Source: Halomonadaceae bacterium T82-2
Lineage (GTDB): Bacteria > Pseudomonadota > Gammaproteobacteria > Pseudomonadales > Halomonadaceae
Assembly (NCBI GenBank): GCA_001577635.1
Contig: LSBP01000001.1
Span: 248,001-312,000, forward strand
Length of the DNA stretch: 64,000 nucleotides
Reading direction: 5' to 3'
Part shown: piece by piece, positions 1-64,000 of the stretch
Layout: the number at the start of each line of letters is the position of its first letter
Numbering within the stretch: position 1 is the first letter of the stretch
The notes under the pieces: model-generated
The model's database searches: none
Told to the model about the DNA's origin: nothing
The model's input: only the letters and a program-made list of their open reading frames with translations
Program-made: the position numbers and the translations under genes

Positions 1-1
1 G

Positions 2-88
2 GCGGTCGACAACATCGCCCGGGCGCTGCGTGGCGAGCGACCGATCAGCCTGGTCAACGCGGCCGCCTGGGACGCTCGGCATGACTGA
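2..88 (+). CDS. D-2-hydroxyacid dehydrogenase, C-terminal end (partial)
   Basis: An open frame enters from the left edge and ends at TGA 86-88, giving 28 residues that begin AVDNIARALRGERP and close LVNAAAWDARHD. The pattern of N-[IL]-x-[RA]-x-L-x-G-E-x-P followed by a short tail with LVN resembles the extreme C terminus of glyoxylate/hydroxypyruvate reductase-type D-2-hydroxyacid dehydrogenases. The family call rests on this tail alone. The catalytic residues lie outside the window. Confidence 0.5.
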   Translation, partial: AVDNIARALRGERPISLVNAAAWDARHD

Positions 89-215
89 CATCATCCTTTC
101 GGCCGACCTTGCTCTGGACAGCCTGCGCTATACTCGACATCGCGACGCATTGCCGTGGCCATGACAATAACGTCCCGGAGACCTCCTCACGTGGACCCAC
201 AGCGGGGAACCCCTC

Positions 216-1457
216 ATGCGCTCTTGCGGGCTGCCGGCCGATACCGCGCGCCCCGGTGAGTACGCTCGCCGCCTGGCGGCGCTCTGGCGCGCCCAGGGCG
301 ACGTCGACTACCGCCGGGCCAAGGCGCGCGACTACACGCGGTTCACGGTGGGCTCGCTGGGCCTCACCGCGGTCTTCGTGCTGTGCACGATCGGCTGGGA
401 CTTCGCCCTCGACGCCGACCACGCCGGCGACGCCATCGGCCACCGGCTGACCGAGGCCGGCGCGGTCCTGCTCTGGGCGCTGGCCACGCACCACGGCCTG
501 CATAGCGGACGATCGCGCGTCGCCACCCTGGCGGTACCGCTGTTCGTCGAGGCCAGCTTCCTGGACGTCCTCAGCCTGTTCGAGCACGGCCGAGCCTACG
601 GCATGGGCGGCTTCCTGTACTTCTTCATCTTCGTGCCCTTCCTGCTGCTCGGCCAGTCGCTGCGCCTGTCGATCCTGGTGCTCTCGGCGATCACGCTGTT
701 CCCCCTGCCGGTCGCCTGGCTGGGCGGCTACGATGACTTCGATCGCCGGGTCTACCTGGCCTACATGCTGGTCAGCCTGGCGCCCGTGCTGGCGTTGCGC
801 GGCTTCGTCGAGTACCTCTACTGGCAACTGTATCGCTACCGCTGCCGCATGGAACACCAGGCCGTCACCGACGCGCTCTCCGGCCTGGCCAACCGTCGCC
901 ACTTCCTACACGAGGGCCTGCGACGCCTGAGGCGCCACCGCCGCCACGGGCAGCCGGTGAGCCTGCTGTTCATCGACATCGACCACTTCAAGCGGATCAA
1001 CGACACCTTCGGTCATCGCGCCGGCGACACGGCCATCGCCCGGGTGGCCGAACGGCTGCAGCAGTGTCGCCGACCCGGCGACCTGCTGGCCCGCTACGGC
1101 GGCGAGGAGTTCGTGCTCCTGCTGCCGGGCACTGCGTCCACCCAGGCGAGCCAGGTTGCCGAACACATCCGCGCGACGATCGCCGCCACGCCCCTGCGAC
1201 TGCCCGACGCGACGATCCCGCCGCTGAACCTGACCGCCAGCATCGGGGTCGCCGGCTACCGGGCGACGGAAAGCCGGGCCGTCGACATCGACCGCCTGAT
1301 CCACGACGCCGATCTCGCGGCCTATAACGCCAAGCGCCAGGGCCGCAACCGGGTCGTCATGCACGCCGACGACACGCCTGGCGAGATGCCGCACGACGAC
1401 CCCGCGCGCTGCGACGGGGCGTCGGCGGCCCGCGGGGCGACAAATGCGTCACGATGA
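216..1457 (+). CDS. membrane-anchored diguanylate cyclase (GGEEF, with I-site)
   Basis: This 413-residue protein should make cyclic di-GMP from two GTP. The N-terminal half (about residues 43-215) holds several hydrophobic helices, and a short basic linker leads to a GGDEF domain. The domain shows TDALSGLANRR at its start, DIDHFKRINDTFGH in the substrate region and the active-site signature RYGGEEF near residue 293. RPGD stands five residues before GGEEF, the spacing of the inhibitory I-site, so product inhibition is expected. A TATACT-like hexamer near 129 could be a -10 element, but no good -35 accompanies it. The membrane sensor is not a family I recognise. Confidence 0.9.
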   Translation: MRSCGLPADTARPGEYARRLAALWRAQGDVDYRRAKARDYTRFTVGSLGLTAVFVLCTIGWDFALDADHAGDAIGHRLTEAGAVLLWALATHHGLHSGRSRVATLAVPLFVEASFLDVLSLFEHGRAYGMGGFLYFFIFVPFLLLGQSLRLSILVLSAITLFPLPVAWLGGYDDFDRRVYLAYMLVSLAPVLALRGFVEYLYWQLYRYRCRMEHQAVTDALSGLANRRHFLHEGLRRLRRHRRHGQPVSLLFIDIDHFKRINDTFGHRAGDTAIARVAERLQQCRRPGDLLARYGGEEFVLLLPGTASTQASQVAEHIRATIAATPLRLPDATIPPLNLTASIGVAGYRATESRAVDIDRLIHDADLAAYNAKRQGRNRVVMHADDTPGEMPHDDPARCDGASAARGATNASR

Positions 1458-1577
1458 GCTAGAGTATTAAGAAACAGCGTTCTTTAAGTCCGCAACCTCA
1501 TGCTCAACCGCGCGCCGTCCCTGCCGATAATGGAGACAAGAGCCCCACGCCAGGGCTGGCCGCAAGAGACACGACCC

Positions 1578-2267
1578 ATGCACCAACCCCTCTGTCTGCT
1601 GTTTGACTGCGATGGCACCCTGGTGGACAGCGAGCCGCTCCTCGCGGAAGTCATGGCCGATGCGCTCAACCGTGCCGGCCTGCCCTTCGTTGCCCGGCAA
1701 TACATGGAGGAGTTCCGCGGCGTCCGCTTCATGACCATCGTCGCCGAGCTGGAACGCCGCCACGGCACCCTCGACCCCGGCGTCCGCGCCGCCACCGAGG
1801 CCGAGATGCGCGCCACCCTGGCCCGGCGCATGGCCAGCGAACTCCAGCCCATCCCCCACGTCCGCGAAACCCTCGAGCGGCTGGCGCACCATCCGCGCTG
1901 CGTGGCCTCCAACGGGCCCGAGCACAAGATCCGCAACGCCCTCGACAGTACCCGGCTGCGCCCGCACTTCGGCGACCGGCTCTACAGCGGCTACACCCTG
2001 AACTGCTGGAAGCCCGATCCGGGCCTGTTCCGTCACGCCGCCCTGGGCATGGGCCACGAGCCGTCGCGCTGCGTGGTCATCGATGATGCCGCCGTGGGGG
2101 TCGCCGCCGGCCTGGGCGCCGGGATGCACGTCATCCACATCAACCGCTTCCCCGAGACCGAAGTCACCCCGCCGGGGGCGATCGCCATGCACGACATGCG
2201 CGAGCTTCCCGGCCTGCTCGCCGGTCTGGCCGCGCACCTCGAGCCGCCGGCGGCCCTGGCCCGGTAG
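1578..2267 (+). CDS. yieH: HAD-family phosphatase, YieH (6-phosphogluconate phosphatase)-like
   Basis: HAD subfamily IA hydrolase of 229 residues, likely a cytoplasmic sugar-phosphate phosphatase. Motif I is FDCDGTLVDSE, motif II is in VASNGPEH, the motif III lysine is in CWKPDP, and motif IV is VVIDDAAVG. The SNGP and SGY-x-x-x-x-WKPDP wording matches E. coli YieH closely, hence the symbol; the substrate is inferred. The ORF track starts at 1500, but that extension is rich in Pro/Arg and lacks a ribosome site, while ATG 1578 has AAGAGA upstream and begins directly at the HAD fold. Confidence 0.8.
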   Translation: MHQPLCLLFDCDGTLVDSEPLLAEVMADALNRAGLPFVARQYMEEFRGVRFMTIVAELERRHGTLDPGVRAATEAEMRATLARRMASELQPIPHVRETLERLAHHPRCVASNGPEHKIRNALDSTRLRPHFGDRLYSGYTLNCWKPDPGLFRHAALGMGHEPSRCVVIDDAAVGVAAGLGAGMHVIHINRFPETEVTPPGAIAMHDMRELPGLLAGLAAHLEPPAALAR

Positions 2268-2354
2268 CCGTTGCCTGCCGGCGCGGCGATCGCCGCGTCG
2301 GCGCTCCTGCGCTATCATCGAGACTCATCCATCGCCGCCAACAGGAGCCGCCGC

Positions 2355-2729
2355 ATGGCCTCCCTCCAGGACCAGCTGCGCGGTCTCGTCTACTCCACCG
2401 AGCATGGCGAGACCTGCCCCGACTGCCGACAGCCCATCGCCGAGTGCCGCTGTGCCGATGACGCCGAGGCCGCGCGTCTCGCCACCCTCGACGGCATCGT
2501 GCGCATCCGCCGCGAGACCAGCGGTCGCAAGGGCAAGGGCGTGACCACCGTGAGCGGGGTGCCGCTGGTCCAGGACGAGCTCAAGGCCCTGGCCAAGTCG
2601 CTCAAGAAGCGCTGCGGCACCGGCGGCGCGGTCAAGGACGGCGTGATCGAGATCCAGGGCGATCATCGCCAGAGCCTCAAGGCCGAGCTCGAGTCACGGG
2701 GCTACACCGTCAAGCTGGCCGGCGGCTGA
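2355..2729 (+). CDS. yciH: SUI1/eIF1-family translation factor YciH
   Basis: A 124-residue protein with an N-terminal CPDC...CRC cysteine cluster (residues about 16-28), which may bind metal, followed by a SUI1 domain. The domain shows IRRETSGRKGKGVTTVSG and KRCGTGGAVKDGVIEIQGDH, the hallmark of eIF1/YciH. In bacteria the family is thought to influence start-site fidelity, but its role is poorly defined. ATG 2355 is preceded by ACAGGAG, which supports this start over the track's 2271. It lies about 90 bases after the phosphatase and just before a lipoprotein gene. Confidence 0.92.
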   Translation: MASLQDQLRGLVYSTEHGETCPDCRQPIAECRCADDAEAARLATLDGIVRIRRETSGRKGKGVTTVSGVPLVQDELKALAKSLKKRCGTGGAVKDGVIEIQGDHRQSLKAELESRGYTVKLAGG

Positions 2730-2777
2730 GTGCCGTCACGCCCCGCCTTCCGTCCCCTCTTCCCGGGAGAGATGCCC

Positions 2778-3194
2778 ATGCCCCGCTCGTTCGGTTCGCG
2801 ATTCCGCCTGCTCGCCGCCGGCGCCGTGCTGCTCACCCTCGCCGCCTGCGCCCTGACACCGCGTTTCGCCAACCTCGAGGCCCGCATCGTCAGCGACCGG
2901 CCCCTGGCGCTGCCGCGCAACGCCGAGCTCACGGTCACCCTGCGCACGACCGATGCCAAGGCCGGCACGGTGGCCGAGGCCACCTACACGCGGCTCGGCA
3001 GCGGGCCGATCCCGGTGGTGCTGCGCTACGACGACAACGCCATCGAGGGCGGGCAGCGCTACGTGCTGAGCGCGGCGATCCGCGCCGACGGCCGGCTGCT
3101 CTACACCTCGCCCAGGCCGGTACCGGTGCTGACCGGCGAGGCCGCCACTCCGGGCCCCGTCGAGGTGCCGGTGAAGCCCGTCTCCCGGCCCTGA
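2778..3194 (+). CDS. YbaY/YscW-family lipoprotein
   Basis: A 138-residue predicted lipoprotein. A short basic start and a hydrophobic stretch lead to the lipobox LAAC at residues 21-24, so it should be lipidated and envelope-bound. The mature part (ELTVTLRTTD, PIPVVLRYDDNAI, RYVLSAAI, GRLLYTS) follows the beta-sandwich pattern of YbaY and of the type III pilot protein YscW. No secretion genes are nearby, so a general envelope role is more likely. The track's GTG 2730 would put 16 residues before the signal. ATG 2778 with GGGAGAG about eight bases upstream is preferred over ATG 2772. Confidence 0.8.
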   Translation: MPRSFGSRFRLLAAGAVLLTLAACALTPRFANLEARIVSDRPLALPRNAELTVTLRTTDAKAGTVAEATYTRLGSGPIPVVLRYDDNAIEGGQRYVLSAAIRADGRLLYTSPRPVPVLTGEAATPGPVEVPVKPVSRP

Positions 3195-3198
3195 GGCG

Positions 3199-4104
3199 TC
3201 ACTGCGCGGCGAGCAGCGACGTCAGGACGTCATCCACTGGGGCATCGACCTTCAGGGCGTAGAGCGCATCGGCCCGGGTGCGGCCGCGGTTGACGCAGGC
3301 GATCGGCTGCCCGGCCCGGGCGGCCTGACGCGCGAAGCGATACCCGGATTGCACCATCAGCGAGGAACCGACCACCAGCAGGGCGTCGGCGGCTTCAAGG
3401 GCGGCGAAGGCCGCCGCGACCCGCTCGCGGGGCACGCTGTCGCCGAAGAACACCACGTCGGGCTTCCAGATGCCGTCGCCGCAGCGCGGGCAGGCCGGCA
3501 CCCGGAAGGTCGAGAAGTCGAGCCCGTCCAGGTCGGCGTCGCCGTCCGGCCCCACCGCGGCCTCCAGCGACAGCCAGCGCGGATTGGCCCCGGCCAGCTC
3601 GGCATGCAGGTCATGGCGCATGCGCCGCGCGCCGCATCCCATGCAGCGCACGATCTCGGCCCGGCCGTGCAGGTCGATGACCCGCCGCGACCCGGCGCGC
3701 TGGTGCAGGCCGTCGACGTTCTGGGTGACCAGCGCGGTGACCCGGCCGCGCGCCTCGAGCGCGGCCAGCGCCCGGTGCGCCGGCCCCGGGCGCGCCTGCT
3801 GGATGGCCCGAAAGCCGATCAGGCTGCGCGCCCAGTAGCGCCGGCGAGTCGCCGCGCTGGCCATGAACGCCTGGTGGCGGACCGGCGGCGAACGCTTCCA
3901 GGCACCGCTGGCGTCGCGGTAGTCGGGGATGCCGCAGCCGGTGCTCACCCCGGCCCCGGTCAGCACCATCAACCGGGGGTGGCGCTCGATGAAGGCACGC
4001 AGGGCCGCCGATGGCGCGGCCGGCGCAAGAGAGGCGCCCTCACGGGGCGCGAAAGCATGATCTGGCAAGGGCATACGACGAGTGGCGACTGGCGAGTCGG
4101 GCAT
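3199..4104 (-). CDS. NAD-dependent protein deacylase, sirtuin (class II-like)
   Basis: Sir2-family enzyme of about 301 residues that removes acyl groups from lysines using NAD. Visible motifs are LTGAGVSTGCGIPDYRD (NAD pocket), TQNVDGLH, the catalytic histidine in VIDLHGR, and two zinc cysteine pairs, CMGC and CPRC. The order and the GIPDYRD wording resemble SIRT4/class II bacterial sirtuins rather than short CobB. The start is uncertain: ATG 4104 and ATG 4074 are both possible and neither has a strong ribosome site. The track's 4170 start runs into the divergent GGDEF gene. It converges with the lipoprotein gene, four bases from its stop. Confidence 0.88.
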   Translation of the reverse strand: MPDSPVATRRMPLPDHAFAPREGASLAPAAPSAALRAFIERHPRLMVLTGAGVSTGCGIPDYRDASGAWKRSPPVRHQAFMASAATRRRYWARSLIGFRAIQQARPGPAHRALAALEARGRVTALVTQNVDGLHQRAGSRRVIDLHGRAEIVRCMGCGARRMRHDLHAELAGANPRWLSLEAAVGPDGDADLDGLDFSTFRVPACPRCGDGIWKPDVVFFGDSVPRERVAAAFAALEAADALLVVGSSLMVQSGYRFARQAARAGQPIACVNRGRTRADALYALKVDAPVDDVLTSLLAAQ

Positions 4105-4163
4105 TTTTGGGTCAAGGTAAAAACGTCTCACACACCGATGGCAAGTACCAGTGCCGCGAACGG

Positions 4164-5234
4164 ATGTCACCGATGCTCCCCATCACCGCGTCCTCCCGCC
4201 ACCCCCGTCAGGCGCTTGCCCGACGCCTCTACCCGGCCCGGATCGTCGGCCTGGCGCTGGGCATGCTCGCCGTGGCCGCCGCCTGGCGGGCGGTGCCGCC
4301 GGCGTGGCCGTGGTGGATGCTGCTGGCACTCAACGGCCTGGGCTGGCCGCATCTGGCCCGCTACCTGGCCACCCGGGTGCGCGATCCGCATCGCACCGAA
4401 CGTCACTGCCTGCTGATCGACGGCCTGCTGACCGGCTTCTGGGTCGCCGCCGTCGACTTCGCGCCGATCCCCGGCGCGGTGCTGATCGCGCTCTACAACC
4501 TCGGCACCATCGCCGTCGGCGGCCCCCGCCTGCTGGCCGCCGGCTCCCTGGCCTGGCTGGCCGGCGGCGGCGTGGGCGCCCTGATCTGGCCGACACTCGA
4601 CTGGCAGCTGCTGCCCACGCCGCTCGCCCTGCTGGGCGCCCTGCCGCTGCTGCTGCTCTATCCGTTGATGATCGGCTGGCGCAGCTACCGTCAGGCCTGT
4701 CAGCTGGTCGAGCAGAAGCGCCGCGAAACCCGCCAGCGGCGCACCGACGCCCTCACCGGCCTCTACAACCGTGCCCACTGGGAGCGGGTGATCGAGAGCC
4801 ATTTCGATACCGGCCGGCCCCCCCTGTGCCTGGCGCTGCTGGAGATCGACCACTTCCAGCGCATCAACGACACCTTCGGTCACGCCATGGGCGACCAGGT
4901 CCTGCGTCGCACGGCGCGCTTCCTGCAGGAGACGCTGGGCGAGGAGGCCCTGCTGGCCCGCCACGGCGCCACGACCTTCGGCCTGCTGCTGGACGAGACG
5001 CCCCTGGACCGGGCGCTCACGCAGCTCGACGGGCTGCGCGAGGCCTTCCTCAAGCCCGAGGCCCAGGGCGAGAGCCTGCTGCCCTGCACGCTCAGCATCG
5101 GCCTGGCCGAATGCCACACCACCCTGAACCGGCCGGGCGAATGGATGCAGCAGGCCGAGCTGGCGCTGGACAGCGCCCGGGTGCAGGGGCGCAACCGGGT
5201 GGTGGCCTACAGCGGAACCGCACGTTCCGCCTAG
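4164..5234 (+). CDS. MASE2-GGDEF protein, DgcC/AdrA-like, degenerate active site
   Basis: A 356-residue protein whose N-terminal MASE2 membrane domain (RRLYPARIVGLALG, NGLGWPHLARYL, RDPHRTERHCLLIDG) matches the sensor of E. coli DgcC/AdrA. The C-terminal domain keeps TDALTGLYNR and EIDHFQRINDTFGHAMGD. The signature loop reads RHGATTF (residues about 266-272) in place of R-x-GGDEF, and the RxxD inhibitory site is absent. It is therefore probably not an active cyclase, and a GTP-binding or interaction role is possible. ATG 4164 or 4173 starts at the MASE2 domain; the upstream extension in the track overlaps the sirtuin gene antisense. Confidence 0.85.
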   Translation: MSPMLPITASSRHPRQALARRLYPARIVGLALGMLAVAAAWRAVPPAWPWWMLLALNGLGWPHLARYLATRVRDPHRTERHCLLIDGLLTGFWVAAVDFAPIPGAVLIALYNLGTIAVGGPRLLAAGSLAWLAGGGVGALIWPTLDWQLLPTPLALLGALPLLLLYPLMIGWRSYRQACQLVEQKRRETRQRRTDALTGLYNRAHWERVIESHFDTGRPPLCLALLEIDHFQRINDTFGHAMGDQVLRRTARFLQETLGEEALLARHGATTFGLLLDETPLDRALTQLDGLREAFLKPEAQGESLLPCTLSIGLAECHTTLNRPGEWMQQAELALDSARVQGRNRVVAYSGTARSA

Positions 5235-5297
5235 CGGCGCATGGTCGGCCACGCCGGGCTTGGCTAGAATGGGCCCTCGTCTTTCCGGGTGGCAAGG

Positions 5298-6218
5298 ATG
5301 GCTGAGATGCCCTGGCTGGAATACCTGATTCCGTTGATCTTCCTCGCGCCGCTGGGCGCCACCGCGGCCATCGTCCTGGCCCTGCGCAACCTGCACGACG
5401 CGCGCATCCGCTCGCCGATCGACGCGCATCCCCTGCGCGAACCGGGCCAGGCGCTGCGCGATCGCCTCGACCACGCCTTCACCGGGCTGTTCCTCAACGG
5501 GGCACTGGGGCCGATCGTGATTCTCGCCCCGCTGACCTACGGCATGGGGCGGATGATCGTCACCGACGCCTCGATCTGGCTGGAGTGGGCCGTCTACGGC
5601 CTGATCTGCTCGGCCCTGGTCCTGCTGTTCTGCCTGCTGCTGATCCGCGACTTCCAGCGCATCCGCCGCCTCAAGCTGGGCCTGGCCTGCGAGCTGGCGG
5701 TGGGCCAGGAGCTGGAGCACCTGATTCGCCCCGAGGACCACCCCTACTTCGTCTTCCACGACATTCCCAGCGAGACCTTCACCATCGACCACGTGGCGCT
5801 GACCCCCCATGGCGTCTTCGTCATCGAGACCCGGGCCCGCACCTTTCCGCTGGACGCCAGCGGCCAACCGCAGCGTGACGTGGCGGTGGAGAGCCAGCGC
5901 CTGCGCTTTCCCGGCTGGAGCGAGCGCCAGCCGCTGCGCAAGACGCGCCAGGCGGCGGAGTGGATGCGCCACTGGCTGGCACGGGAGTGCAACGCCGACG
6001 TGCCGGTACGCGGCATGCTGGTGCTGCCGGGCTGGCGTATCGACCTCGAACAGGCGCCAGCGGGGGTGGATGTGGTCAACGGCGAGAACCTGACCCGGCG
6101 GCTGATCGACACGCCGCTGGGGCCGCTCGACCCGGCCACCCATGACCGCGTCGCCCAGGCCCTGCGCCGGCGTGGCGCCCTGCTCGACGACCGCCGCCGC
6201 GAGACCCCCTCGATCTGA
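5298..6218 (+). CDS. membrane-anchored NERD-domain protein
   Basis: About 306 residues with a short N-terminal helix (LIPLIFLAPLGATAAIVLAL) and a second hydrophobic pair around residues 70-120. A NERD (nuclease-related) domain follows: CELAVGQELEHLI, FHDIPSETFTIDHVALTPHGVFVIETRA. The IDH and E-T-x-A elements stand where NERD proteins carry their nuclease-like acidic residues (usually ExK). The lysine is replaced by Arg/Ala here, so activity is doubtful. Function in this family is generally unknown. ATG 5298 and ATG 5307 are both plausible. The stop abuts the convergent RNase T2 gene without a gap. Confidence 0.75.
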   Translation: MAEMPWLEYLIPLIFLAPLGATAAIVLALRNLHDARIRSPIDAHPLREPGQALRDRLDHAFTGLFLNGALGPIVILAPLTYGMGRMIVTDASIWLEWAVYGLICSALVLLFCLLLIRDFQRIRRLKLGLACELAVGQELEHLIRPEDHPYFVFHDIPSETFTIDHVALTPHGVFVIETRARTFPLDASGQPQRDVAVESQRLRFPGWSERQPLRKTRQAAEWMRHWLARECNADVPVRGMLVLPGWRIDLEQAPAGVDVVNGENLTRRLIDTPLGPLDPATHDRVAQALRRRGALLDDRRRETPSI

Positions 6219-7006
6219 TCAGTCCCGGACCGCCGTCACCCGTACCCGCGACGCACAGCGTCCCCGGCGCAACGCCACCAGGCTGCCCGCCGCGGGGAAA
6301 CCGTCCAGTGCCGCCGCCCGGATGCCGATGCGCACCTCGGTCAGCCGCCGGTTGCCGCGACCGGCGCAGACCAGCTGCAACGCCCGGCCCCTTCCCTCGC
6401 CGAAGGCCGCCTCGAAGGCCGCGATCAGGTCATTGCGCGCCACGACACCGCCCTGGTGGATCACCACGAAGTCGGCGAAGGCGCTGGCGTTGACCGCCGC
6501 CAGCAGGTCGAGTGCCGTGGCGAAGTAGTCGGTCGGGGCGATCGCCAGGCAGGCGGCGTGCTTGGCGTATTCGTGGCGATCGAGACAGCTCGCCCGCCCC
6601 GGCATCGCCCGGTCGAGCCGCGCGGCAAGCGACGCGGGCAGCTCGAAGGGCGCATGCGCCCGACAGAAGCCGCCGTCGGGCCGTGGCGACTCGCCGAAGC
6701 AGCCCTCGGCCCGCCACTGCCGGCGGCTCACGCCGGCCTCGGCGACCCGCTCCGGACGCGACGGCCACAGCCCGTGCAGCACGAAGCCCTCGCCGGCGGC
6801 CTCGCGCAGGCGTGGCTCGCGGCACTCCCGGGGCGGCGAACGCCGGCTCGCGCAGAACCCCGGATGCCAGGTCAGCGCCAGGGTGTAGTGATCGAACGCG
6901 TCGGCAGACGCCGAAGGCGGAGCGTCAGGCTGCGCCCCGGCCACGCCGATGGCCAGCAGCCCGGCCAGCAGCAGGCCGAGCCGGGCCGTCCACCGGCCCC
7001 GGGCGT

Positions 7007-7016
<10 letters not shown>
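6219..7016 (-). CDS. ribonuclease T2 family, exported
   Basis: RNase I/T2-type endoribonuclease of about 265 residues. A signal peptide (LGLLLAGLLAIGVAGA) points to the periplasm. The two catalytic blocks are visible: VLHGLWPSR with the first histidine, and DRHEYAKHAAC with the Glu, Lys and second His of the second block, written here as KHA where KHG is usual. Several cysteines suggest disulfides. No ATG or GTG fits; TTG 7016 is the best start and overlaps the 3' end of the permease gene by 10 bases, implying co-translation. The track's longer ORF reads through the permease in the wrong frame. Confidence 0.85.
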
Positions 7017-8161
<1,145 letters not shown>

Positions 8162-8206
8162 ATCGCCTCCGTGTGATGTCTCATGACTCCGACCCAGCAT
8201 AAACCC

Positions 8207-8219
8207 TTGTGCTACACAA
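8207..8219 (-). promoter_or_regulatory. short palindrome upstream of the permease gene
   Basis: TTGTG-CTA-CACAA is a perfect 5-3-5 dyad, 46 bases upstream of the permease ATG and within its likely promoter. It could be an operator for a metal-responsive repressor. No regulator gene is adjacent and the site is short, so this is tentative. Confidence 0.3.
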
Positions 8220-8259
8220 AGGTCCAACACGGCGCCGCGCAGCCGAGGCGTCGCCGGGA

Positions 8260-9594
8260 CTACTCGCCCTTGAGTCGCCCGCCCATCTCCTGGGCCAGTT
8301 CGACCGCATAGTGGTCGGTCATGCCGCCGATGAAGTCGAGCATGCGCCGGTAGCTGGCATAGAGCGGCCAGGTCGGCCGTGGCGTGTTCTCGCCGATCAG
8401 CGCCAGCACGCGCTGGTGCTTGAAGGTCGAGCGGCCGTGATGATGCAGCTCATGGGCCGCGCCGATGAAGGCCTCGAGCAGGATGCCGAGGGTGGTATGG
8501 GCACCGATCTCCAGCTTGGCCTTGCGCTCGTTCTGGAAGATGCGCTCGCGGGCGAGCTGCTTGGCCGCCTTGACGCCCCAGTCGAGATCGGGGTGACAGA
8601 GCTCGAGCAGGTCCTCGGTGAGCGCGCCGTTGAGAAGCGCCGTCTCATGCTGGACGAACACCTCGCCGACGTCGTTCACGGCACGTTCCATGGCCGCCCC
8701 GCGCAACGCCGCGATGCGCCGGCGCTGCGACACGCCGGCGCCCAGCGCGGCGTACTCGGCGGGCTCACCGCCGGCGATCTGGCTCAGGATGCCCGCGACC
8801 TCGTCGAAGCGCAGGATGCCCATCTCCAGGCCATCCTCGAGATCCAGCAGCGCATAGCAGATGTCGTCCGCCGCCTCGACCAGATAGGCCAGCGGATGCC
8901 GGCACCAGGCCCACTCGGCCCGACGGCGCAACCCCAGGGTCTCGGCCACTTCGGCGAGCTGCTCGCGCTCGGACTGATAGGCCCCGAACTTGCCGGTACG
9001 GCCGCCGTGCTCCACCGTCCACGGGTACTTGAGCAGGGTGCCCAGTGTCGCCGCGGTCAGGCGCATGCCGCCGCGGAACTGGTTGTATTCGATCTGGGTA
9101 ACGATGCGAAAGCCCTGGGCATTGCCCTCGTAGGTCAGCAGGTCGTCGCGCTGGGTATCGGTGAGCCCTTCCAGCAGCCCGCTGCCGTCGTTCTCGGCGC
9201 GCTTGAACCAGTCGCGGATGGCGTACTCGCCGGCATGGCCGAACGGTGGGTTGCCGATGTCGTGGCCCAGGCAGGCCGCCTGGACGATCACCCCCAGGTC
9301 GGCCGGGGTGATCCACGCCGGCAGCCGCTCGCGCAGCTGCTCGCCGACGATCATGCCCAGCGAGCGCCCCACGCAGCCCACCTCCAGCGAGTGGGTCAAC
9401 CGAGTGTGGATATGGTCGTTGTCGGTGAGCGGATGGACCTGGGTCTTGCGCCCCAGGCGCCGGAACGAGCCGGCGAAGACGATCCGGTCGTGGTCCTTGT
9501 GGAACGGGCTGCGGCCGACCTCGTCGCGCGAGCCGCGTGGCTTGTCGTTGAGCCGGCCCGGCTCGAGCAGGCGTTCCCAGTTCATCGACGTCAT
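8260..9594 (-). CDS. dgt: deoxyguanosinetriphosphate triphosphohydrolase-like protein
   Basis: A 444-residue HD-domain dNTPase that splits dGTP into deoxyguanosine and triphosphate. The N terminus (DEVGRSPFHKDHDRIVFAGSFRRLGRKTQV) is the family signature. Metal-binding HD residues appear in RLTHSLEV, CLGHDIGNPPFGHAGE and in the later ADDICYALLDLEDG. ATG 9594 follows GGAGG at good distance. The length fits the shorter dGTPase subtype rather than the 505-residue E. coli Dgt. It is transcribed alone, 98 bases before the permease gene on the same strand. Confidence 0.93.
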   Translation of the reverse strand: MTSMNWERLLEPGRLNDKPRGSRDEVGRSPFHKDHDRIVFAGSFRRLGRKTQVHPLTDNDHIHTRLTHSLEVGCVGRSLGMIVGEQLRERLPAWITPADLGVIVQAACLGHDIGNPPFGHAGEYAIRDWFKRAENDGSGLLEGLTDTQRDDLLTYEGNAQGFRIVTQIEYNQFRGGMRLTAATLGTLLKYPWTVEHGGRTGKFGAYQSEREQLAEVAETLGLRRRAEWAWCRHPLAYLVEAADDICYALLDLEDGLEMGILRFDEVAGILSQIAGGEPAEYAALGAGVSQRRRIAALRGAAMERAVNDVGEVFVQHETALLNGALTEDLLELCHPDLDWGVKAAKQLARERIFQNERKAKLEIGAHTTLGILLEAFIGAAHELHHHGRSTFKHQRVLALIGENTPRPTWPLYASYRRMLDFIGGMTDHYAVELAQEMGGRLKGE

Positions 9595-9688
9595 GCGGCA
9601 TCCTCCAGGGTAGCGCGCCGCCCCTGCGAGGCAGCATGCCCGAGTTGGCCGCGGCGGCCGGCGTCTGTCAAGCCGGGGCCGCGGGTGA

Positions 9689-11131
9689 TCAGTGCGCGCG
9701 AATCATCGCCGCCAGGTCGGCGGACACCGCGTCCAGCACCGTGGACCAGGCCAGGTAGGGCGTGCTCGCCGTGCCGTTGACCAGCACGCTGAACGCGCCC
9801 CAGCGGCCGCTCGCGGTGCGGAAGTAGCCACCCAGCGCCCGGACCGCAACGGGCTGGTTGAGCGTGCCGGTCTTGAGCATCACATGGTTCTGAAACAGCG
9901 GATCGCCCCGACGGATGAAGTGCATCGGCCCGTTGACCGGCAGCTGCAGCCCGGCCAGAAAGGCCGGAAACAGCGCCGGCCGCCGGTACAGGGTCGCCAG
10001 CAGGGTGGTCACGCCCTGCGCCGAGGTGCGGTTTTCCGGCGTCAGGCCGCTGCCGCTGTGCAGCACCAGCGGCCCGTGCCCCGGCAGGCCCCGGGCGAAG
10101 CCGGCCACCGCCTTGCCGGCCTGGGGCAACGTGGCCCGCGGCGTATCGGCCAGATCCAGGCTCAGGGTGTCGGCCATGAAGTTGTTCGAATAATCGAGCA
10201 TCCGTTGCAGCAGCGTCTGCAACGGCTTGCCGTCGACCGAAGCCAGCTGGGTCGCCGCCGCGGGAGGCCGCGTCCGGCTCACCGCCGTGCCGTCGGAGAC
10301 GCCGACCCCGGCCCGCTCGAGCATCGCCTGCAGGGTCCGGGCGGTCTGCTCCGCCGGGTCGGAGCTGGCACGATAGAGCGCCCGTGGACGGGAGTCCCGG
10401 GCGATGGTGCCGCTGACCACCAGCACGTCGCCCCGCTCGTCGGTGACCCGCTCGGCATCGAGCCGGGACTCGCCGCCCCGGGCGACGGTGGTCACGCGGT
10501 TGTCGACGCGGGTGGTGGGCTCGACGGTGTTGCAGCTGAGGATCCGCGCCGCGCCGCCCACCCGGCGCCCCGGCAGCACGTCGAGGCACCAGCTGCCGTA
10601 GTTGACCGCCGCTGAAGAAAGCCGCGCGCTGTAGGCATTGTCGGCCCGCGAGGCGGCCCGGCAGCGGTCGGTGGTCACGCACTCGACCGGGCCGAAGCGC
10701 CACTGGCTGACCACCAGTTGCCCCCTGACCGCCGTGACGCCGCGCTGGCGCAGCCGCTGGATCAGCCGCCACAGATCCTCGGAGACCAGCGCCGGGTCGC
10801 CGCCGCCCTCGAGCACCAGGTCGCCGTGCAGCACGCCATCGTCATCGATCACTCCGGTCGACACCAGCCGGGTGGTGAAGCGATGCTGCGGCCCCCAACG
10901 GTCCAGCGCCGCGGCCGCCGTGTAGAGCTTGGAGACCGAGGCCGGCGAGAGCGCGCGGCGGGGCGCGATAGCGCCCAGCACCCGGCCGGAATCCAGCAGC
11001 TCGGCCCGGGCGCCGAGGCGATAGCCCTGGCCGGCCAGCCGCGCCACATGCTCGAACCCCGACGCCCGGGCGAACGACCCCGGCGTCGCCAGACACAACA
11101 CAACGAACAGCAGGGACAGACGACGCGACAT
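9689..11131 (-). CDS. dacB: D-alanyl-D-alanine carboxypeptidase/endopeptidase (PBP4, S13)
   Basis: A 480-residue periplasmic penicillin-binding protein that trims or cleaves peptidoglycan cross-links. A signal peptide (LSLLFVVLCLATPGSFARA) leads the chain. The three active-site elements are SPASVSK (SxxK, near residue 62), YSNN (SxN) and LKTGT (KTG), in the order and spacing of family S13, with the large insertion after SxxK typical of PBP4. Length matches E. coli DacB (477). ATG 11131 follows CACGGAGCC. The track ORF extends 140 residues upstream antisense to emrE and is rejected. Confidence 0.92.
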   Translation of the reverse strand: MSRRLSLLFVVLCLATPGSFARASGFEHVARLAGQGYRLGARAELLDSGRVLGAIAPRRALSPASVSKLYTAAAALDRWGPQHRFTTRLVSTGVIDDDGVLHGDLVLEGGGDPALVSEDLWRLIQRLRQRGVTAVRGQLVVSQWRFGPVECVTTDRCRAASRADNAYSARLSSAAVNYGSWCLDVLPGRRVGGAARILSCNTVEPTTRVDNRVTTVARGGESRLDAERVTDERGDVLVVSGTIARDSRPRALYRASSDPAEQTARTLQAMLERAGVGVSDGTAVSRTRPPAAATQLASVDGKPLQTLLQRMLDYSNNFMADTLSLDLADTPRATLPQAGKAVAGFARGLPGHGPLVLHSGSGLTPENRTSAQGVTTLLATLYRRPALFPAFLAGLQLPVNGPMHFIRRGDPLFQNHVMLKTGTLNQPVAVRALGGYFRTASGRWGAFSVLVNGTASTPYLAWSTVLDAVSADLAAMIRAH

Positions 11132-11163
11132 GACGGCTCCGTGAACGGTGAAGGGCATCCAGC

Positions 11164-11493
11164 CTAGTGGGCCGAGACCTGCGAGAAAACCTGAATCACC
11201 GCCACCCCGGCGATGATCAGCCCCATGCCCAGTACCGCCGGCACATCGAGCCGCTCGCCGAACCACACCACGCCGAGCAGCGACACCAGCACGATGCCCA
11301 GCCCGGCCCAGACGGCATAGGCGACGCCCACGGGCAGGCTGCGCAGCACCAGAGTCAGCAGGTAGAACGCCAGGCCGTAGCCGATCACCACCCCCACGCT
11401 GGGCCACAACCGGGTGAACTCCTGCGAGGCCTTGAGCGCGGTGGTGCCGAGCACTTCGGCGACGATCGCCAGAAACAGGTACAGATAGGCCAT
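11164..11493 (-). CDS. emrE: small multidrug resistance (SMR) transporter, EmrE-type
   Basis: A 109-residue protein with four membrane helices that exchanges protons for cationic drugs. The essential membrane glutamate is residue 13 (LFLAIVAEVLGTTALK). LRSLPVGVAYAVWAGLGIVLVSLLG is the core SMR signature, and the sequence fits the EmrE/QacE branch rather than SugE. ATG 11493 follows CCAGGAGGG. It is divergent from a LysR regulator 117 bases away, which may control it. Confidence 0.9.
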   Translation of the reverse strand: MAYLYLFLAIVAEVLGTTALKASQEFTRLWPSVGVVIGYGLAFYLLTLVLRSLPVGVAYAVWAGLGIVLVSLLGVVWFGERLDVPAVLGMGLIIAGVAVIQVFSQVSAH

Positions 11494-11588
11494 TGCGACT
11501 CCCTCCTGGGCAGTGGCGCGAGCGGTAGCGCCGGGTCCGTGTCGGAGGCTGCATTCTAGCCTCGTTAATGATGGAATCGAGTTATCAA

Positions 11589-11607
11589 CTATCTGAAAAA
11601 GAGATAG
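11589..11607 (+). promoter_or_regulatory. inverted repeat over the ribosome site of the LysR gene
   Basis: CTATCT-N7-AGATAG is a perfect 6-7-6 dyad ending three bases before the LysR start, and it contains the purine-rich AGAGATAG ribosome site. It could form an mRNA hairpin that limits translation or be a DNA site for autoregulation; sequence alone cannot decide. Confidence 0.35.
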
Positions 11608-11610
11608 ATC

Positions 11611-12489
11611 ATGCAGTGGAACCTGGATCAGCTCGTCTGCCTGCTGGCCGCCGCCGACAGCGGCTCCTTCTCGGCCGCCGCACGCCATCTGGGTCGCGCC
11701 CAGTCGGCGATCAGCACCGCCATCGCTCACCTCGAACTGGACTTGGGCCTGACCCTCTTCGACCGGCGCGGCCGCACCCCGGTGCTGACCGGCGAAGGCC
11801 AGGCGCTGGTCCGCGAGGCCCGGGAGATCCTGCGCCAGTGTGACCAGCTCGAGGCCCGTGCCCGCACCCTGGCCGGCGGCGAGGAGTCACACCTGACCCT
11901 GGCCGTCGACGAGGCGCTGCCCTACCCGCCGCTGATGGATACCCTGCTGGTGCTGGCCGAGCGCTGGCCGAACCTGGAGCTGTCGCTGCTCAACGGGGCG
12001 CAGGCGGACATCCCCAGCTGGGTCGCCGACGGCACCGCCGACCTCGGCGTGCTGTTCAGCCAGCCCTCGCTGCCGCCCCGGCTCGACGTGCGCCAGATCG
12101 CCCGCCTGGCGCAGACCGCCATCGTCGCCCACGACCATCCGCTCGCCACCGCGTCCTCCGTGCGGCTGTCGACGCTCAGCCGCCATCGCCAGCTGGTGGT
12201 GGCCTCGCCGCTGGGCGGCAACCGCAGCGCGCGCCTGTCGCCGCGCATCTGGCAGCTCAACAGCTACTACGCGATCGCCGAACTGGTCACCCAGGGCATC
12301 GGCTGGGCACTGGTCCCCACCCACATCGCCGACTACCCCATGTACCGCTCGCTGGTCAGCCGCCTGACCATCGACGACCTGCCCGAGCCGCCCGGTGTCA
12401 GCGTGGAACTGGTACGTCGGCGCGACGCCGGCCAGGGGCCGATCGCCCGCTGGCTCGAGGCGGAACTCAGTACGCGACTGTCGCGCTGA
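11611..12489 (+). CDS. LysR-family transcriptional regulator
   Basis: A 292-residue regulator. The winged helix-turn-helix covers residues 1-60 (WNLDQLVCLLAAADSGSFSAAARHLGRAQSAIS), followed by the linker helix and a two-lobed effector domain starting near residue 88 (LTLAVDEALPYPPLMDTLL). The effector is unknown. It is transcribed away from emrE, the arrangement in which LysR proteins commonly control the neighbour and themselves. The next gene is convergent. Confidence 0.93.
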   Translation: MQWNLDQLVCLLAAADSGSFSAAARHLGRAQSAISTAIAHLELDLGLTLFDRRGRTPVLTGEGQALVREAREILRQCDQLEARARTLAGGEESHLTLAVDEALPYPPLMDTLLVLAERWPNLELSLLNGAQADIPSWVADGTADLGVLFSQPSLPPRLDVRQIARLAQTAIVAHDHPLATASSVRLSTLSRHRQLVVASPLGGNRSARLSPRIWQLNSYYAIAELVTQGIGWALVPTHIADYPMYRSLVSRLTIDDLPEPPGVSVELVRRRDAGQGPIARWLEAELSTRLSR

Positions 12490-12495
12490 GCGGGG

Positions 12496-13176
12496 TCAGG
12501 GCAGCCGCTCCGGCGCATGGGGCAGCGTGGCGGAAAGCCGCCAGAGCGTCTGGCCGCTTTCCGCGTACTTGCGCTCGAAGGGCGTCAGGTAGTCGCCCTG
12601 CGGGTCATGGCGGACCACCGTCGGCAGCGGCTCGCCGGCATGCTGCAGCGCCAGGGCGAACTCCTCCAGGTACAGCCCCCAGTTGGACCGCACCTCGAGG
12701 CGCCCGCCCAGGGCGAGAATCGCCGGGAAGACCGGATGACCGTGCCAGCGCAGCTTGAGCTGCGAGGCCTTCGGGTAGGGATTGGGGTACAGCAGGTAAT
12801 GGCGCTCCGGCTGCCAGCCGGCGCCCAGCGCCAGGCGCCAGAAGTCGACCAGATCGGCGCGCACCAGCAGGGCGTTGTCGGGCAGCGGGCCGTGCTCGCG
12901 CTCCAGCCGCGCCGCGCTGCGGTCGATGCCGATCACCGCGCGGTCCGGATGACGGGCGGCCAGGGCCCGGGTGGAAAGCCCCACGCCGCAGCCGGCATCG
13001 AGCAGCAGCGGCCGCCCCTGGGCGGCCAGCCAGTCCTGCGCCCGCTCGAAGGCGAGCCGGGTATGGTCGGCGATCGGCTTGCGCCAGGGGTGGTTCAGGG
13101 CGCGGGCGACCCGTCGCGCCAGGTCCTCGTGCGGGCCGGGCTGACGGGAGGTGACGGTACGGGAATTGGCGTGCAT
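12496..13176 (-). CDS. TrmB-like SAM-dependent methyltransferase
   Basis: About 226 residues with a class I SAM-binding motif (LLLDAGCGVGLSTRALA, near residue 62), an acidic IGID loop and RADLVDFWRL. The later YLLYPNPYPKASQLKLRWHGHPVF corresponds to the PDPW...KKRHHKRR region of tRNA (m7G46) methyltransferase TrmB. The sequence is shorter and diverged from canonical TrmB (NPYPK in place of PDPWPK), so it may methylate another substrate. ATG 13176 removes a nonhomologous extension present in the track. It converges with the LysR gene. Confidence 0.75.
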   Translation of the reverse strand: MHANSRTVTSRQPGPHEDLARRVARALNHPWRKPIADHTRLAFERAQDWLAAQGRPLLLDAGCGVGLSTRALAARHPDRAVIGIDRSAARLEREHGPLPDNALLVRADLVDFWRLALGAGWQPERHYLLYPNPYPKASQLKLRWHGHPVFPAILALGGRLEVRSNWGLYLEEFALALQHAGEPLPTVVRHDPQGDYLTPFERKYAESGQTLWRLSATLPHAPERLP

Positions 13177-13391
13177 GGCAGTCTCTGGGTCGAGAAACGC
13201 GCCCAGTCTACCAAGCCGGCTCGCCTGCCCGCCAAGGCGGCCGGCATGACGCCGCTGCAACCCGAGTGCTATCATCGCGTCCCAGACCCGGCATGGCGTG
13301 CCCGCCCCTGTCCCCCGCGGCGCCCATGCAACCCTGACGGCTCGTTGCTGTCAGCTTTTCGTAGACTCCATTGCACAACGAGGGATGCGGC

Positions 13392-15299
13392 TTGTCACAG
13401 TTACCGGTGATTGTCGGCATGGGCGGTGTCAATGCCGCCGGCAGAACCTCGGGCCACCAGGCGTTCCGCCGCACGGTGCTCGATGCCCTGTCCGCCGAGG
13501 AACAGCAGCGCACCGTGGTCGGCCTGGCCGCCATGATGCATCTGGTGGCCCGCCAGGCCGACGGCTCCTGGCAGGACAGTCACGGTAACCGCCTCGACAC
13601 GGCCGGCGTGGCCGATCGCTTTCGCCAGACGGTGCTCGACCACACCCTGATCCGCCGCATCGAGGACGAGGCCTTCAACGCCGAAGGCATCCCGGCCAAC
13701 CGCCGCGCCCAGCTGGCCCTCGACGCGCCGCTGACCTTCCAGGTGCGCCGCCGCCAGCTGCCCGAGGCCCTGCCGGAAACCTGGCAGGTGCGCGACCTGG
13801 ACAGCCGCCGGGTCGAGGTCAGCGTGCCGCCGGGCGCCCTCGAGGTGCTGCTTCCGGACCACCGTCAGGCCCAGGTTCGCGCCGCCGGTCAGCTGCCCAG
13901 CGGCTTCGCGCCCGAGCGCCTGTATCGCAGCGTGCATCACCCGCGCGGGCTGTCGATGGCGGTGTTCGGCGCCAGCGACTGCCTGGGCCAGAGCGGGCTG
14001 GACTGGGAGACGCTGCGCGACGGCCTCGACCCGGATCAGATCGCCGTCTACGCCGGCAACTCCATCGGCCAGCTCGACGACGAGGGCTGGGGCGGGCTGC
14101 TCAAGAGCTTCGTCTCCGGCAACCGCGCCACCTCCAAGCAGATGCCGCTGGGCTACGGCCAGATGCCCGCCGACTTCCTCAACGCCTACGTGCTGGGCAG
14201 CGTCGGCGCCACCGGCGCGATCCAGGGCGCCTGCGCGACCTTCCTCTACAACCTGCGCCAGGGCATCGAGGAGATCCGTCGCGGGGTGCGCCGGGTGGTG
14301 ATGGTGGGCACCAGCGACGCCCCGATCACCCCCGAGATCATCGAGGGCTTTCGCAGCATGGGCGCGCTGGCCGACGACGACAGCCTCAAGGCGCTCGACG
14401 CCCTGAGCCTGCTCACCGATGCCGACTACCAGCGCGCCTGCCGCCCCTTCGCCCGCAATTGCGGTTTCACCATCGCCGAATCGGCCCAGTTCGTGCTGCT
14501 GATGGACGATGTCCTGGCGCTGGAAACCGGCGCGCAGATCCTCGGCGCGATACCCGGCGTGTTCGTCAACGCCGACGGCTGGAAGCGCTCGATCTCGGCG
14601 CCCGGCATCGGCAACTACATCACCTTCGGCAAGGCAGCATCGCTGGGCCGCGAGATCCTCGGCGAGCGCGGCCTGCGCGAGCGTACCTTCGTGCACGCCC
14701 ACGCCACCAGCACGCCCAAGAACCGCGTGACCGAGTCCCATGTCCTCGACAGCGTGGCACGGGCCAACGGCATTCACGACTGGCCGGTGGCCGCCGTCAA
14801 GGCGTTCGTCGGCCACTCCCAGGGCAGCTCCGCCGGCGACCAGCTGGCCAGCGCCCTGGGCAGCTTCGCCCATGGCTACATCCCCGGCATCCCCACCCTC
14901 GACGCCGTGGCCGACGACGTGCACGGCGAACGCCTGCGCCTGCCCCGCGAGTCGCTGGCCTTCCGCGCCGACGCCGCCTTCCTCAATGCCAAGGGCTTCG
15001 GCGGCAACAACGCCACCGGGCTGCTGCTCTCGCCGGACGCCACCGAACGCCTGCTGGTCCAGCGCCACGGCCAGGCCGCCGTCGCCGCCTGGCGCGAGCG
15101 CGCCGCCGCCGTGCAGGCCCGTGGCGATGCCTATCTGGCACGCGCCGACGCGGCCGATTTCGAGGTCATCTACCGCTTCGGCGAAGGTGTACTCGAAGGG
15201 CCGGAGCTGACGGTCGAGGCCGACGGCATCCACATCCCCGGCTATGCCCGTCCGGTCTCGCTGGCGGTGGACAACCCCTTCGGCCGGCTCGACGACTGA
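13392..15299 (+). CDS. fabY: beta-ketoacyl-ACP synthase, FabY-type
   Basis: A 635-residue ketosynthase. The thiolase-fold triad is visible: cysteine in IQGACATFLYN, histidine in HAHATSTPKN and histidine in VGHSQGSS. The length, the start LPVIVGMGGVNAAGRTSGH and the long N-terminal region match Pseudomonas aeruginosa FabY (PA5174), which condenses acetyl-CoA with malonyl-ACP to start fatty acid synthesis; assignment here is by recall of that family. No ATG is available at the N terminus. TTG 13392 follows GAGGG at about seven bases and is chosen over the track's TTG 13371. It stands alone, with no acyltransferase or ACP gene beside it. Confidence 0.82.
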   Translation: MSQLPVIVGMGGVNAAGRTSGHQAFRRTVLDALSAEEQQRTVVGLAAMMHLVARQADGSWQDSHGNRLDTAGVADRFRQTVLDHTLIRRIEDEAFNAEGIPANRRAQLALDAPLTFQVRRRQLPEALPETWQVRDLDSRRVEVSVPPGALEVLLPDHRQAQVRAAGQLPSGFAPERLYRSVHHPRGLSMAVFGASDCLGQSGLDWETLRDGLDPDQIAVYAGNSIGQLDDEGWGGLLKSFVSGNRATSKQMPLGYGQMPADFLNAYVLGSVGATGAIQGACATFLYNLRQGIEEIRRGVRRVVMVGTSDAPITPEIIEGFRSMGALADDDSLKALDALSLLTDADYQRACRPFARNCGFTIAESAQFVLLMDDVLALETGAQILGAIPGVFVNADGWKRSISAPGIGNYITFGKAASLGREILGERGLRERTFVHAHATSTPKNRVTESHVLDSVARANGIHDWPVAAVKAFVGHSQGSSAGDQLASALGSFAHGYIPGIPTLDAVADDVHGERLRLPRESLAFRADAAFLNAKGFGGNNATGLLLSPDATERLLVQRHGQAAVAAWRERAAAVQARGDAYLARADAADFEVIYRFGEGVLEGPELTVEADGIHIPGYARPVSLAVDNPFGRLDD

Positions 15300-15347
15300 C
15301 GCATCGGGGGAGGCGATTGCCGGTACAGCATCCATCGGCTACCCTGA

Positions 15348-15923
<576 letters not shown>

Positions 15924-15948
15924 CGCGACCGCCGCAGCGAGGACATGA

Positions 15949-16200
<252 letters not shown>

Positions 16201-16211
16201 GCCGCCTGCGC

Positions 16212-16235
16212 GGTGCCGCCCGGCCGGGCGGCACC
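16212..16235 (+). terminator. perfect GC palindrome after the ferredoxin gene
   Basis: GGTGCCGCCCGG is followed immediately by its reverse complement, 12 bases after the ferredoxin stop. The position fits a transcription end, but there is no T-run. Confidence 0.45.
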
Positions 16236-16282
16236 GGCCTGATTGCCTGCCACCCGCCTAACCCACAGGGACGTACCCGCCC

Positions 16283-17632
16283 ATGAGCGCTGCCGCCACC
16301 CGTCGCGTCTGGACGCTGGCCTGGCCGATCATCCTGTCCAACATCACCGTGCCGCTGCTCGGCCTGGTGGACACCGCCGTGGTCGGGCACCTGCCGGAAT
16401 CGCGCTTTCTCGCCGGCGTGACCCTGGGCGCCACGCTGTTCGGCTTCCTCTACTGGGGCTTCGGCTTCTTGCGCATGGGCACCACTGGCCTGACCTCCCA
16501 GGCGGTGGGCCGCGAGGACGACACCGCGGTGCGCAACCTGCTCGGCCAGTCGCTGCTGCTGGCGGCGCTGATCGGCGCGCTGCTGATCGTGCTCTCGCAG
16601 CCGCTGACCACGCTGGGCCTGTGGCTGCTCGACGGCAGCCACGAAGCCACCACCCTGGCCCGCGAGTACGCCGGCATCCGCTTTCTCTCGGCCCCGGCGG
16701 TGCTGGCCAACTACGCCATCCTCGGCTGGTTTCTGGGCCAGCAGAACAGCCGCGTGACCCTGACGATCATGGTCGCCACCAACAGCGTCAACATCGTCCT
16801 CGACCTGGTGTTCGTGGTCGGCCTGGGGATGACCAGCAACGGCGTCGCCTGGGCCACGGTGATCGCCGACTACACGGCGCTGGGCCTGGGCCTGTGGCTG
16901 GTCCGGCGCCAGCTGCGCACGCTCGGCGGGCGCTTCCTCGGCGAGCGCCTGTGGCGACCGGCCGCCTACACCGAGCTATTCCAGGTCAACAGCCAGCTGT
17001 TCCTGCGTACCCTGGGGCTGCTCTTCGCCATGGCCTTCTTCACCAGCCAGGGCGCCAGCCAGGGCGACGTGATCCTGGCCGCCAATGCCGTGCTGCTGCA
17101 GTTCATCATGCTGACCTCCTACGGCCTGGACGGCTTCGCCCACGCCGCCGAGGCACTCACCGGACGGGCCATCGGCCGGGGCGACGGCGCGGCGTTCCGC
17201 GATGCGGTGGGCGGCGCGATGCGCTTTTCCCTGCTCACCACCATCGCGGCCATGCTCGCCTTCGCTCTCGGCGGCCACTTCCTGATTGCGCTGCTCACCG
17301 ACCTGCCGGCAGTGCGCGAGACCGCCGCCACCTACCTGCCCTGGATGGTGCTGATGCCGCTGCTGGCGGTGTGGAGCTACCTGTTCGACGGGGTGTTCAT
17401 CGGCGCCACCGCCACCCGCGAGATGCGCAACAGCATCCTCGTCGGCCTGGCGGTCTACCTGCCCGCCTGGTGGCTGGCCACCGGCCCGCTGGCGCTCGGC
17501 AATCACGGCCTGTGGCTGGCCTTCACGCTGTTCACGCTGGCCCGTTCGGCGACGCTGCTCGCCTACTACCGACACTACCGCCGCACTCGCTGGCGCCTGC
17601 CGCTCGACCAAAGACGCACGGCGGCGCGTTGA
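16283..17632 (+). CDS. dinF: MATE-family efflux protein, DinF-type
   Basis: A 449-residue membrane protein with twelve predicted helices in two MATE bundles. The start TLAWPIILSNITVPLLGLVDTAVVGHL and the motif GTTGLTSQAVGRED match the DinF branch. It likely exports organic cations or toxic metabolites using a proton or sodium gradient. The C-terminal tail is short and basic. No SOS box was recognised upstream, so LexA control should not be assumed. Confidence 0.88.
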   Translation: MSAAATRRVWTLAWPIILSNITVPLLGLVDTAVVGHLPESRFLAGVTLGATLFGFLYWGFGFLRMGTTGLTSQAVGREDDTAVRNLLGQSLLLAALIGALLIVLSQPLTTLGLWLLDGSHEATTLAREYAGIRFLSAPAVLANYAILGWFLGQQNSRVTLTIMVATNSVNIVLDLVFVVGLGMTSNGVAWATVIADYTALGLGLWLVRRQLRTLGGRFLGERLWRPAAYTELFQVNSQLFLRTLGLLFAMAFFTSQGASQGDVILAANAVLLQFIMLTSYGLDGFAHAAEALTGRAIGRGDGAAFRDAVGGAMRFSLLTTIAAMLAFALGGHFLIALLTDLPAVRETAATYLPWMVLMPLLAVWSYLFDGVFIGATATREMRNSILVGLAVYLPAWWLATGPLALGNHGLWLAFTLFTLARSATLLAYYRHYRRTRWRLPLDQRRTAAR

Positions 17633-17701
17633 CCGCGGCCTGTCGGTTGCGCTATCGCTAGGCGCGACGCTGCAAAACGCCAACAACCAGCGAGACTCCC
17701 C

Positions 17702-19018
17702 ATGCTCAAGACACTGTCACGCCCGGCCGTGAAACTGGTCGAGCGTTATCTGCCCGATCCCTACATCTTCGTGCTGCTGCTGACCCTGATCGCCGCCGCG
17801 GCCGCCATCGGCGTGGAACGCCAGACGCCGCTGGCCGTGCTGCGCTTCTGGGGCGACGGCTTCTGGAACCTGCTGAGCTTCTCGATGCAGATGCTGCTGG
17901 TGCTGGTCGCCGGCTTCATGCTGGCCAGCTCGCCGCCCGTACGGCGCCAGCTGGCTCGCCTCGCCACCCGTGCCGGCACCCCCGCCCGGGCCATCGTGCT
18001 GGTCACGCTGGTCTCGCTGGCCGCCAGCTGGATCAACTGGGGCTTCGGCCTGGTAGTGGGCGCACTGTTCGCCAAGGAGCTGGCCCGCCAGATCCGTGTC
18101 GACTATCGCCTGCTGATCGCCAGCGCCTATTCCGGCTTCGTCGTCTGGCACGGCGGACTGGCCGGCTCGATTCCGCTGGTGATCGCCACCGAGGGCCACT
18201 TCACGGCCGACCAGATCGGCGTGGTCCCCACCGGCGAGACGATATTCTCGCTGTTCAACCTGGCCATCGTCGTGGCGCTGTTCATCGCGGTGCCGCTGGT
18301 CAATCGGGCGATGCTGCCCGACGACGCCGACAGCGTGTACGTCGACCCCGAGCGGCTCGACACCCCCGCCGGCGAGGAACGCCCGGTGATCACGCGACCT
18401 GCCGAGCACCTCGAGAACAGCAAGACGCTGGCCTGGCTGGTGGGCATCCCGGGGTTGCTGTTCCTGCTCGATCACTTCCTGCTGCGCGGCGGCGGACTCA
18501 ACCTCAACATCGTCAACTTCCTGTTCCTGTTTCTGGCCATCGTGCTGCACCGCACCCCGCGCCGCCTGCTCGACAGCCTCCACGAAGCCATCAAGGGCGG
18601 CGCGGGCATCGTCATCCAGTTCCCCTTCTATGCCGGGATCATGGCGATCATGGTGCAGTCGGGCCTGGCCCAGACGCTCTCCGAGGGCTTCGTGTCGATC
18701 GCCAACGCCGACACCCTGCCGTTCTGGTCGTTCATCAGCGCCGGCGTGGTCAACCTCTTCGTGCCCTCCGGCGGCGGCCAGTGGGCGGTGCAGGCCCCGG
18801 TCATGCTGCCGGCGGCCCAGGCGCTGGGCGCGGACATCCCGCGTATCGCCATGGCCGTGGCCTGGGGTGACGCCTGGACCAACCTGCTGCAGCCCTTCTG
18901 GGCGCTGCCGGTGCTGGCCATCGCCGGTCTCAAGGCCAAGGACATCATGGGCTTCTGCCTGATCCAGCTCGTGGTCACCGGCGTGATCATCGCCCTGGGG
19001 CTCAGCTTCATCCCCTGA
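17702..19018 (+). CDS. short-chain fatty acid transporter, AtoE-like
   Basis: A 438-residue membrane protein that matches the AtoE/TIGR00366 family in length and pattern. It starts LVERYLPDPYIFVLLLTLI, carries SWINWGFGLVVGALFAKELAR and ends with FVPSGGGQWAVQAPVMLPAA and WGDAWTNLLQPFWALP. AtoE carries short-chain fatty acids in E. coli, but no ato catabolic genes are adjacent here, so the substrate is inferred from family only. It lies 69 bases after dinF on the same strand. Confidence 0.85.
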   Translation: MLKTLSRPAVKLVERYLPDPYIFVLLLTLIAAAAAIGVERQTPLAVLRFWGDGFWNLLSFSMQMLLVLVAGFMLASSPPVRRQLARLATRAGTPARAIVLVTLVSLAASWINWGFGLVVGALFAKELARQIRVDYRLLIASAYSGFVVWHGGLAGSIPLVIATEGHFTADQIGVVPTGETIFSLFNLAIVVALFIAVPLVNRAMLPDDADSVYVDPERLDTPAGEERPVITRPAEHLENSKTLAWLVGIPGLLFLLDHFLLRGGGLNLNIVNFLFLFLAIVLHRTPRRLLDSLHEAIKGGAGIVIQFPFYAGIMAIMVQSGLAQTLSEGFVSIANADTLPFWSFISAGVVNLFVPSGGGQWAVQAPVMLPAAQALGADIPRIAMAVAWGDAWTNLLQPFWALPVLAIAGLKAKDIMGFCLIQLVVTGVIIALGLSFIP

Positions 19019-19076
19019 CGCCACCCTGCCGGGCCGACCATGAGGTTAGCCTTGTTGCAACAACGAGGGGCACCAA

Positions 19077-19165
19077 GGGGCAAGCCGAAGAGGAGGTCCG
19101 GCGCCAGGGAAGGCGTCGGTAGCGCTCAGGGATGAGTCTATAGCGCCTCCTCGCAGGCTTGCCCC
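19077..19165. repeat. structured intergenic repeat, copy A
   Basis: An 89-base element between the AtoE-like and thioesterase genes. Outer arms GGGGCAAGCC...GAGGAGG and CCTCCTC...GGCTTGCCCC pair except for a three-base mismatch. A second internal hairpin sits inside (GGCGCC/GGCGTC). Its reverse complement aligns over its whole length with a second element at 51.8-51.9 kb. Confidence 0.85.
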
Positions 19166-19274
19166 GAGCGTCCGACACGATCCACGATAGTCTTGGGGTC
19201 GAACGCCCCGGACGCATCGTGCCGGGGCAAAACGTGTTACACCTAAGGGAAATCCCGCGACACGAGGATGCCCC

Positions 19275-19784
19275 ATGGCCCCCGACGACATGCCCCGCCA
19301 GCACGAACTGACCATGACCGTGCTGATGACCCCCGACATGGCCAACTTCAGCGGCAAGGTCCACGGCGGCGCGATCCTCAAGAAGCTCGACGAGGTCGCC
19401 TACGCCTGCGCCAGCCGCTATTCCGGCAGCTACGTGGTGACGCTGTCGGTCGACCAGGTGCTGTTCAAGCAGCCGATCCATGTCGGCGAGCTGGTCACCT
19501 TCCTCGCCATGGTCAACCATGTCGGGCGCTCATCGATGGAGATCGGCATCAAGGTGGTCGCCGAGTCGATTCAGGAGAAGGTCATTCGCCACACCAACAG
19601 CTGCTACCTGACCATGGTCGCGGTCGACCCGCAGGGCAAGCCGGTCGAGGTGCCGCCGCTGCGCTTGGACACGGCGCTGCAGAAACGCCGTTTCGAGAAG
19701 GCCGCGCTGCGCCGGGAAATGCGCAAGGAAGCCGAGCGCGCCACCCGCGCGCACGACCATCAGTACGCGCAACGCTCATCCTGA
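19275..19784 (+). CDS. acyl-CoA thioesterase (hotdog fold, YciA/BACH-like)
   Basis: A 169-residue hotdog thioesterase that hydrolyses acyl-CoA. TPDMANFSGKVHGGAILKKLDEVAYACA carries the family's N-x-x-G-x-x-[HF]-GG-x-[LI]-[ML]-x-x-[ML]-D pattern with the catalytic Asp/Glu. SVDQVLFKQPIHVGEL and GRSSMEIGIKV follow as in YciA/BACH enzymes. The C-terminal 40 residues are charged and probably helical. The acyl-chain preference cannot be read from sequence. Confidence 0.88.
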   Translation: MAPDDMPRQHELTMTVLMTPDMANFSGKVHGGAILKKLDEVAYACASRYSGSYVVTLSVDQVLFKQPIHVGELVTFLAMVNHVGRSSMEIGIKVVAESIQEKVIRHTNSCYLTMVAVDPQGKPVEVPPLRLDTALQKRRFEKAALRREMRKEAERATRAHDHQYAQRSS

Positions 19785-19812
19785 TACACCCCCGTCATCG
19801 CAAGGAGGCCGC

Positions 19813-20799
19813 ATGACGTCGCCCGCATCGCTTCGGGACCGCCTCGCCCTGGCCTGGGACGGCCTGATCATCGCCCTGGTGATCGTCAACCTGGCGCTGC
19901 TGCTGTTCGACAGCCTGTACCTGCTGCCGCCGCTGCACGACGCCTTCGCCGCCGTCGCCCCGCGCCTCGAGGCTGCCTATGCCGACACCATCCACGCGCA
20001 TTTCTTCTCCATCGACCTGGCCTTCGTCAGCGTCTACGTGCTCGACGTGCTGATCGGCTGGACGATGGCGATCATCGAGCGGCGCTATCATCGCTGGTTC
20101 TTCTACCCCTTCGTGCACTGGTACGACGTGCTCGGCTGCATCCCGCTGGCCGGCTTGCGCTGGCTGCGCGTACTGCGCGTGTTCGCCCTGCTCCATCGCC
20201 TGCAGCGCCTGGGCATGATCGACGTACGTCGCTGGTACGTGTTTCAGGCAGCCCGCAAGTATTACGACATCCTGCTCGAGGAAGTGTCCGACCGCGTCGC
20301 GGTCCGCCTGATCGGCAGTGTTCAGGAGGAGGTCCGCCACAGCAACACGCTGTCGCGTCGACTCGCCGACGAAGTGGTGGCACCGCGCAAGGAACAGCTG
20401 GTGGAGGAGATCGCCGAGCGGCTGGAGACGGGGCTCGACGGCATCTATACCGAAAACCGCGCGCTGATCGCCCGCTATGTCAGCGCCCTGGTGGGCCGCA
20501 CTCTGCAGGAAAGCCCCGAAATCCAGCGCCTGCACCGCATGCCCATGGGCCGCCAGGTCACCGGCGCCATGGACCAAGCCCTCAGCGACCTGGCCAGCCG
20601 GCTGATCCACGAAGCGGTCGGCGGCCTGCGCTCGCCGGAGTTCTCGCAACTGCTGCGCCGCGCCGCCGACAGCGGCATGGACATCCTGCTGGTCACCGAC
20701 CGGCGCAGCGAGCGCATCACCGAGCAGGTACTCATCGAAGTGCTCGAGCTGCTCAAGGAACAGATCGCCACCAAGCGCTGGCAGACCAAGTACGACTGA
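19813..20799 (+). CDS. voltage-sensor-like membrane protein without pore
   Basis: A 328-residue protein with four predicted helices in the first 135 residues. S3-like HWYDVLGCIPLAGL is followed by an S4-like helix with arginines at 116, 119, 122 and 129, three-residue spacing at first. No pore helix or selectivity filter follows. The remaining 190 residues are soluble, helical and charged. The pattern suggests a voltage-sensor domain used as a regulator or proton path, but I know no characterised homologue. It follows the thioesterase by 28 bases and may be co-transcribed. Confidence 0.6.
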   Translation: MTSPASLRDRLALAWDGLIIALVIVNLALLLFDSLYLLPPLHDAFAAVAPRLEAAYADTIHAHFFSIDLAFVSVYVLDVLIGWTMAIIERRYHRWFFYPFVHWYDVLGCIPLAGLRWLRVLRVFALLHRLQRLGMIDVRRWYVFQAARKYYDILLEEVSDRVAVRLIGSVQEEVRHSNTLSRRLADEVVAPRKEQLVEEIAERLETGLDGIYTENRALIARYVSALVGRTLQESPEIQRLHRMPMGRQVTGAMDQALSDLASRLIHEAVGGLRSPEFSQLLRRAADSGMDILLVTDRRSERITEQVLIEVLELLKEQIATKRWQTKYD

Positions 20800-20856
20800 T
20801 CAGGCTTCCATGGCCAGCACCGTGTACGGTGCCTCGCTGGCATGGCGTCGATCGCG

Positions 20857-21180
20857 CTAGCCGCAATCGGCGCCCACGATGCGCCCGTGTTCGTCCAGGT
20901 GCAGGTTCAGGCGATCCGGGCGGTAGTCCATGGTGTAGCCCTGCCCCGGACGGATCACCCGCACCTGCTCGGCACCGCTGCGTTCACGGGCCCGGGGCGT
21001 CAGCGCGTCCCGGTAGTCGCGCCCGGTCCAGTCGGCCAGGGCATCGGCATCGCAGGCCTCATCGTCCGCCTGACTCATCGGTGGCGGCGGCGGAGCCGGG
21101 GCCGATTCGTGCCTCGGCGCGCCGACACAGCCGCCCAGCAGGCCGGCGACCAGTATTCCGATCATGGTGCGTCTGTCCAT
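20857..21180 (-). CDS. I78-family peptidase inhibitor lipoprotein
   Basis: A 107-residue predicted lipoprotein with lipobox LGGC near residue 15-18, then a Pro-rich spacer and an I78 inhibitor domain. The domain reads CDADALADWTGRDYRDAL, then RVIRPGQGYTMDYRPDRLNLHLDEHGRIVGADCG, where the R-V-I-x-P-G and D-x-R-L-N patterns define the family. It should inhibit serine proteases at the envelope. ATG 21180 is preferred to the track's 21234, which would bury the signal. It is convergent with the voltage-sensor-like gene. Confidence 0.85.
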   Translation of the reverse strand: MDRRTMIGILVAGLLGGCVGAPRHESAPAPPPPPMSQADDEACDADALADWTGRDYRDALTPRARERSGAEQVRVIRPGQGYTMDYRPDRLNLHLDEHGRIVGADCG

Positions 21181-21287
21181 CCCCGTCTCCTCCCTCGTGG
21201 ACCCCGCCGCCGCGGCCACGCATGGCCGGCACATCGGGTAAACCGCTGGACGCCGCGCGGCACCCTCGATAAGGTCCTGAAATGTGG

Positions 21288-21308
21288 AGCCATCCGTCGC
21301 CGATGGCT
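21288..21308 (+). promoter_or_regulatory. inverted repeat upstream of the osmolyte importer
   Basis: AGCCATC-N7-GATGGCT is a perfect 7-7-7 dyad, 67 bases before the yehZ-like start. It overlaps a possible -10 region and may be an operator; it is untested. Confidence 0.3.
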
Positions 21309-21375
21309 AGGCTCAGTGGGATTGAGGCACGATATCGCTCATTGCACCCCGTCACCGACAAGAGGATGGAAGCTC

Positions 21376-22293
21376 ATGGTCAGGATTGGCAATGTCTTGG
21401 GACTCGTGGCCGGCACGCTGCTGGCGGCCGGTCAGGCCGTGGCGGCCGAGCCGCTGCGTGTGGCGTCGAAGATCGATACCGAGGGGGCGCTGCTCGGCAA
21501 CATGATGGTCGCGCTGCTGGAAGACGCCGGCTACCCGGTCGAGAACAAGCTCCAGCTCGGCCCCACCAACATCGTGCGCAAGGCCCTGCTCGAGGGCGAG
21601 ATCGACCTCTACCCCGAGTACACCGGCAACGGCGCCTTCTTCAGCGGCACCACCGACGACCCGGCCTGGAAGAACGCCGAGGCCGGCTACGAGAAGGTGC
21701 GCGACTGGGACCGCAAGAACCACGGCATCGTCTGGCTCGAGCCGGCCCCGGCCAACAACACCTGGGCGATCGCCGTGAAGCGCTCGATCGCCGAGGCCAA
21801 CGATCTCGACACCATGGCGGACTTCGGCCGCTGGGTGCGCGACGGCGGCGACGTCAAGCTGGCCGGCTCCGCGGAGTTCGTCGAGAGTGCCGCGGCCCTG
21901 CCCAGCTTCCAGAAGGCCTATGACTTCACGCTCTCCCAGGACCAGCTGCTGGTGCTCTCGGGCGGCAACACCGCCGCGACCATCCGCGCCGCGGCCGAAG
22001 GCACCAGCGGCACCAACGCAGCCATGGTCTACGGCACCGACGGCGCCATCCAGCCCGCCGGCCTCAAGGTGATGGACGATACGAAGGGCGTGCAGATGGT
22101 CTACGAGCCGGCCGTGGTGATGCGCGAGGCGGTCCTCGAGGCACACCCCGAGCTACCCGACCTGTTCGAGCCGGTCTTCGCCTCGCTGGACCGCGAGACG
22201 CTGCAGACGCTCAACAGCCAGATCCAGGTCCAGGGCCTGCCGGCCAAGCAGGTAGCGCATGACTACCTGAAAGACCACGGCTTCCTCGACTGA
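21376..22293 (+). CDS. osmF: osmolyte ABC importer, substrate-binding protein (YehZ/OsmF-like)
   Basis: A 305-residue periplasmic binding protein, equal in length to E. coli YehZ. A signal peptide (VLGLVAGTLLAAGQAVAAEP) is followed by the OpuAC fold: RVASKIDTEGALLGNMM, GPTNIVRKALLEGEIDLYPEYTGNG and SGGNTAAT. It should deliver glycine betaine or a related quaternary amine to the permeases. It is the first gene of a four-gene operon in the order Z-Y-X-W, as in E. coli. ATG 21376 is chosen; the track's longer ORF crosses the promoter. Confidence 0.9.
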   Translation: MVRIGNVLGLVAGTLLAAGQAVAAEPLRVASKIDTEGALLGNMMVALLEDAGYPVENKLQLGPTNIVRKALLEGEIDLYPEYTGNGAFFSGTTDDPAWKNAEAGYEKVRDWDRKNHGIVWLEPAPANNTWAIAVKRSIAEANDLDTMADFGRWVRDGGDVKLAGSAEFVESAAALPSFQKAYDFTLSQDQLLVLSGGNTAATIRAAAEGTSGTNAAMVYGTDGAIQPAGLKVMDDTKGVQMVYEPAVVMREAVLEAHPELPDLFEPVFASLDRETLQTLNSQIQVQGLPAKQVAHDYLKDHGFLD

Positions 22294-22296
22294 CGC

Positions 22297-23490
22297 GTGA
22301 ATCACGACGAACACGACGGGCCGCGGCGCATCGCCAACCGGGTGCTCGCCACCCTGCTGGTGGCCAGCCTGGCCGGCGCGGTACTGCTGCCGTTCGCCGC
22401 GATGGCGCCCAACCGGCTGGTATCGGGGGAATCGGTGTCGCTGCTGACGGCGCTGCGCCCCTGGCAGACGCTGGGGCTGGCGGCGCTGGCCGGCGCCCTC
22501 GCGCTGGCCTGCCTGGTCCGTCCACTGGGCGAACGCCGCGGCGCCCGCCTGACGCTGGTGGCCGCGCCGCTGGCGCTGCTGCTGACGCTGTACGGGCTGG
22601 GCGACTATGCCCAGCGCGCCCTGACGGACGCCTCGCCCGCGGCCCGGGTCTCCCAGGGCGCGGCCTTCTGGGTGCTGGTGTTCTGCACCAGCCTGATGAT
22701 CGTCGACGCCTTCCAGCGCCTGGGATCGTCGCTGTGGCTGCGCAGCGGCTACGGCCTGCTGCTGGTCGCCGCCGTCGCGGCACTGTTCGCCACCGGCACC
22801 TTCAATGCGCTGTCGATCCTGCGGGAATACTTCAACATCGAGGATGCCTTCGTCGACCAGTTCGTCACCCACCTGACCTTGGTCGGGCTGGCGCTGGCGC
22901 CGACCCTGGCGATCGGCCTGCCGCTGGGCCTGCTGGCGCACCGCCGCCCCGCCACGCGCGGAGTGCTGTTCAGTGTGCTCAACGTCTTCCAGACGATCCC
23001 CTCGATCGCGCTGTTCGCGCTGCTGGTGGCGCCGCTGTCGGCGCTCGGCGATGCCGTGCCCTGGCTGGGCGCGCTGGGCGTGGCGGGCATCGGCGCCGCC
23101 CCGGCGATCCTCGCGCTGATCCTGTACTCGCTGCTGCCGATCGTGCGCAACACCCAGGCCGGTTTCGCCGGCGTCGACCCCGCCACCCGCGAGGCGGCGC
23201 GCGGCATGGGCATGACGCGCCAGCAGATCCTGTGGCGCGTCGAGGTGCCGCTGGCGCTGCCGGTGATCCTGTCGGGGCTGCGCATCGTCACCGTTCAGGC
23301 CATCGGCCTGACCGTGGTGGCCGCGCTGATCGGCGCCGGCGGGCTGGGTGCGTTCATCTTTCAGGGGCTGGGCCAGTACGCCATCGACCTGGTGCTGCTG
23401 GGGGCGGTGCCGACCATCGCCCTGGCGGTGATCGCCGACTTCCTGATGCAGATCCTGGTCGCCGTCAGCCGCCCCGCCGGCGCCCGCTGA
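22297..23490 (+). CDS. yehY: osmolyte ABC importer permease (YehY-like)
   Basis: A 397-residue permease beginning at GTG three bases after the osmF stop. The N-terminal 190 residues add extra hydrophobic helices, as in YehY (385 residues), before the binding-protein-dependent permease domain. The EAA loop that contacts the ATPase is TREAARGMGMTRQQILWRVEVPLALP. It forms a heteromeric channel with the second permease at the end of the operon. Confidence 0.9.
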   Translation: MNHDEHDGPRRIANRVLATLLVASLAGAVLLPFAAMAPNRLVSGESVSLLTALRPWQTLGLAALAGALALACLVRPLGERRGARLTLVAAPLALLLTLYGLGDYAQRALTDASPAARVSQGAAFWVLVFCTSLMIVDAFQRLGSSLWLRSGYGLLLVAAVAALFATGTFNALSILREYFNIEDAFVDQFVTHLTLVGLALAPTLAIGLPLGLLAHRRPATRGVLFSVLNVFQTIPSIALFALLVAPLSALGDAVPWLGALGVAGIGAAPAILALILYSLLPIVRNTQAGFAGVDPATREAARGMGMTRQQILWRVEVPLALPVILSGLRIVTVQAIGLTVVAALIGAGGLGAFIFQGLGQYAIDLVLLGAVPTIALAVIADFLMQILVAVSRPAGAR

Positions 23491-23521
23491 GCGACAACCC
23501 CACTCATCGAGAGCCGAAGGC

Positions 23522-24556
23522 ATGATCGAATTACAGGGCCTGACCAAGACCTACGGCGACAAGACGGTCGTCAGCGACATCTCGCTACGTGTCGAACGTG
23601 GCGAGTTCAGTGTGCTGATCGGCCCCTCGGGTTGCGGCAAGTCGACCACGCTGCGCATGATCAACCGGCTGATCCCCTTGACGAGCGGGCGCATCCTGCT
23701 CGGCGACGAGGATGTCACCCGCCTGCCGGCGGAACAGCTGCGCCGGCGGATCGGCTACGCCATCCAGTCGATCGGGCTGTTCCCCCACTGGACGGTGGCC
23801 GACAACATCGCCGTGGTGCCCAACCTGCTCAAGTGGCCGAGCGCGCGCATCGCCTCGCGGGTCGACGAGTTGCTCGACCTCTTCCACCTGGATGCCGGCG
23901 AGTTCCGCGACAAGTACCCGCACCAGCTCTCTGGCGGTCAGGCCCAGCGCGTGGGGGTAGCCCGGGCGCTCGCCGCCGACCCGGAAGTGCTGCTGATGGA
24001 CGAGCCCTTCGGTGCCGTCGACCCGCTGACCCGCGAGGTGCTGCAGAACGAGATGCGCCGCGTCCACGAGCAAACCGGCACCACCGTGATCTTCGTCACC
24101 CACGACATGGACGAGGCGCTCAAGCTGGCCTCGCGCATCGCCCTGCTCGACGCCGGGCGCCTGGTGCAGTACGACCGCCCCATCGAGCTGCTCACCGCCC
24201 CCGCCGAGGCCTTCGTCAGCGACTTCATCGGCAAGGCCGACCTCGGCCTCAAGCTGCTCTCGCGGCGCTGGGTGCACCAGTACCAGCAGGCGGCGACGAC
24301 ATCCGGCGACGCCCCCCATCACTGGGAAACCGACGCGCAAGGCCACCCGACCTGCCTGCACGGCGGCCGTCCGACGGCGGATGTGCCACCGCGCGTGGCG
24401 GTCACCGATGACTGGACGGCGACACCGGGAATGACCATGAAGGAAGCCCTGTCGCGCATGGTCTGGTATCGCGTGGGAGTGCTGCCGGTCATCGACGACG
24501 CCGGGCGTCTGATCGGCGAGGTGACCCTGGAGGGGGTCATGGGGCGTCAGCCATGA
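23522..24556 (+). CDS. yehX: osmolyte ABC importer ATPase (YehX/ProV-like)
   Basis: A 344-residue ATPase. Walker A is GPSGCGKST, the Q-loop is AIQSIGLFPH, the signature is LSGGQAQRVGVARAL, Walker B is VLLMDEPFGAVD and the switch histidine is in FVTHDMDEAL. A C-terminal CBS-like piece (MTMKEALSRMVWYRVGVLPVIDDAGRLIGEVTLEGVMG) follows a variable linker. In OpuA-type importers CBS modules sense ionic strength, but only one is evident here. Its last four bases overlap the next permease gene. Confidence 0.92.
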   Translation: MIELQGLTKTYGDKTVVSDISLRVERGEFSVLIGPSGCGKSTTLRMINRLIPLTSGRILLGDEDVTRLPAEQLRRRIGYAIQSIGLFPHWTVADNIAVVPNLLKWPSARIASRVDELLDLFHLDAGEFRDKYPHQLSGGQAQRVGVARALAADPEVLLMDEPFGAVDPLTREVLQNEMRRVHEQTGTTVIFVTHDMDEALKLASRIALLDAGRLVQYDRPIELLTAPAEAFVSDFIGKADLGLKLLSRRWVHQYQQAATTSGDAPHHWETDAQGHPTCLHGGRPTADVPPRVAVTDDWTATPGMTMKEALSRMVWYRVGVLPVIDDAGRLIGEVTLEGVMGRQP

Positions 24557-25317
24557 TGGCGGCCCTGCTCCGGTGCGAACGGCGCCGCGATGCCCTACTG
24601 CCGCTGCTGAGTCTGCTGCTGGTGGCCCTGGTGCTGTTCATGGGGCGCCTGGAACCGCTGTTCCATGCCGCCTTTCCGCAGCTCGAGACACCCGTCTACG
24701 CTCGCGAAAGCTTCTGGCGGCTGACCCTCGACCACCTCGTACTGGTACTGGTCTCGTCGCTGATCTCGGTGAGCGTGGGCGTCTCTGCGGGCCTGTTCGT
24801 CACCCGTCGCACCGGGCGCGAGTTCGAGCCGCTGGTCTCGGCACTGGCGGCGATCGGCCAGACCTTTCCGCCGGCGGCGGTGCTGGCGATCGTCGTGCCG
24901 CTGGCCGGGTTCGGCTTCGTGCCGACCATCGTCGCCCTGACCCTCTACGGCCTGCTGCCGGTGGTACAGAACACCATCACAGGCCTGCGCACCGTGCCCC
25001 CCGACACCCTGGAGGCCGCCCGCGGCACGGGCATGAGCGCCCGGCAGATCCTGTGGCGCGTCGAGTTGCCGCTGGCGATGCGGGTGATCATCGCCGGTGT
25101 CCGGGTGTCGGTGATCATCAACATCGGCACCGCCACCATCGGCTCCACGGTCGGCGCCCAGAGCCTGGGCACACCGATCATCGCCGGGCTGGTGGGCGAC
25201 AATATCGCCTACGTGATTCAGGGGGCGGTGCTGGTGGGGCTGCTGGCGATCGTCAGCGACCTGTCCTTCGAACGCCTGGAACGGCGCTATCGGATCGGCG
25301 GCGAGGCTACGGACTGA
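24553..25317 (+). CDS. yehW: osmolyte ABC importer permease (YehW-like)
   Basis: A 254-residue permease with about six helices and the coupling loop TLEAARGTGMSARQILWRVELPLAM. Length and order match E. coli YehW (243). It starts inside the end of the ATPase gene (ATGA overlap), implying coupled translation. It completes the importer. Confidence 0.9.
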   Translation: MMAALLRCERRRDALLPLLSLLLVALVLFMGRLEPLFHAAFPQLETPVYARESFWRLTLDHLVLVLVSSLISVSVGVSAGLFVTRRTGREFEPLVSALAAIGQTFPPAAVLAIVVPLAGFGFVPTIVALTLYGLLPVVQNTITGLRTVPPDTLEAARGTGMSARQILWRVELPLAMRVIIAGVRVSVIINIGTATIGSTVGAQSLGTPIIAGLVGDNIAYVIQGAVLVGLLAIVSDLSFERLERRYRIGGEATD

Positions 25318-25424
25318 ACACAGGCGGCGGGGAACGACAGGAAAAGAGGTCGGAAACCGGGGAAAGGAGTGGCGCAAGGCACCAGCCCGCCCGACGGCAA
25401 GCCGCCGGGCGTGGGTGCTGACAC

Positions 25425-25556
25425 TCAGCTGGCGGAGTCCTGGATCTGCTCACCGCCCTCTTCGATGTCTTCGCCGGCGCCATGCATGGTGTTGCAGCCG
25501 CTCAGCACGCTGACACTCACCAGCGCCAGAAACATCAGTGCCGTCAGTTTCTTCAT
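25425..25556 (-). CDS. entericidin A/B family lipoprotein (copy 1)
   Basis: A 43-residue lipoprotein absent from the ORF track. It starts MKKLTALMFLALVSVSVLSG, has lipobox LSGC, then NTMHGAGEDIEEGGEQIQ. The C-N-T-x-x-G-x-G-x-D-[IV] pattern is that of entericidins, small lipoproteins first known as an antidote/toxin pair. GGAGG lies eight bases before the ATG. It sits downstream of copy 2 on the same strand; whether either is toxic is unknown. Confidence 0.88.
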   Translation of the reverse strand: MKKLTALMFLALVSVSVLSGCNTMHGAGEDIEEGGEQIQDSAS

Positions 25557-25683
25557 CTCGCGTCCTCCCTAACGGATCAATGAAGTCACCGGCGAGGCCA
25601 TCATCCGGACCCCGTTCCGGTGCGTGACAAGGCGTCACACCCCCAGCCTAACAGGCTCCGGCGGATTCTGCCCGGTGGATCCG

Positions 25684-25815
25684 CTACTTCCCGGAAGCGG
25701 CTTCCTCGATTTCCGAGCCCACCTTCTGCACATCGCGGCCGAAGCCGTGCATGGTATTGCAGCCGGCCAGGCCCGCCAGCATCAGCAGGGCCAGCGCGAT
25801 CGCTAGCTTGTTCAT
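25684..25815 (-). CDS. entericidin A/B family lipoprotein (copy 2)
   Basis: A second 43-residue lipoprotein missed by the track. It begins MNKLAIALALLMLAGLAG with lipobox LAGC, then NTMHGFGRDVQKVGSEIEEA. The shared C-NTMHG-x-G core marks it as a paralogue of copy 1. AGGAGA precedes the ATG. The 127-base gap between the two genes includes a small hairpin (AGCCT-AAC-AGGCT), so separate promoters are possible. Confidence 0.88.
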   Translation of the reverse strand: MNKLAIALALLMLAGLAGCNTMHGFGRDVQKVGSEIEEAASGK

Positions 25816-25882
25816 GGCATTCTCCTCGCGCGATTGTTGCGCCTGTTATCGCCGATCCCGGCGCTTGCCACAAGAGGCGCGA

Positions 25883-26629
25883 CTAGACCAGTACCAGGCG
25901 CAGGATGATCACCCCGATCACCGCCAGCGTCAGTCCGCGGACCCACTTGGCGCCACGCGGCCCCATGTTGACCCGCACCGCCAGCCAGGCGCCGCTCATG
26001 CTGCCCACCGCCATCAGCAGGCCGTAGGCCCAGCGGACTTGATCGTCGAGCACGAACACCGCCAACGCCGGCAAGGTATAGACAAGTATGATGAGTACCT
26101 TGAGCACGTTGACCTGGGCCAGGTCGATCCTGAGCATGCGGTAGAGCACGGCGATGAACAACACCCCCACGCCGACCTGAATGAAGCCGCCGTAGAGGCC
26201 GATGACGAACATCGCCAGATACACCGCCGGTGTCAGCCGTTCCGGGGTCAGCTCCCGGGTGTCCAGCGTCGGCTGTGGCAGCAGCATCATCAGCGAGGCG
26301 CCGACCATGGCCACCACCAGCACCGTCTCGAACACGGCGTCGGGAATTCCCAGCGCCAACCAGGCACCGCACAGTGCACCCAGCACCGCCGGCACCGAGA
26401 GCCGCAGGCCGACCCCCAGGTCCCGAGCGCCGGCGCGGCGGAAGTTGCCCACCGCGCTGACACTCTGCAGGGCGATGCTCACCCGGTTGGTGCCGTTGGC
26501 CACCTGGGGTGGCAGCCCCAGGAACATCAGCAGCGGCAGGGTCAGCATCGAGCCCCCCGCCGCCAGCACGTTGATGAAGCCGGCGGCAGCGCCGATCACC
26601 ACCAGCGCCAGCCCTTCCAGCCCGCTCAT
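25883..26629 (-). CDS. TSUP-family transporter (TauE/SafE)
   Basis: A 248-residue membrane protein with about eight helices. The start GLEGLALVVIGAAAGFINVLAAGGSMLTLPLLMFLG and the second-half GLYGGFIQVGVGVLFIAVL are the repeated TSUP signatures. The family exports sulfite, sulfoacetate or other small organic anions. ATG 26629 overlaps the stop of the TRAP permease gene (ATGA), so it is part of the TAXI transporter operon and may export a product of the imported substrate. That link is inferred from position. Confidence 0.85.
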   Translation of the reverse strand: MSGLEGLALVVIGAAAGFINVLAAGGSMLTLPLLMFLGLPPQVANGTNRVSIALQSVSAVGNFRRAGARDLGVGLRLSVPAVLGALCGAWLALGIPDAVFETVLVVAMVGASLMMLLPQPTLDTRELTPERLTPAVYLAMFVIGLYGGFIQVGVGVLFIAVLYRMLRIDLAQVNVLKVLIILVYTLPALAVFVLDDQVRWAYGLLMAVGSMSGAWLAVRVNMGPRGAKWVRGLTLAVIGVIILRLVLV

Positions 26630-28758
26630 GAGGCGGCCGTCCGTGGAGTCCGCCCCTGACGCACGCTCCAGGCGAACACGGCGGCGAAGATCGCCACCCC
26701 GGCCAGATCGAGGGCGAGCATGCCGTGCGGCCACAGCATCAGGGCGCCGATCGGGAACATCAGCAGCCGCAGCCACCATGACAGCTCATGCTCGAGATAG
26801 CCCTCGAGGCCGGCGACGATGGCGTAGATGCCGAACAGCGCCATGACGAAGACGGTGGTCATCTCCAGCGGCGTGCCGGTGATCAGCGGCGACCACACGA
26901 ACAGCAGCGGCACGATGTAGAGCCCCTTGGCGATCTTCCAGGCGGTCAGGCCGGTGCGCATCTGCGGCGTGTTGGCGATCGCCGCGGCGGCGAAGGCGGT
27001 CAGGCACACCGGCGGCGTGACGTTGGAGTCCTGGGACAGCCAGAAGATCACCATGTGCGCGGCGACCAGCGCCATGGTCAGGAAGTGCGGCGACAGCGCC
27101 TGCTCGTAGAGCTGGCTGGAGAAGGTGTCCGGTACCTTGTCGAGCAGCGCCTGGGCGTCGGCCGGGCTCATCGGCGCGGACAGCGCCTGCACCTGATCCG
27201 GCGCGGCGAGCATGAAGATGGCCTGGGCCTGCTGCGGCAGATCGCCGGCCACCAGCAGGTCGACGAGCTGGGAGTGCGCCATCAAGTTGTAGAGCGCCGG
27301 CGCCGACAGCGTCGCCAGCACGATGTAGGACGCCGTGACCGGCAGCCCCATGCCCAGGATCAGCGAGGCGATGGCGATCAGCACCAGGGTCACCAGCAGG
27401 CTGCCGCCCGCCCAGTCGGTGATCATCAGCGAGAAGGTGTTGCCGATGCCGGTGGTCGAGACCACGTTGACGATCAGCCCCACGGTGATCAGCAGGATCG
27501 CCGTGGTGATCATGTTGCGGGTGCCCTGCACCAGGGCCTCGATGATCAGCCTCGGGGTCATCGGCTGCTTGGACAGCCACGACGCCACGACCACCGAGAC
27601 GATGGCGATGCCGGCGCTGTAGGTGGGCGTGAAGCCGTAGATCAGCGCCGCCACCAGCACGATCAGCGGCAGCAGGAAGTGCCAGCCGTTCTTGAGCACC
27701 TCACCGATCTTCGGCGCATCGGGGTCGTCGAGGTGCTGGGCGTTGCTGCGCTTGGCCTCGATGCGCACGAACATCGCCACCGACAGGAAGTACAGCAGCG
27801 CCGGCAGCGCGGCGACGCCGATGATGGTCAGGTAGGAAACCTGGGTGTAGGAGGCCATGATGAAGGCCCCGGCCCCCATCACCGGCGGCATCAGCTGGCC
27901 GCCGGTCGATGCCGAGGCCTCGACGCCCGCGGCAAAGCGCGCCGGGAAGCCGGCCTTGCGCATCAGCGGGATGGTGATGACCCCGGTGGAGACGGTATTG
28001 GCCACCGCCGAGCCGGACACCGAGCCCATCAGGCCCGAGGAGAACACCGCCACGAAGCCCGGGCCGCCGACGAAGCGACCGGCCGCGCAGCGCGCCAGCT
28101 CGATGATGAACTCCCCGGCGCCCGACTTGACCAGGAAGGCGCCGAAGAGGATGAACATGAACACGTACGACCAGGAGATGCGGGCGATCGAGCCCAGCAT
28201 GCCCTCGCCGCCGATGTAGCTGCGGAACAGCACGGTTTCCCAGCTCAGGCCGGGGAAGTTGAAGACGCCGCCGACGTACTTGCCCCACCAGGCCACGTAG
28301 GTCAGCGCGATCAGGCACAGCACCGGGATGAACCAGCCGGTGGTGCGCCGGGCGAACTCGAGCACCAGCCCCACGGCCAGGATCGACACCACCCAGTCGC
28401 TGGCGTTGAAGGTCACGCCGCGGTCGTAGAGCGCGTCCTCGAAGGCCATCAGGTAAAGAGCGCAGCCGATCGCCGCCACCGCCAGCAGCACGTCGACGGC
28501 CAGGATCGCGCGCTGCGCCCCGGCGCCGGAGGGCCGCGCCAGCGGCACCGACAGCGCGCACAGCGCACCGAACAGCCCGAAATGCATGGCGCTCGTCCAC
28601 AGCGTGGACAGCGTCGAGAAGGTATTGAAATAGAGGTGCACCAGGGCGATGACGATCGCGAAGGCGAACAGGAAGCGCCCCAGCCACGGATGCGTCAGGC
28701 GCTCGTCGGCCTCCTGGGCCTCCTCGTCGCGGATCGAGTCAAGGTTCGGGTCGCTCAC
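26626..28758 (-). CDS. TRAP transporter fused permease, TAXI-type (DctQM fusion)
   Basis: A 710-residue protein in which the small (DctQ, first about 160 residues, four helices) and large (DctM) TRAP subunits are one chain, as is standard for TAXI transporters. SGSAVANTVSTGVITIPLMRKAGFPARFAAGVEASASTGGQLMPPVMGAGAF and ILGMGLPVTASYIVLA are DctM landmarks. It moves an organic anion inward with sodium ions. The binding-protein gene lies upstream on the same strand and the TSUP gene overlaps downstream. Confidence 0.93.
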   Translation of the reverse strand: MSDPNLDSIRDEEAQEADERLTHPWLGRFLFAFAIVIALVHLYFNTFSTLSTLWTSAMHFGLFGALCALSVPLARPSGAGAQRAILAVDVLLAVAAIGCALYLMAFEDALYDRGVTFNASDWVVSILAVGLVLEFARRTTGWFIPVLCLIALTYVAWWGKYVGGVFNFPGLSWETVLFRSYIGGEGMLGSIARISWSYVFMFILFGAFLVKSGAGEFIIELARCAAGRFVGGPGFVAVFSSGLMGSVSGSAVANTVSTGVITIPLMRKAGFPARFAAGVEASASTGGQLMPPVMGAGAFIMASYTQVSYLTIIGVAALPALLYFLSVAMFVRIEAKRSNAQHLDDPDAPKIGEVLKNGWHFLLPLIVLVAALIYGFTPTYSAGIAIVSVVVASWLSKQPMTPRLIIEALVQGTRNMITTAILLITVGLIVNVVSTTGIGNTFSLMITDWAGGSLLVTLVLIAIASLILGMGLPVTASYIVLATLSAPALYNLMAHSQLVDLLVAGDLPQQAQAIFMLAAPDQVQALSAPMSPADAQALLDKVPDTFSSQLYEQALSPHFLTMALVAAHMVIFWLSQDSNVTPPVCLTAFAAAAIANTPQMRTGLTAWKIAKGLYIVPLLFVWSPLITGTPLEMTTVFVMALFGIYAIVAGLEGYLEHELSWWLRLLMFPIGALMLWPHGMLALDLAGVAIFAAVFAWSVRQGRTPRTAAS

Positions 28759-28870
28759 GGCGATCTCCTGAAAACGGAAGGGCTGAACATCGACGACGAA
28801 CGCCGCGGCATGGCGCGGCGCTCGTCCAGGGCCGGATCGCCGGGGCCATGCGGCCCCGCGACCCGTGGGA

Positions 28871-29887
28871 TCACTCGGCGATCAGACGATCGGGGATCTT
28901 GATGCCCTGTTCCTTGAAGAAGCGAGCCGCCCCCGGATGCAGCGGCATCGGCAGGCCGGCGATCGCCTTCTCGATGGCCATGGCCTTGGTCGCCGGGTGG
29001 ATGTTCTGCAGGAACGGCAGGTTCTCGTACATGGTCTTGGTGATGGCGTAGACATCGTCGGCCGGGACGTCGGCACGCACCGCCAGGATATTGGGCTGGG
29101 CGATGGTGTGGATCACCTCGTCCTGGTTCGGATAGGTGCCGGCCGGGATGTCATACGGGGTCCACAGCTCGAACTCGCTGTTGACCTTCTTGAGCTGCTC
29201 GTCGGTGAAGGCCAGCGTGGTGATGTCGTCGCCGACGTTGGCATAGGCGCGGGTCACCGCCGCCGCCGGGGCACCGGCCGGAATGTTCATGCCCTTGATG
29301 GTGCCGTTCTGCAGGGCGTCGGCGCTGGGGCCGTAGCCCAGGTAGGCGATGTCCATCTTCTCCGGATCGATGCCCAGCTGGCCGAGGATGTAGCGGCCGG
29401 AGCCCTCAGTGCCGGAGTTGCGCGCGCCGATCGAGAACGGCTCGCCGTAGAGGTTGGTCATGTCGTCGATGGTGCCGGAATCGACCATGTCGTCCTTGAC
29501 CACGAAGTGCTCGACGTTCTGCCACAGCATCGACACGCTGCGCAGGTTCTTGTACGCCTTGGGTACCGGGCCGGTGCCCTTCCAGGCGTAGGCGCCGTAG
29601 AGCCCCTGCAGGATGCCGAACTGCGCCTGATCCTCGTCCATCAGCTTGAGGTTCTCGCCGGAACCGGCGGAGCTGATCGCCGACACCGAGATGCCGGTCT
29701 TGGGCTCGAGCTTGACCTTGATCAGCGTCGACAGCGCGACGCCCACCGGGTAGTAGGTACCGCCGGTGGTCGCGGTGCTCAGGATGTACTTGTGGGATTC
29801 CTGAGCCATGGCCGAGCCGGCCGAGACACCCAGTGCCGCTGCGGTAGCCAGCCCGATGGCCGACTTGAGGAACTGACGCTTGTGCAT
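28871..29887 (-). CDS. TAXI-family TRAP transporter substrate-binding protein
   Basis: A 338-residue periplasmic binding protein with a Sec signal (LKSAIGLATAAALGVSAGSAMA). The TAXI signature ATTGGTYYPVGVALSTLI and AGSGENLKLMDEDQAQFGILQ are clear. Known TAXI ligands include glutamate-like and dicarboxylate compounds; the ligand here is unknown. It is the first gene of the TRAP-TSUP operon, with a sigma-54-type promoter 54 bases before the ATG. Confidence 0.92.
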   Translation of the reverse strand: MHKRQFLKSAIGLATAAALGVSAGSAMAQESHKYILSTATTGGTYYPVGVALSTLIKVKLEPKTGISVSAISSAGSGENLKLMDEDQAQFGILQGLYGAYAWKGTGPVPKAYKNLRSVSMLWQNVEHFVVKDDMVDSGTIDDMTNLYGEPFSIGARNSGTEGSGRYILGQLGIDPEKMDIAYLGYGPSADALQNGTIKGMNIPAGAPAAAVTRAYANVGDDITTLAFTDEQLKKVNSEFELWTPYDIPAGTYPNQDEVIHTIAQPNILAVRADVPADDVYAITKTMYENLPFLQNIHPATKAMAIEKAIAGLPMPLHPGAARFFKEQGIKIPDRLIAE

Positions 29888-29939
29888 GCCGTTTCTCCTG
29901 TTGGGAATTGGCGGTTATTGTGTGAAGCGTCAGAGCTAC

Positions 29940-29955
29940 TGCAAATGCCTTGCCA
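29940..29955 (-). promoter_or_regulatory. sigma-54 promoter of the TAXI-TRAP operon
   Basis: On the minus strand TGGCAAGGCATTTGCA matches the consensus TGGCACG-N4-TTGCA at all but one defined position, with the GG-N10-GC spacing. The -12 element lies about 53 bases before the ATG, giving a leader of roughly 40 bases. The promoter implies that an enhancer-binding activator is required. Confidence 0.8.
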
Positions 29956-30014
29956 CCCACGGAATGATCTTGAAAATCAAAAGCTTGTAAAAAAACTGCC
30001 TGACGAACGCCCAT

Positions 30015-30038
30015 TGATCGGCAACAACTTGCCGATCA
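30015..30038. promoter_or_regulatory. perfect palindrome, likely activator (UAS) site
   Basis: TGATCGGCAA-N4-TTGCCGATCA is a perfect 10-4-10 dyad, centred about 80 bases upstream of the sigma-54 -12/-24 elements. This is the usual place for a DctD/NtrC-type activator. It also lies 65 bases before the divergent HIT gene and could affect that gene too. Confidence 0.75.
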
Positions 30039-30047
30039 CGGCGCCGA

Positions 30048-30071
30048 CCATCGGCCATTTCTTGCCGACAC
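30048..30071. promoter_or_regulatory. second, imperfect activator site
   Basis: CCATCGGCCA-N4-TTGCCGACAC matches the first palindrome at 7 of 10 positions in each arm and has the same four-base spacer. Centre-to-centre distance is 33 bases, about three helical turns, so both sites face the same side. A third TTGCCGA half follows at 30072. Confidence 0.6.
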
Positions 30072-30102
30072 TTGCCGACACCGCACCTGCACGGAGATCC
30101 CC

Positions 30103-30525
30103 ATGACCGACTTCACGCTCGATGAGCGCCTGGCCGAGGACACGCACTTTCTGCTCGACCTGCCGCTGTGTCAGGTGCGCCTGATGAACGACGCCCGCTT
30201 CGCCTGGCTGATCCTGGTACCGCGCCGCGAGGCCATTGTCGAGGTCAGCGACCTGAGCGAGAGCGAGCAGGCGCGCCTGTGGCACGAGGCCACCCGGCTC
30301 GGCGAGGCGCTCAAGGCCGAGCTCGGCGGCGCCAAGCTCAACCTGGCAACGCTGGGCAATCAGGTGCCGCAGCTGCATTTCCACGTCATCGTGCGGCGCC
30401 GCGACGATGCCGCCTGGCCCGGCCCGGTGTGGGGGGTGGGAACACCCGAGCCCTGGCCGGCCCGGGCGGTGGCGGAATGGCAGGCGCGGATCGACCGGCT
30501 CGCCGCGCCGCTGATGGCGGAGTGA
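30103..30525 (+). CDS. HIT-family nucleotide-binding protein
   Basis: A 140-residue histidine-triad protein. The triad reads QLHFHVIVRR near residue 90, with Q in place of the first histidine as in several bacterial HIT proteins; the nucleophile-equivalent His is retained. The start DERLAEDTHFLLDLPLCQVRLMNDARFAWLILVPRR is typical. It probably hydrolyses a nucleotidyl phosphoramidate or dinucleotide. It is divergent from the TAXI operon and converges with the transaminase gene. Confidence 0.9.
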   Translation: MTDFTLDERLAEDTHFLLDLPLCQVRLMNDARFAWLILVPRREAIVEVSDLSESEQARLWHEATRLGEALKAELGGAKLNLATLGNQVPQLHFHVIVRRRDDAAWPGPVWGVGTPEPWPARAVAEWQARIDRLAAPLMAE

Positions 30526-30532
30526 GGGAACG

Positions 30533-31807
30533 TCAGGTGCCGCTCAGCAGCCCGTGCTTGTCGAGCACCGCCTCGATGGCGTCCTCGATGATCGCCAGCC
30601 CCTCGTCGAGATCGGCGTCGGTGCTGATCAAGGGCGGCATGACCTTGACCACGCAGTCCGCCTGGCCGGTGGTCTCCATGATCAGCCCGCGCTCGAAGCA
30701 CTTGTCGATGATCGCGTTGCCGAATTCGGCGCGCTCGCAGGCCAGGCCGATGAACAGCCCGCGCCCGCGGATCTCGGCCTCGAAATGGCGGTGCTCGGCC
30801 ATGATCGTGGCCAGCCGCTCGCGGACGTACTCGCCCTTGCGCAGCGTTTCCTTCTCCAGGGTGTCGTCGCGCCAGTAGGTCTCGAGCGCCGCGGTGCCGG
30901 TGACGAAGGCCTGATTGTTGCCGCGGAAGGTGCCGGTGTGCTCGCCGGGCGCCCAGACATCGAGCTCGGGCTTGAGCAGCACCATCGCCAGCGGCAGCCC
31001 CATCCCGGACAGCGACTTGGCAACGGTGACGATGTCCGGCGAGATGCCGGCCGGCTCGAAGGAGAAGAACGGCCCGGTGCGGCCGATCCCGGCCTGGATG
31101 TCGTCGACGATCAGCAGCATGTCGTGCTCACGGCACAGCCGCTCGATCTCGCGCAGCCAGGCGAAGTCGGCGACGTTGATGCCGCCCTCGCCCTGCACCG
31201 TCTCGACGATCACCGCCGCCGGCTTGTCGACGCCGCTGAAGTCATCCTCGAGCAGCGCCGCGAAGTCCTTCGCGGTGTCGCGACCGTCGGCGTAGTAGTG
31301 GCTGTAGGGCATCAGCACGGCATCGTCGAGCCCCACCCCGGCGCTGCCGCGCACCGCGGCGTTGGCGGTGACCGCCATCGAGCCCAGGGTCATGCCGTGA
31401 AAGCCGTGGGTGAAGTGGACGATCCGGCTGCGCCCCTTGACCTTGCGCGCCAGCTTGAGCGCCGCCTCCACCGCATTGGTGCCGGTGGGCCCGGGGAACT
31501 GCAGCTTGTAGTCCATCCCACGCGGCTTGAGGATCACGTCCTCGAAGGTGGCGAGGAAGGTCTCCTTGGCCTCGGTGGCCATGTCCAGGCCATGGTTGAT
31601 GCCGTCGCGCTGGATGTACTCGACCAGCGCGCGTTTCATGGCCTCGTCGTTGTGGCCATAGTTGAGCGCCCCGGCGCCGCTGAAGAAATCCAGGTAGCGG
31701 GTGCCGTCGGTCGCGGTCAGGCGGTTGCCCTTGGCCTCTGTAAAGACTTTGGGAAAGGAGCGCACGTAGGCGCGGACCTGCGATTCGAGACGTTCGATGG
31801 TGTCCAT
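30533..31807 (-). CDS. doeD: diaminobutyrate transaminase-like (DoeD-type) aminotransferase
   Basis: A 424-residue class III PLP aminotransferase. The PLP lysine is in TVAKSLSGMGLP, and VDDIQAGIGRTGPFFSFE, GPTGTNAVEAALKLARK and VQGEGGINVA are shared with EctB. No ectA or ectC is present. The overlapping context with an aldehyde dehydrogenase fits doeD-doeC, which turn diaminobutyrate into aspartate semialdehyde and aspartate in ectoine breakdown. A transaminase for another omega-amino acid is possible. ATG 31807 follows GGAGGAGG. Confidence 0.75.
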   Translation of the reverse strand: MDTIERLESQVRAYVRSFPKVFTEAKGNRLTATDGTRYLDFFSGAGALNYGHNDEAMKRALVEYIQRDGINHGLDMATEAKETFLATFEDVILKPRGMDYKLQFPGPTGTNAVEAALKLARKVKGRSRIVHFTHGFHGMTLGSMAVTANAAVRGSAGVGLDDAVLMPYSHYYADGRDTAKDFAALLEDDFSGVDKPAAVIVETVQGEGGINVADFAWLREIERLCREHDMLLIVDDIQAGIGRTGPFFSFEPAGISPDIVTVAKSLSGMGLPLAMVLLKPELDVWAPGEHTGTFRGNNQAFVTGTAALETYWRDDTLEKETLRKGEYVRERLATIMAEHRHFEAEIRGRGLFIGLACERAEFGNAIIDKCFERGLIMETTGQADCVVKVMPPLISTDADLDEGLAIIEDAIEAVLDKHGLLSGT

Positions 31808-31838
31808 GGTTGCCTCCTCCATGATGGCACGACGCGGT

Positions 31839-33299
31839 TCAGCGGCTGGGCACGCCGCCGACGCAGTAGTACTTGGTCTCGAGGTATTCCTGCATGCCGG
31901 CATCGGCGCCCTCGCGGCCCAGGCCCGACTGCTTGACGCCGCCGAACGGCACCTGAGCCCCGGTGATGTCCATGGTGTTGACGCCGACCATGCCGTATTC
32001 GAGCCGCCGCATGAACTTGCGGATGCGGGCGTCGCGATGGGTGTAGACGTAGGCGGCGAGGCCGTAGATGGTGGCGTTGGCGGCCGCGATCACCGCGTCG
32101 TCGTCGTCGAAGGCGCAGATCGGCGCCACCGGCGCGAACGCCTCCTCGCCGGCCACGCGCATCTCGGGCGTGAAGTCGGCGACCACCGTGGGCATGAAGA
32201 AGCGCGGCCCCGGCGCCTCGCTCTGGTCGCGACCGAGGATTCGTGCGCCCTTGTCGCGGGCGTCGTCGACGAGCCCGCGGGCCTTGTCGACGGCATCGCG
32301 GTTGATCAGCGGCCCAATGGCGGTGTCATCATCGAAGCCGTTGCCCACCGTCATGGTATTCATGCGCGCGGTGAAGCGCTCGACGAAGTCATCATAGAGC
32401 GAGCGGTGCACGTAGAGCCGGTTGGCCGCCACGCAGTCCTGACCGCTGGTCTGGAACTTGGCGGCGATCGCCCCTTCGACCGCCTCGTCGAGATCGGCAT
32501 CGTCACAGACGATGAACGGCGCGTTGCCGCCCAGCTCCATGGCATTGCGCTTGACCGTGTCAGCGCTCTGGCGCAGCAGCTCGCGGCCCACCGGGGTGGA
32601 GCCGGTGAACGACAGCGCCCGGACCCGGTCGTCGGCACAGACCCGCTCGGCGAAGCGCTTGCCGCTGCCGGTGACCACGTTGAACTCGCCACGGGTCAGA
32701 CCTGCGCGCTCGGCAAGCACCGCCAGCGCCAGCGCCGAGAACGGCGTCTGGGTGGCCGGGTTGACCAGGGCGGTGCAGCCCGCCGCCAGGGCGGCACCGA
32801 CCTTGCGAGTGATCATCGCCAGGGGGAAGTTCCACGGCGTGATCACCGCGGCCACACCGACCGGCTCCTGCACGGTGCCCAGCGCGACGTCGGGCTTGTC
32901 GGCGGGAATCGTCTCGCCGTCGGCCCGGCGCGCCTGCTCGGCGAACCAGCGAAAGAAGCTTGCCGCATAATCGACCTCACCGCGCGCCTCGGCCAGCGGC
33001 TTGCCCTGCTCCCGGGTCATCAGCCGTGCCAGCGCCTCGCGGTGTTCGGTCATGCCCCGATACCACGCCAGCAGCTTGTCGGCGCGCTCCAGCGCCGAGG
33101 TGTCGCGCCAGTCGGCGAAGGCGTTCACCGCGGCATCGATCGCCGTATCGATGTCCGCCGCCGCCAGATCGGGCACCTGGCCGATGGCCTCCTCGGTCGC
33201 CGGGTCATCGATTGCCTGGCGCGCGTCGTCATCGGAGGTGATCCAGTCACCGCCGACGAAGGCGCGTTCACGCATCAAGGTCCTGGGATCAGTCGTCAT
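31839..33299 (-). CDS. doeC: NAD(P)-dependent semialdehyde dehydrogenase (DoeC-like)
   Basis: A 486-residue aldehyde dehydrogenase of the succinate-semialdehyde type. The catalytic cysteine is in TSGQDCVAANRLY, the general base in MELGGNAPFIV, and PWNFPLAMITRK and FTGSTPVGRELL form the cofactor site. With the transaminase 31 bases downstream, the best reading is aspartate-semialdehyde oxidation in ectoine catabolism. GabD/GabT-like use of 4-aminobutyrate is the main alternative. GGGAGG precedes the ATG. Confidence 0.75.
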   Translation of the reverse strand: MTTDPRTLMRERAFVGGDWITSDDDARQAIDDPATEEAIGQVPDLAAADIDTAIDAAVNAFADWRDTSALERADKLLAWYRGMTEHREALARLMTREQGKPLAEARGEVDYAASFFRWFAEQARRADGETIPADKPDVALGTVQEPVGVAAVITPWNFPLAMITRKVGAALAAGCTALVNPATQTPFSALALAVLAERAGLTRGEFNVVTGSGKRFAERVCADDRVRALSFTGSTPVGRELLRQSADTVKRNAMELGGNAPFIVCDDADLDEAVEGAIAAKFQTSGQDCVAANRLYVHRSLYDDFVERFTARMNTMTVGNGFDDDTAIGPLINRDAVDKARGLVDDARDKGARILGRDQSEAPGPRFFMPTVVADFTPEMRVAGEEAFAPVAPICAFDDDDAVIAAANATIYGLAAYVYTHRDARIRKFMRRLEYGMVGVNTMDITGAQVPFGGVKQSGLGREGADAGMQEYLETKYYCVGGVPSR

Positions 33300-33489
33300 T
33301 GCCGTTCCTCCCTGACTGCCAATGAAAGGGCCATCGGCAAGGGGCCGGCATGCCGGAACCAGCAGACTGGATGGACAGGATCCGTCGAGGATCGGCGATG
33401 AGCTATCCCTGGTTGCCCGGCATCGCCCCTCGCCGCGGCGAGGTCCCTGCAGTGTAGGTCGCCGGGACGATATCCCCCAAGGCGCATCG

Positions 33490-34851
33490 TCACGTCGCCG
33501 ACGGCGTGACGAGAAAGGCTTCGCGGCGCAGCCCGTAACGGTGCATCTTCTGGTTCAGGGTACGCCGCGGCAGCTCGAGCTCCTCCAGCACCGCCTGGAT
33601 GTTGCCGCCATGGCGGGCCAGCGCGGCACGCAGCAGCGAGGCCTCGAAAGCCGCCACCTGATCGGCCAGCGAGCCACCGGCGCCCGGCGCCGCCTGCGGA
33701 TCGGCGCCCAGCTGCGGGATATCCAGCCCCAGGGTGAAGCGTGTCGCGGCGTTGCGCAGCTCGCGCAGGTTGCCGGGCCAGTCGTGGCGGGCCAGGGCGG
33801 CGAGCAGCTCGGCATCCGCCTCGCGCCGGCCGCGCTGGTGGACATCGGCGGCCTGGCGGCAGAAATGGTTGAACAGCAGCGCGATGTCCTCGCGACGCTC
33901 GCGTAATGGAGGGATGCTCAGCTCGGCGATCGCCAGCCGGTAGTAGAGGTCCTCGCGGAACGCCCCGCGCGAGGCCATGGCCAGCAGGTCGGCCTTGGTC
34001 GCCGCCACCACGCGCAGGTCCAGATGGATCACCCGGTTGCTGCCCAGCCGCGTGACCTCACCCTCCTGCAGCGCGCGCAGCAGCTTGACCTGAGCGGCCG
34101 GCGGCATCGATTCGACCTCGTCGAGAAACAGCGTGCCGCCGCTGGCGTGTTCCAGCTTGCCGACCCGCATCTCCAGGGCGCCGGTGAAGGCCCCCCGTTC
34201 GTGGCCGAACAGCTCCGACTCGATCAGCTCGGGGGCGATCGCCCCGCAGTTGAGCGCCACGAAGGGGGTCGCCTCGCCGGGGCCGAACTCGTGGAGACAG
34301 CGCGCGACCACCTCCTTGCCGCTGCCCGTCTCGCCGTGCACCAGCACGCTGGCCCGGGTCGGCGCCAGGTTGGCGATCTGCTCGCGCAGCCGCCGCATGC
34401 CCGACGCCTCGCCCAGCAGCCGTCCGGCCAGCCCGCCCTGGCGCAGCGCCTGACGCAGGCGCCGGTTCTCCTGGCCCAGCCGGCGCCGCTCGAGGGCTCG
34501 CTGGACCTGTTCCTCCAGCTGTTCGGGCTCGAAGGGCTTCTCGATGAAGTCCCAGGCGCCCTGGCGCATGGCATCCACCGCCATCGGCACGTCGCCGTGG
34601 CCGGTGATCAGCACCACCGGCAGGTCGGCATCGACGGCCAGCACCGCCTCGAGCAGCGCCAGCCCGTCCATGCCGGGCATCTTGACGTCGGAGATCAGCA
34701 CGCCGCAGGGCTCGCCGGCGGTGAGCGCGGCCAGTGCCGTCTCGCTGGCGGCGAAGGTGCGCACCGGCAGGTCGCCGAGCTCGAACCACTGGGTCAGGGA
34801 CTCGCGCACGCCGGGGTCGTCGTCGACCAGCCAGATCGGCAGTTCACTCAT
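33490..34851 (-). CDS. sigma-54-dependent response regulator, DctD-like
   Basis: A 453-residue NtrC-family activator. The receiver has acidic DDD at 10-12 and the phosphorylated Asp at 55 (LISDVKMPGMDG). The AAA+ domain shows Walker A GETGSGKE, the sigma-54 contact loop GAFTGA and Walker B GGTLFLDEVES. A Fis-type helix-turn-helix ends the chain (LPRRTLNQKMHRYGL). Its ATG overlaps the kinase stop (ATGA). The TAXI operon's sigma-54 promoter about 4 kb away is the likeliest nearby target. Confidence 0.93.
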   Translation of the reverse strand: MSELPIWLVDDDPGVRESLTQWFELGDLPVRTFAASETALAALTAGEPCGVLISDVKMPGMDGLALLEAVLAVDADLPVVLITGHGDVPMAVDAMRQGAWDFIEKPFEPEQLEEQVQRALERRRLGQENRRLRQALRQGGLAGRLLGEASGMRRLREQIANLAPTRASVLVHGETGSGKEVVARCLHEFGPGEATPFVALNCGAIAPELIESELFGHERGAFTGALEMRVGKLEHASGGTLFLDEVESMPPAAQVKLLRALQEGEVTRLGSNRVIHLDLRVVAATKADLLAMASRGAFREDLYYRLAIAELSIPPLRERREDIALLFNHFCRQAADVHQRGRREADAELLAALARHDWPGNLRELRNAATRFTLGLDIPQLGADPQAAPGAGGSLADQVAAFEASLLRAALARHGGNIQAVLEELELPRRTLNQKMHRYGLRREAFLVTPSAT

Positions 34852-36695
34852 GTCTGGGCTTCCTCGTTGCTGTGCCGCTGCGTCGCCTGCCGGGCGCACG
34901 GCAATTCCACATGAAAGCGCGCCCCGCCACCCTCCCCGGCCGGACGGTTCTCGGCCCGGATGCGGCCGGCGAGATCCTGAACGATGCCGAAGGCGATGAA
35001 CAGCCCCAGGCCGAGCCCGTCGCCCACGGCCTTGGTGGTGTAGAAGGGGTCGAAGAGATGCTCGAGCACCTCGGCCTCGATGCCCGGGCCGTTGTCCGCC
35101 ACCGTCAGGATCACCTGCGCCTCGTCCACCGCCAGGGTGACCGTCAGCTGCGGCGACGCGACATCGCGCAGGGCATCGAGGGCGTTGCGCAGCAGGTTGG
35201 TGAGCAGCTGCTCGACCCGCACCTCGTCGCCGGCGACCCACACCCCGCCCCCTGAGCCTTCCGGGCGCTCGACCGTCAGCCGCACGCCCTGGCGCATCAG
35301 GCGGTCGTCGAGCAGCTCGAGCACGAAATCGAGCCGGGCGGCCAGGTCGATCGGCTCGCGGGCGCCGCCCTTGCGGGCGAACAGCTTGAGCTGGCGGATC
35401 AGCGTGGCCAGCCGGTCGGACAGCGCCTGGATGCGCCGGAAGTTGTCGGCCGCCGTCGCCTCGCGTCCGCGCTCGATCAACCGCGCGCCGCTGGCCGCGT
35501 AGGTGCGGATCCCGGCCAGCGGCTGGTTGAGTTCGTGGGCAATGCCCGCCGCCATGGTGCCCAGCGCGGCCAGCTTGCCGGCCTGCACCAGTTCGGCCTG
35601 GGCCGACTCCAGCTCGCGGGTGCGCGAGGCGACCCGGCTTTCCAGCCGTTCGTTGGCCTCGCGCATGATCCGCGCCTCGCGCTCGCGCAGCCACAGCCGC
35701 TGCTGGCGTTCGCGCAGCCACAGCCCCAGCAGCAGCAGGGCCAGGCAGCCGGCGGCGGCGACCAGCACCGCATCGCGGGCACTGGCATACAGCGGCCGCA
35801 CCGGCACCAGATAGTGCATGCGCCAGCCCAGCGTCGACAGCGGGCTGGAGGTGATGAAATAGCGCTCTCCGACGGGGTCGCCCACCGCCCCGCCGGCCGG
35901 CTCGCCACCGATCAGCAGCGAACCGTCGGCCAGGCGCTCGCCCAGCGGCTCGAGCGCCGCGCCGTTGAACTGGCGCTGGGCACGGATCGCCTCACGCGCG
36001 GACGCGTCCAGTCGGCCGAAGTGGCGGAAGCGCCAGTCGGGGCGGCTGGAGAGGATCACCACCCCGTTGGCGTCGCTGACCAGCACCTTCTCGCCGGCCT
36101 GGCGCCAGTCCGCCTGCAGCGACTCCAGCGATACCTTGACCGCCAGCGCCCCGGCTACGGGCTGTCTGTCGCCCGCGTCACGGGGGCCGCTGATCACCGG
36201 TGCCGAGACGAAGTAGCCCGGGCGCCCGGTGGTGCTGCCCACCGCGAAGAACTCGCCCTGGTCGCCGCGCAGGGCGGCACGAAAGTAGGGGCGATAGTCG
36301 TAGCGATGGCCGATGAAGCTGCCCGGCGTGGCGTGATTGCTCGCCGCCACGGTCAGCCCACGACGATTCATCAGGTAGATCGCCTCGGCCTCCGAGTCCG
36401 CGGCCACCCGCGCCAGATGCCGGTTGACGCGGCGGATCACCGCCGGGTTGTCCATCCCCAGGGCGCTCTGGATCAACGGCTGGCGGGCCAGCAGGTCCGG
36501 CAGGTAGGCGAAGCGCGCCAGCGCCCCGTCGAGGCTGCTGGTGTACAGCGCCAGCCGTGCATCGGCATGGCGACGCGCCTCGCGCATGGCGGCGTCGAGC
36601 TGCCAGTGCCAGACCCACCACAGCATGGCGGCGACCGCCAGCCCCGCCGCCGAGATCAGCAACCGTCGCAGCCGGCGGCGACGCACCGGGCTCAA
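34848..36695 (-). CDS. sensor histidine kinase, DctB-like
   Basis: A 615-residue membrane kinase. Helices near residues 10-30 and 305-327 bracket a periplasmic double-Cache region (YLMNRRGLTVAASNHATPGSFIGHRYDYRPYF), which in DctB binds C4-dicarboxylates. Then come a coiled coil, the phosphorylated His387 in GIAHELNQPLAGIRTYA, and ATPase boxes NLLRNALDAL, DNGPGI and GLGLGLFI. The likely start is TTG 36695, overlapping the upstream lipoprotein stop (TTGA); GTG 36686 is an alternative. The ligand is unknown. Confidence 0.92.
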   Translation of the reverse strand: MSPVRRRRLRRLLISAAGLAVAAMLWWVWHWQLDAAMREARRHADARLALYTSSLDGALARFAYLPDLLARQPLIQSALGMDNPAVIRRVNRHLARVAADSEAEAIYLMNRRGLTVAASNHATPGSFIGHRYDYRPYFRAALRGDQGEFFAVGSTTGRPGYFVSAPVISGPRDAGDRQPVAGALAVKVSLESLQADWRQAGEKVLVSDANGVVILSSRPDWRFRHFGRLDASAREAIRAQRQFNGAALEPLGERLADGSLLIGGEPAGGAVGDPVGERYFITSSPLSTLGWRMHYLVPVRPLYASARDAVLVAAAGCLALLLLGLWLRERQQRLWLREREARIMREANERLESRVASRTRELESAQAELVQAGKLAALGTMAAGIAHELNQPLAGIRTYAASGARLIERGREATAADNFRRIQALSDRLATLIRQLKLFARKGGAREPIDLAARLDFVLELLDDRLMRQGVRLTVERPEGSGGGVWVAGDEVRVEQLLTNLLRNALDALRDVASPQLTVTLAVDEAQVILTVADNGPGIEAEVLEHLFDPFYTTKAVGDGLGLGLFIAFGIVQDLAGRIRAENRPAGEGGGARFHVELPCARQATQRHSNEEAQT

Positions 36696-37051
36696 CGGCG
36701 CGACTCGAGCCGGGCGCGGATCGCCGCGAGCAGGTCGTCGAAGCGCGCCGGGTCGATCGGCTGCCCGCCCTGTCGCCCGGAGAGCACAAGCCGGGTCCCC
36801 CCGTCGGCGGCCTGCGTCTCGAGCGTCAGGGCGTAGCCGTTGCGCCAGGCCAGCACGGCATCCACCCGCCCCAGGGCCGCATCCGCCATCTGGATCACGA
36901 AGCCGCGCTCGACCAGCACCGCGACCCCCGCCGACAATGCCGCCTCCGGCGCGGCGGTGACCTGCACGTCGCGGGTCGGCGGCGGCGATGCCAGGCTCGC
37001 GCAGCCGGCGAGCAGCCCCATCAGCACTCCCGCTATCAGCAGGCGTTTCAT
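36692..37051 (-). CDS. small lipoprotein coupled to a DctB-like kinase
   Basis: A 119-residue predicted lipoprotein with lipobox LAGC at residues 14-17. The mature part (LSAGVAVLVERGFVIQMADAALGRVDAVLAW) resembles the central part of the neighbouring lipoprotein (AELEARGFAIRSTDLALGVVSAERTT), so the two look paralogous. It overlaps the next gene on both sides: ATGA with the upstream lipoprotein and TTGA with the kinase. I do not recognise the family. A periplasmic accessory or ligand-handling role for the kinase is possible. Confidence 0.7.
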   Translation of the reverse strand: MKRLLIAGVLMGLLAGCASLASPPPTRDVQVTAAPEAALSAGVAVLVERGFVIQMADAALGRVDAVLAWRNGYALTLETQAADGGTRLVLSGRQGGQPIDPARFDDLLAAIRARLESRR

Positions 37052-37599
37052 GGCTGTCCCTCCCGATTCAGCAGGCGTGACTGGATGGCGCCGCTCACCT
37101 CGCGGCAGAAGGCATCCCGGTTGTAGGGGCGGGAGTCGATGACTCGTCCGTCATCGGCGACCACCCGGGAGTCACGGGTCAGGGTCAGCTGCGCGTCGTC
37201 GACCACCAGCGAGACCCGCTCGACCTGGACCGGCTCGTCGCCGATGCGCATGCCCAGGCCGAGGTGCACCCCGCCCCCTGCATGGCCCCAGCCTCCCCAG
37301 CCCATGCCGCCGTCGATCCACGGTTCGTCGATGGCGCCCAGCCCCGGCTGGCGGGTGGTACGCTCGGCGCTCACCACGCCCAGGGCCAGGTCGGTACTGC
37401 GGATGGCGAAGCCCCGCGCCTCCAGTTCCGCCATGGCCGCGCGGACCCACGCCTCGCGGGACGCCGCCGGCTCACGCGGCCACTGGCAGGCCGCGGGCAG
37501 CGCCCGGGCATCTCCGGCCAGCGGGTCGCTGCCCATGGCCTGACACCCGCCGAGCGCGACGGTGGCCAGCAGCATCAGTGCATACAGTGGCTGTTTCAT
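37048..37599 (-). CDS. lipoprotein, first gene of the kinase operon
   Basis: A 183-residue predicted lipoprotein (lipobox LGGC near residue 16-19). Its middle has a Gly/Trp-rich stretch (GGMGWGGWGHAGGG), and its N-terminal domain resembles the smaller lipoprotein that follows. It contains two cysteines besides the lipidated one. It opens a tightly overlapping operon of lipoprotein, lipoprotein, kinase and activator. Function is not recognised. Confidence 0.7.
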   Translation of the reverse strand: MKQPLYALMLLATVALGGCQAMGSDPLAGDARALPAACQWPREPAASREAWVRAAMAELEARGFAIRSTDLALGVVSAERTTRQPGLGAIDEPWIDGGMGWGGWGHAGGGVHLGLGMRIGDEPVQVERVSLVVDDAQLTLTRDSRVVADDGRVIDSRPYNRDAFCREVSGAIQSRLLNREGQP

Positions 37600-37750
37600 G
37601 GTGTCTCTCCTGACTGCGTCACGGGCCGCCCGGGCCCGGCTCTTCGAGCATAGCGCGGGCGGCTCCCGCCCCGGGCCATTTCACGCTAGGCTTTGGACGA
37701 AAACTGACTGCGCTCGGCAACACGGCGTTAAAAATCGTCTCAAAGTACTC

Positions 37751-37767
37751 ATTTACAGCGCGTAAAT
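37751..37767. promoter_or_regulatory. palindrome upstream of glycerate kinase
   Basis: ATTTAC-N5-GTAAAT is a perfect 6-5-6 dyad in an AT-rich stretch 116 bases before the glycerate kinase start. It is enclosed by AAAAATCG (37730) and CGATTTTT (37781), a wider perfect 8-base inverted repeat. It may be an operator. The rest of the 283-base gap holds GC hairpins near 37620-37680 and no gene. Confidence 0.4.
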
Positions 37768-37882
37768 TCCGTCTTTTCACCGATTTTTGCCTTGTCTTGC
37801 CTTCGCTCGCCGACTTTTCGTCAAAAACCCTCGGCTGGCAACCTTCCATGCCTTGCCGACGAGCCCACGACACGAGGACACC

Positions 37883-39019
37883 ATGAAGATCCTGATCGCC
37901 CCCGACAGCTACAAGGATGCCCTGCCGGCCCGCGAGGCGGCCGCGGCGATCGCCGCCGGGCTGCGTCGCGTGCGCCCCGAGGCCGAACTCGTCGAGTGTC
38001 CGATGGGCGACGGCGGCGAAGGCACCCTGGATGCCCTGATCGCCGCCACCGGCGCCGAGCGTCGCCATGCCCGGGTGCAGGATGCCCTGGGCCGGCCCGC
38101 TACCGCCGCCTGGGGCTGGCACGCCGCCAGCCGCAGCGCCTATGTCGAGCTGGCCGAGGCCAGCGGCCTGCAGGCCCTGAGCCGCGAGGAGCGCACCGCC
38201 CGCGACAGCACCACCCACGGCGTCGGCGAGCTGATCCGCGCGGCCCTCGATGCCGGCGCCCGGCGGCTGATTCTAACCCTCGGCGGCAGCGCCACCAACG
38301 ATGCTGGCGCGGGCATGCTGGCGGCGCTGGGCGCGCGACTGCTGGACGCCGAGGGAGGCCCCCTGCCGCCGGGCGGCGCGGCACTGGGCGATCTGGCGCG
38401 GCTCGACCTGAGTGGACTCGACCCACGCCTGGCCGAGCTGACGGTGGAGGCGGCGGTGGACGTCGACAATCCGCTGACCGGCCCGCGCGGCGCCAGCGCG
38501 GTGTTCGGCCCGCAGAAGGGCGCCTCGGCGGCGGACGTCAGCCATCTCGATGCTGCCATGGACCACTTCGCCGATCATCTCGCCCGAGCGCTGGGACGCG
38601 ACGAGCGCGACCACCCCGGTGCGGGCGCCGCCGGCGGCATGGGCTTCGCCGCCGGCAGCGTGCTCGGCGCCGCCCTGCGCCCGGGCATCGAACTGGTCAT
38701 GGAGCAGGCCGGCTTCAACCAGCGGCTCACCGGAGCCGACCTGGTGGTCACCGGCGAGGGTCAGCTCGACGGCCAGAGCCTGGCGGGCAAGACGCCCATC
38801 GGCATTGCCCGCCGCGCCCGCGAGCACGGCGTGCCGACGGTGGTGCTAGCCGGGCGCCTGGGGGACGGCTGGCAGGCGGCCCACGACGAGGGCGTACTGG
38901 CAGCTCTGGCCCTGGCCGACGGCCCCATGGCGCTCGACGAGGCCCTGACCCGCTGCGCCGAGCTGCTCGCCGACCGGGCCGAGGCGGTGCTGCGGCTGTT
39001 CGGCGCCGGCCGCGACTGA
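37883..39019 (+). CDS. glycerate 2-kinase (GarK/GlxK family)
   Basis: A 378-residue kinase that phosphorylates D-glycerate, linking glycolate/glyoxylate or sugar-acid use to glycolysis. The start MKILIAPDSYKDALPAREAAAAIAAGLRR, the block PMGDGGEGTLDAL and LTLGGSATNDAGAGMLAALGA are the family core, and TGEGQLDGQSLAGKTPIGIAR follows near the C terminus. ATG 37883 has GAGGA upstream; the track's 37787 start is unsupported. No other glycerate-pathway gene is adjacent. Confidence 0.92.
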   Translation: MKILIAPDSYKDALPAREAAAAIAAGLRRVRPEAELVECPMGDGGEGTLDALIAATGAERRHARVQDALGRPATAAWGWHAASRSAYVELAEASGLQALSREERTARDSTTHGVGELIRAALDAGARRLILTLGGSATNDAGAGMLAALGARLLDAEGGPLPPGGAALGDLARLDLSGLDPRLAELTVEAAVDVDNPLTGPRGASAVFGPQKGASAADVSHLDAAMDHFADHLARALGRDERDHPGAGAAGGMGFAAGSVLGAALRPGIELVMEQAGFNQRLTGADLVVTGEGQLDGQSLAGKTPIGIARRAREHGVPTVVLAGRLGDGWQAAHDEGVLAALALADGPMALDEALTRCAELLADRAEAVLRLFGAGRD

Positions 39020-39025
39020 AGCCGG

Positions 39026-39700
39026 CTACACCTCGACCCACATGCGCTGCAGGTTGGCCAGCGACTTGCTCATCAGGTCGAAGGTTTCGCTCTTGCCCTC
39101 GCGCTCGAACAGGCCACGCCGTGCGGTGTCCAGATCGAAGAGGATCTCCCGCGCGGCGGGGTCGCGGACCTGGCTCTGCACCCAGCCGATCGCCACCCGG
39201 CGCTGCCCCCGGGTGACCGGCTCGACCCGGTGCAGGGTGGACGACGGATAGAGGATCATCGCCCCGGCGGGCAGCTTGTAGCGCTGCTCGCCGGCGGTGG
39301 TGTCGGTCACCAGTTCGCCGCCGTCGTAGTCTTCCGGCGCTTCGAGAAACAGGGTGAAGGAAAGGTCGGTGCGTACCGGCGCCGCGCCGCCCATCACCGG
39401 GTCGTCGACATGGTTGCCGTAGTGCATGCCCGAGCGGTAGCGGCTGAAGCGCACCGGGGTCATGCGCGCCGGCCGCGCCGCCATCTGGAACAGCGGATGG
39501 CGGTGAATCGCCTCGCCGAGGCGCTCGCTCCACTGGCGCACCACCGGCGCCTGGCCGTCGGCCTGCTGATTCGCCTTGACCTGGCGGGCATGCCAGCCCG
39601 CCGTCTCACGGCCGTCCCGGAAATGCGCGTCCTCGTCGAGATCCCGCCGCAGCGCCGCCAGCTGCTCGGCATCGAGGACATCCGCCACGCACAGAATCAT
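39026..39700 (-). CDS. PKHD-type Fe(II)/2-oxoglutarate hydroxylase (PiuC/YbiX family)
   Basis: A 224-residue oxygenase. Iron ligands are H and D in HYGNHVDDP and the later H in STLHRVEPVTRG; the Arg nearby (RRVAIGW) should bind 2-oxoglutarate. The last 40 residues (FDLDTARRGLF... MSKSLANLQRMW) match the PiuC/YbiX tail. In other bacteria this family is iron-regulated and lies beside siderophore receptors. Here it is divergent from a His-rich exported protein, with a weak Fur-like sequence between. The substrate is unknown. Confidence 0.9.
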   Translation of the reverse strand: MILCVADVLDAEQLAALRRDLDEDAHFRDGRETAGWHARQVKANQQADGQAPVVRQWSERLGEAIHRHPLFQMAARPARMTPVRFSRYRSGMHYGNHVDDPVMGGAAPVRTDLSFTLFLEAPEDYDGGELVTDTTAGEQRYKLPAGAMILYPSSTLHRVEPVTRGQRRVAIGWVQSQVRDPAAREILFDLDTARRGLFEREGKSETFDLMSKSLANLQRMWVEV

Positions 39701-39728
39701 TGTCTGCTCCCCTGCCAGTGATGCGAAC

Positions 39729-39747
39729 GTGAATGCAAATAACTCTC
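39729..39747. promoter_or_regulatory. possible Fur-like box between the PKHD and His-rich genes
   Basis: GTGAATGCAAATAACTCTC matches the 19-base Fur consensus at 12 positions by eye, including ATG and AAT cores, in an AT-rich divergent promoter region. It is a weak site and needs matrix scoring. Confidence 0.3.
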
Positions 39748-39848
39748 GTGTGGGTTATGTTATTGTTCCACGCCATGATACGCCAGCGTACCGGCGAACC
39801 CCTTTATTTCTCCACCAGCAAGGCATTGAACAAGACGAGGGCATCAGC

Positions 39849-40955
39849 ATGATGGAACAGCGCCTGAAACTGTGGGTCGGCATCGGCATGACCACCTTCC
39901 TGGGAGCCGGCGGCCAGGCGGCCCTGGCCCACAGTAGCGATCCCGCCGCCGACGAGTCCCACAAGGCCGAAATGGCCGTCGAATCGGGCGGCGAGAGGCA
40001 TCATGGCGGTGAAGGCGATGAGTCCCGCCACGGCGGCGAAGGCAGCGAGTCTCACCACGGCGGCGAAGGCGGCGAGTCTCACCACGGCGGCGAAGGCGGC
40101 GAGTCCGACCACGGCGGCGAAGGCGGCGAATCCGGTCACGGCGGCAAGGGCGGCGAAGCCCATCACGGCGGCGAAGGCGGCGAATCCGGCCACGGCGGTG
40201 AAGGTGGCGAAGGCGGTTCCGTCGGCTTCGTCTTCAGCCACTTCCCGGTGGCGGTCAGCGAGGGGGGCGAAGGCGGTGAAGGCGGCGATCAGCCCGCCCC
40301 CAGCGCCCTGACCTCGCCCGGCATCTACTACACCGAACTCGCCCTCATGGAGGGTCACCTGGCCAGTGCCGAGGCGCTCTATCGCAGCGGCCACGGCGAC
40401 CAGGGCGCGGCCCATCTCACCCACCCGCTGATCGAGCAGTACCCGAAGCTCGAGTCGGCGCTGGAAGCGCACGGCGAGGAGGCCCCGCTGGAGTCGGCCC
40501 TGGAAGCCCTCTCCGACAAGGCCGGCCAGACCGCCGACTGGGAGCAGCTGGCCCCCGCCGTGGCGAAGGCCCGCCAGGCGATCGACGCGGCCCAGGCCGA
40601 TGTCGCCGCCGAGACGCGCCAGTCCCCGCGCTTCATCGGCGACGTGACCCTGGCGCTGCTCAAGCAGGCCGCCGCCGAGTATGAGGAAGCCGTCAAGGAC
40701 GGTCGCTTCGCCAACGCCGCCGAGTACCAGGACGGCCGTGGCTTCGTGCAGGTCGCCACGCAGCTGTGGCAGGCCGGCGCGGACACCCTGGGCGGCGCCG
40801 ACGGCAAGGTCTACACCAAGGGTCAGGCCGAGCTGGAGGAACTGTCTCGCATCTGGCCCGAGGCCGTGCCGCCGGCCGAGCCGGTCAAGGCGCCGGGTGA
40901 GGTCTATGCGGAAGTCGCCCGCTTCGAGCTGGCGACCTCCGCTCTGCGTCACTGA
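39849..40955 (+). CDS. exported His/Gly/Glu-repeat protein, unknown function
   Basis: A 368-residue protein with a signal peptide (cleavage expected after AALA, residue 27). Residues 50-123 hold eight nine-residue units of the form G-E-S-x-H-G-G-E-G. The rest is helical (YYTELALMEGHLASAEALYRSGH, LLKQAAAEYEEAVKDG, GFVQVATQLWQAGADTL) and broadly recalls periplasmic helical-bundle metal proteins, but I cannot name the family. The repeat should bind divalent metal. The divergent PKHD oxygenase and downstream Dps suggest an iron-related job. GAGGG precedes ATG 39849. Confidence 0.7.
   Translation: MMEQRLKLWVGIGMTTFLGAGGQAALAHSSDPAADESHKAEMAVESGGERHHGGEGDESRHGGEGSESHHGGEGGESHHGGEGGESDHGGEGGESGHGGKGGEAHHGGEGGESGHGGEGGEGGSVGFVFSHFPVAVSEGGEGGEGGDQPAPSALTSPGIYYTELALMEGHLASAEALYRSGHGDQGAAHLTHPLIEQYPKLESALEAHGEEAPLESALEALSDKAGQTADWEQLAPAVAKARQAIDAAQADVAAETRQSPRFIGDVTLALLKQAAAEYEEAVKDGRFANAAEYQDGRGFVQVATQLWQAGADTLGGADGKVYTKGQAELEELSRIWPEAVPPAEPVKAPGEVYAEVARFELATSALRH
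39996..40217 (+). repeat. 27-base in-frame repeats encoding His-Gly-Glu units
   Basis: About eight degenerate 27-base units (GGCGAGTCTCACCACGGCGG type) lie in the exported protein gene. Two adjacent units are nearly identical, which points to recent duplication. Confidence 0.9.
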
Positions 40956-41103
40956 GGCATCGCCAGTCATGCTGGCGGGCCACTCCCCGCCGGCATTCCC
41001 GTGGCGATAGATTGCCGCTATGCCGTCGATGACTTCCGCTCACTGGGCGCTTCCCGACGGGCCGGTTATCATCGAGGCAGATTCCATCACGGAGGATTCT
41101 CTC

Positions 41104-41577
41104 ATGGCAGATACCAACTCCATCGGCCTGCACCAGGCCAGCGCCGACCAGCTGGCCGACAAGCTCAACACCCTGCTGGCCAACTACCAGATCTTCTACA
41201 TGAACGTGCGCGGCTATCACTGGAACGTGAAGGGCCAGCACTTCTTCGAGCTGCACACCAAGTTCGAGGAGTACTACACCGATCTGCTGACCAAGATCGA
41301 CGAGGTCGCCGAGCGCGTCCTGACCCTGGGTCACCAGCCGCTGCATGCCTACAGCGACTATGTGCGAGTCGCCGACATCGCCGAGGACAAGAACGTCCAC
41401 GACGGCGAGGCCTGCGTGCGCGGTATCGTACAGGGCTTCCAGACGCTGATCGAGCTGCAGCGCGAACTGCTCTCCCTGGCCTCCGACGCCGACGACGAGG
41501 GCACCGCCTCGCTGGCCGGCGACTACATCCGCGAGCAGGAAAAGACCGTGTGGATGCTCAACGCCTACCTCGGCTGA
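41104..41577 (+). CDS. dps: Dps-family DNA-binding ferritin-like protein
   Basis: A 157-residue protein that oxidises and stores iron and shields DNA. The inter-subunit ferroxidase residues are in GYHWNVKGQHFFELHTKFEEYYTDL and the following IDEVAERVLTLG. The N-terminal tail is short and carries no lysine cluster, so DNA binding may be weak. GGAGG lies eight bases before ATG 41104. The gene ends in a strong hairpin terminator. Confidence 0.95.
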   Translation: MADTNSIGLHQASADQLADKLNTLLANYQIFYMNVRGYHWNVKGQHFFELHTKFEEYYTDLLTKIDEVAERVLTLGHQPLHAYSDYVRVADIAEDKNVHDGEACVRGIVQGFQTLIELQRELLSLASDADDEGTASLAGDYIREQEKTVWMLNAYLG

Positions 41578-41597
41578 GTCCCCGCGCCTGCTCCTTT

Positions 41598-41630
41598 CGC
41601 CGCCGCTCCCCGGAGCGGCGGCGTCGTTTT
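41598..41630 (+). terminator. rho-independent terminator of dps
   Basis: A near-perfect stem, CGCCGCCGCT-N6-AGCGGCGGCG, is followed by TCGTTTT, 20 bases after the dps stop. Confidence 0.85.
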
Positions 41631-41786
41631 CGGGCCTCACGGCACTCGGTCGCTTGAGGTCGCGTCACGATCGCCTATGCTGAACGCAGCGTCGGCCGCC
41701 CCCTTGTCCGCAGCGGCCGACGCCCCAAGGATGAGTCCTGTCGCGGTCGAAACCGCATTCGCTCACTGAGCCGCAAGGAGGTAGCC

Positions 41787-42350
41787 ATGAGCCAGAAACT
41801 GAGTGGCAAGCGCGTCGCCATTCTCGCCACCGACGGGTTCGAGGAATCCGAACTCGCGGTGCCGCGCAAGGAACTCGATGCCCAGGGCATCACCGTGCAC
41901 ATCGTCGCGCCCGACAAGAAGGGTATTCGCGCCTGGGCGGAAACCGACTGGGGCGACACCTACGACGTCGACGTGACCCTCGACGACGCCGATGTCGCCG
42001 ACTACCACGCCCTGGTGCTGCCGGGCGGCCTGTTCAACCCGGACAGCCTGCGTACCAACGACAAGGCCCAGGCCTTCGCCCGGCACTTCTTCGAGGCCGG
42101 CAAGCCGGTCGGAGCCATCTGCCACGGCCCTTGGCTGCTGATCAACGCCGGCGTGGTCAAGGGCCGTCGCATGACCTCGTTCCCCTCGGTGGCCCAGGAT
42201 CTGAAGAACGCCGGGGCCGAGTGGGTCGACGAGGAAGTGGTGGTCGACAGCGGGCTGGTCACCAGCCGCAAGCCCGACGATCTCGACGCCTTCTGCCGCA
42301 AGCTGATCGAGGAGATCGGCGAAGGGCGTCACAGCCACCAGCACGCCTGA
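41787..42350 (+). CDS. DJ-1/PfpI-family protein (YhbO-like)
   Basis: A 187-residue PfpI-type protein. The nucleophilic cysteine is in VGAICHGPWLL, with the supporting Glu in DGFEESEL. YhbO-like members are deglycases or glyoxalases and protect against stress; proteolysis is doubtful. AAGGAGGT precedes the ATG. The C terminus ends in a small His-rich tail (GRHSHQHA). Confidence 0.9.
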   Translation: MSQKLSGKRVAILATDGFEESELAVPRKELDAQGITVHIVAPDKKGIRAWAETDWGDTYDVDVTLDDADVADYHALVLPGGLFNPDSLRTNDKAQAFARHFFEAGKPVGAICHGPWLLINAGVVKGRRMTSFPSVAQDLKNAGAEWVDEEVVVDSGLVTSRKPDDLDAFCRKLIEEIGEGRHSHQHA

Positions 42351-42440
42351 TTCCCACCGCTGTCACCGATTCGCCCGCCTCTCATCGGGGCGGGCGCCTT
42401 GCGTCTGGCCCCGGCAAGGCCGTCTTCAAGGAGCCCCTGC

Positions 42441-43532
42441 ATGTCCCGCCGTCCCCGACAGGCCCTGCGCAAGCTGCTGCATCTCGCCGCCCGGCCCATG
42501 AAGTCGGACCGCGGCCGCGGCGGCATCGTGGTGCATGCCTATCGCGGCTACGGCACGGCCCGCGAGGTCTACCTGATGGGGCGGGTCTTTCATCAGCCCA
42601 GCCTGGGACTGCCGCTGGCCGAGGGCACGCTGGCCCGCGACGTGGTCGACGTGGTACGGCGCGGCGTGCGCTGGGGCGTCGGACAGGCGGAAGTCGTACT
42701 GCGCCTGAACGGCAGCACGCTGACCGTGACCACCGACCGCGACGGCTACTACGACGCACGGATGCGCCTCGACAGCCCGCTGCCGCGTGATCAAAGCTGG
42801 CATCAGGCCGAGCTCGACGTACACGTCGACGGCGCCCACACGGTCAGCGGCCGGGCCGAGATCTACGTGCCGCCGCCGGAGGTCGACCTGGTGGTGATCA
42901 GCGACATCGATGACACCGTCATGTATACCGGGGTCGCCAACAAGCTGAAGATGGCCTACCGGCTGTTTCTCGAGAAGGCCGATCGCCGCACGGCCTTTCC
43001 GGGTGTCGCCCCCTTCTATCAGGCGCTGTTCGCGGGTGCCGACGGGCGACGCCGGCGGCCCATGCTGTACGTCTCGCGCGGCCCCTGGAGCATCTACGAG
43101 GTCCTCGAGGCCTTCTTCCAGTACCACCGCATCCCGGTGGGGCCGATCCTGTTCCTGCGTGAGTGGGGCCTGACCCTGCAGCGCCCCTGGCCACGCAAGG
43201 CCAGCGACCACAAGGTGATGATGATCGAGCGCATGCTGGCGCTCTACGACACCCTGCCCTTCGTGCTGATCGGCGACAGCGGCCAGGAAGACCCCGAGAC
43301 CTATGCCCGCCTGGTGCACACTCACCCCGGCCGGATCCGCGCCATCTACATCCGCGATGTCGACCAGAGCGCCGCACGCGAGGCGGCCATCGCCCGGCTG
43401 GCCGAGGAGGTCGCCGCGCACGACTGCACGCTGCTGCTGGCCGACAGCAGCCAGGCCATGGCCGAGCACGCCTTTCGCCACGGCCTGATCTCCGCAGACG
43501 GCCTGGCGGCGGTCAAGCGCTCGCCGGGCTGA
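42441..43532 (+). CDS. App1-family phosphatase (DUF2183)
   Basis: A 363-residue protein with the HAD-like catalytic motif VISDIDDTVMYTG near residue 155, then YVSRGPWSIYEVLEAFF and KVMMIERML, as in the yeast phosphatidate phosphatase App1 domain. The first 140 residues form a separate beta-rich domain. A lipid phosphatase role is plausible but unproven in bacteria. ATG 42441 has AAGGAG upstream; the track start 42399 is dropped. It overlaps the convergent pepD gene by 20 bases. Confidence 0.85.
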   Translation: MSRRPRQALRKLLHLAARPMKSDRGRGGIVVHAYRGYGTAREVYLMGRVFHQPSLGLPLAEGTLARDVVDVVRRGVRWGVGQAEVVLRLNGSTLTVTTDRDGYYDARMRLDSPLPRDQSWHQAELDVHVDGAHTVSGRAEIYVPPPEVDLVVISDIDDTVMYTGVANKLKMAYRLFLEKADRRTAFPGVAPFYQALFAGADGRRRRPMLYVSRGPWSIYEVLEAFFQYHRIPVGPILFLREWGLTLQRPWPRKASDHKVMMIERMLALYDTLPFVLIGDSGQEDPETYARLVHTHPGRIRAIYIRDVDQSAAREAAIARLAEEVAAHDCTLLLADSSQAMAEHAFRHGLISADGLAAVKRSPG

Positions 43533-44991
43533 GCGGATCAATGGCCAGCGATTCGATCATCGCCCGCAGCAGCTGCCAGAACGCCGCCACCGAGTCGATC
43601 TCGACCCGCTCGTCGGGCGAATGCGCACCGCGAATCTGCGGGCCGAAGGAGATCATCTGCAGGCCGGGGTACTTGCCCCCCAGAATGCCGCACTCAAGTC
43701 CCGCATGGATCACCTTGATCGCCGGGTCGTCGCCCAACAGACGCCGATGGGTCTCGCAAAAGCGCGTCAGCAGCGGGCTGTCGGGGTCCGGCGTCCAGCC
43801 CGGATAGGCGTTCTCGACGCGCGTCTCGGCACCGATCAGCCCGAACAGCGCACGGAAGCGGTCGGCGATGTCGGTGCAGGCACTGTCGCGCAGCGAGCGC
43901 ACCAGGGCACACAGATGCAGCCGCCCGTCCTCCAGGCTCACCACGCCCAGGTTGTTGGAGGTTTCCACCACCCCGGGCACCGCGACGCTCATGCGCTCCA
44001 CGCCACAGGGGGCCACATGCAGCGCGGCGACCAGCATGCGGCTGGCGGTGGGGGTCAGGGCCGTCTCGGCATGCGCCGTCGGCGTCAGCGTCAGCTCGAG
44101 CCCTTCGTCGACGCCTTCAAGCTCGGCACGCAGCTCGTCCTGCAGGGCCGCCAGCCGCGTACGGGCGGCGGCCTCCTCACCCTCGGCCAGCGTCAGCGTG
44201 GCGAAGGCCTCGCGCGGCAGGGCGTTGCGCAGCGTGCCGCCGTGATAGTCCACCAGACGCACGCCGCAGGGCTCCAGCGCGCGCAGCACCCGAACCAGCA
44301 ACCGGTTGGCGTTGCCGCGCCCCTTGTGGATATCGATACCCGAGTGACCGCCGACCAGCCCGGTCAGCGACAGCCGCCAGGTGCGCTCGTCGGCATGCAC
44401 GGCGCTGGTCGGCAGGTTGGCCTCGACCACCACGTCGGCCCCGCCGGCGCAGCCGATGTAGACCTGGCCGCGATCCTCGGAATCCAGGTTGAGCAGGATG
44501 CGCCCCTCCAGCCAGTCCTCGGCCAGGTGCAGCGCGCCGCCCATCGAGGACTCCTCCTCGACGGTGAACAACGCCTCGAGCGGCCCGTGGCGCAGCGAGT
44601 CGTCCTCGAGGATGGCCAGCGCCGCGGCCACGCCCAGGCCGTTGTCGGCCCCCAGGGTGGTGCCGCGGGCGTGCAGCCAGCCGTCGGCGATGACGGTCTC
44701 GATGGGGTCGGCGGTGAAATCGTGGGCGTGGTCGGCATTGGCCTGGGCGACCATGTCCAGATGGCCCTGAAGGATGACCCCCGGGGCCCGCTCGCAGCCC
44801 GGCGTCGCCGGCTTTTTCAGGCGCAGGTTGCCGGCGGCATCGAGATCATGGGCGAGGCCTCGCGCCTCCGCCCAGGCGATCAGCGTGCGGCGAATGCCGT
44901 CCTCGTGACCGGACGGCCGCGGCGTATTGCACAGGGTGCGGAAATGGCGCCACAGCGGGCGCGGTGTCAGGGTTTCCAGATGGTCGTTCAT
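43513..44991 (-). CDS. pepD: aminoacyl-histidine dipeptidase (PepD, M20)
   Basis: A 492-residue cytoplasmic zinc peptidase that splits Xaa-His and other dipeptides. The first zinc ligands are in VILQGHLDMVAQAN, the bridging Asp in GTTLGADNGLG, and the catalytic Glu pair in FTVEEESSMGGA. Length agrees with E. coli PepD (485). Its 3' end overlaps the App1 gene in the opposite direction. Confidence 0.94.
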   Translation of the reverse strand: MNDHLETLTPRPLWRHFRTLCNTPRPSGHEDGIRRTLIAWAEARGLAHDLDAAGNLRLKKPATPGCERAPGVILQGHLDMVAQANADHAHDFTADPIETVIADGWLHARGTTLGADNGLGVAAALAILEDDSLRHGPLEALFTVEEESSMGGALHLAEDWLEGRILLNLDSEDRGQVYIGCAGGADVVVEANLPTSAVHADERTWRLSLTGLVGGHSGIDIHKGRGNANRLLVRVLRALEPCGVRLVDYHGGTLRNALPREAFATLTLAEGEEAAARTRLAALQDELRAELEGVDEGLELTLTPTAHAETALTPTASRMLVAALHVAPCGVERMSVAVPGVVETSNNLGVVSLEDGRLHLCALVRSLRDSACTDIADRFRALFGLIGAETRVENAYPGWTPDPDSPLLTRFCETHRRLLGDDPAIKVIHAGLECGILGGKYPGLQMISFGPQIRGAHSPDERVEIDSVAAFWQLLRAMIESLAIDPLSPASA

Positions 44992-45096
44992 GACAGATCC
45001 TGAAAGCGACGATATCGATCGCCGGTCATTGTAACGATCATGAAACCATCACGAAGCCTCCCGCCCGAGACTTTTCCGCGCCCTGACCTGCAAACG

Positions 45097-45126
45097 CCGC
45101 CGCCCCGGCCAAGACCGGGGCGGCGG
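45097..45126 (-). terminator. terminator-like hairpin after the cyd cluster
   Basis: A perfect 12-base stem with a six-base loop (CCGCCGCCCCGG-N6-CCGGGGCGGCGG) lies 24 bases after the small cyd gene. On the minus strand it is followed by CGTTTG, a poor T-run. Confidence 0.6.
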
Positions 45127-45149
45127 TGAGAACGGGAGCGGTGCGACGC

Positions 45150-45344
45150 TCAGTAGTGGTCGTCGTGGCTCTCGTCGTAGCGGGCATCGATGATCGCCGT
45201 GCCGGCTGCGGCGATCAGCACGATCATCACCGTGCCCAGCACCCAGGCGAAATACCAGGCGCCGCGCTCGCCCAGCACGATGGTCAGGGCGATGGCCACC
45301 ACGGCGAGGAGCAGCCAGAAGAGGAAGAGCAGTATCTGTTTCAT
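45150..45344 (-). CDS. cydX: CydX-like bd-oxidase subunit with extra N-terminal helix
   Basis: A 64-residue protein directly after cydB. Residues 30-38, WYFAWVLGT, match the conserved core of CydX (WYFAWILGT in E. coli), the small subunit that stabilises bd oxidase. E. coli CydX has 37 residues and starts at that core. Here an additional hydrophobic helix (ILLFLFWLLLAVVAIALTIVL) precedes it. No good internal start with a ribosome site was found, so the long form appears genuine. A GGAG site precedes the ATG. Confidence 0.75.
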   Translation of the reverse strand: MKQILLFLFWLLLAVVAIALTIVLGERGAWYFAWVLGTVMIVLIAAAGTAIIDARYDESHDDHY

Positions 45345-45360
45345 GGTCCGGGCTCCGCAA

Positions 45361-46494
45361 TCAGTAGGCGTGTTCGTCGTGGGCGATCGATTCCGGCGTC
45401 ACCTTGCCGCGCATCACCCAGAACGCCCAGCTGGTATAGATGCCGATGATCGGGATGAAGATCGCGGTGAAGGCCAGCATCCAGCCCAGCGTACCCAGGC
45501 TCGAGGACGCATCCCACACGGTCAGGCTGTGGCTCGGCTCGCTGGACGACGGCATCAGGAACGGAAACATCGCCGCGCCCAGCGTGACCAGAGTGGCGGC
45601 CCAGGCCAGTGCGCCCAGCCACCAGGCCAGGTGCGAGAGGCCGGCGCGCGCCGCGACGATGCCACCCAGCACGGCCAGGTAGACGCTCGCCGGGACCAGC
45701 CACAGCGCCGGATGGGCGGTGTAGTTGGCCAGCCAGGCGCCGGACGCGGTTTCCACGGTCTTGTTGAGCGGCAGTGCCGGACCGGCCGGGTCGCCGCCCG
45801 CGGTGATCTCGTAGCCATGCATCATGGATACCCAGACACCACACAGGGTGAACACCGCCAGCGCCACCAGCCCGGCGATACTGAGCAGTCGGCAGGCGCG
45901 CTCGCGGATCACCCCGGTGCCGCGATTCATCACCATGGCGCCACCCTGATAGAGCGCCAGCGCCAGCGCCATCACTCCGCACAGTACGGCGAAGGGGTTG
46001 AACAGGCTGATGAAGCTGCCGGTGTAGTAGGAGACCATGTTCCAGGAGAAGTGGAACGGCACCCCCTCGAGCATGTTGCCCATCGCCGCGCCGAAGACGA
46101 TCATCGGCACCGCGCCGGAGATGAACAGCATCCAGTCCCAGGCGCCGCGCCAGCGCTCACCCGGCAGCTTGCTGCGGTACTCGAAGCCCAGCGGGCGCAC
46201 GATCATCGACCACAGCAGCACCAGCATCACCACATAGAGCCCGGAAAAGGCGGTGGCGTAGATGGTCGGCCAGGCGGCGAACACCGCCCCGCCGCCGAGG
46301 ATGAACCACACCTGGTTGCCGTCCCAGTGCGGGGCGATCATGTTGATCACCGCGCGGCGCTCACCGTCGGTGCGGCCCAGGTAGCGCAGCGCGGCGCCGA
46401 CCCCCATATCCATGCCGACCATCACCGCCAGGCCGATCAGCAGCACACCCAGCAGCACCCACCAGGTCACCTTGAGAAGTACGTACGGATCCAT
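45361..46494 (-). CDS. cydB: cytochrome bd ubiquinol oxidase subunit II
   Basis: A 377-residue membrane subunit with eight to nine helices. MDMGVGAALRYLGRTDGERRAVINMIAPHWDGNQVWFILGGGAVFAAWP is the CydB hallmark. It pairs with CydA to reduce oxygen at low tension. Its start lies three bases after the cydA stop. Confidence 0.96.
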   Translation of the reverse strand: MDPYVLLKVTWWVLLGVLLIGLAVMVGMDMGVGAALRYLGRTDGERRAVINMIAPHWDGNQVWFILGGGAVFAAWPTIYATAFSGLYVVMLVLLWSMIVRPLGFEYRSKLPGERWRGAWDWMLFISGAVPMIVFGAAMGNMLEGVPFHFSWNMVSYYTGSFISLFNPFAVLCGVMALALALYQGGAMVMNRGTGVIRERACRLLSIAGLVALAVFTLCGVWVSMMHGYEITAGGDPAGPALPLNKTVETASGAWLANYTAHPALWLVPASVYLAVLGGIVAARAGLSHLAWWLGALAWAATLVTLGAAMFPFLMPSSSEPSHSLTVWDASSSLGTLGWMLAFTAIFIPIIGIYTSWAFWVMRGKVTPESIAHDEHAY

Positions 46495-46497
46495 GGC

Positions 46498-48081
46498 TCA
46501 GGCCTCGCTCCACTGGGATGAATGTTGTTGACGGACCGAATCGGCATGCGCGTCATGCTTGCCCTCGCTCGGCCCCAGACGGATGAATTTCACCATCAGG
46601 TACATCTCGACGACGATGAACAGGCTGTAGAGCAGCACGAACCCGGTCAGCGAGAAGATCATGTAGCCGACGCTGTGGGTCGAAGCGGACAGCCAGGTCG
46701 GCAGCTGGCCGTAGACCGTCCACGGCTGGCGTCCCAGCTCGGCGACCACCCAGCCGGCCTCGTTGGCGATAAACGGTACCGGAATCATCCACGGCGCCAG
46801 GCGCAGGAACCAGTTATGCCGATGCAGGGTGCCACGCAGCGAGAAGATCACCGCCAGGATCAGGAAGGCCATCATCAGGAAGGCCGTCGCCACCATGACG
46901 CGGAACGACCAGAACACCGGCGCCACGGGCGGGATGGTGTCGGCCGCCGCCTTGGCGATCTGGGCATCGGTGGCCTGCGAAACGTCCTCGACGTAGCGCT
47001 GGACCAGCAGCGCGTAGCCCAGGTCGTCCTGATGGGCCTCGAAGGTGGCGCGTGCCTGGGCGTCGGTGGGGTTCTCGCGCAGCGTCTGCAGAGCGCTCAA
47101 CGCCGGGATGCCGTTGCGAATCCGTGTTTCGGCCTCGGCCACCAGATCATTCACCCCGGGAATCGACTCGTCGAAGGTGTGGGTGACCAGCGGCGTCAGC
47201 AGGTACGGAATCTGTACCTCGAAGTCGTTGCGCTGCTCCTCCTGGTTGGGCCAGGCGATCAGGTTGAAGCCGGCCGGGGCCTCGGCGGTTTCCCACAGCC
47301 CTTCCATGGCGGCCAGCTTGGTGGGCTGGGCGCCGCCGTTGATGAAGCCCAGGGCGTCGCCCAGCGAGATCACACCGATGCTGGCGAACACGCCGAACAG
47401 CGCGGCGACCCGGAACGAGCGCTTGGCCAGCTCGATGTGGCGGCGCCGCAGCAGGTAGAAGGCGCTGATGCCCAGCACGAAGATCGCCGCGGTCACGTAG
47501 CCGGCGATGCTGGTGTGGACGAACTTGGCCTGCGCCTCGGGGCTGAAGATCAGGTCCGGCAAGCTGGTCAGCTCCATGCGCATGGTGTCGGGATTGAACG
47601 CCGAGCCGGTGGGCTTCTGCATGTAGCCGTTGGCGATCAGGATCCACAGCGCCGAGAGGTTGGACCCCAGCGCCACCATGTAGGTCACCAGCAAGTGCTT
47701 GCCGCGCGACAGCTTGCCCCAGCCGAACAGCATCAGGCCGACGAAGGTCGATTCGAGGAAGAACGCCATCAGGCCCTCGATGGCCAGCGGCGCGCCGAAG
47801 ATGTCGCCGACGAAATGCGAGTAGGTCGACCAGTTGGTGCCGAACTCGAACTCCATGGTCAGGCCGGTGGCCACGCCCAGGGCGAAGTTGATGGCGAACA
47901 GCTTCGACCAGAAGTGGGTCATCTGCCGGTAGATGTCGCGCCCGGTGATGACGTAGATGGTTTCCATCGTCGCCAGCAACACCGAGAAGCCCAGCGTCAG
48001 CGGCACGAAAAGGTAGTGATACAACGCCGTGGCCGCGAACTGGAGTCGCGACAGCTCGATGACGGTGTCTAGTTCTTGCAT
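46498..48081 (-). CDS. cydA: cytochrome bd ubiquinol oxidase subunit I
   Basis: A 527-residue heme-bearing subunit. The b595 ligand His is near residue 20 (ALYHYLFVPLTLG). GRQPWTVYGQLPT and the quinol loop are present, and the length fits the long Q-loop type of E. coli (522). It oxidises quinol and conserves energy without pumping. An Anr/FNR-like site lies 110-120 bases upstream. Confidence 0.97.
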   Translation of the reverse strand: MQELDTVIELSRLQFAATALYHYLFVPLTLGFSVLLATMETIYVITGRDIYRQMTHFWSKLFAINFALGVATGLTMEFEFGTNWSTYSHFVGDIFGAPLAIEGLMAFFLESTFVGLMLFGWGKLSRGKHLLVTYMVALGSNLSALWILIANGYMQKPTGSAFNPDTMRMELTSLPDLIFSPEAQAKFVHTSIAGYVTAAIFVLGISAFYLLRRRHIELAKRSFRVAALFGVFASIGVISLGDALGFINGGAQPTKLAAMEGLWETAEAPAGFNLIAWPNQEEQRNDFEVQIPYLLTPLVTHTFDESIPGVNDLVAEAETRIRNGIPALSALQTLRENPTDAQARATFEAHQDDLGYALLVQRYVEDVSQATDAQIAKAAADTIPPVAPVFWSFRVMVATAFLMMAFLILAVIFSLRGTLHRHNWFLRLAPWMIPVPFIANEAGWVVAELGRQPWTVYGQLPTWLSASTHSVGYMIFSLTGFVLLYSLFIVVEMYLMVKFIRLGPSEGKHDAHADSVRQQHSSQWSEA

Positions 48082-48189
48082 GGCGAGGTGTTCTCCGTGA
48101 TCCCTGCGTGACCGACGCTCTCCACGCCCGGCGGCGTGGACAGCGACGGAAGTGCGGCCTCAGCCTAACGCAGCGCCGGAAAACGCCTC

Positions 48190-48203
48190 TTGACCTGTAT
48201 CAA
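48190..48203 (-). promoter_or_regulatory. Anr/FNR box upstream of cydA
   Basis: On the minus strand TTGATACAGGTCAA matches TTGAT-N4-[AG]TCAA in every defined position. It stands in the 128-base gap between cydC and cydA, so cydAB(X) can have its own oxygen-controlled promoter. Confidence 0.75.
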
Positions 48204-48209
48204 GGCCGC

Positions 48210-50003
48210 TCACCGGCACTCGCCGCCGGCCTGCGGCAGGCTGTCGCAAGCCGTCTCGGCCAGGGGCGCCGGGCTCGTCAGCCCGGGGCTCGCCAGGCGT
48301 CGGTAGGTGGCGCAATCGCGCATCAGCGAGGCATGATCACCGCTCGCGATCGGCCGCCCGCGCTCGAGCAGCAACACTCGTTCGGCCAGACGCGCCCAGC
48401 CCGGATGGTGCGAGATCAGCAGCAGCGAACGCCCGGCGAGATAGCCGGCCAGATTCGCGCGCAGCCGCGCCGCGGTGGCGGTGTCGAGCCCCTCGCCCGG
48501 CTCGTCCATGATCACCACCGGGGCGTCGCGCAGCAGGGCGCGGGCAATGCCCAGCCGGCGGATCTGGCCGCCGGAGAGCTTGAGCCCCTCCTCGCCCACG
48601 ATGGTGTCGTAGCCCTCGGGCAGCGCCAGGATCTCCTCGTGCAGACAGGCCAGTCGCGCCGCCTCGACCATCGCCGCCTCGTCGGCCTCGGGATTGCCCA
48701 GCAGCAGGTTGTCGCGCACCGTGGCATGGAACAGGTAGATCTTCTGCGGCACCACGGCGAGGCGTGCCCGCAGGTCCTCGCTGCGGTAGGCCTCGACCGG
48801 CCGCCCGCCCCAGCGGATCTCGCCGCGCTCGGCCGGCATCAGGCGCAGCAGCAGCTGCGTCACCGTGCTCTTGCCGGCCCCGCTCGGCCCCACCAGCGCG
48901 ACATGCTCGCCGGGGGCGATGGTGAGGTCGAGATCCGTCAGCGCCCAGGGGCCGTCGGCGGTATGCCGTGCGCCGACGCCGGCGAAGCACAGGGTATCGT
49001 CCTCGGGCGGCGGCGCCGGCTCGGCGGGGTCGGTGACATTGGGCGCGAGCGTCTCGAAGGCCCGCAGCCGCCGCGTCGCCGCCCGCAGCTGTCCCAGGGC
49101 CTGCCAGGCGCCGGGCAGCTGGGCGATCGCCTCGAAGCAGCCCATGACCAGCAGCACCACCGGGGCGAAGTCGACCGCCGCCAGCCCCGGCCCCTGCACC
49201 AGCGGCACCATCAGCCAGGCGGTGACCAGCACGGCGAGGTTGGTGAGCAGCAGCACACCGGCGCCGGATAGCCCCGACAGGTGCGCAAGCCGCGCCTGGG
49301 CCGCCAGCCAGCGTCGGCTCAGCTCATGAATCTCCGCGCGGCGGCGGGGCATGTCGCCGAACACGCTCAGCTCGCCCAGCCCCTCGACCGCATCCACCAC
49401 GCCGGCCTTGAGTTCCGAGGCGATTGCCACCCCCCGGCGGCCCGGCTCGCGCCCGAGCCGCTCGGCCAGCGCCGGCAGGGCCACGCCCGCCAGCACCAGC
49501 AGCGCCAGATTGACCAGCGCCACCGGCACGCTGTAGGCAGCCAGCACCAGCACCGCGCCGCCGAGGCAGATCAGTGCCACCACGGCGGGCGTCAGCAGGC
49601 GCAGATAGACGTTGTCCAGGGTGTCGATGTCCGAGCGCACGCGCGCCAGCAGGTCGCCGCTACGCAACCCCTGCAACTGCTGCGGCGACAACGGCTCCAC
49701 CTGACGGTAGAACCACACCCGCAGGCCGGTAAGCAACCGCAGGGTGGCATCGTGGCTGACCAGCCGCTCGAGATAGCGCCCGCCGGTGCGGGCGATCGAC
49801 AGGCCGCGGATAAGCGCCGCCGGGGTGAAGTAGTTGAAGTCCGCCGCGGCGAGCCCCGCCGCCGCCATGCTGGCCAGGAACCAGCCGGACACCGCCAGCA
49901 GCGCCATGTTGGCGGACACGGTCACCACGCTGAGCAGGATGCCCAGCGCGAAGTAGCCCAGATAGGGACGGGCGATCGACAGCCACCAGCGCAGGTCGCT
50001 CAT
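48210..50003 (-). CDS. cydC: thiol reductant ABC exporter subunit CydC
   Basis: A 597-residue half-transporter: six helices, then an ATPase with Walker A VGPSGAGKST, signature LSGGQIRRLGIARALL and Walker B VVIMDEPGEGLD. With CydD it exports cysteine and glutathione (and perhaps heme) needed to assemble bd oxidase. Its ATG overlaps the cydD stop (ATGA). Confidence 0.93.
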   Translation of the reverse strand: MSDLRWWLSIARPYLGYFALGILLSVVTVSANMALLAVSGWFLASMAAAGLAAADFNYFTPAALIRGLSIARTGGRYLERLVSHDATLRLLTGLRVWFYRQVEPLSPQQLQGLRSGDLLARVRSDIDTLDNVYLRLLTPAVVALICLGGAVLVLAAYSVPVALVNLALLVLAGVALPALAERLGREPGRRGVAIASELKAGVVDAVEGLGELSVFGDMPRRRAEIHELSRRWLAAQARLAHLSGLSGAGVLLLTNLAVLVTAWLMVPLVQGPGLAAVDFAPVVLLVMGCFEAIAQLPGAWQALGQLRAATRRLRAFETLAPNVTDPAEPAPPPEDDTLCFAGVGARHTADGPWALTDLDLTIAPGEHVALVGPSGAGKSTVTQLLLRLMPAERGEIRWGGRPVEAYRSEDLRARLAVVPQKIYLFHATVRDNLLLGNPEADEAAMVEAARLACLHEEILALPEGYDTIVGEEGLKLSGGQIRRLGIARALLRDAPVVIMDEPGEGLDTATAARLRANLAGYLAGRSLLLISHHPGWARLAERVLLLERGRPIASGDHASLMRDCATYRRLASPGLTSPAPLAETACDSLPQAGGECR

Positions 50004-51754
50004 GCCGGCCCCTCCCCGTCGGCGCCGGCCACCAGCCGGGCATAGAGTCCGCCGGCGGCCATCAGGGCCTCATGGCTGCCCTGCTCGCGGATGCGCCCGC
50101 CGTCGAGCACCACGATGCGATCGGCGTGGCGCACGGTCGCCAGCCGATGGGCGATGATCACCAGGCTACGCCCCTGCCCCAGCGCCTCGAGCGCCTCGAC
50201 AAGCGCCCGCTCATTGTCGGAATCCAGATGCGCGCTGACCTCGTCGGCGACCACGAAGGTCGCCTCGCGGACCAGTGCCCGGGCGATCGCCAGGCGCTGC
50301 GCCTCACCGCCGGACAGGCGCACCCCGCGTTCGCCGAGGGGCGTGTCGAGCCCCTGCGGCAGCTCGGCGACCAGCGCCTTCGCCTGGGCCTGCGTCAGCG
50401 CCCGCCACAGGGCCGCATCGTCGATGTCGTCGCGCCCCAGGCAGAGGTTGTCGCGCACCGTGCCGAAGAACAGCCGCGGCTGCTGGGGCACCCAGGCCAG
50501 CGACTCGCGCCAGGTGTCGATGTCGAGCTCGTCGAGCGCCACGTCGTTGACCGCGAGCCGGCCCGCCTCGGCGCGCAACAGGCCCAGCAGCAGCAGCGCC
50601 AGGGTGCTCTTGCCCGCCCCCGAGGGGCCGACGATGGCCAGCGTCTCGCCCGGGGCGATGGACAGGTCGATGTCGGCGAGCGCCTGCACGCCGCCCGGAT
50701 AGGCGTAGGACAGCCCTTCCAGCGCCACCCGCGGTGGCTCGCCGGGCGTCAGGACGTCGCGCCGCGTGCCGCTCCAGGGCCGGGCCGAGGTGTCGAGCAG
50801 CTCGACGATGCGCTCGGCCGCACCCAGCGCCTCCATGCGGGCATGGTAGACGCTGCCCATGTTGCGCAGCGGCAGGTAGAACTCCGGCGCCAGCAACAGC
50901 ACCAGAAAGCCCGCCTCGAAGCCCAGCTCGCCCCACAGCAGGCGAAAGCCGATCAGCACGGCGACCATGGCGATGCTCACCGTGGCCAGGAACTCCAGCA
51001 CCAGCGAGGAGACGAAGGCCAGCCGCAGGACCTTCATGGTGCTGGCCCGGTAGTCGTCGGAGAGCCGCTCGATCAGCCGCGCCTCGCGCCGTCCCAGGTT
51101 GAAGACCTTGAGCGTGGTCAGCCCCTGCAGCGCGTCCAGGAAATGCCCCGACAGCCGCCCCATGCGCCGCCACTGGCGCTGGTTGAGCTTCTCGGCGCCC
51201 TTGCCGATGAAGATCATGAACACCGGGATCAGCGGCGCGGTGACCAGCAGGATCAGCCCCGAGACCCAGTCGATGGGCAGGATCACCGCGAGGATCGCCA
51301 GCGGAATCAGTGCGGCCAGCGCCGTCTGCGGCAGATAGCGGGCGTAGTAGGCCTCGAGGTGCTCGACGCCGTCGGTGACGCTGTTGACGATGTCGCCGGT
51401 CTGGGTGTCGCGCTGCCAGGCCAGCCCCAGCGCCTCGAGCTGGTGCATGAGCCGGTCGCGGATCGCCAGCTTGACCGTGGCGGCGGCGGCGAAGGCGCAG
51501 CGCTCGACCGCGTAGGTCAGCCCCGCACGCACCAGCAGGATCGCCAGCATGCCGGCGAAGGCCGGCCACAGGGTCGCCAGCGGCGTGCCCTGGAAGATGG
51601 CGCCGTCGGTGACGTGGGCGAGCAGGGTCGCCTGGAGGATCAGCAGCACGCCGCTGGCCAGACCCAGGCCGATGGCCCAGCTGACCGGCGTGCGCACGCG
51701 ACGGCTTTCCTGCTTGAGCCAGTCGCGGGGTCTTGCCGTGGTGGAAGTCTGCAT
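50000..51754 (-). CDS. cydD: thiol reductant ABC exporter subunit CydD
   Basis: About 584 residues: six helices and an ATPase (Walker A VGPSGAGKST, signature LSGGEAQRLAIARAL, Walker B TFVVADEVSAHLD). It is the partner of CydC. Start choice is weak: ATG 51754 lacks a clear ribosome site, and the track's TTG 51850 would add a nonhomologous lead. Family alignment would settle it. The order cydD-cydC-cydA-cydB-cydX on one strand unites assembly and structural genes. Confidence 0.92.
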   Translation of the reverse strand: MQTSTTARPRDWLKQESRRVRTPVSWAIGLGLASGVLLILQATLLAHVTDGAIFQGTPLATLWPAFAGMLAILLVRAGLTYAVERCAFAAAATVKLAIRDRLMHQLEALGLAWQRDTQTGDIVNSVTDGVEHLEAYYARYLPQTALAALIPLAILAVILPIDWVSGLILLVTAPLIPVFMIFIGKGAEKLNQRQWRRMGRLSGHFLDALQGLTTLKVFNLGRREARLIERLSDDYRASTMKVLRLAFVSSLVLEFLATVSIAMVAVLIGFRLLWGELGFEAGFLVLLLAPEFYLPLRNMGSVYHARMEALGAAERIVELLDTSARPWSGTRRDVLTPGEPPRVALEGLSYAYPGGVQALADIDLSIAPGETLAIVGPSGAGKSTLALLLLGLLRAEAGRLAVNDVALDELDIDTWRESLAWVPQQPRLFFGTVRDNLCLGRDDIDDAALWRALTQAQAKALVAELPQGLDTPLGERGVRLSGGEAQRLAIARALVREATFVVADEVSAHLDSDNERALVEALEALGQGRSLVIIAHRLATVRHADRIVVLDGGRIREQGSHEALMAAGGLYARLVAGADGEGPA

Positions 51755-51843
51755 AAGGGAGTGCGGGAACGTCAGTCGTCGGGGGAACAGGGAATCCGGC
51801 TTGGAGATTCTTTCACAACCGGTAAGCGGGATGGGCTTTCCCG

Positions 51844-51933
51844 GCGGCAAGCCTTCGCGAGGGCGCTGTAAACCCCTCCCTGGGCGCTACCTTTGCCATC
51901 CATGGCAAAGGACCCTCGCTTCGCCTTGTCCCC
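51844..51933. repeat. structured intergenic repeat, copy B
   Basis: A 90-base element in the gap upstream of cydD. It aligns with the reverse complement of the element at 19.1 kb: GGCAAGCC, GCGCTRTARAC, TCCCTGRGCGCTACC and a closing TTCG-CTTG-CCC block. The central hairpin here is TTTGCCAT-CC-ATGGCAAA, unlike copy A in sequence but still perfectly paired. Confidence 0.85.
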
Positions 51934-51974
51934 CGGCGCCCATCATGCCGATAGTCTGAAAACGAGCTCTTAGT

Positions 51975-54212
51975 CTAAAGGCTGTCGGCGCTGCCCGCTT
52001 GACGTGCATCAAGCTTGTCGGGACACGTTGCCTCGAGTATCGCTTGGAGCCGCCCGGCCAGCTCGCGCCAGCGGCGCAGGCGTGCCTTGCGCCCCGTCGC
52101 CGTCCAGCCGGCGGGCACCTCGCGGCCCTGGAACAGCGGCGCCGCCAGCGCCTGCCACTCGGCCTCGTCCAGCGCGGAGGGCGCGCGATGACGGGCGATG
52201 CGCCAGGCCCGGGCCAGCCAGGGCCGTGCCAGCGCCAGCTCGCCACCGCCCGCGGCGAACCAGCCCAGCCGCGCCACTGTGGCCGCGTCGAGTGTCGGCA
52301 CGGGAGCCTCGTCGAGCAGCGCCACGACCAGGGCGACATCGAGATCGCGCAGCTCGGCGGCCAGCAGGGTCGGCAGCAGCTCGTGGAACTCGGCCCGCCA
52401 GCCGGCCAGCCGCCGACGGGCGGCATCGTGAAGCGAAAGTCCCATCATCACGGCATGCTCGCCGCTGGAGGCCTCGCGGGAAAGGCCCAGGCGCAGAGTG
52501 ACGTAGCCCCGGGAGCGCCAGAAGGCCAGCAGGCCGGGCTCGCCGCCGAAGCTGGTGCCGAGGGCGTCGATGCCGGCGGCGCGGGCCCGCTCGGCCACGG
52601 CCGCGAGCAGCCGCGAGCCCACCCCGCGCCGGCGTGCCGCGGGATGCACGGCGATACGCTGGATACGCCACCAGCGGGTCTCGGCCGCCTCACGCCAGCC
52701 GCCGTGCACCGCCAGCGACTGGGCCAGCAGGTGGCCGCGCGGGCGGCGCTGGCCATGGTGGACCGCCGCGGCCAGATCCGCCGGCAACCCGCCCTCGGCC
52801 TGGACCACACACACGCCCACGCAGTGCCCGCCGACCCGGGCCGTCAGCAACCGGGCGTCGGGGGCATCGAGCAGCTGGCGCAGATCGCCGGGGGTGGTGC
52901 GGTAGTGGGCCTGGACCAGCAGGCCGAAGAGCTCGGTCAGCGCCGGGGTGTCACGGGCCAGGGCCGCCCGGTCGAGTTCGGCCAGTTCCACCGGCTCGTC
53001 GGCGAGTGCGGCGGTGATCCGGGCGTCGTCCACCGGTTCGGCGTCGAGCAGCAGCAGCTCGCGGGTCAGCGCCTCGAGCGGGTCGCCCGGTGCCCAGCGC
53101 ACCGGGGTCGTGAGCCGGCAGGCCCGCCAGTCCGGGGTCTCGCGCGCGAGCCGCTCGCGAAAGCGCACCGCGAAGCCGCGCCCGGTGCCCTCGTAGCCAT
53201 GCACGGTGGTGGCGAAGGCGAGCCGCGGAAAGGCGGTGAGCCAGCGCCCCAGCAGCGGCGCGGGGATCGCCGCCGCCTCGTCGACCAGCAGCGTCGGCGC
53301 GGCGCTCGGTTCGCCCCTCGCCTCGGCCAGGGCCGCCATCACGCCATCCGGCGGCAGAAAGCGCAGCCGCGCCGGGCCCTGGTCGGTGGTCACCACAAAG
53401 ACATTGGCCTCACGACGGCCCTCCGGCAGCAGCGCCGCCAGGCGCTCGAACACCGGCTCGACGGCGCCGGGGCGCGGCGCGGTCAGCCATAGCTCGCGTT
53501 CGCCGCCAGCCAGCCGCCGGGCCGCGGCAATGCCCAGCGCCGCGCTCTTGCCGCGACCGCGATCGGCGCTGATCACCAGCGGGCGGCGTCGGCGCAGGCG
53601 GCTCAGGCGGCGCACCGCTGCGGCCTGATCGGCGCTCAGGCAGTCCGGATCGGTCACGTCCGGCGGCGCCGCGGCCTCGCCGGCCGCCGGCGGCGTCAGG
53701 TCGGGAAGCGTGGCCTCGGCCGGCCAGCGCAGCACCGTATCGGCGGTGCGCAGGCAACGGGCCAGCCGTGCCAGGGTATGGGCACTGAGCGAGTCGACGG
53801 CATGGGGCCAGCTGGCCAGGCGGGCATAGTCGGCGTCGGGGAACGGCGCGTCGGTGCGCCAGTCGGCGGGCGTCAGCAGCACCAGCAAGCCACCGGCGCG
53901 CACCGTGCCGGCGACGGCGCCGAAGGCCTCGGGGTCGAAGCCGCCGCCCGGGGAAGCGGCGTCCACCACCACCAGCTCGTGCTCGCCGCCCAGCCGGGTG
54001 CGCGCCTTGGCGGCGGGCAGCACGGGGATATCATCGGCGGGGGCGGTGGGGCCCAGCCACAGCGGCGCCTGCCAGTCGCCGCCACGCCAGATGCCAAGGG
54101 CCCGCTCACGCACCATCGCCGCCTCGCCGTCGGCCCACAGCAGGCCACGGTGGCGGCGATCATTGAGCGTCTTGCGCAGCGCCGCGAGGGCGGCGATCAG
54201 GGAGTCGTGCAT
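51975..54212 (-). CDS. tmcA: tRNA(Met) cytidine acetyltransferase
   Basis: A 745-residue enzyme that makes N4-acetylcytidine at the wobble base of elongator tRNA-Met. An N-terminal domain is followed by a helicase-like ATPase (Walker A SADRGRGKSAALG, Walker B LLVDEAAAIPAPLLG) and a GNAT acetyltransferase region (RRGVGSRLLAAVAERA, LGTSFGGEPGLLAFWRSRGY). It is longer than E. coli TmcA (671), mostly from Ala-rich insertions. Its last codons contain an Anr-like motif. Confidence 0.93.
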   Translation of the reverse strand: MHDSLIAALAALRKTLNDRRHRGLLWADGEAAMVRERALGIWRGGDWQAPLWLGPTAPADDIPVLPAAKARTRLGGEHELVVVDAASPGGGFDPEAFGAVAGTVRAGGLLVLLTPADWRTDAPFPDADYARLASWPHAVDSLSAHTLARLARCLRTADTVLRWPAEATLPDLTPPAAGEAAAPPDVTDPDCLSADQAAAVRRLSRLRRRRPLVISADRGRGKSAALGIAAARRLAGGERELWLTAPRPGAVEPVFERLAALLPEGRREANVFVVTTDQGPARLRFLPPDGVMAALAEARGEPSAAPTLLVDEAAAIPAPLLGRWLTAFPRLAFATTVHGYEGTGRGFAVRFRERLARETPDWRACRLTTPVRWAPGDPLEALTRELLLLDAEPVDDARITAALADEPVELAELDRAALARDTPALTELFGLLVQAHYRTTPGDLRQLLDAPDARLLTARVGGHCVGVCVVQAEGGLPADLAAAVHHGQRRPRGHLLAQSLAVHGGWREAAETRWWRIQRIAVHPAARRRGVGSRLLAAVAERARAAGIDALGTSFGGEPGLLAFWRSRGYVTLRLGLSREASSGEHAVMMGLSLHDAARRRLAGWRAEFHELLPTLLAAELRDLDVALVVALLDEAPVPTLDAATVARLGWFAAGGGELALARPWLARAWRIARHRAPSALDEAEWQALAAPLFQGREVPAGWTATGRKARLRRWRELAGRLQAILEATCPDKLDARQAGSADSL
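51999..52012 (-). promoter_or_regulatory. Anr/FNR-like box upstream of cydD (inside tmcA end)
   Basis: On the minus strand TTGATGCACGTCAA fits TTGAT-N4-GTCAA exactly. It encodes residues near the tmcA C terminus but lies about 245 bases upstream of cydD. A promoter in the intervening gap would be needed for it to act; the match could also be coincidence. Confidence 0.5.
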
Positions 54213-54270
54213 GGCGCACAGGATGCGCCATGCACGGCGTCGAGGCCAGTGCCCGACGGTCGGCGGCGGC

Positions 54271-56175
54271 TCAGCCCAGCTTCGGCATGCCGGTGATGTA
54301 GCCCACCGCGGCGCCGTAGCGGTCCTTGTAGTTGGCCCGCACGTAGGGGTCGAGCGTCTCGCGGACCTTGTCGTGCAGCGGGCTTTCCCAGTCGCCTGGG
54401 TGCTGGAAGTTGCTCATGATGTAGGTCCAGCCGTTGATCGAGTCGACGGCCTGCAACCCGGTGGACTCGGCGCCCGCGGGGCAGGACAGGAGGCGCGTGA
54501 GCTTGCCGCTGTCGACGTTGTAGGCCCACAGGAAGTTGTTGACGTGGTTGCCGCTGTCCTCGCCGATGAACAGGGTGCGCAGCTCCTCGGAGAACTTGAT
54601 GTTGTCGGGGTTGGCGATGCGGTCGGTATGGGCGGTGTTGCCCAGCGCGTCCGGTTCGGCCAGGTCCTCGCCGACGAGGTTGGCCGGCGGTGCCATGTGT
54701 ACCGACACCCACTCGCTGTCGATGGGCTGGCCGCCGCTGTCCTTCTGGCCGCCGCGCAGGGTGTGCTCGTAGACCGCCCCGGCGGTCGGCCCCTCGACGT
54801 GGATATCGCTGCTGCCGTCGGTCATCGTCTTGTAGATGTAGGACATGGCCGAATAGGCCTTCTTGTCGGCGGCGTTGACGGTGGTGCCTTCCATCTTGGT
54901 GAAGCCCATCGAGGCGCCGACCAGGGCCGCGTAGCGGTGCGTCTCGAGGAAGGCGGCGGCCTTCTCCATGCCCGGCTTGAGCTTGACCCAGTTGATTTTG
55001 CCGCTGTAGGGGATGCGGGTGAAGCCCTCGTCCTGCGGGTCCTCGGTGCGGATATCCATGATATCCGACGCCTGGATACCGTCGTCGATCAGCTGCTTGA
55101 TCTCGGCGCTGTCGGCATGGCCCAGACGGATCCAGCCGATGTCGCCGGCGCCGGGGCCCTTGCCCGAGACCTGGGTCCATTTGCCCACGTACAGGGTGCC
55201 GGACGACAGATCCCGCGGCTTGTCGGCGACGAACATGAACAGGCCGCCGTTGGTGGCGTCGTCACCCATCAGCACGGTGCGCTCGTCAGGCATGACCTGA
55301 ATCAACTCGTGGGAGAGACGCCCGAGGTTGTAATGCTTGACGAGGGTGCCGGTGCCGTCCGGATTGACCGTCACTTCCGGCAGGTGGCCGTAGTTGTAGG
55401 GCGTGCCGCGGTTCTCGTCGCCGAACAGGTTCCGGCAGTAGCTCTTGAACTCGTCGTCGGGGGCGGCGGCGTCCGGCTCGTACTCCTCGCTGGACAGGTG
55501 GGTGCCCCAGGGCGACAGGCTGGCGCCGCAGGTGATCCACAGCCCGCCCACCGGCGAGGTGTCGACATTGTGGTACTTGACCAGCGTCAGCTCGCCGGTT
55601 TCCGGGTTCTGGTCCAGGGTCAGCACCGCGATCGGCGAGGGCAGGCGGCCGTACATCGATTCGCCGGCGCCGTCGCGGGTGGTGTATTCGAACTGCACGA
55701 CGGCGAACACGGGATTGCCGTATACACCGTCGACCCGGGCGTTCTCGACCGTCAGCAGGCTGGTGCCGTCCGGGCAGTCGGAGAAGAACTGGCGATTGCC
55801 GGCCGAGGGATCGAGGATCGGCTGGTTGTCGATGTCGTAGTAGCCGCCGGCGACCACCGTGCCACCCCGGCCGTCGGGCACCCGGTCGCCGGTGATGAAG
55901 AAGGGATGGTAGGCCAGCTTGACCTGGCGGCTGGTCCCGTCGCTCATGTGGAGCTGCATGGCCGAGCCGATGGTGGTGGTCGCCATCGCGGCCGGGTTGC
56001 TCAACGAGGGGGCCGACATGGGCAGGAAGCTGACGGCGTCGAGCGTGGCCTCGGTCGCGGCGGCCGCGGAGCGGCTGGCGCCGAGGCCGGCGAGACCGCT
56101 GGCGAGCGGCAGCAGCGGCGCACCCGCCATGAAGCCGAGCAGACGGCGGCGATTGCTATCGACAGACTGGGTCAT
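54271..56175 (-). CDS. phoX: PhoX-family alkaline phosphatase, Tat-exported
   Basis: A 634-residue calcium/iron-type phosphatase. The twin-arginine signal SNRRRLLGFMAGAPLLPLASG is at the N terminus, so it folds before export to the periplasm. The DUF839 beta-propeller includes LSPWGTHLSSEEYEPD, GRLSHELIQVMPDERTVLMGDDATNGGLFMF and NPDNIKFSEELRTLFIGEDSGNH. It releases phosphate from organic esters. ATG 56175 with AAGGA is chosen; the track start lies upstream of the Pho box. Confidence 0.92.
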   Translation of the reverse strand: MTQSVDSNRRRLLGFMAGAPLLPLASGLAGLGASRSAAAATEATLDAVSFLPMSAPSLSNPAAMATTTIGSAMQLHMSDGTSRQVKLAYHPFFITGDRVPDGRGGTVVAGGYYDIDNQPILDPSAGNRQFFSDCPDGTSLLTVENARVDGVYGNPVFAVVQFEYTTRDGAGESMYGRLPSPIAVLTLDQNPETGELTLVKYHNVDTSPVGGLWITCGASLSPWGTHLSSEEYEPDAAAPDDEFKSYCRNLFGDENRGTPYNYGHLPEVTVNPDGTGTLVKHYNLGRLSHELIQVMPDERTVLMGDDATNGGLFMFVADKPRDLSSGTLYVGKWTQVSGKGPGAGDIGWIRLGHADSAEIKQLIDDGIQASDIMDIRTEDPQDEGFTRIPYSGKINWVKLKPGMEKAAAFLETHRYAALVGASMGFTKMEGTTVNAADKKAYSAMSYIYKTMTDGSSDIHVEGPTAGAVYEHTLRGGQKDSGGQPIDSEWVSVHMAPPANLVGEDLAEPDALGNTAHTDRIANPDNIKFSEELRTLFIGEDSGNHVNNFLWAYNVDSGKLTRLLSCPAGAESTGLQAVDSINGWTYIMSNFQHPGDWESPLHDKVRETLDPYVRANYKDRYGAAVGYITGMPKLG

Positions 56176-56285
56176 GGGAACGTCCTTGGTCATCGGGCAG
56201 AGCGAAGTGGCGTCGAGCGACATCGGCCTGGCCGGAACGTCGCCCCGACGCCATGATCGACATCGCCGCATGATCCCGCGCCGGG

Positions 56286-56303
56286 ATGACAGCCGGCTGA
56301 CAC
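56286..56303 (-). promoter_or_regulatory. Pho box upstream of phoX
   Basis: On the minus strand GTGTCAG-CCGG-CTGTCAT shows two CTGTCAT-like heptamers with the standard four-base spacer (12 of 14 positions match), about 110 bases before the phoX ATG. GATCAT about ten bases downstream may be the -10. PhoB activation in phosphate starvation is expected. Confidence 0.72.
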
Positions 56304-56368
56304 TTTCGTGTCCGTTCGATGGCACCGACCCGATGCCCGGTCTGCAGAACGCCTGGCATTGGCTGAAA

Positions 56369-57922
56369 TCAGGCCTCGATGCGCCGCAGCAGGAACACCA
56401 GCGGCACGCTGAGCAGGTAGATCATGCCCAGCCAGAGGAAGATGTCGTTGAAGGCCATCACCACCGTCTGCTCGGAGAGGCGCTGGACCAGCATGCCCAC
56501 CGCGGCCCGGTGGGCATCGGGCACCGAGCCGGCGAGCATCGCCTCGTACTTGGCGATTTCCGCCACCACCACCTCGCGCCCGGTATCGATGGCCGGTGCC
56601 AGCGCGTTCCAGTGAAAGTCCTCGCGCCAGTCGCGCACCGTGTCGAGCAGCGCCAGCCCCACCGCCCCGCCGAGGTTGCGCATCACGTTGAACAGGCCGC
56701 TGGCGTTGCCCACTTCATGGGGCGGCAGCGTGCCGAGCGCGATCCGCGAGGCGGGAATGATGCACAGGATCAGCCCCATGCCGCGTACCACCTGCGGCCA
56801 GAAGAACTGCCAGAAGCCCGACTCCACGGTCAGGTCGGCGTTCATCATCGAACCGATGCCCACCAGCAGCAGCCCGGCGAGCAGCAGCAGGCGCAGGTCC
56901 ACGCGGTTGGAGAGCTGGCCGACGATCGGCGCGCAGAAGAACATGGTCAGGCCGGTGACGAACATCACCTGGCCGATCTGCAGGCTCGAGAAATGGCGGA
57001 CATGACCGAAGAACAGCGGCATCAGGTAGACCAGCCCGTAGAGCGCGATGCCGATGATGAAGCCCAGGCCGGCGCCGAGGGCGAAGTTGCGGTTGGCGAA
57101 GGCATAGAGGTCGACGATGGGATGCTCGCGGCGCAGGGTGCGGGCGAAGAACCAGATGCCCGCCAGCACGCAGAGCAGCGTCATGACGACGATGCGATCG
57201 CTGGCGAACCAGTCGTCGCCGGGGCCCTCCTCGAGCACGAACTCCAGCGAGCCGAGGAACACCGCGATCAGCGCCAGGCCGAGCCAGTCCAGACGGCGGG
57301 CGACGGCATGGTCGGCCTTGTCAATGTCGAGAAAGGTCCAGGCCGCCCAGCACACCAGCACCCCGGGAATCACGTTGGCCAGGAACAGCCAGTGCCAGCT
57401 GGCGATATCGGTCAGGTAGCCGCCCACCGTGGGGCCGACCGAGGGCGCCATGGTCACCACCATGCCGATCACCGCCTGCACGCTGCCCATCACCCGCCGG
57501 GGAAAGATCGAGAAACTCACCGCCTGGGTGATGGGGATCATCGCCCCGCCGGCGAAGCCCTGGATGGCGCGCAGCACGATCAGCTGCTCGATGGAGCCGG
57601 CCAGCGCACAGCCCAGGCTGGCCAGGGTGAAACCGGCACAGGAGAGCGTGAAGGCCACCCGCGTCGAGAGGATGCGCATCAGCATGCCCGACAGCGGGAT
57701 CATCACGATCTCGGCGATCAGGTAGGCGGTCTGCACCCAGGAGATCTCGTCCTGACTGGCCGACAGCCCGGCCTGGATCTCGTTGAGTGAGCTGGCGACG
57801 ATCTGGATATCCAGGATCGCCATGAACATGCCGAACACCGCAGCGATGAAACCGATGCGCTGCGGCCACGGCGGCAGATCGCTGACGCCCTGACGGGCGC
57901 CGTCGACGGCGGCGTCGCTCAC
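56369..57922 (-). CDS. emrB: DHA2-family multidrug efflux protein (EmrB-like)
   Basis: A 517-residue major-facilitator exporter with fourteen helices. The start GFIAAVFGMFMAILDIQIVASSLNEIQAGLSASQDEISWVQTAYLIAEIVMIPLSG and motif LRAIQGFAGGAMIPI are typical of EmrB. It overlaps the adaptor gene by four bases and acts with it across the periplasm, probably with a TolC-like outer channel encoded elsewhere. Confidence 0.93.
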   Translation of the reverse strand: MSDAAVDGARQGVSDLPPWPQRIGFIAAVFGMFMAILDIQIVASSLNEIQAGLSASQDEISWVQTAYLIAEIVMIPLSGMLMRILSTRVAFTLSCAGFTLASLGCALAGSIEQLIVLRAIQGFAGGAMIPITQAVSFSIFPRRVMGSVQAVIGMVVTMAPSVGPTVGGYLTDIASWHWLFLANVIPGVLVCWAAWTFLDIDKADHAVARRLDWLGLALIAVFLGSLEFVLEEGPGDDWFASDRIVVMTLLCVLAGIWFFARTLRREHPIVDLYAFANRNFALGAGLGFIIGIALYGLVYLMPLFFGHVRHFSSLQIGQVMFVTGLTMFFCAPIVGQLSNRVDLRLLLLAGLLLVGIGSMMNADLTVESGFWQFFWPQVVRGMGLILCIIPASRIALGTLPPHEVGNASGLFNVMRNLGGAVGLALLDTVRDWREDFHWNALAPAIDTGREVVVAEIAKYEAMLAGSVPDAHRAAVGMLVQRLSEQTVVMAFNDIFLWLGMIYLLSVPLVFLLRRIEA

Positions 57923-59028
57923 GCGCCGCTCCCGCTACGGGCTACATCGGCCGGCGTTCCGGCGGCCGGCGTTCCGGCGGCCGGCGTACCGGCACCCTGG
58001 TCGCGGGTGTCGATTCCCGGCACCACCGACAGCCCCCCGCGCAGGCGGCCCAGGGCGTCGTCGGGCCCGGTGACGCGAATCTTCACCGGCACCCGCTGGA
58101 CGATCTTGTTGAAGTTGCCGGTGGCGTTGTCCTGCGGCAGCAGGCTGAACTGGGTTCCGGTGGCCGGCGCCAGGCTGTCGACCACGCCATGGAAGGTCGT
58201 GTCGGGATAGGCGTCGACATGAATGTCCACCGGCTGGCCGACGCGCATCCGCGCGAGCTGGGTTTCCTTGTAGTTGGCCACCACGTAGGCCGAGTCGATG
58301 GGCACCAGCTGCATCAGCGTCAGCGACGGCTGGGCGAGCGTGCCGGCCTCGACGGTCAGGTTGCCGACCACACCGTCGCGGGGCGCGACGATGCGGGTCT
58401 TGTCGAGCTGATGACGGGCGTAGGCCAGGTCGGCCCGGGCGGCGTCGCGACTGGCACGGGCACTGTCGACATCCGACTCGGCGACCGCCAGCCGGCGCTG
58501 CGCCGAGGTCACCGCGGCCTCGCGGGCGGCGAGCGTCGATTTGGCGACCCGCAGCGCGGCCTGGTCGTCCTCGTACTGCTGGCGCGAGCCATAGTTGCGC
58601 GAGGCCAGCTTCGACGAGCGCGCCAGGTGCTGCCGGGCCTGGTCGACATCGGCACGGGCCGCCTCGACCTGCGACCGGGCCTCGTCGATCGCCGCCTTCT
58701 GCAACGCCACCCGGCGCCGGGCCTGGGCGATCGAGGCCGTGGCCACCGCCAGCTGCGCCTCGGCCTGGCTGACCCGATCGCGATAGCTGGCATCGTCGAG
58801 GCGGACCAGCAGCTGCCCTTGCGTCACCGGCTGGTTGTCGTCGACCGCCACCTCGGCGACCCGGGCCGCCAGCTCGGCGCGAATCGCCACGCTGTCGGTA
58901 TGCACGTAGGCGTTGTCGGTCTCCTCGATGAAGCGTCCGACCTGCCACCACTCCCAGGCCCGCCAGCCCAGCACGGCCAGCGCCACGACGGCCACCAGCG
59001 CGCCCACGATCTTGCCCGTCTGCTTCAT
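57919..59028 (-). CDS. emrA: membrane-fusion protein (EmrA/HlyD family)
   Basis: A 369-residue adaptor: one N-terminal helix (IVGALVAVVALAVLGW), a lipoyl/barrel-sandwich half (DNAYVHTDSVAIRAELAARVAEVAVDDNQPV), a long coiled-coil hairpin rich in Ala/Arg (residues about 85-205) and the returning half (TRIVAPRDGVVGNLTVEAG). The tail has a GTPAA tandem repeat. GGAG precedes ATG 59028. It is divergent from a TetR regulator with a shared palindrome. Confidence 0.93.
   Translation of the reverse strand: MKQTGKIVGALVAVVALAVLGWRAWEWWQVGRFIEETDNAYVHTDSVAIRAELAARVAEVAVDDNQPVTQGQLLVRLDDASYRDRVSQAEAQLAVATASIAQARRRVALQKAAIDEARSQVEAARADVDQARQHLARSSKLASRNYGSRQQYEDDQAALRVAKSTLAAREAAVTSAQRRLAVAESDVDSARASRDAARADLAYARHQLDKTRIVAPRDGVVGNLTVEAGTLAQPSLTLMQLVPIDSAYVVANYKETQLARMRVGQPVDIHVDAYPDTTFHGVVDSLAPATGTQFSLLPQDNATGNFNKIVQRVPVKIRVTGPDDALGRLRGGLSVVPGIDTRDQGAGTPAAGTPAAGTPADVARSGSGA
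57951..57993 (+). repeat. 15-base tandem repeat in the emrA tail
   Basis: Nearly three copies of CCGGCGTTCCGGCGG encode GTPAA repeats at the adaptor's C terminus. The length may vary between strains without frame change. Confidence 0.85.
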
Positions 59029-59105
59029 GTCGACTCCTCGGTTCGATGCGCCCCGGCGCGGGCCCCGCCTGCCGCGGGTGCCGCCGCCCGACCCGGCTGC
59101 CACAC

Positions 59106-59125
59106 AGTGTAATGAATGCTACACT
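59106..59125. promoter_or_regulatory. TetR operator between emrA and the regulator
   Basis: AGTGTA-N8-TACACT is a perfect 6-8-6 dyad in the divergent gap, 37 bases before the TetR start and 77 before emrA. TetR-family operators have this size. It overlaps a TACACT -10-like hexamer, as expected for repression. Confidence 0.7.
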
Positions 59126-59162
59126 ACATCGCCATCGAGGATCGATCCGGCCAGGAGTCACC

Positions 59163-59822
59163 ATGTCCGAATCCCGCCCCGGCCCGTGCACACGGGCCTG
59201 CACCCCGCGCGGCGAGGCGCGCCGCGAACGGCTGCTCGACGCCGCCCGGGACGTCTTCCTGGAACAGGGCTATGCCGGCGCGAGCGTCAACGACGTGGTC
59301 GCGCGGGCCGGCGGGTCGCTGGCCACGCTCTACAAGCTGTTCGGCAACAAGGAAGGGCTGTTCATGGCGGCCATGGAGCGCCACATCGCCACCGCCTGGG
59401 AGGTGCTGGAGGCCGGGCGGCGCGATGCCACCGCGCCGGAGCAGGTGCTCTTCGAGCTGGGCCGGCGGATGCTGGCGCTGGTCTTCGACCCGGGGGTGAT
59501 CCGGCTGACGCGGGGGCTGGCCTTCGAGGCGGAGCGGGCTCCCGCGCTCGGCGAACTGTTCCTGCGCCGCGGCCCCGACCGCACCCGCCAGGATCTGGCC
59601 GACTACCTGCGCGACCAGGTCGCCGCCGGCAACCTGGCGCTCGCCGACCCCCGCGAGGCCGCGGGCATGTTCATGGGCATGCTGCTCGGCGAGTGGCACA
59701 TCGACGCCCTGCTGGGCCGCCACCCCGCCCCCGACGACGCCCAGTGCGCCGAACGCGCCCGCCAGTGCGTGGCCATCTTTCTGGGTGGGGCACGCCCCGC
59801 CGGGTGGCGCGACCCGGTGTGA
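59163..59822 (+). CDS. TetR/AcrR-family regulator
   Basis: A 219-residue repressor. The DNA-binding domain is RRERLLDAARDVFLEQGYAGASVNDVVARAGGSLATLYKLFGNKEGLF (residues about 20-67), followed by a TetR C-terminal ligand domain. It likely represses the divergent emrAB pair and itself through the palindrome between them. AGGAG precedes ATG 59163; the track's 59046 start crosses the operator. Confidence 0.93.
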   Translation: MSESRPGPCTRACTPRGEARRERLLDAARDVFLEQGYAGASVNDVVARAGGSLATLYKLFGNKEGLFMAAMERHIATAWEVLEAGRRDATAPEQVLFELGRRMLALVFDPGVIRLTRGLAFEAERAPALGELFLRRGPDRTRQDLADYLRDQVAAGNLALADPREAAGMFMGMLLGEWHIDALLGRHPAPDDAQCAERARQCVAIFLGGARPAGWRDPV

Positions 59823-59855
59823 TCTCTCGGTAGTTTGTGCATCCGGCGCCTGGCC

Positions 59856-59923
59856 GCGGGAGCGACTTCAGTCGCGATGGACCCGCCACCGGGCCGCCGC
59901 TGTCGGGGATGAATCCCCTCCCA
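59856..59923. repeat. REP-like palindromic unit 1
   Basis: GCGGGAGCGACTTCAGTCGC, a variable middle, then TCGGGGATGAATCCCCTCCC form a two-hairpin unit (GCGAC-TTCA-GTCGC and GGGGAT-GA-ATCCCC). It sits between convergent genes, a usual REP location. Confidence 0.85.
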
Positions 59924-59963
59924 CAAAACCCTCAATCAACCCGGCCAGCCTGACCGAAGGGCC

Positions 59964-60032
59964 GTGGGAGCGACTTCAGTCGCGATGACCCAGCCACGCC
60001 GGCACCGCTGTCGGGGATGAATCCCCTCCCGC
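59964..60032. repeat. REP-like palindromic unit 2
   Basis: A second copy in direct orientation, about 108 bases from the first. Both hairpins are identical to unit 1, while the middle and the spacer differ. Confidence 0.85.
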
Positions 60033-60057
60033 ACCCCCTCGATCAGGCCTGACACTA

Positions 60058-60630
60058 CTAGGTCAGGGTCAGCACCTGCCCGTTCAGCGCCCGCCCTGCC
60101 CCGCCGGCCAGGAAGCGGGCACAATCCGCCACGGCGGAGCGGGACGCCCCGCGCGGGCACAGCAGGTTGATGCACACGCCCGGGCTGCCGGCATCGCCCA
60201 GCCGCCGCACCAGCGCCGCCAGTGCCTCGCGCACCATGCTCGCCGCCTGGCTGTCGCCGTCCGGGGCGACGGCCACCAGACGCCCGCCACCGCGGCTGTG
60301 CATCCAGGCCCGGGCGATCTGCAGCAGGGCCGAGGGCTCGGCGACCTGCTCGCTCAGCCGCCGCGCCAGGGGCACATGGCGCGCCAGCGGCGGCGGCGCA
60401 CAGACCAGCACATCCAGCCGGCCCAGGCGCCCGAGCAGGCGATCCAGCGCGCCCGTTTCCGCCACCTGGCCGAAGCGGTCCGCGCGCTCGCCGCCCAGGG
60501 CATCGAGCGTCCGCGCCAGACCGACGGCATCCGGCGTCAGCAGCGCCACCGTCGCGCCCTCCTCGAGGAAGGCCCGCGCCAGCGGTTCCAGCAGCTCGCC
60601 GCCGCCGGCGATCAAGACCCGTTTACGCAC
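60058..60630 (-). CDS. SDR-like Rossmann protein lacking the Tyr-Lys catalytic pair
   Basis: A 190-residue protein resembling a short-chain dehydrogenase. A glycine-rich start (VLIAGGGELLEPLARAFLEEGATVALLTPD), then RLDVLVCAPPPLAR (in place of NNAG) and GGGRLVAVAPDGD. Where YxxxK should stand, the sequence is QAASMVREALAALVRRLG, so the catalytic pair is missing. It is also short (family about 250). It may bind a nucleotide without catalysis. It lies downstream of the TRAP genes on the same strand, 47 bases after dctM. Confidence 0.65.
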   Translation of the reverse strand: MRKRVLIAGGGELLEPLARAFLEEGATVALLTPDAVGLARTLDALGGERADRFGQVAETGALDRLLGRLGRLDVLVCAPPPLARHVPLARRLSEQVAEPSALLQIARAWMHSRGGGRLVAVAPDGDSQAASMVREALAALVRRLGDAGSPGVCINLLCPRGASRSAVADCARFLAGGAGRALNGQVLTLT

Positions 60631-60677
60631 AGCCCTCTCCTCTCTCCGGGAAGCGCAGACATTTCGTCAGGGTTTCC

Positions 60678-62033
60678 TCACAGAAGCCCCGGCAGCCACA
60701 GCACCAGCGCCGGAAAGACCATGCACAGGATCAGCCCGGCGAGCTGCAGCAGCACGAAGGGGATGATCGAGCGATAGATGGTGCCGATGCCGATCTGCCC
60801 CTCGGTGATGCCCTTGAGGTAGAACAGCGCATAGCCGAACGGCGGGGTCAGGAAGCTGGTCTGCAGGTTGATCGCCACCAGGATGGCGAACCACACCAGC
60901 AGCCCTTGGCCGGAGAGGCCATAGCCGAAGTCCAGCGCCTCGATCACCGGCGCGACCAGCGGCAGCACCACGAAGCTGATCTCGATCCACTCGAGGAAGA
61001 AGCCGAGCACGAAGATCAGGCCCATGATCAGCAGCATCAGCCCGTAGGGGCCCAGGCCGGTGCCGGTGATCAGGTCCTCGATCATGTAGGCGCCGCCCAG
61101 GCGCTTGAAGATCACCGAGAAGCAGGTCGCGCCGATCACCACGAACAGGATCATCGCCGAGGTCCGCGAGGTCTCGCGCACCGCCTCGCGCAGGGTCGCC
61201 CAGTCCAGGCTGCGCATGACCAGCGCCAGCAGCAGGCTGCCGCCCGCGCCGATCGCTGCCGCCTCGGTGGGCGTGGCGATGCCGGCCATGATCGAGCCGA
61301 GCACGGCGACGATCAGCGCCACCGGTCCCAGCAGGTCGCGCAGCAGCGCCAGCGGCAGCGGCGTGGTGTCGGCCTCCGCGGAATTCTGGTCGACCAGCGG
61401 CGCCCAGTCCGGCTTGAGCCGCGCGGTGATCAGCAGATAGGCGATGTACAGCCCGCCCAGCAGCAGCCCGGGCAGCAGCGCGGCCTTGAACAGCGCGCCC
61501 ACCGAGACCTGGAGGATCGAGCCCATCAGCACCAGCATGATCGACGGCGGAATCAGGATGCCCAGGGTCCCCGAGGCGGCGATCACCCCGCAGGCCATTT
61601 CGGCGCGGTAGCCCTGCTTGAGCATCACCGGCAGCGCCAGCAGGCCCAGCATCACCACCGAGGCGCCGATGATGCCGGTGCTGGCGGCCATGACGATGCC
61701 CAGCATCGCCACCGACACCGCCAGCCCGCCGTGGGTGCGCCCGAACAGCCGCTGCAGGGTCAGCAGCAGGCGCCGGGCGACCCCGGAGCGCTCGAGCATC
61801 AGCCCCATGAACACGAACAGCGGAATGGCGATCATCAGCCAGTTCTCGACCACCCCGCCGAAGATCCGCGAGCTGACCGTGCCCAGGAAGGGCAGCGGCA
61901 CCCCGCCGATGAACGAGAAGATGATGCCCAGCCCGCCGAGCAGGAAGGCGACGGGATAGCCGGTGAAGATTCCCGCCAGCAGGGTGACGATCATCGCCAG
62001 CGCCAGTGCGTACTCGCTCAGGAACTCAGCCAT
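60678..62033 (-). CDS. dctM: TRAP transporter large permease (DctM)
   Basis: A 451-residue membrane protein with about twelve helices and the DctM elements GVVENWLMIAIPLFVFMGLMLERSGVARRLL, GASVVMLGLLALPVMLKQGY and ASGTLGILIPPSIMLVL. It carries the sodium-driven step. Its start overlaps the dctQ stop by eight bases. Confidence 0.94.
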   Translation of the reverse strand: MAEFLSEYALALAMIVTLLAGIFTGYPVAFLLGGLGIIFSFIGGVPLPFLGTVSSRIFGGVVENWLMIAIPLFVFMGLMLERSGVARRLLLTLQRLFGRTHGGLAVSVAMLGIVMAASTGIIGASVVMLGLLALPVMLKQGYRAEMACGVIAASGTLGILIPPSIMLVLMGSILQVSVGALFKAALLPGLLLGGLYIAYLLITARLKPDWAPLVDQNSAEADTTPLPLALLRDLLGPVALIVAVLGSIMAGIATPTEAAAIGAGGSLLLALVMRSLDWATLREAVRETSRTSAMILFVVIGATCFSVIFKRLGGAYMIEDLITGTGLGPYGLMLLIMGLIFVLGFFLEWIEISFVVLPLVAPVIEALDFGYGLSGQGLLVWFAILVAINLQTSFLTPPFGYALFYLKGITEGQIGIGTIYRSIIPFVLLQLAGLILCMVFPALVLWLPGLL

Positions 62034-62661
62034 GCGGCGCCTCCTCGTCGTGGTGGTCGGAGGCCAGATGCGCCGGGTCGAACAGCCCGGCGAGGTTGTG
62101 CAGCACCTGCCCCAGGGCCCCGATGGCCAGGAACACCAGGCTGATCGGCAGGATCGCCTTGATCAGGTAGCGGTCGGTGAGTCCGCCGTAGTTGGAATGC
62201 TCGCCGGAGAGATACGACATCGTCACGAAGTGCTTGGACAGCCAGGCCACCAGCAGGCAGAACGGAATCAGGAAGATCACGTGGCCGAGGATGTCGATGA
62301 TCGCCCGCCCGCGCGGCGACAGCCGGTGGTAGACGAGATCGACGCGCACGTGGGTGTCGTGGTGCAGGGCGTAGGTGCCGCCGAACAGCGTCAGCACGCC
62401 GAACAGGTGCCACTGCAGCTCGGTGATGCTGTTGATGGTCAGGGCCTTGCCGAACAGCAGCACGTCGGTCTGCCATTCGGCGATCTCGTTGATGCCCAGG
62501 GCGTTGAGGGTCACGGTGGTGAGCACGGCCAGCATCACCAGCAGCACCAGCCAGCTGGTGACGCGGCCCACCCACAGCCCCAGCCCGACCAGCGGTCGGG
62601 CCAGGGCCTCGCATGCCGTGCCGCCTCGACTGCGCCAGGGCGCAAGGTCGGCGGTGGGCAT
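62026..62661 (-). CDS. dctQ: TRAP transporter small permease (DctQ)
   Basis: A 211-residue protein with four helices (VGRVTSWLVLLVMLAVLTTVTLNALGINEIAEWQTDVLLFGKALTI and similar) of the larger DctQ subtype found with alpha-keto-acid or mannitol/chloroaromatic-type TRAP systems. Its ATG overlaps the binding-protein stop (ATGA). Confidence 0.9.
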   Translation of the reverse strand: MPTADLAPWRSRGGTACEALARPLVGLGLWVGRVTSWLVLLVMLAVLTTVTLNALGINEIAEWQTDVLLFGKALTINSITELQWHLFGVLTLFGGTYALHHDTHVRVDLVYHRLSPRGRAIIDILGHVIFLIPFCLLVAWLSKHFVTMSYLSGEHSNYGGLTDRYLIKAILPISLVFLAIGALGQVLHNLAGLFDPAHLASDHHDEEAPHG

Positions 62662-63776
62662 CAGGCGTCTCCTTCAGACCCGCTGGTGCCGTCCGAGTCG
62701 GTGTCCTTGATCGGCTCCGGCGCGGGCAGCGCCTGCAGCTTGTACCACTCGTCGATCAGCCCGACGTGCTTCATCAGCGACTTGTAGGCCTCGGCGAAGG
62801 CCGGGTTCTGCTGCATCTCCTCCTGGCGCACCTCGACCCAGGCATCCTGCAGCGCCTGGATCACCGAGTCGGGGAAGCGCTTGACCTGCACCCCCTTCTC
62901 CTCGAGCTTGTGGATGGTGCGCACCTGCGCGGGCGGCGCCTCGGCCATCGCCCACTGCAGGGTCGAGCGGCAGGCGGTCTCGAACTGCGCCTTGCGCTCG
63001 TCGCTGTACTGGTCCCAGACCTGCTGGTTGACGATCAGCGAGAACCAGCTCGCGCTCTGGTGCCAGCCGGGGAAGTAGTAGTACTTGGCGACCTCGTCGA
63101 AGCCCATCGCCGCGTCGACCTGCGGCACCGAGAACTCGGTGGCGTCGACGCGCCCGCGCTCCAGCGCCAGGTAGATCTCGTTGCCCGGCACCAGCTGGGT
63201 CGAGGCGCCGAGCTTGTTGAGCACCTTGGCGCCCAGCCCGGAGATGCGCATCGACAGGCCCTTGAAGTCCTCGGGCGACTTGATCTCCTTGTTGTACCAG
63301 CCGCCGGTCTCCTGCGGCGAGATGAAGCACGGCAGCACCTTCACGCCGTAGGGGTCGTAGGCCTTCTGCAGCAGCTTCGTGCCCTCGCCGGCCCACATCC
63401 ACGACATGAAGGCCTCCGGCGACGGGCCGAACGGCAGCGCGCCGTAGAGGTTGGTGATCGGCACGGTGCCCGCCCAGTAGCCGATCCAGTCCCAGCCGGC
63501 CTGCACGGCCCCGGAGGACACCGAGTTGAAGACCTCGAAGGGCGGCACCAGATCCCCCGGCTCGTGCACGCGCAGCGATACCGCACCGCCGGTGGCGGTC
63601 TCGAGTTCCTTGGAGAGGTGCTCGGCCCCGGCGCCGAGGAAGTTCTGGGTCGAGAAGGTACTGGCCACGTCGAGCCGCTTGGGGCCCTCGGCGTGGGCCG
63701 GCGCGGTCAGCATGGCGGCGCTCGCCAGGGCGATCGCCGAGGCCAGCAGCGAGCGGGTGGTGACGGTGTGAGGCAT
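62661..63776 (-). CDS. dctP: TRAP transporter substrate-binding protein (DctP)
   Basis: A 371-residue periplasmic binding protein. Signal peptide: LLASAIALASAAMLTAPAHA. Landmarks such as ETGGWYNKEIKSPEDFKGLSMRISGLGAKVL and VDATEFSVPQVDAAMGFDEVAKYYYFPGWHQ match the TakP-like branch that binds 2-oxoacids or related carboxylates. The ligand is inferred. AAGGAGA precedes ATG 63776; the track's 63815 start includes the ribosome site. A sigma-54-like promoter lies upstream. Confidence 0.92.
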   Translation of the reverse strand: MPHTVTTRSLLASAIALASAAMLTAPAHAEGPKRLDVASTFSTQNFLGAGAEHLSKELETATGGAVSLRVHEPGDLVPPFEVFNSVSSGAVQAGWDWIGYWAGTVPITNLYGALPFGPSPEAFMSWMWAGEGTKLLQKAYDPYGVKVLPCFISPQETGGWYNKEIKSPEDFKGLSMRISGLGAKVLNKLGASTQLVPGNEIYLALERGRVDATEFSVPQVDAAMGFDEVAKYYYFPGWHQSASWFSLIVNQQVWDQYSDERKAQFETACRSTLQWAMAEAPPAQVRTIHKLEEKGVQVKRFPDSVIQALQDAWVEVRQEEMQQNPAFAEAYKSLMKHVGLIDEWYKLQALPAPEPIKDTDSDGTSGSEGDA

Positions 63777-63833
63777 GAACGTTCTCCTTGAGCATTGTTG
63801 TTGTTCCCCCGTCATGGGGGCTCGTCAATGCCC

Positions 63834-63849
63834 AGCAAGGAGACTGCCA
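63834..63849 (-). promoter_or_regulatory. sigma-54-like promoter of the DctPQM operon
   Basis: On the minus strand TGGCAGTCTCCTTGCT fits TGGCACG-N4-TTGC with GG-N10-GC spacing and two mismatches. The -12 element is 59 bases before the ATG. The remaining 150 bases to the window edge hold no gene; a GTGCCGG/CCGGCAC inverted repeat at 63907-63940 could be an activator site. Confidence 0.65.
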
Positions 63850-64000
63850 GTTCCGGCAAAACGCCTTTCCCGTCAGGCCACTGCGATGGCCATACACGAC
63901 CGCACCGTGCCGGGGGAGCCGCTCAGGGTGTGACCGGCACACGCCGTCGTCCGAGAATCCGGACGCCTCGGCGGACGCGGCGTCTCGAAAACGCCCTTCG

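Follow-up and report, generated by a model that had tools for sequence, protein, structure and literature searches.

The window, as we call the whole stretch of 64,000 nucleotides analyzed here (Halomonadaceae bacterium T82-2, contig LSBP01000001.1, positions 248,001 to 312,000), carries a cydDC-AB-X operon on its minus strand. In order of transcription, and in window coordinates, its parts are:

50000..51850, minus strand: ABC transporter gene in the cydD-like position (PF00005/PF00664; TTG start as listed, the true start may lie further in)
48210..50003, minus strand: ABC transporter gene in the cydC-like position (PF00005/PF00664; the C/D assignment of both transporter genes is inferred from gene order)
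46498..48081, minus strand: cydA, long Q-loop type, 527 aa (PF01654, 2e-168; haem ligands H22, H189 and M396 kept)
45361..46494, minus strand: cydB, bd-I type, 377 aa (PF02322, 2.6e-88; TIGR00203, 1.2e-115)
45353..45356, minus strand: GGAG, Shine-Dalgarno-like, read directly from the sequence, with an 8-nt spacer to the cydX ATG
45150..45344, minus strand: cydX, two-helix form, 64 aa, ATG start, MKQILLFLFWLLLAVVAIALTIVLGERGAWYFAWVLGTVMIVLIAAAGTAIIDARYDESHDDHY
45270..45341, minus strand: added N-terminal helix of CydX (TM1), codons 2-25, a helix in the AlphaFold2 model, variable and uniformly hydrophobic
45258..45269, minus strand: turn between the helices, codons 26-29, ERGA
45177..45257, minus strand: CydX core helix, codons 30-56, WYFAWVLGT...IIDARY, with partial TIGR02106 and PF08173 matches
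45097..45126, minus strand: 13-bp GC-rich hairpin 3' of cydX, with no T-run after it, likely the end of the operon

Outside the operon, at 39987-40210, a 27-bp tandem unit is present in 8.3 copies within a plus-strand ORF and encodes HHGGEGGES-like His/Gly/Glu repeats; no Pfam family was found for this ORF.

The small protein behind cydB had been described in a first-pass annotation as 64 residues long, with a CydX core that starts at residue 30 after a complete hydrophobic helix, and its coordinates, strand and length are correct. It carries the W-Y-F-x-W-x-x-G core (W30, Y31, F32, W34, G37) followed by an acidic residue near core position 25 (D53), and its gene lies directly behind the cydB of a long Q-loop cydAB pair (16-nt gap). 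Profile matches are confined to the core and stay below the cut-offs, both for Pfam YbgT_YccB (PF08173, residues 30-45, 17.7 bits against a cut-off of 26.2) and for NCBIfam CydX (TIGR02106, residues 30-54, 21.4 bits against 31.6). A sequence search of the PDB returned E. coli CydX (6rko_X, residues 30-44, E = 0.11) as its sole match. Canonical CydX begins at the core, as previously claimed, with a single Met ahead of it, whereas here 29 residues precede the core; the protein is therefore filed with a two-helix group rather than with canonical CydX. It is nevertheless confirmed as a genuine CydX that carries one more helix at its N-terminus. Because Pfam and NCBIfam matches reach only the core and remain sub-cut-off, automatic annotation likely misses two-helix cydX genes, which are easily left as hypothetical proteins. 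All five two-helix genomes in our phylum sample score between 19 and 22 bits with the NCBIfam CydX model. The CydX proteins of two gammaproteobacterial genomes, which start with MFYVTW instead of MWYFAW, also fall below the NCBIfam cut-off.

Translation very probably starts at the upstream ATG, judging from the reading frame and its conservation. That ATG is preceded by the GGAG ribosome-binding site, and in nearly all two-helix relatives an ATG stands 28-29 codons ahead of the core Trp. Could the canonical core alone be made in vivo, by an internal start or by processing, with the upstream helix as annotation noise? GTG codons at positions 15, 16 and 23 offer possible starts, but ATG, GTG and TTG are all absent from codon 24 to W30, so that a start just before WYFAW is not supported. 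Codons 2-29 are moreover under purifying selection: pN is lower than pS in 14 of the 15 pairs compared (the counts are small, and the one exception turns on a single synonymous change) and dN/dS is mostly 0.18-0.6, a constraint weaker than in the core. Together with the conserved ATG position across families, these observations make a core-only product scarcely credible.

The closest relatives of the window CydX are found in Modicisalibacter tunisiensis (98% identity) and Onishia taeanensis (89%), followed by Salinisphaera hydrothermalis (71%, tblastn segment) and members of the Rhodanobacteraceae and Acetobacteraceae (about 45-55%); the form also occurs in proteobacterial MAGs, and it always lies behind cydB, a pattern that speaks against a chance reading frame. 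A survey of related operons gave a clean split between Met directly before the core and an added helix: the core is preceded by one residue in canonical operons and by 28-37 in most of the two-helix family, which has a few outliers with uncertain start choice, and no intermediate forms occurred among the operons compared. In an evenly drawn phylum sample of 399 genomes, canonical CydX scored over the cut-off in 94 and the two-helix form was present in five. Within the window's genus, all 14 genomes carry a CIO-type CydB and four of them have the two-helix operon in addition. A conjugative plasmid of Thioclava nitratireducens (NZ_CP019439.1, 4917-5129) bears cydAB with a two-helix CydX annotated as a hypothetical protein. 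The scattered distribution and this plasmid copy fit horizontal spread of the two-helix operon. The Thioclava operon is bordered by IS481 and IS6 transposase genes. ABC transporter genes stand 5' of cydA in the two-helix operons of Halomonadaceae and Salinisphaera, and in those of Rhodanobacteraceae and Acetobacteraceae large ORFs of ABC-gene size are seen 3' of cydX.

The two-helix form itself is already described, and the window protein is a further member. Allen et al. (2014; PMC4325964) reported CydX homologs with an N-terminal extension that forms a second hydrophobic helix, grouped them in one CydABX 'grey' clade spanning Alpha-, Beta- and Gammaproteobacteria, aligned species including Acetobacter, Acidiphilium, Frateuria and Acidithiobacillus, and proposed horizontal transfer. 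The family described here matches that clade in the hydrophobic helix before the CydX core and in being a single clade across classes, and includes Frateuria and Acetobacteraceae members. Halomonas is absent from the main text of that paper, which, as far as it was searched, also says nothing of altered CydA quinol-site residues in the grey clade. Degli Esposti et al. (2015; PMC5322542) described two-transmembrane CydX-like proteins behind cydB, with a CydX-like second helix, which include those of the bd-I oxidases of acetic acid bacteria, as well as, in A. angustum and S. hydrothermalis, 77-aa proteins next to CIO-type oxidases. In the present data the S. hydrothermalis relative differs from the latter, being about 62 aa long and located beside a long Q-loop CydA. 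A search for literature from 2016 onward on two-transmembrane-helix CydX found none in the collection covered. Compared with E. coli CydX (bd-I) and AppX (bd-II), the window CydX shares the position behind cydB and, with CydX, the WYFAW(I/V)LGT core and an acidic C-terminal part. The E. coli proteins differ in having one helix, a Met1 immediately ahead of the core that forms a dimer contact, and a CydA partner with GDESGY and R298.

AlphaFold2 (24 sequences) models the 64-aa protein as two helices, residues 2-25 and 29-63, joined by a three-residue turn (mean pLDDT 79.6); a Foldseek search of this hairpin against the PDB gave no meaningful match. Across the two-helix family G25 and G28 are near-invariant, whereas conservation within the hairpin is lowest in the added helix (mean entropy 1.95 bits versus 0.77 bits for the core helix), though this helix has a weakly conserved face (helical periodicity, p 0.016). 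Canonical CydX is oriented N-out/C-in in the solved E. coli structure (PMC10470546), the reverse of what pre-structure papers assumed. Given this orientation and the short turn, the added helix should start in the cytoplasm and adjoin the core. We therefore predict a Nin-Cin helical hairpin, with which the mean charges (+0.8 at the head and -0.7 in the loop) are compatible. The charge rules permit, but do not favor, a cytoplasmic location for the acidic C-terminus.

The first helix might serve chiefly for insertion, as a signal anchor through which the membrane insertase can place the short N-out core as a hairpin, and make no specific contact in the mature complex. Its high sequence variability combined with uniform hydrophobicity, its positive N-terminus and the fixed Gly turn would suit such a role, and one-helix CydX has to export its N-terminus with no such anchor. 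That one-helix CydX works all the same argues against the need for one, and the nearly fixed length of the added helix, its persistence across families and its weak periodicity suggest packing. We consider a pure insertion role unlikely.

CydA sequences from 57 one-helix and 41 two-helix operons were aligned, the alignment being gap-free around the quinol sites; residues are given in E. coli numbering unless they are those of the window protein. E240, S241, Y243, I295 and R298 are present in all 57 one-helix CydA proteins. In the two-helix operons E240 is replaced by A or V, S241 by L or A, Y243 by F, R, V or E, and, in all 41, I295 by L and R298 by H. Neither Y243 nor R298 occurs in any of the 41; the window CydA has F246 and H301 instead. 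S233 is present in 50 of the 57 one-helix proteins and in none of the 41 two-helix proteins, which have A, G or C there. The two segments concerned in the window are:

47344..47376, minus strand: CydA G236-F246, GDALGF where E. coli has GDESGY (S233-Y243 segment)
47179..47196, minus strand: CydA T296-H301, TPLVTH where E. coli has GIIATR (G293-R298)

The neighboring residues D239, G242, K252 and E257 are unchanged in two-helix CydA, the haem ligands are kept (checked in 19 and 33 operons), and the long Q-loop is retained; in the window CydA the stretch equivalent to H186-M393 has 208 residues, the same as in E. coli. With these ligands, the long Q-loop, K252 and E257, the window CydA is of the bd-I type. 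Both forms are found within the Acetobacteraceae and within the window's own family, and in each the CydA has the residues that go with its CydX form. The Thioclava plasmid operon, which was found through its CydX alone, encodes a CydA with A233, A240, R243, T293, L295 and H298, although S241 is kept.

One-helix operons have 142 conserved CydA columns, and the two-helix operons depart from them in 10, six of 22 in the interval 220-304 and four of 120 elsewhere (Fisher p 0.001, a value that takes columns as independent for an interval picked once the first residues were known). By the same strict criterion none of 20 conserved columns is replaced in CydA 1-50 and none of six in 455-500, and CydB has two replacements in 68 conserved columns. 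On the CydX side, Thr38, the equivalent of E. coli Thr10, is invariant in the two-helix family and rare in one-helix CydX (2 of 20 non-redundant sequences). In E. coli, a ubiquinone between CydA and CydX is held by CydA S233 and CydX Thr10; activity is lost in the Y243A and R298A variants, the S233A enzyme has neither activity nor haem d, and R298 additionally binds a lipid where CydX forms the dimer interface (PMC13189123). The absence of Y243 and R298 as a mark of the two-helix clade appears to be new: no literature on these residues in the clade was found beyond 2026 work on E. coli, whose supplementary variation table may list it.

The first-pass annotation had also suggested that the added helix replaces another small subunit, CydH/CydY or YbgE, an idea that finds no support; in the case of CydH it fails on geometry, co-occurrence and the residue pattern. 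Like the added helix, E. coli CydH/CydY (YnhF) is a small hydrophobic helix of bd oxidase, but it occupies a different site on CydA, is encoded by an unlinked gene and has no sequence match here. The NCBIfam scan gave no NF033411 match for the window protein up to E = 1, whereas the E. coli YnhF control matched at 1.7e-13. E. coli CydX makes contact with helices 1 and 4-7 of CydA, and CydH lies opposite, in the TM1/TM9 cleft (PMC8951039); held next to CydX by a turn of three residues, the added helix could not reach the CydH site on the other side of CydA. For the helix to take over from CydH and block access to haem b595, one could cite the lack of a recognizable CydH in all 31 two-helix genomes and, under a looser criterion, class-specific CydA residues near TM9 (E. 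coli 466, 470, 471 and 486). However, only three of 49 one-helix genomes have CydH (NF033411 over the cut-off), and because the other 46 lack it too, there is no signal of an exchange. The strictly class-specific replacements lie on the quinol/CydX side and spare TM1 and 455-500, and no part of the hairpin is less conserved than the added helix. A role in place of CydH is thus highly improbable. The YbgE link was dropped, as weak YbgE-like matches (PF09600) are scattered over 11 of 14 genus genomes irrespective of CydX form; none was found in the window's genome. One genus genome has its YbgE-like match far from both of its cydB genes. The term 'fused', used for this CydX earlier, is apt as anatomy but not as history, since there is no sign that the added helix was ever a separate subunit.

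Our preferred reading, to which we assign a rough probability of 0.55, is that CydX forms a hairpin whose added helix packs on the outer face and caps or reshapes the dimer contact, in a monophyletic, horizontally spread bd-I subclass with a remodeled quinol site. The second helix would occupy the canonical CydX site with WYFAW at the periplasmic end and, by homology, stabilize the portion of CydA that carries the haems. The added helix would run antiparallel to it on the outer face, where E. coli CydX meets lipid or a second protomer. In E. coli, Met1-Trp2 and a leucine zipper of CydX make up the dimer interface (PMC13189123). As Met1 is absent and the added helix would lie on that face, the Met1-Trp2 contact between CydX subunits is predicted not to form in the same way; the helix may replace, cap or reshape this interface. 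The adjacent quinol site would be built of other residues, S233, E240, Y243, I295 and R298 being replaced. In the core helix of the two-helix form, the face used for the E. coli dimer showed no significant excess of conservation (p 0.30). Going further, these operons may represent an unrecognized bd-I subclass that keeps the long Q-loop, oxidizes quinol at a differently built site lacking Tyr243, Arg298 and Ser233, and has the extra helix in place of the CydX dimer contact that orders the Q-loop; we offer this tentatively, with the odds against it.

Two-helix operons form one clade in trees of CydB (support 100/100) and of CydA plus CydB built without the trait columns (100/99). The added helix and the quinol-site changes therefore count as one evolutionary event and are no independent proof of coupling; they may share a branch with no functional link. 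The direction of change is a separate matter, as an early long Q-loop oxidase could have passed on both the additional helix and these quinol-site residues of CydA, leaving the one-helix E. coli type with Y243 and R298 as derived. Histidine also stands in place of R298 in three of four CIO-type CydA proteins of the window's genus, and these proteins lack S233 and Y243 as well; the two-helix state may thus be the older one. In the best CydA plus CydB tree the one-helix operons form a clade, which an AU test on CydB does not reject (p 0.305), and two-transmembrane forms were proposed as progenitors by Degli Esposti et al. (2015; PMC5322542). Against this, the corresponding root has weak support (38/14) with a very long outgroup branch, and in the preferred CydB topology the two-helix operons fall within the one-helix ones. 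We rate this ancestry a little below even odds. It is an evolutionary alternative that is compatible with the hairpin mechanism proposed above.

Naturally provided with A, G or C at position 233 and devoid of Y243 and R298, the two-helix subclass tests the generality of the quinol-oxidation mechanism derived from E. coli and whether it would respond to inhibitors that were developed against the E. coli site. Its CydX is likewise a natural variant for probing the role of CydX dimerization. One Halomonadaceae genome encodes a one-helix CydX of unusual sequence, MWYFVWIVLVMLFALCAVLSAVVFDRQE, and its CydA keeps Y243 and R298 with Gly at the S233 position.
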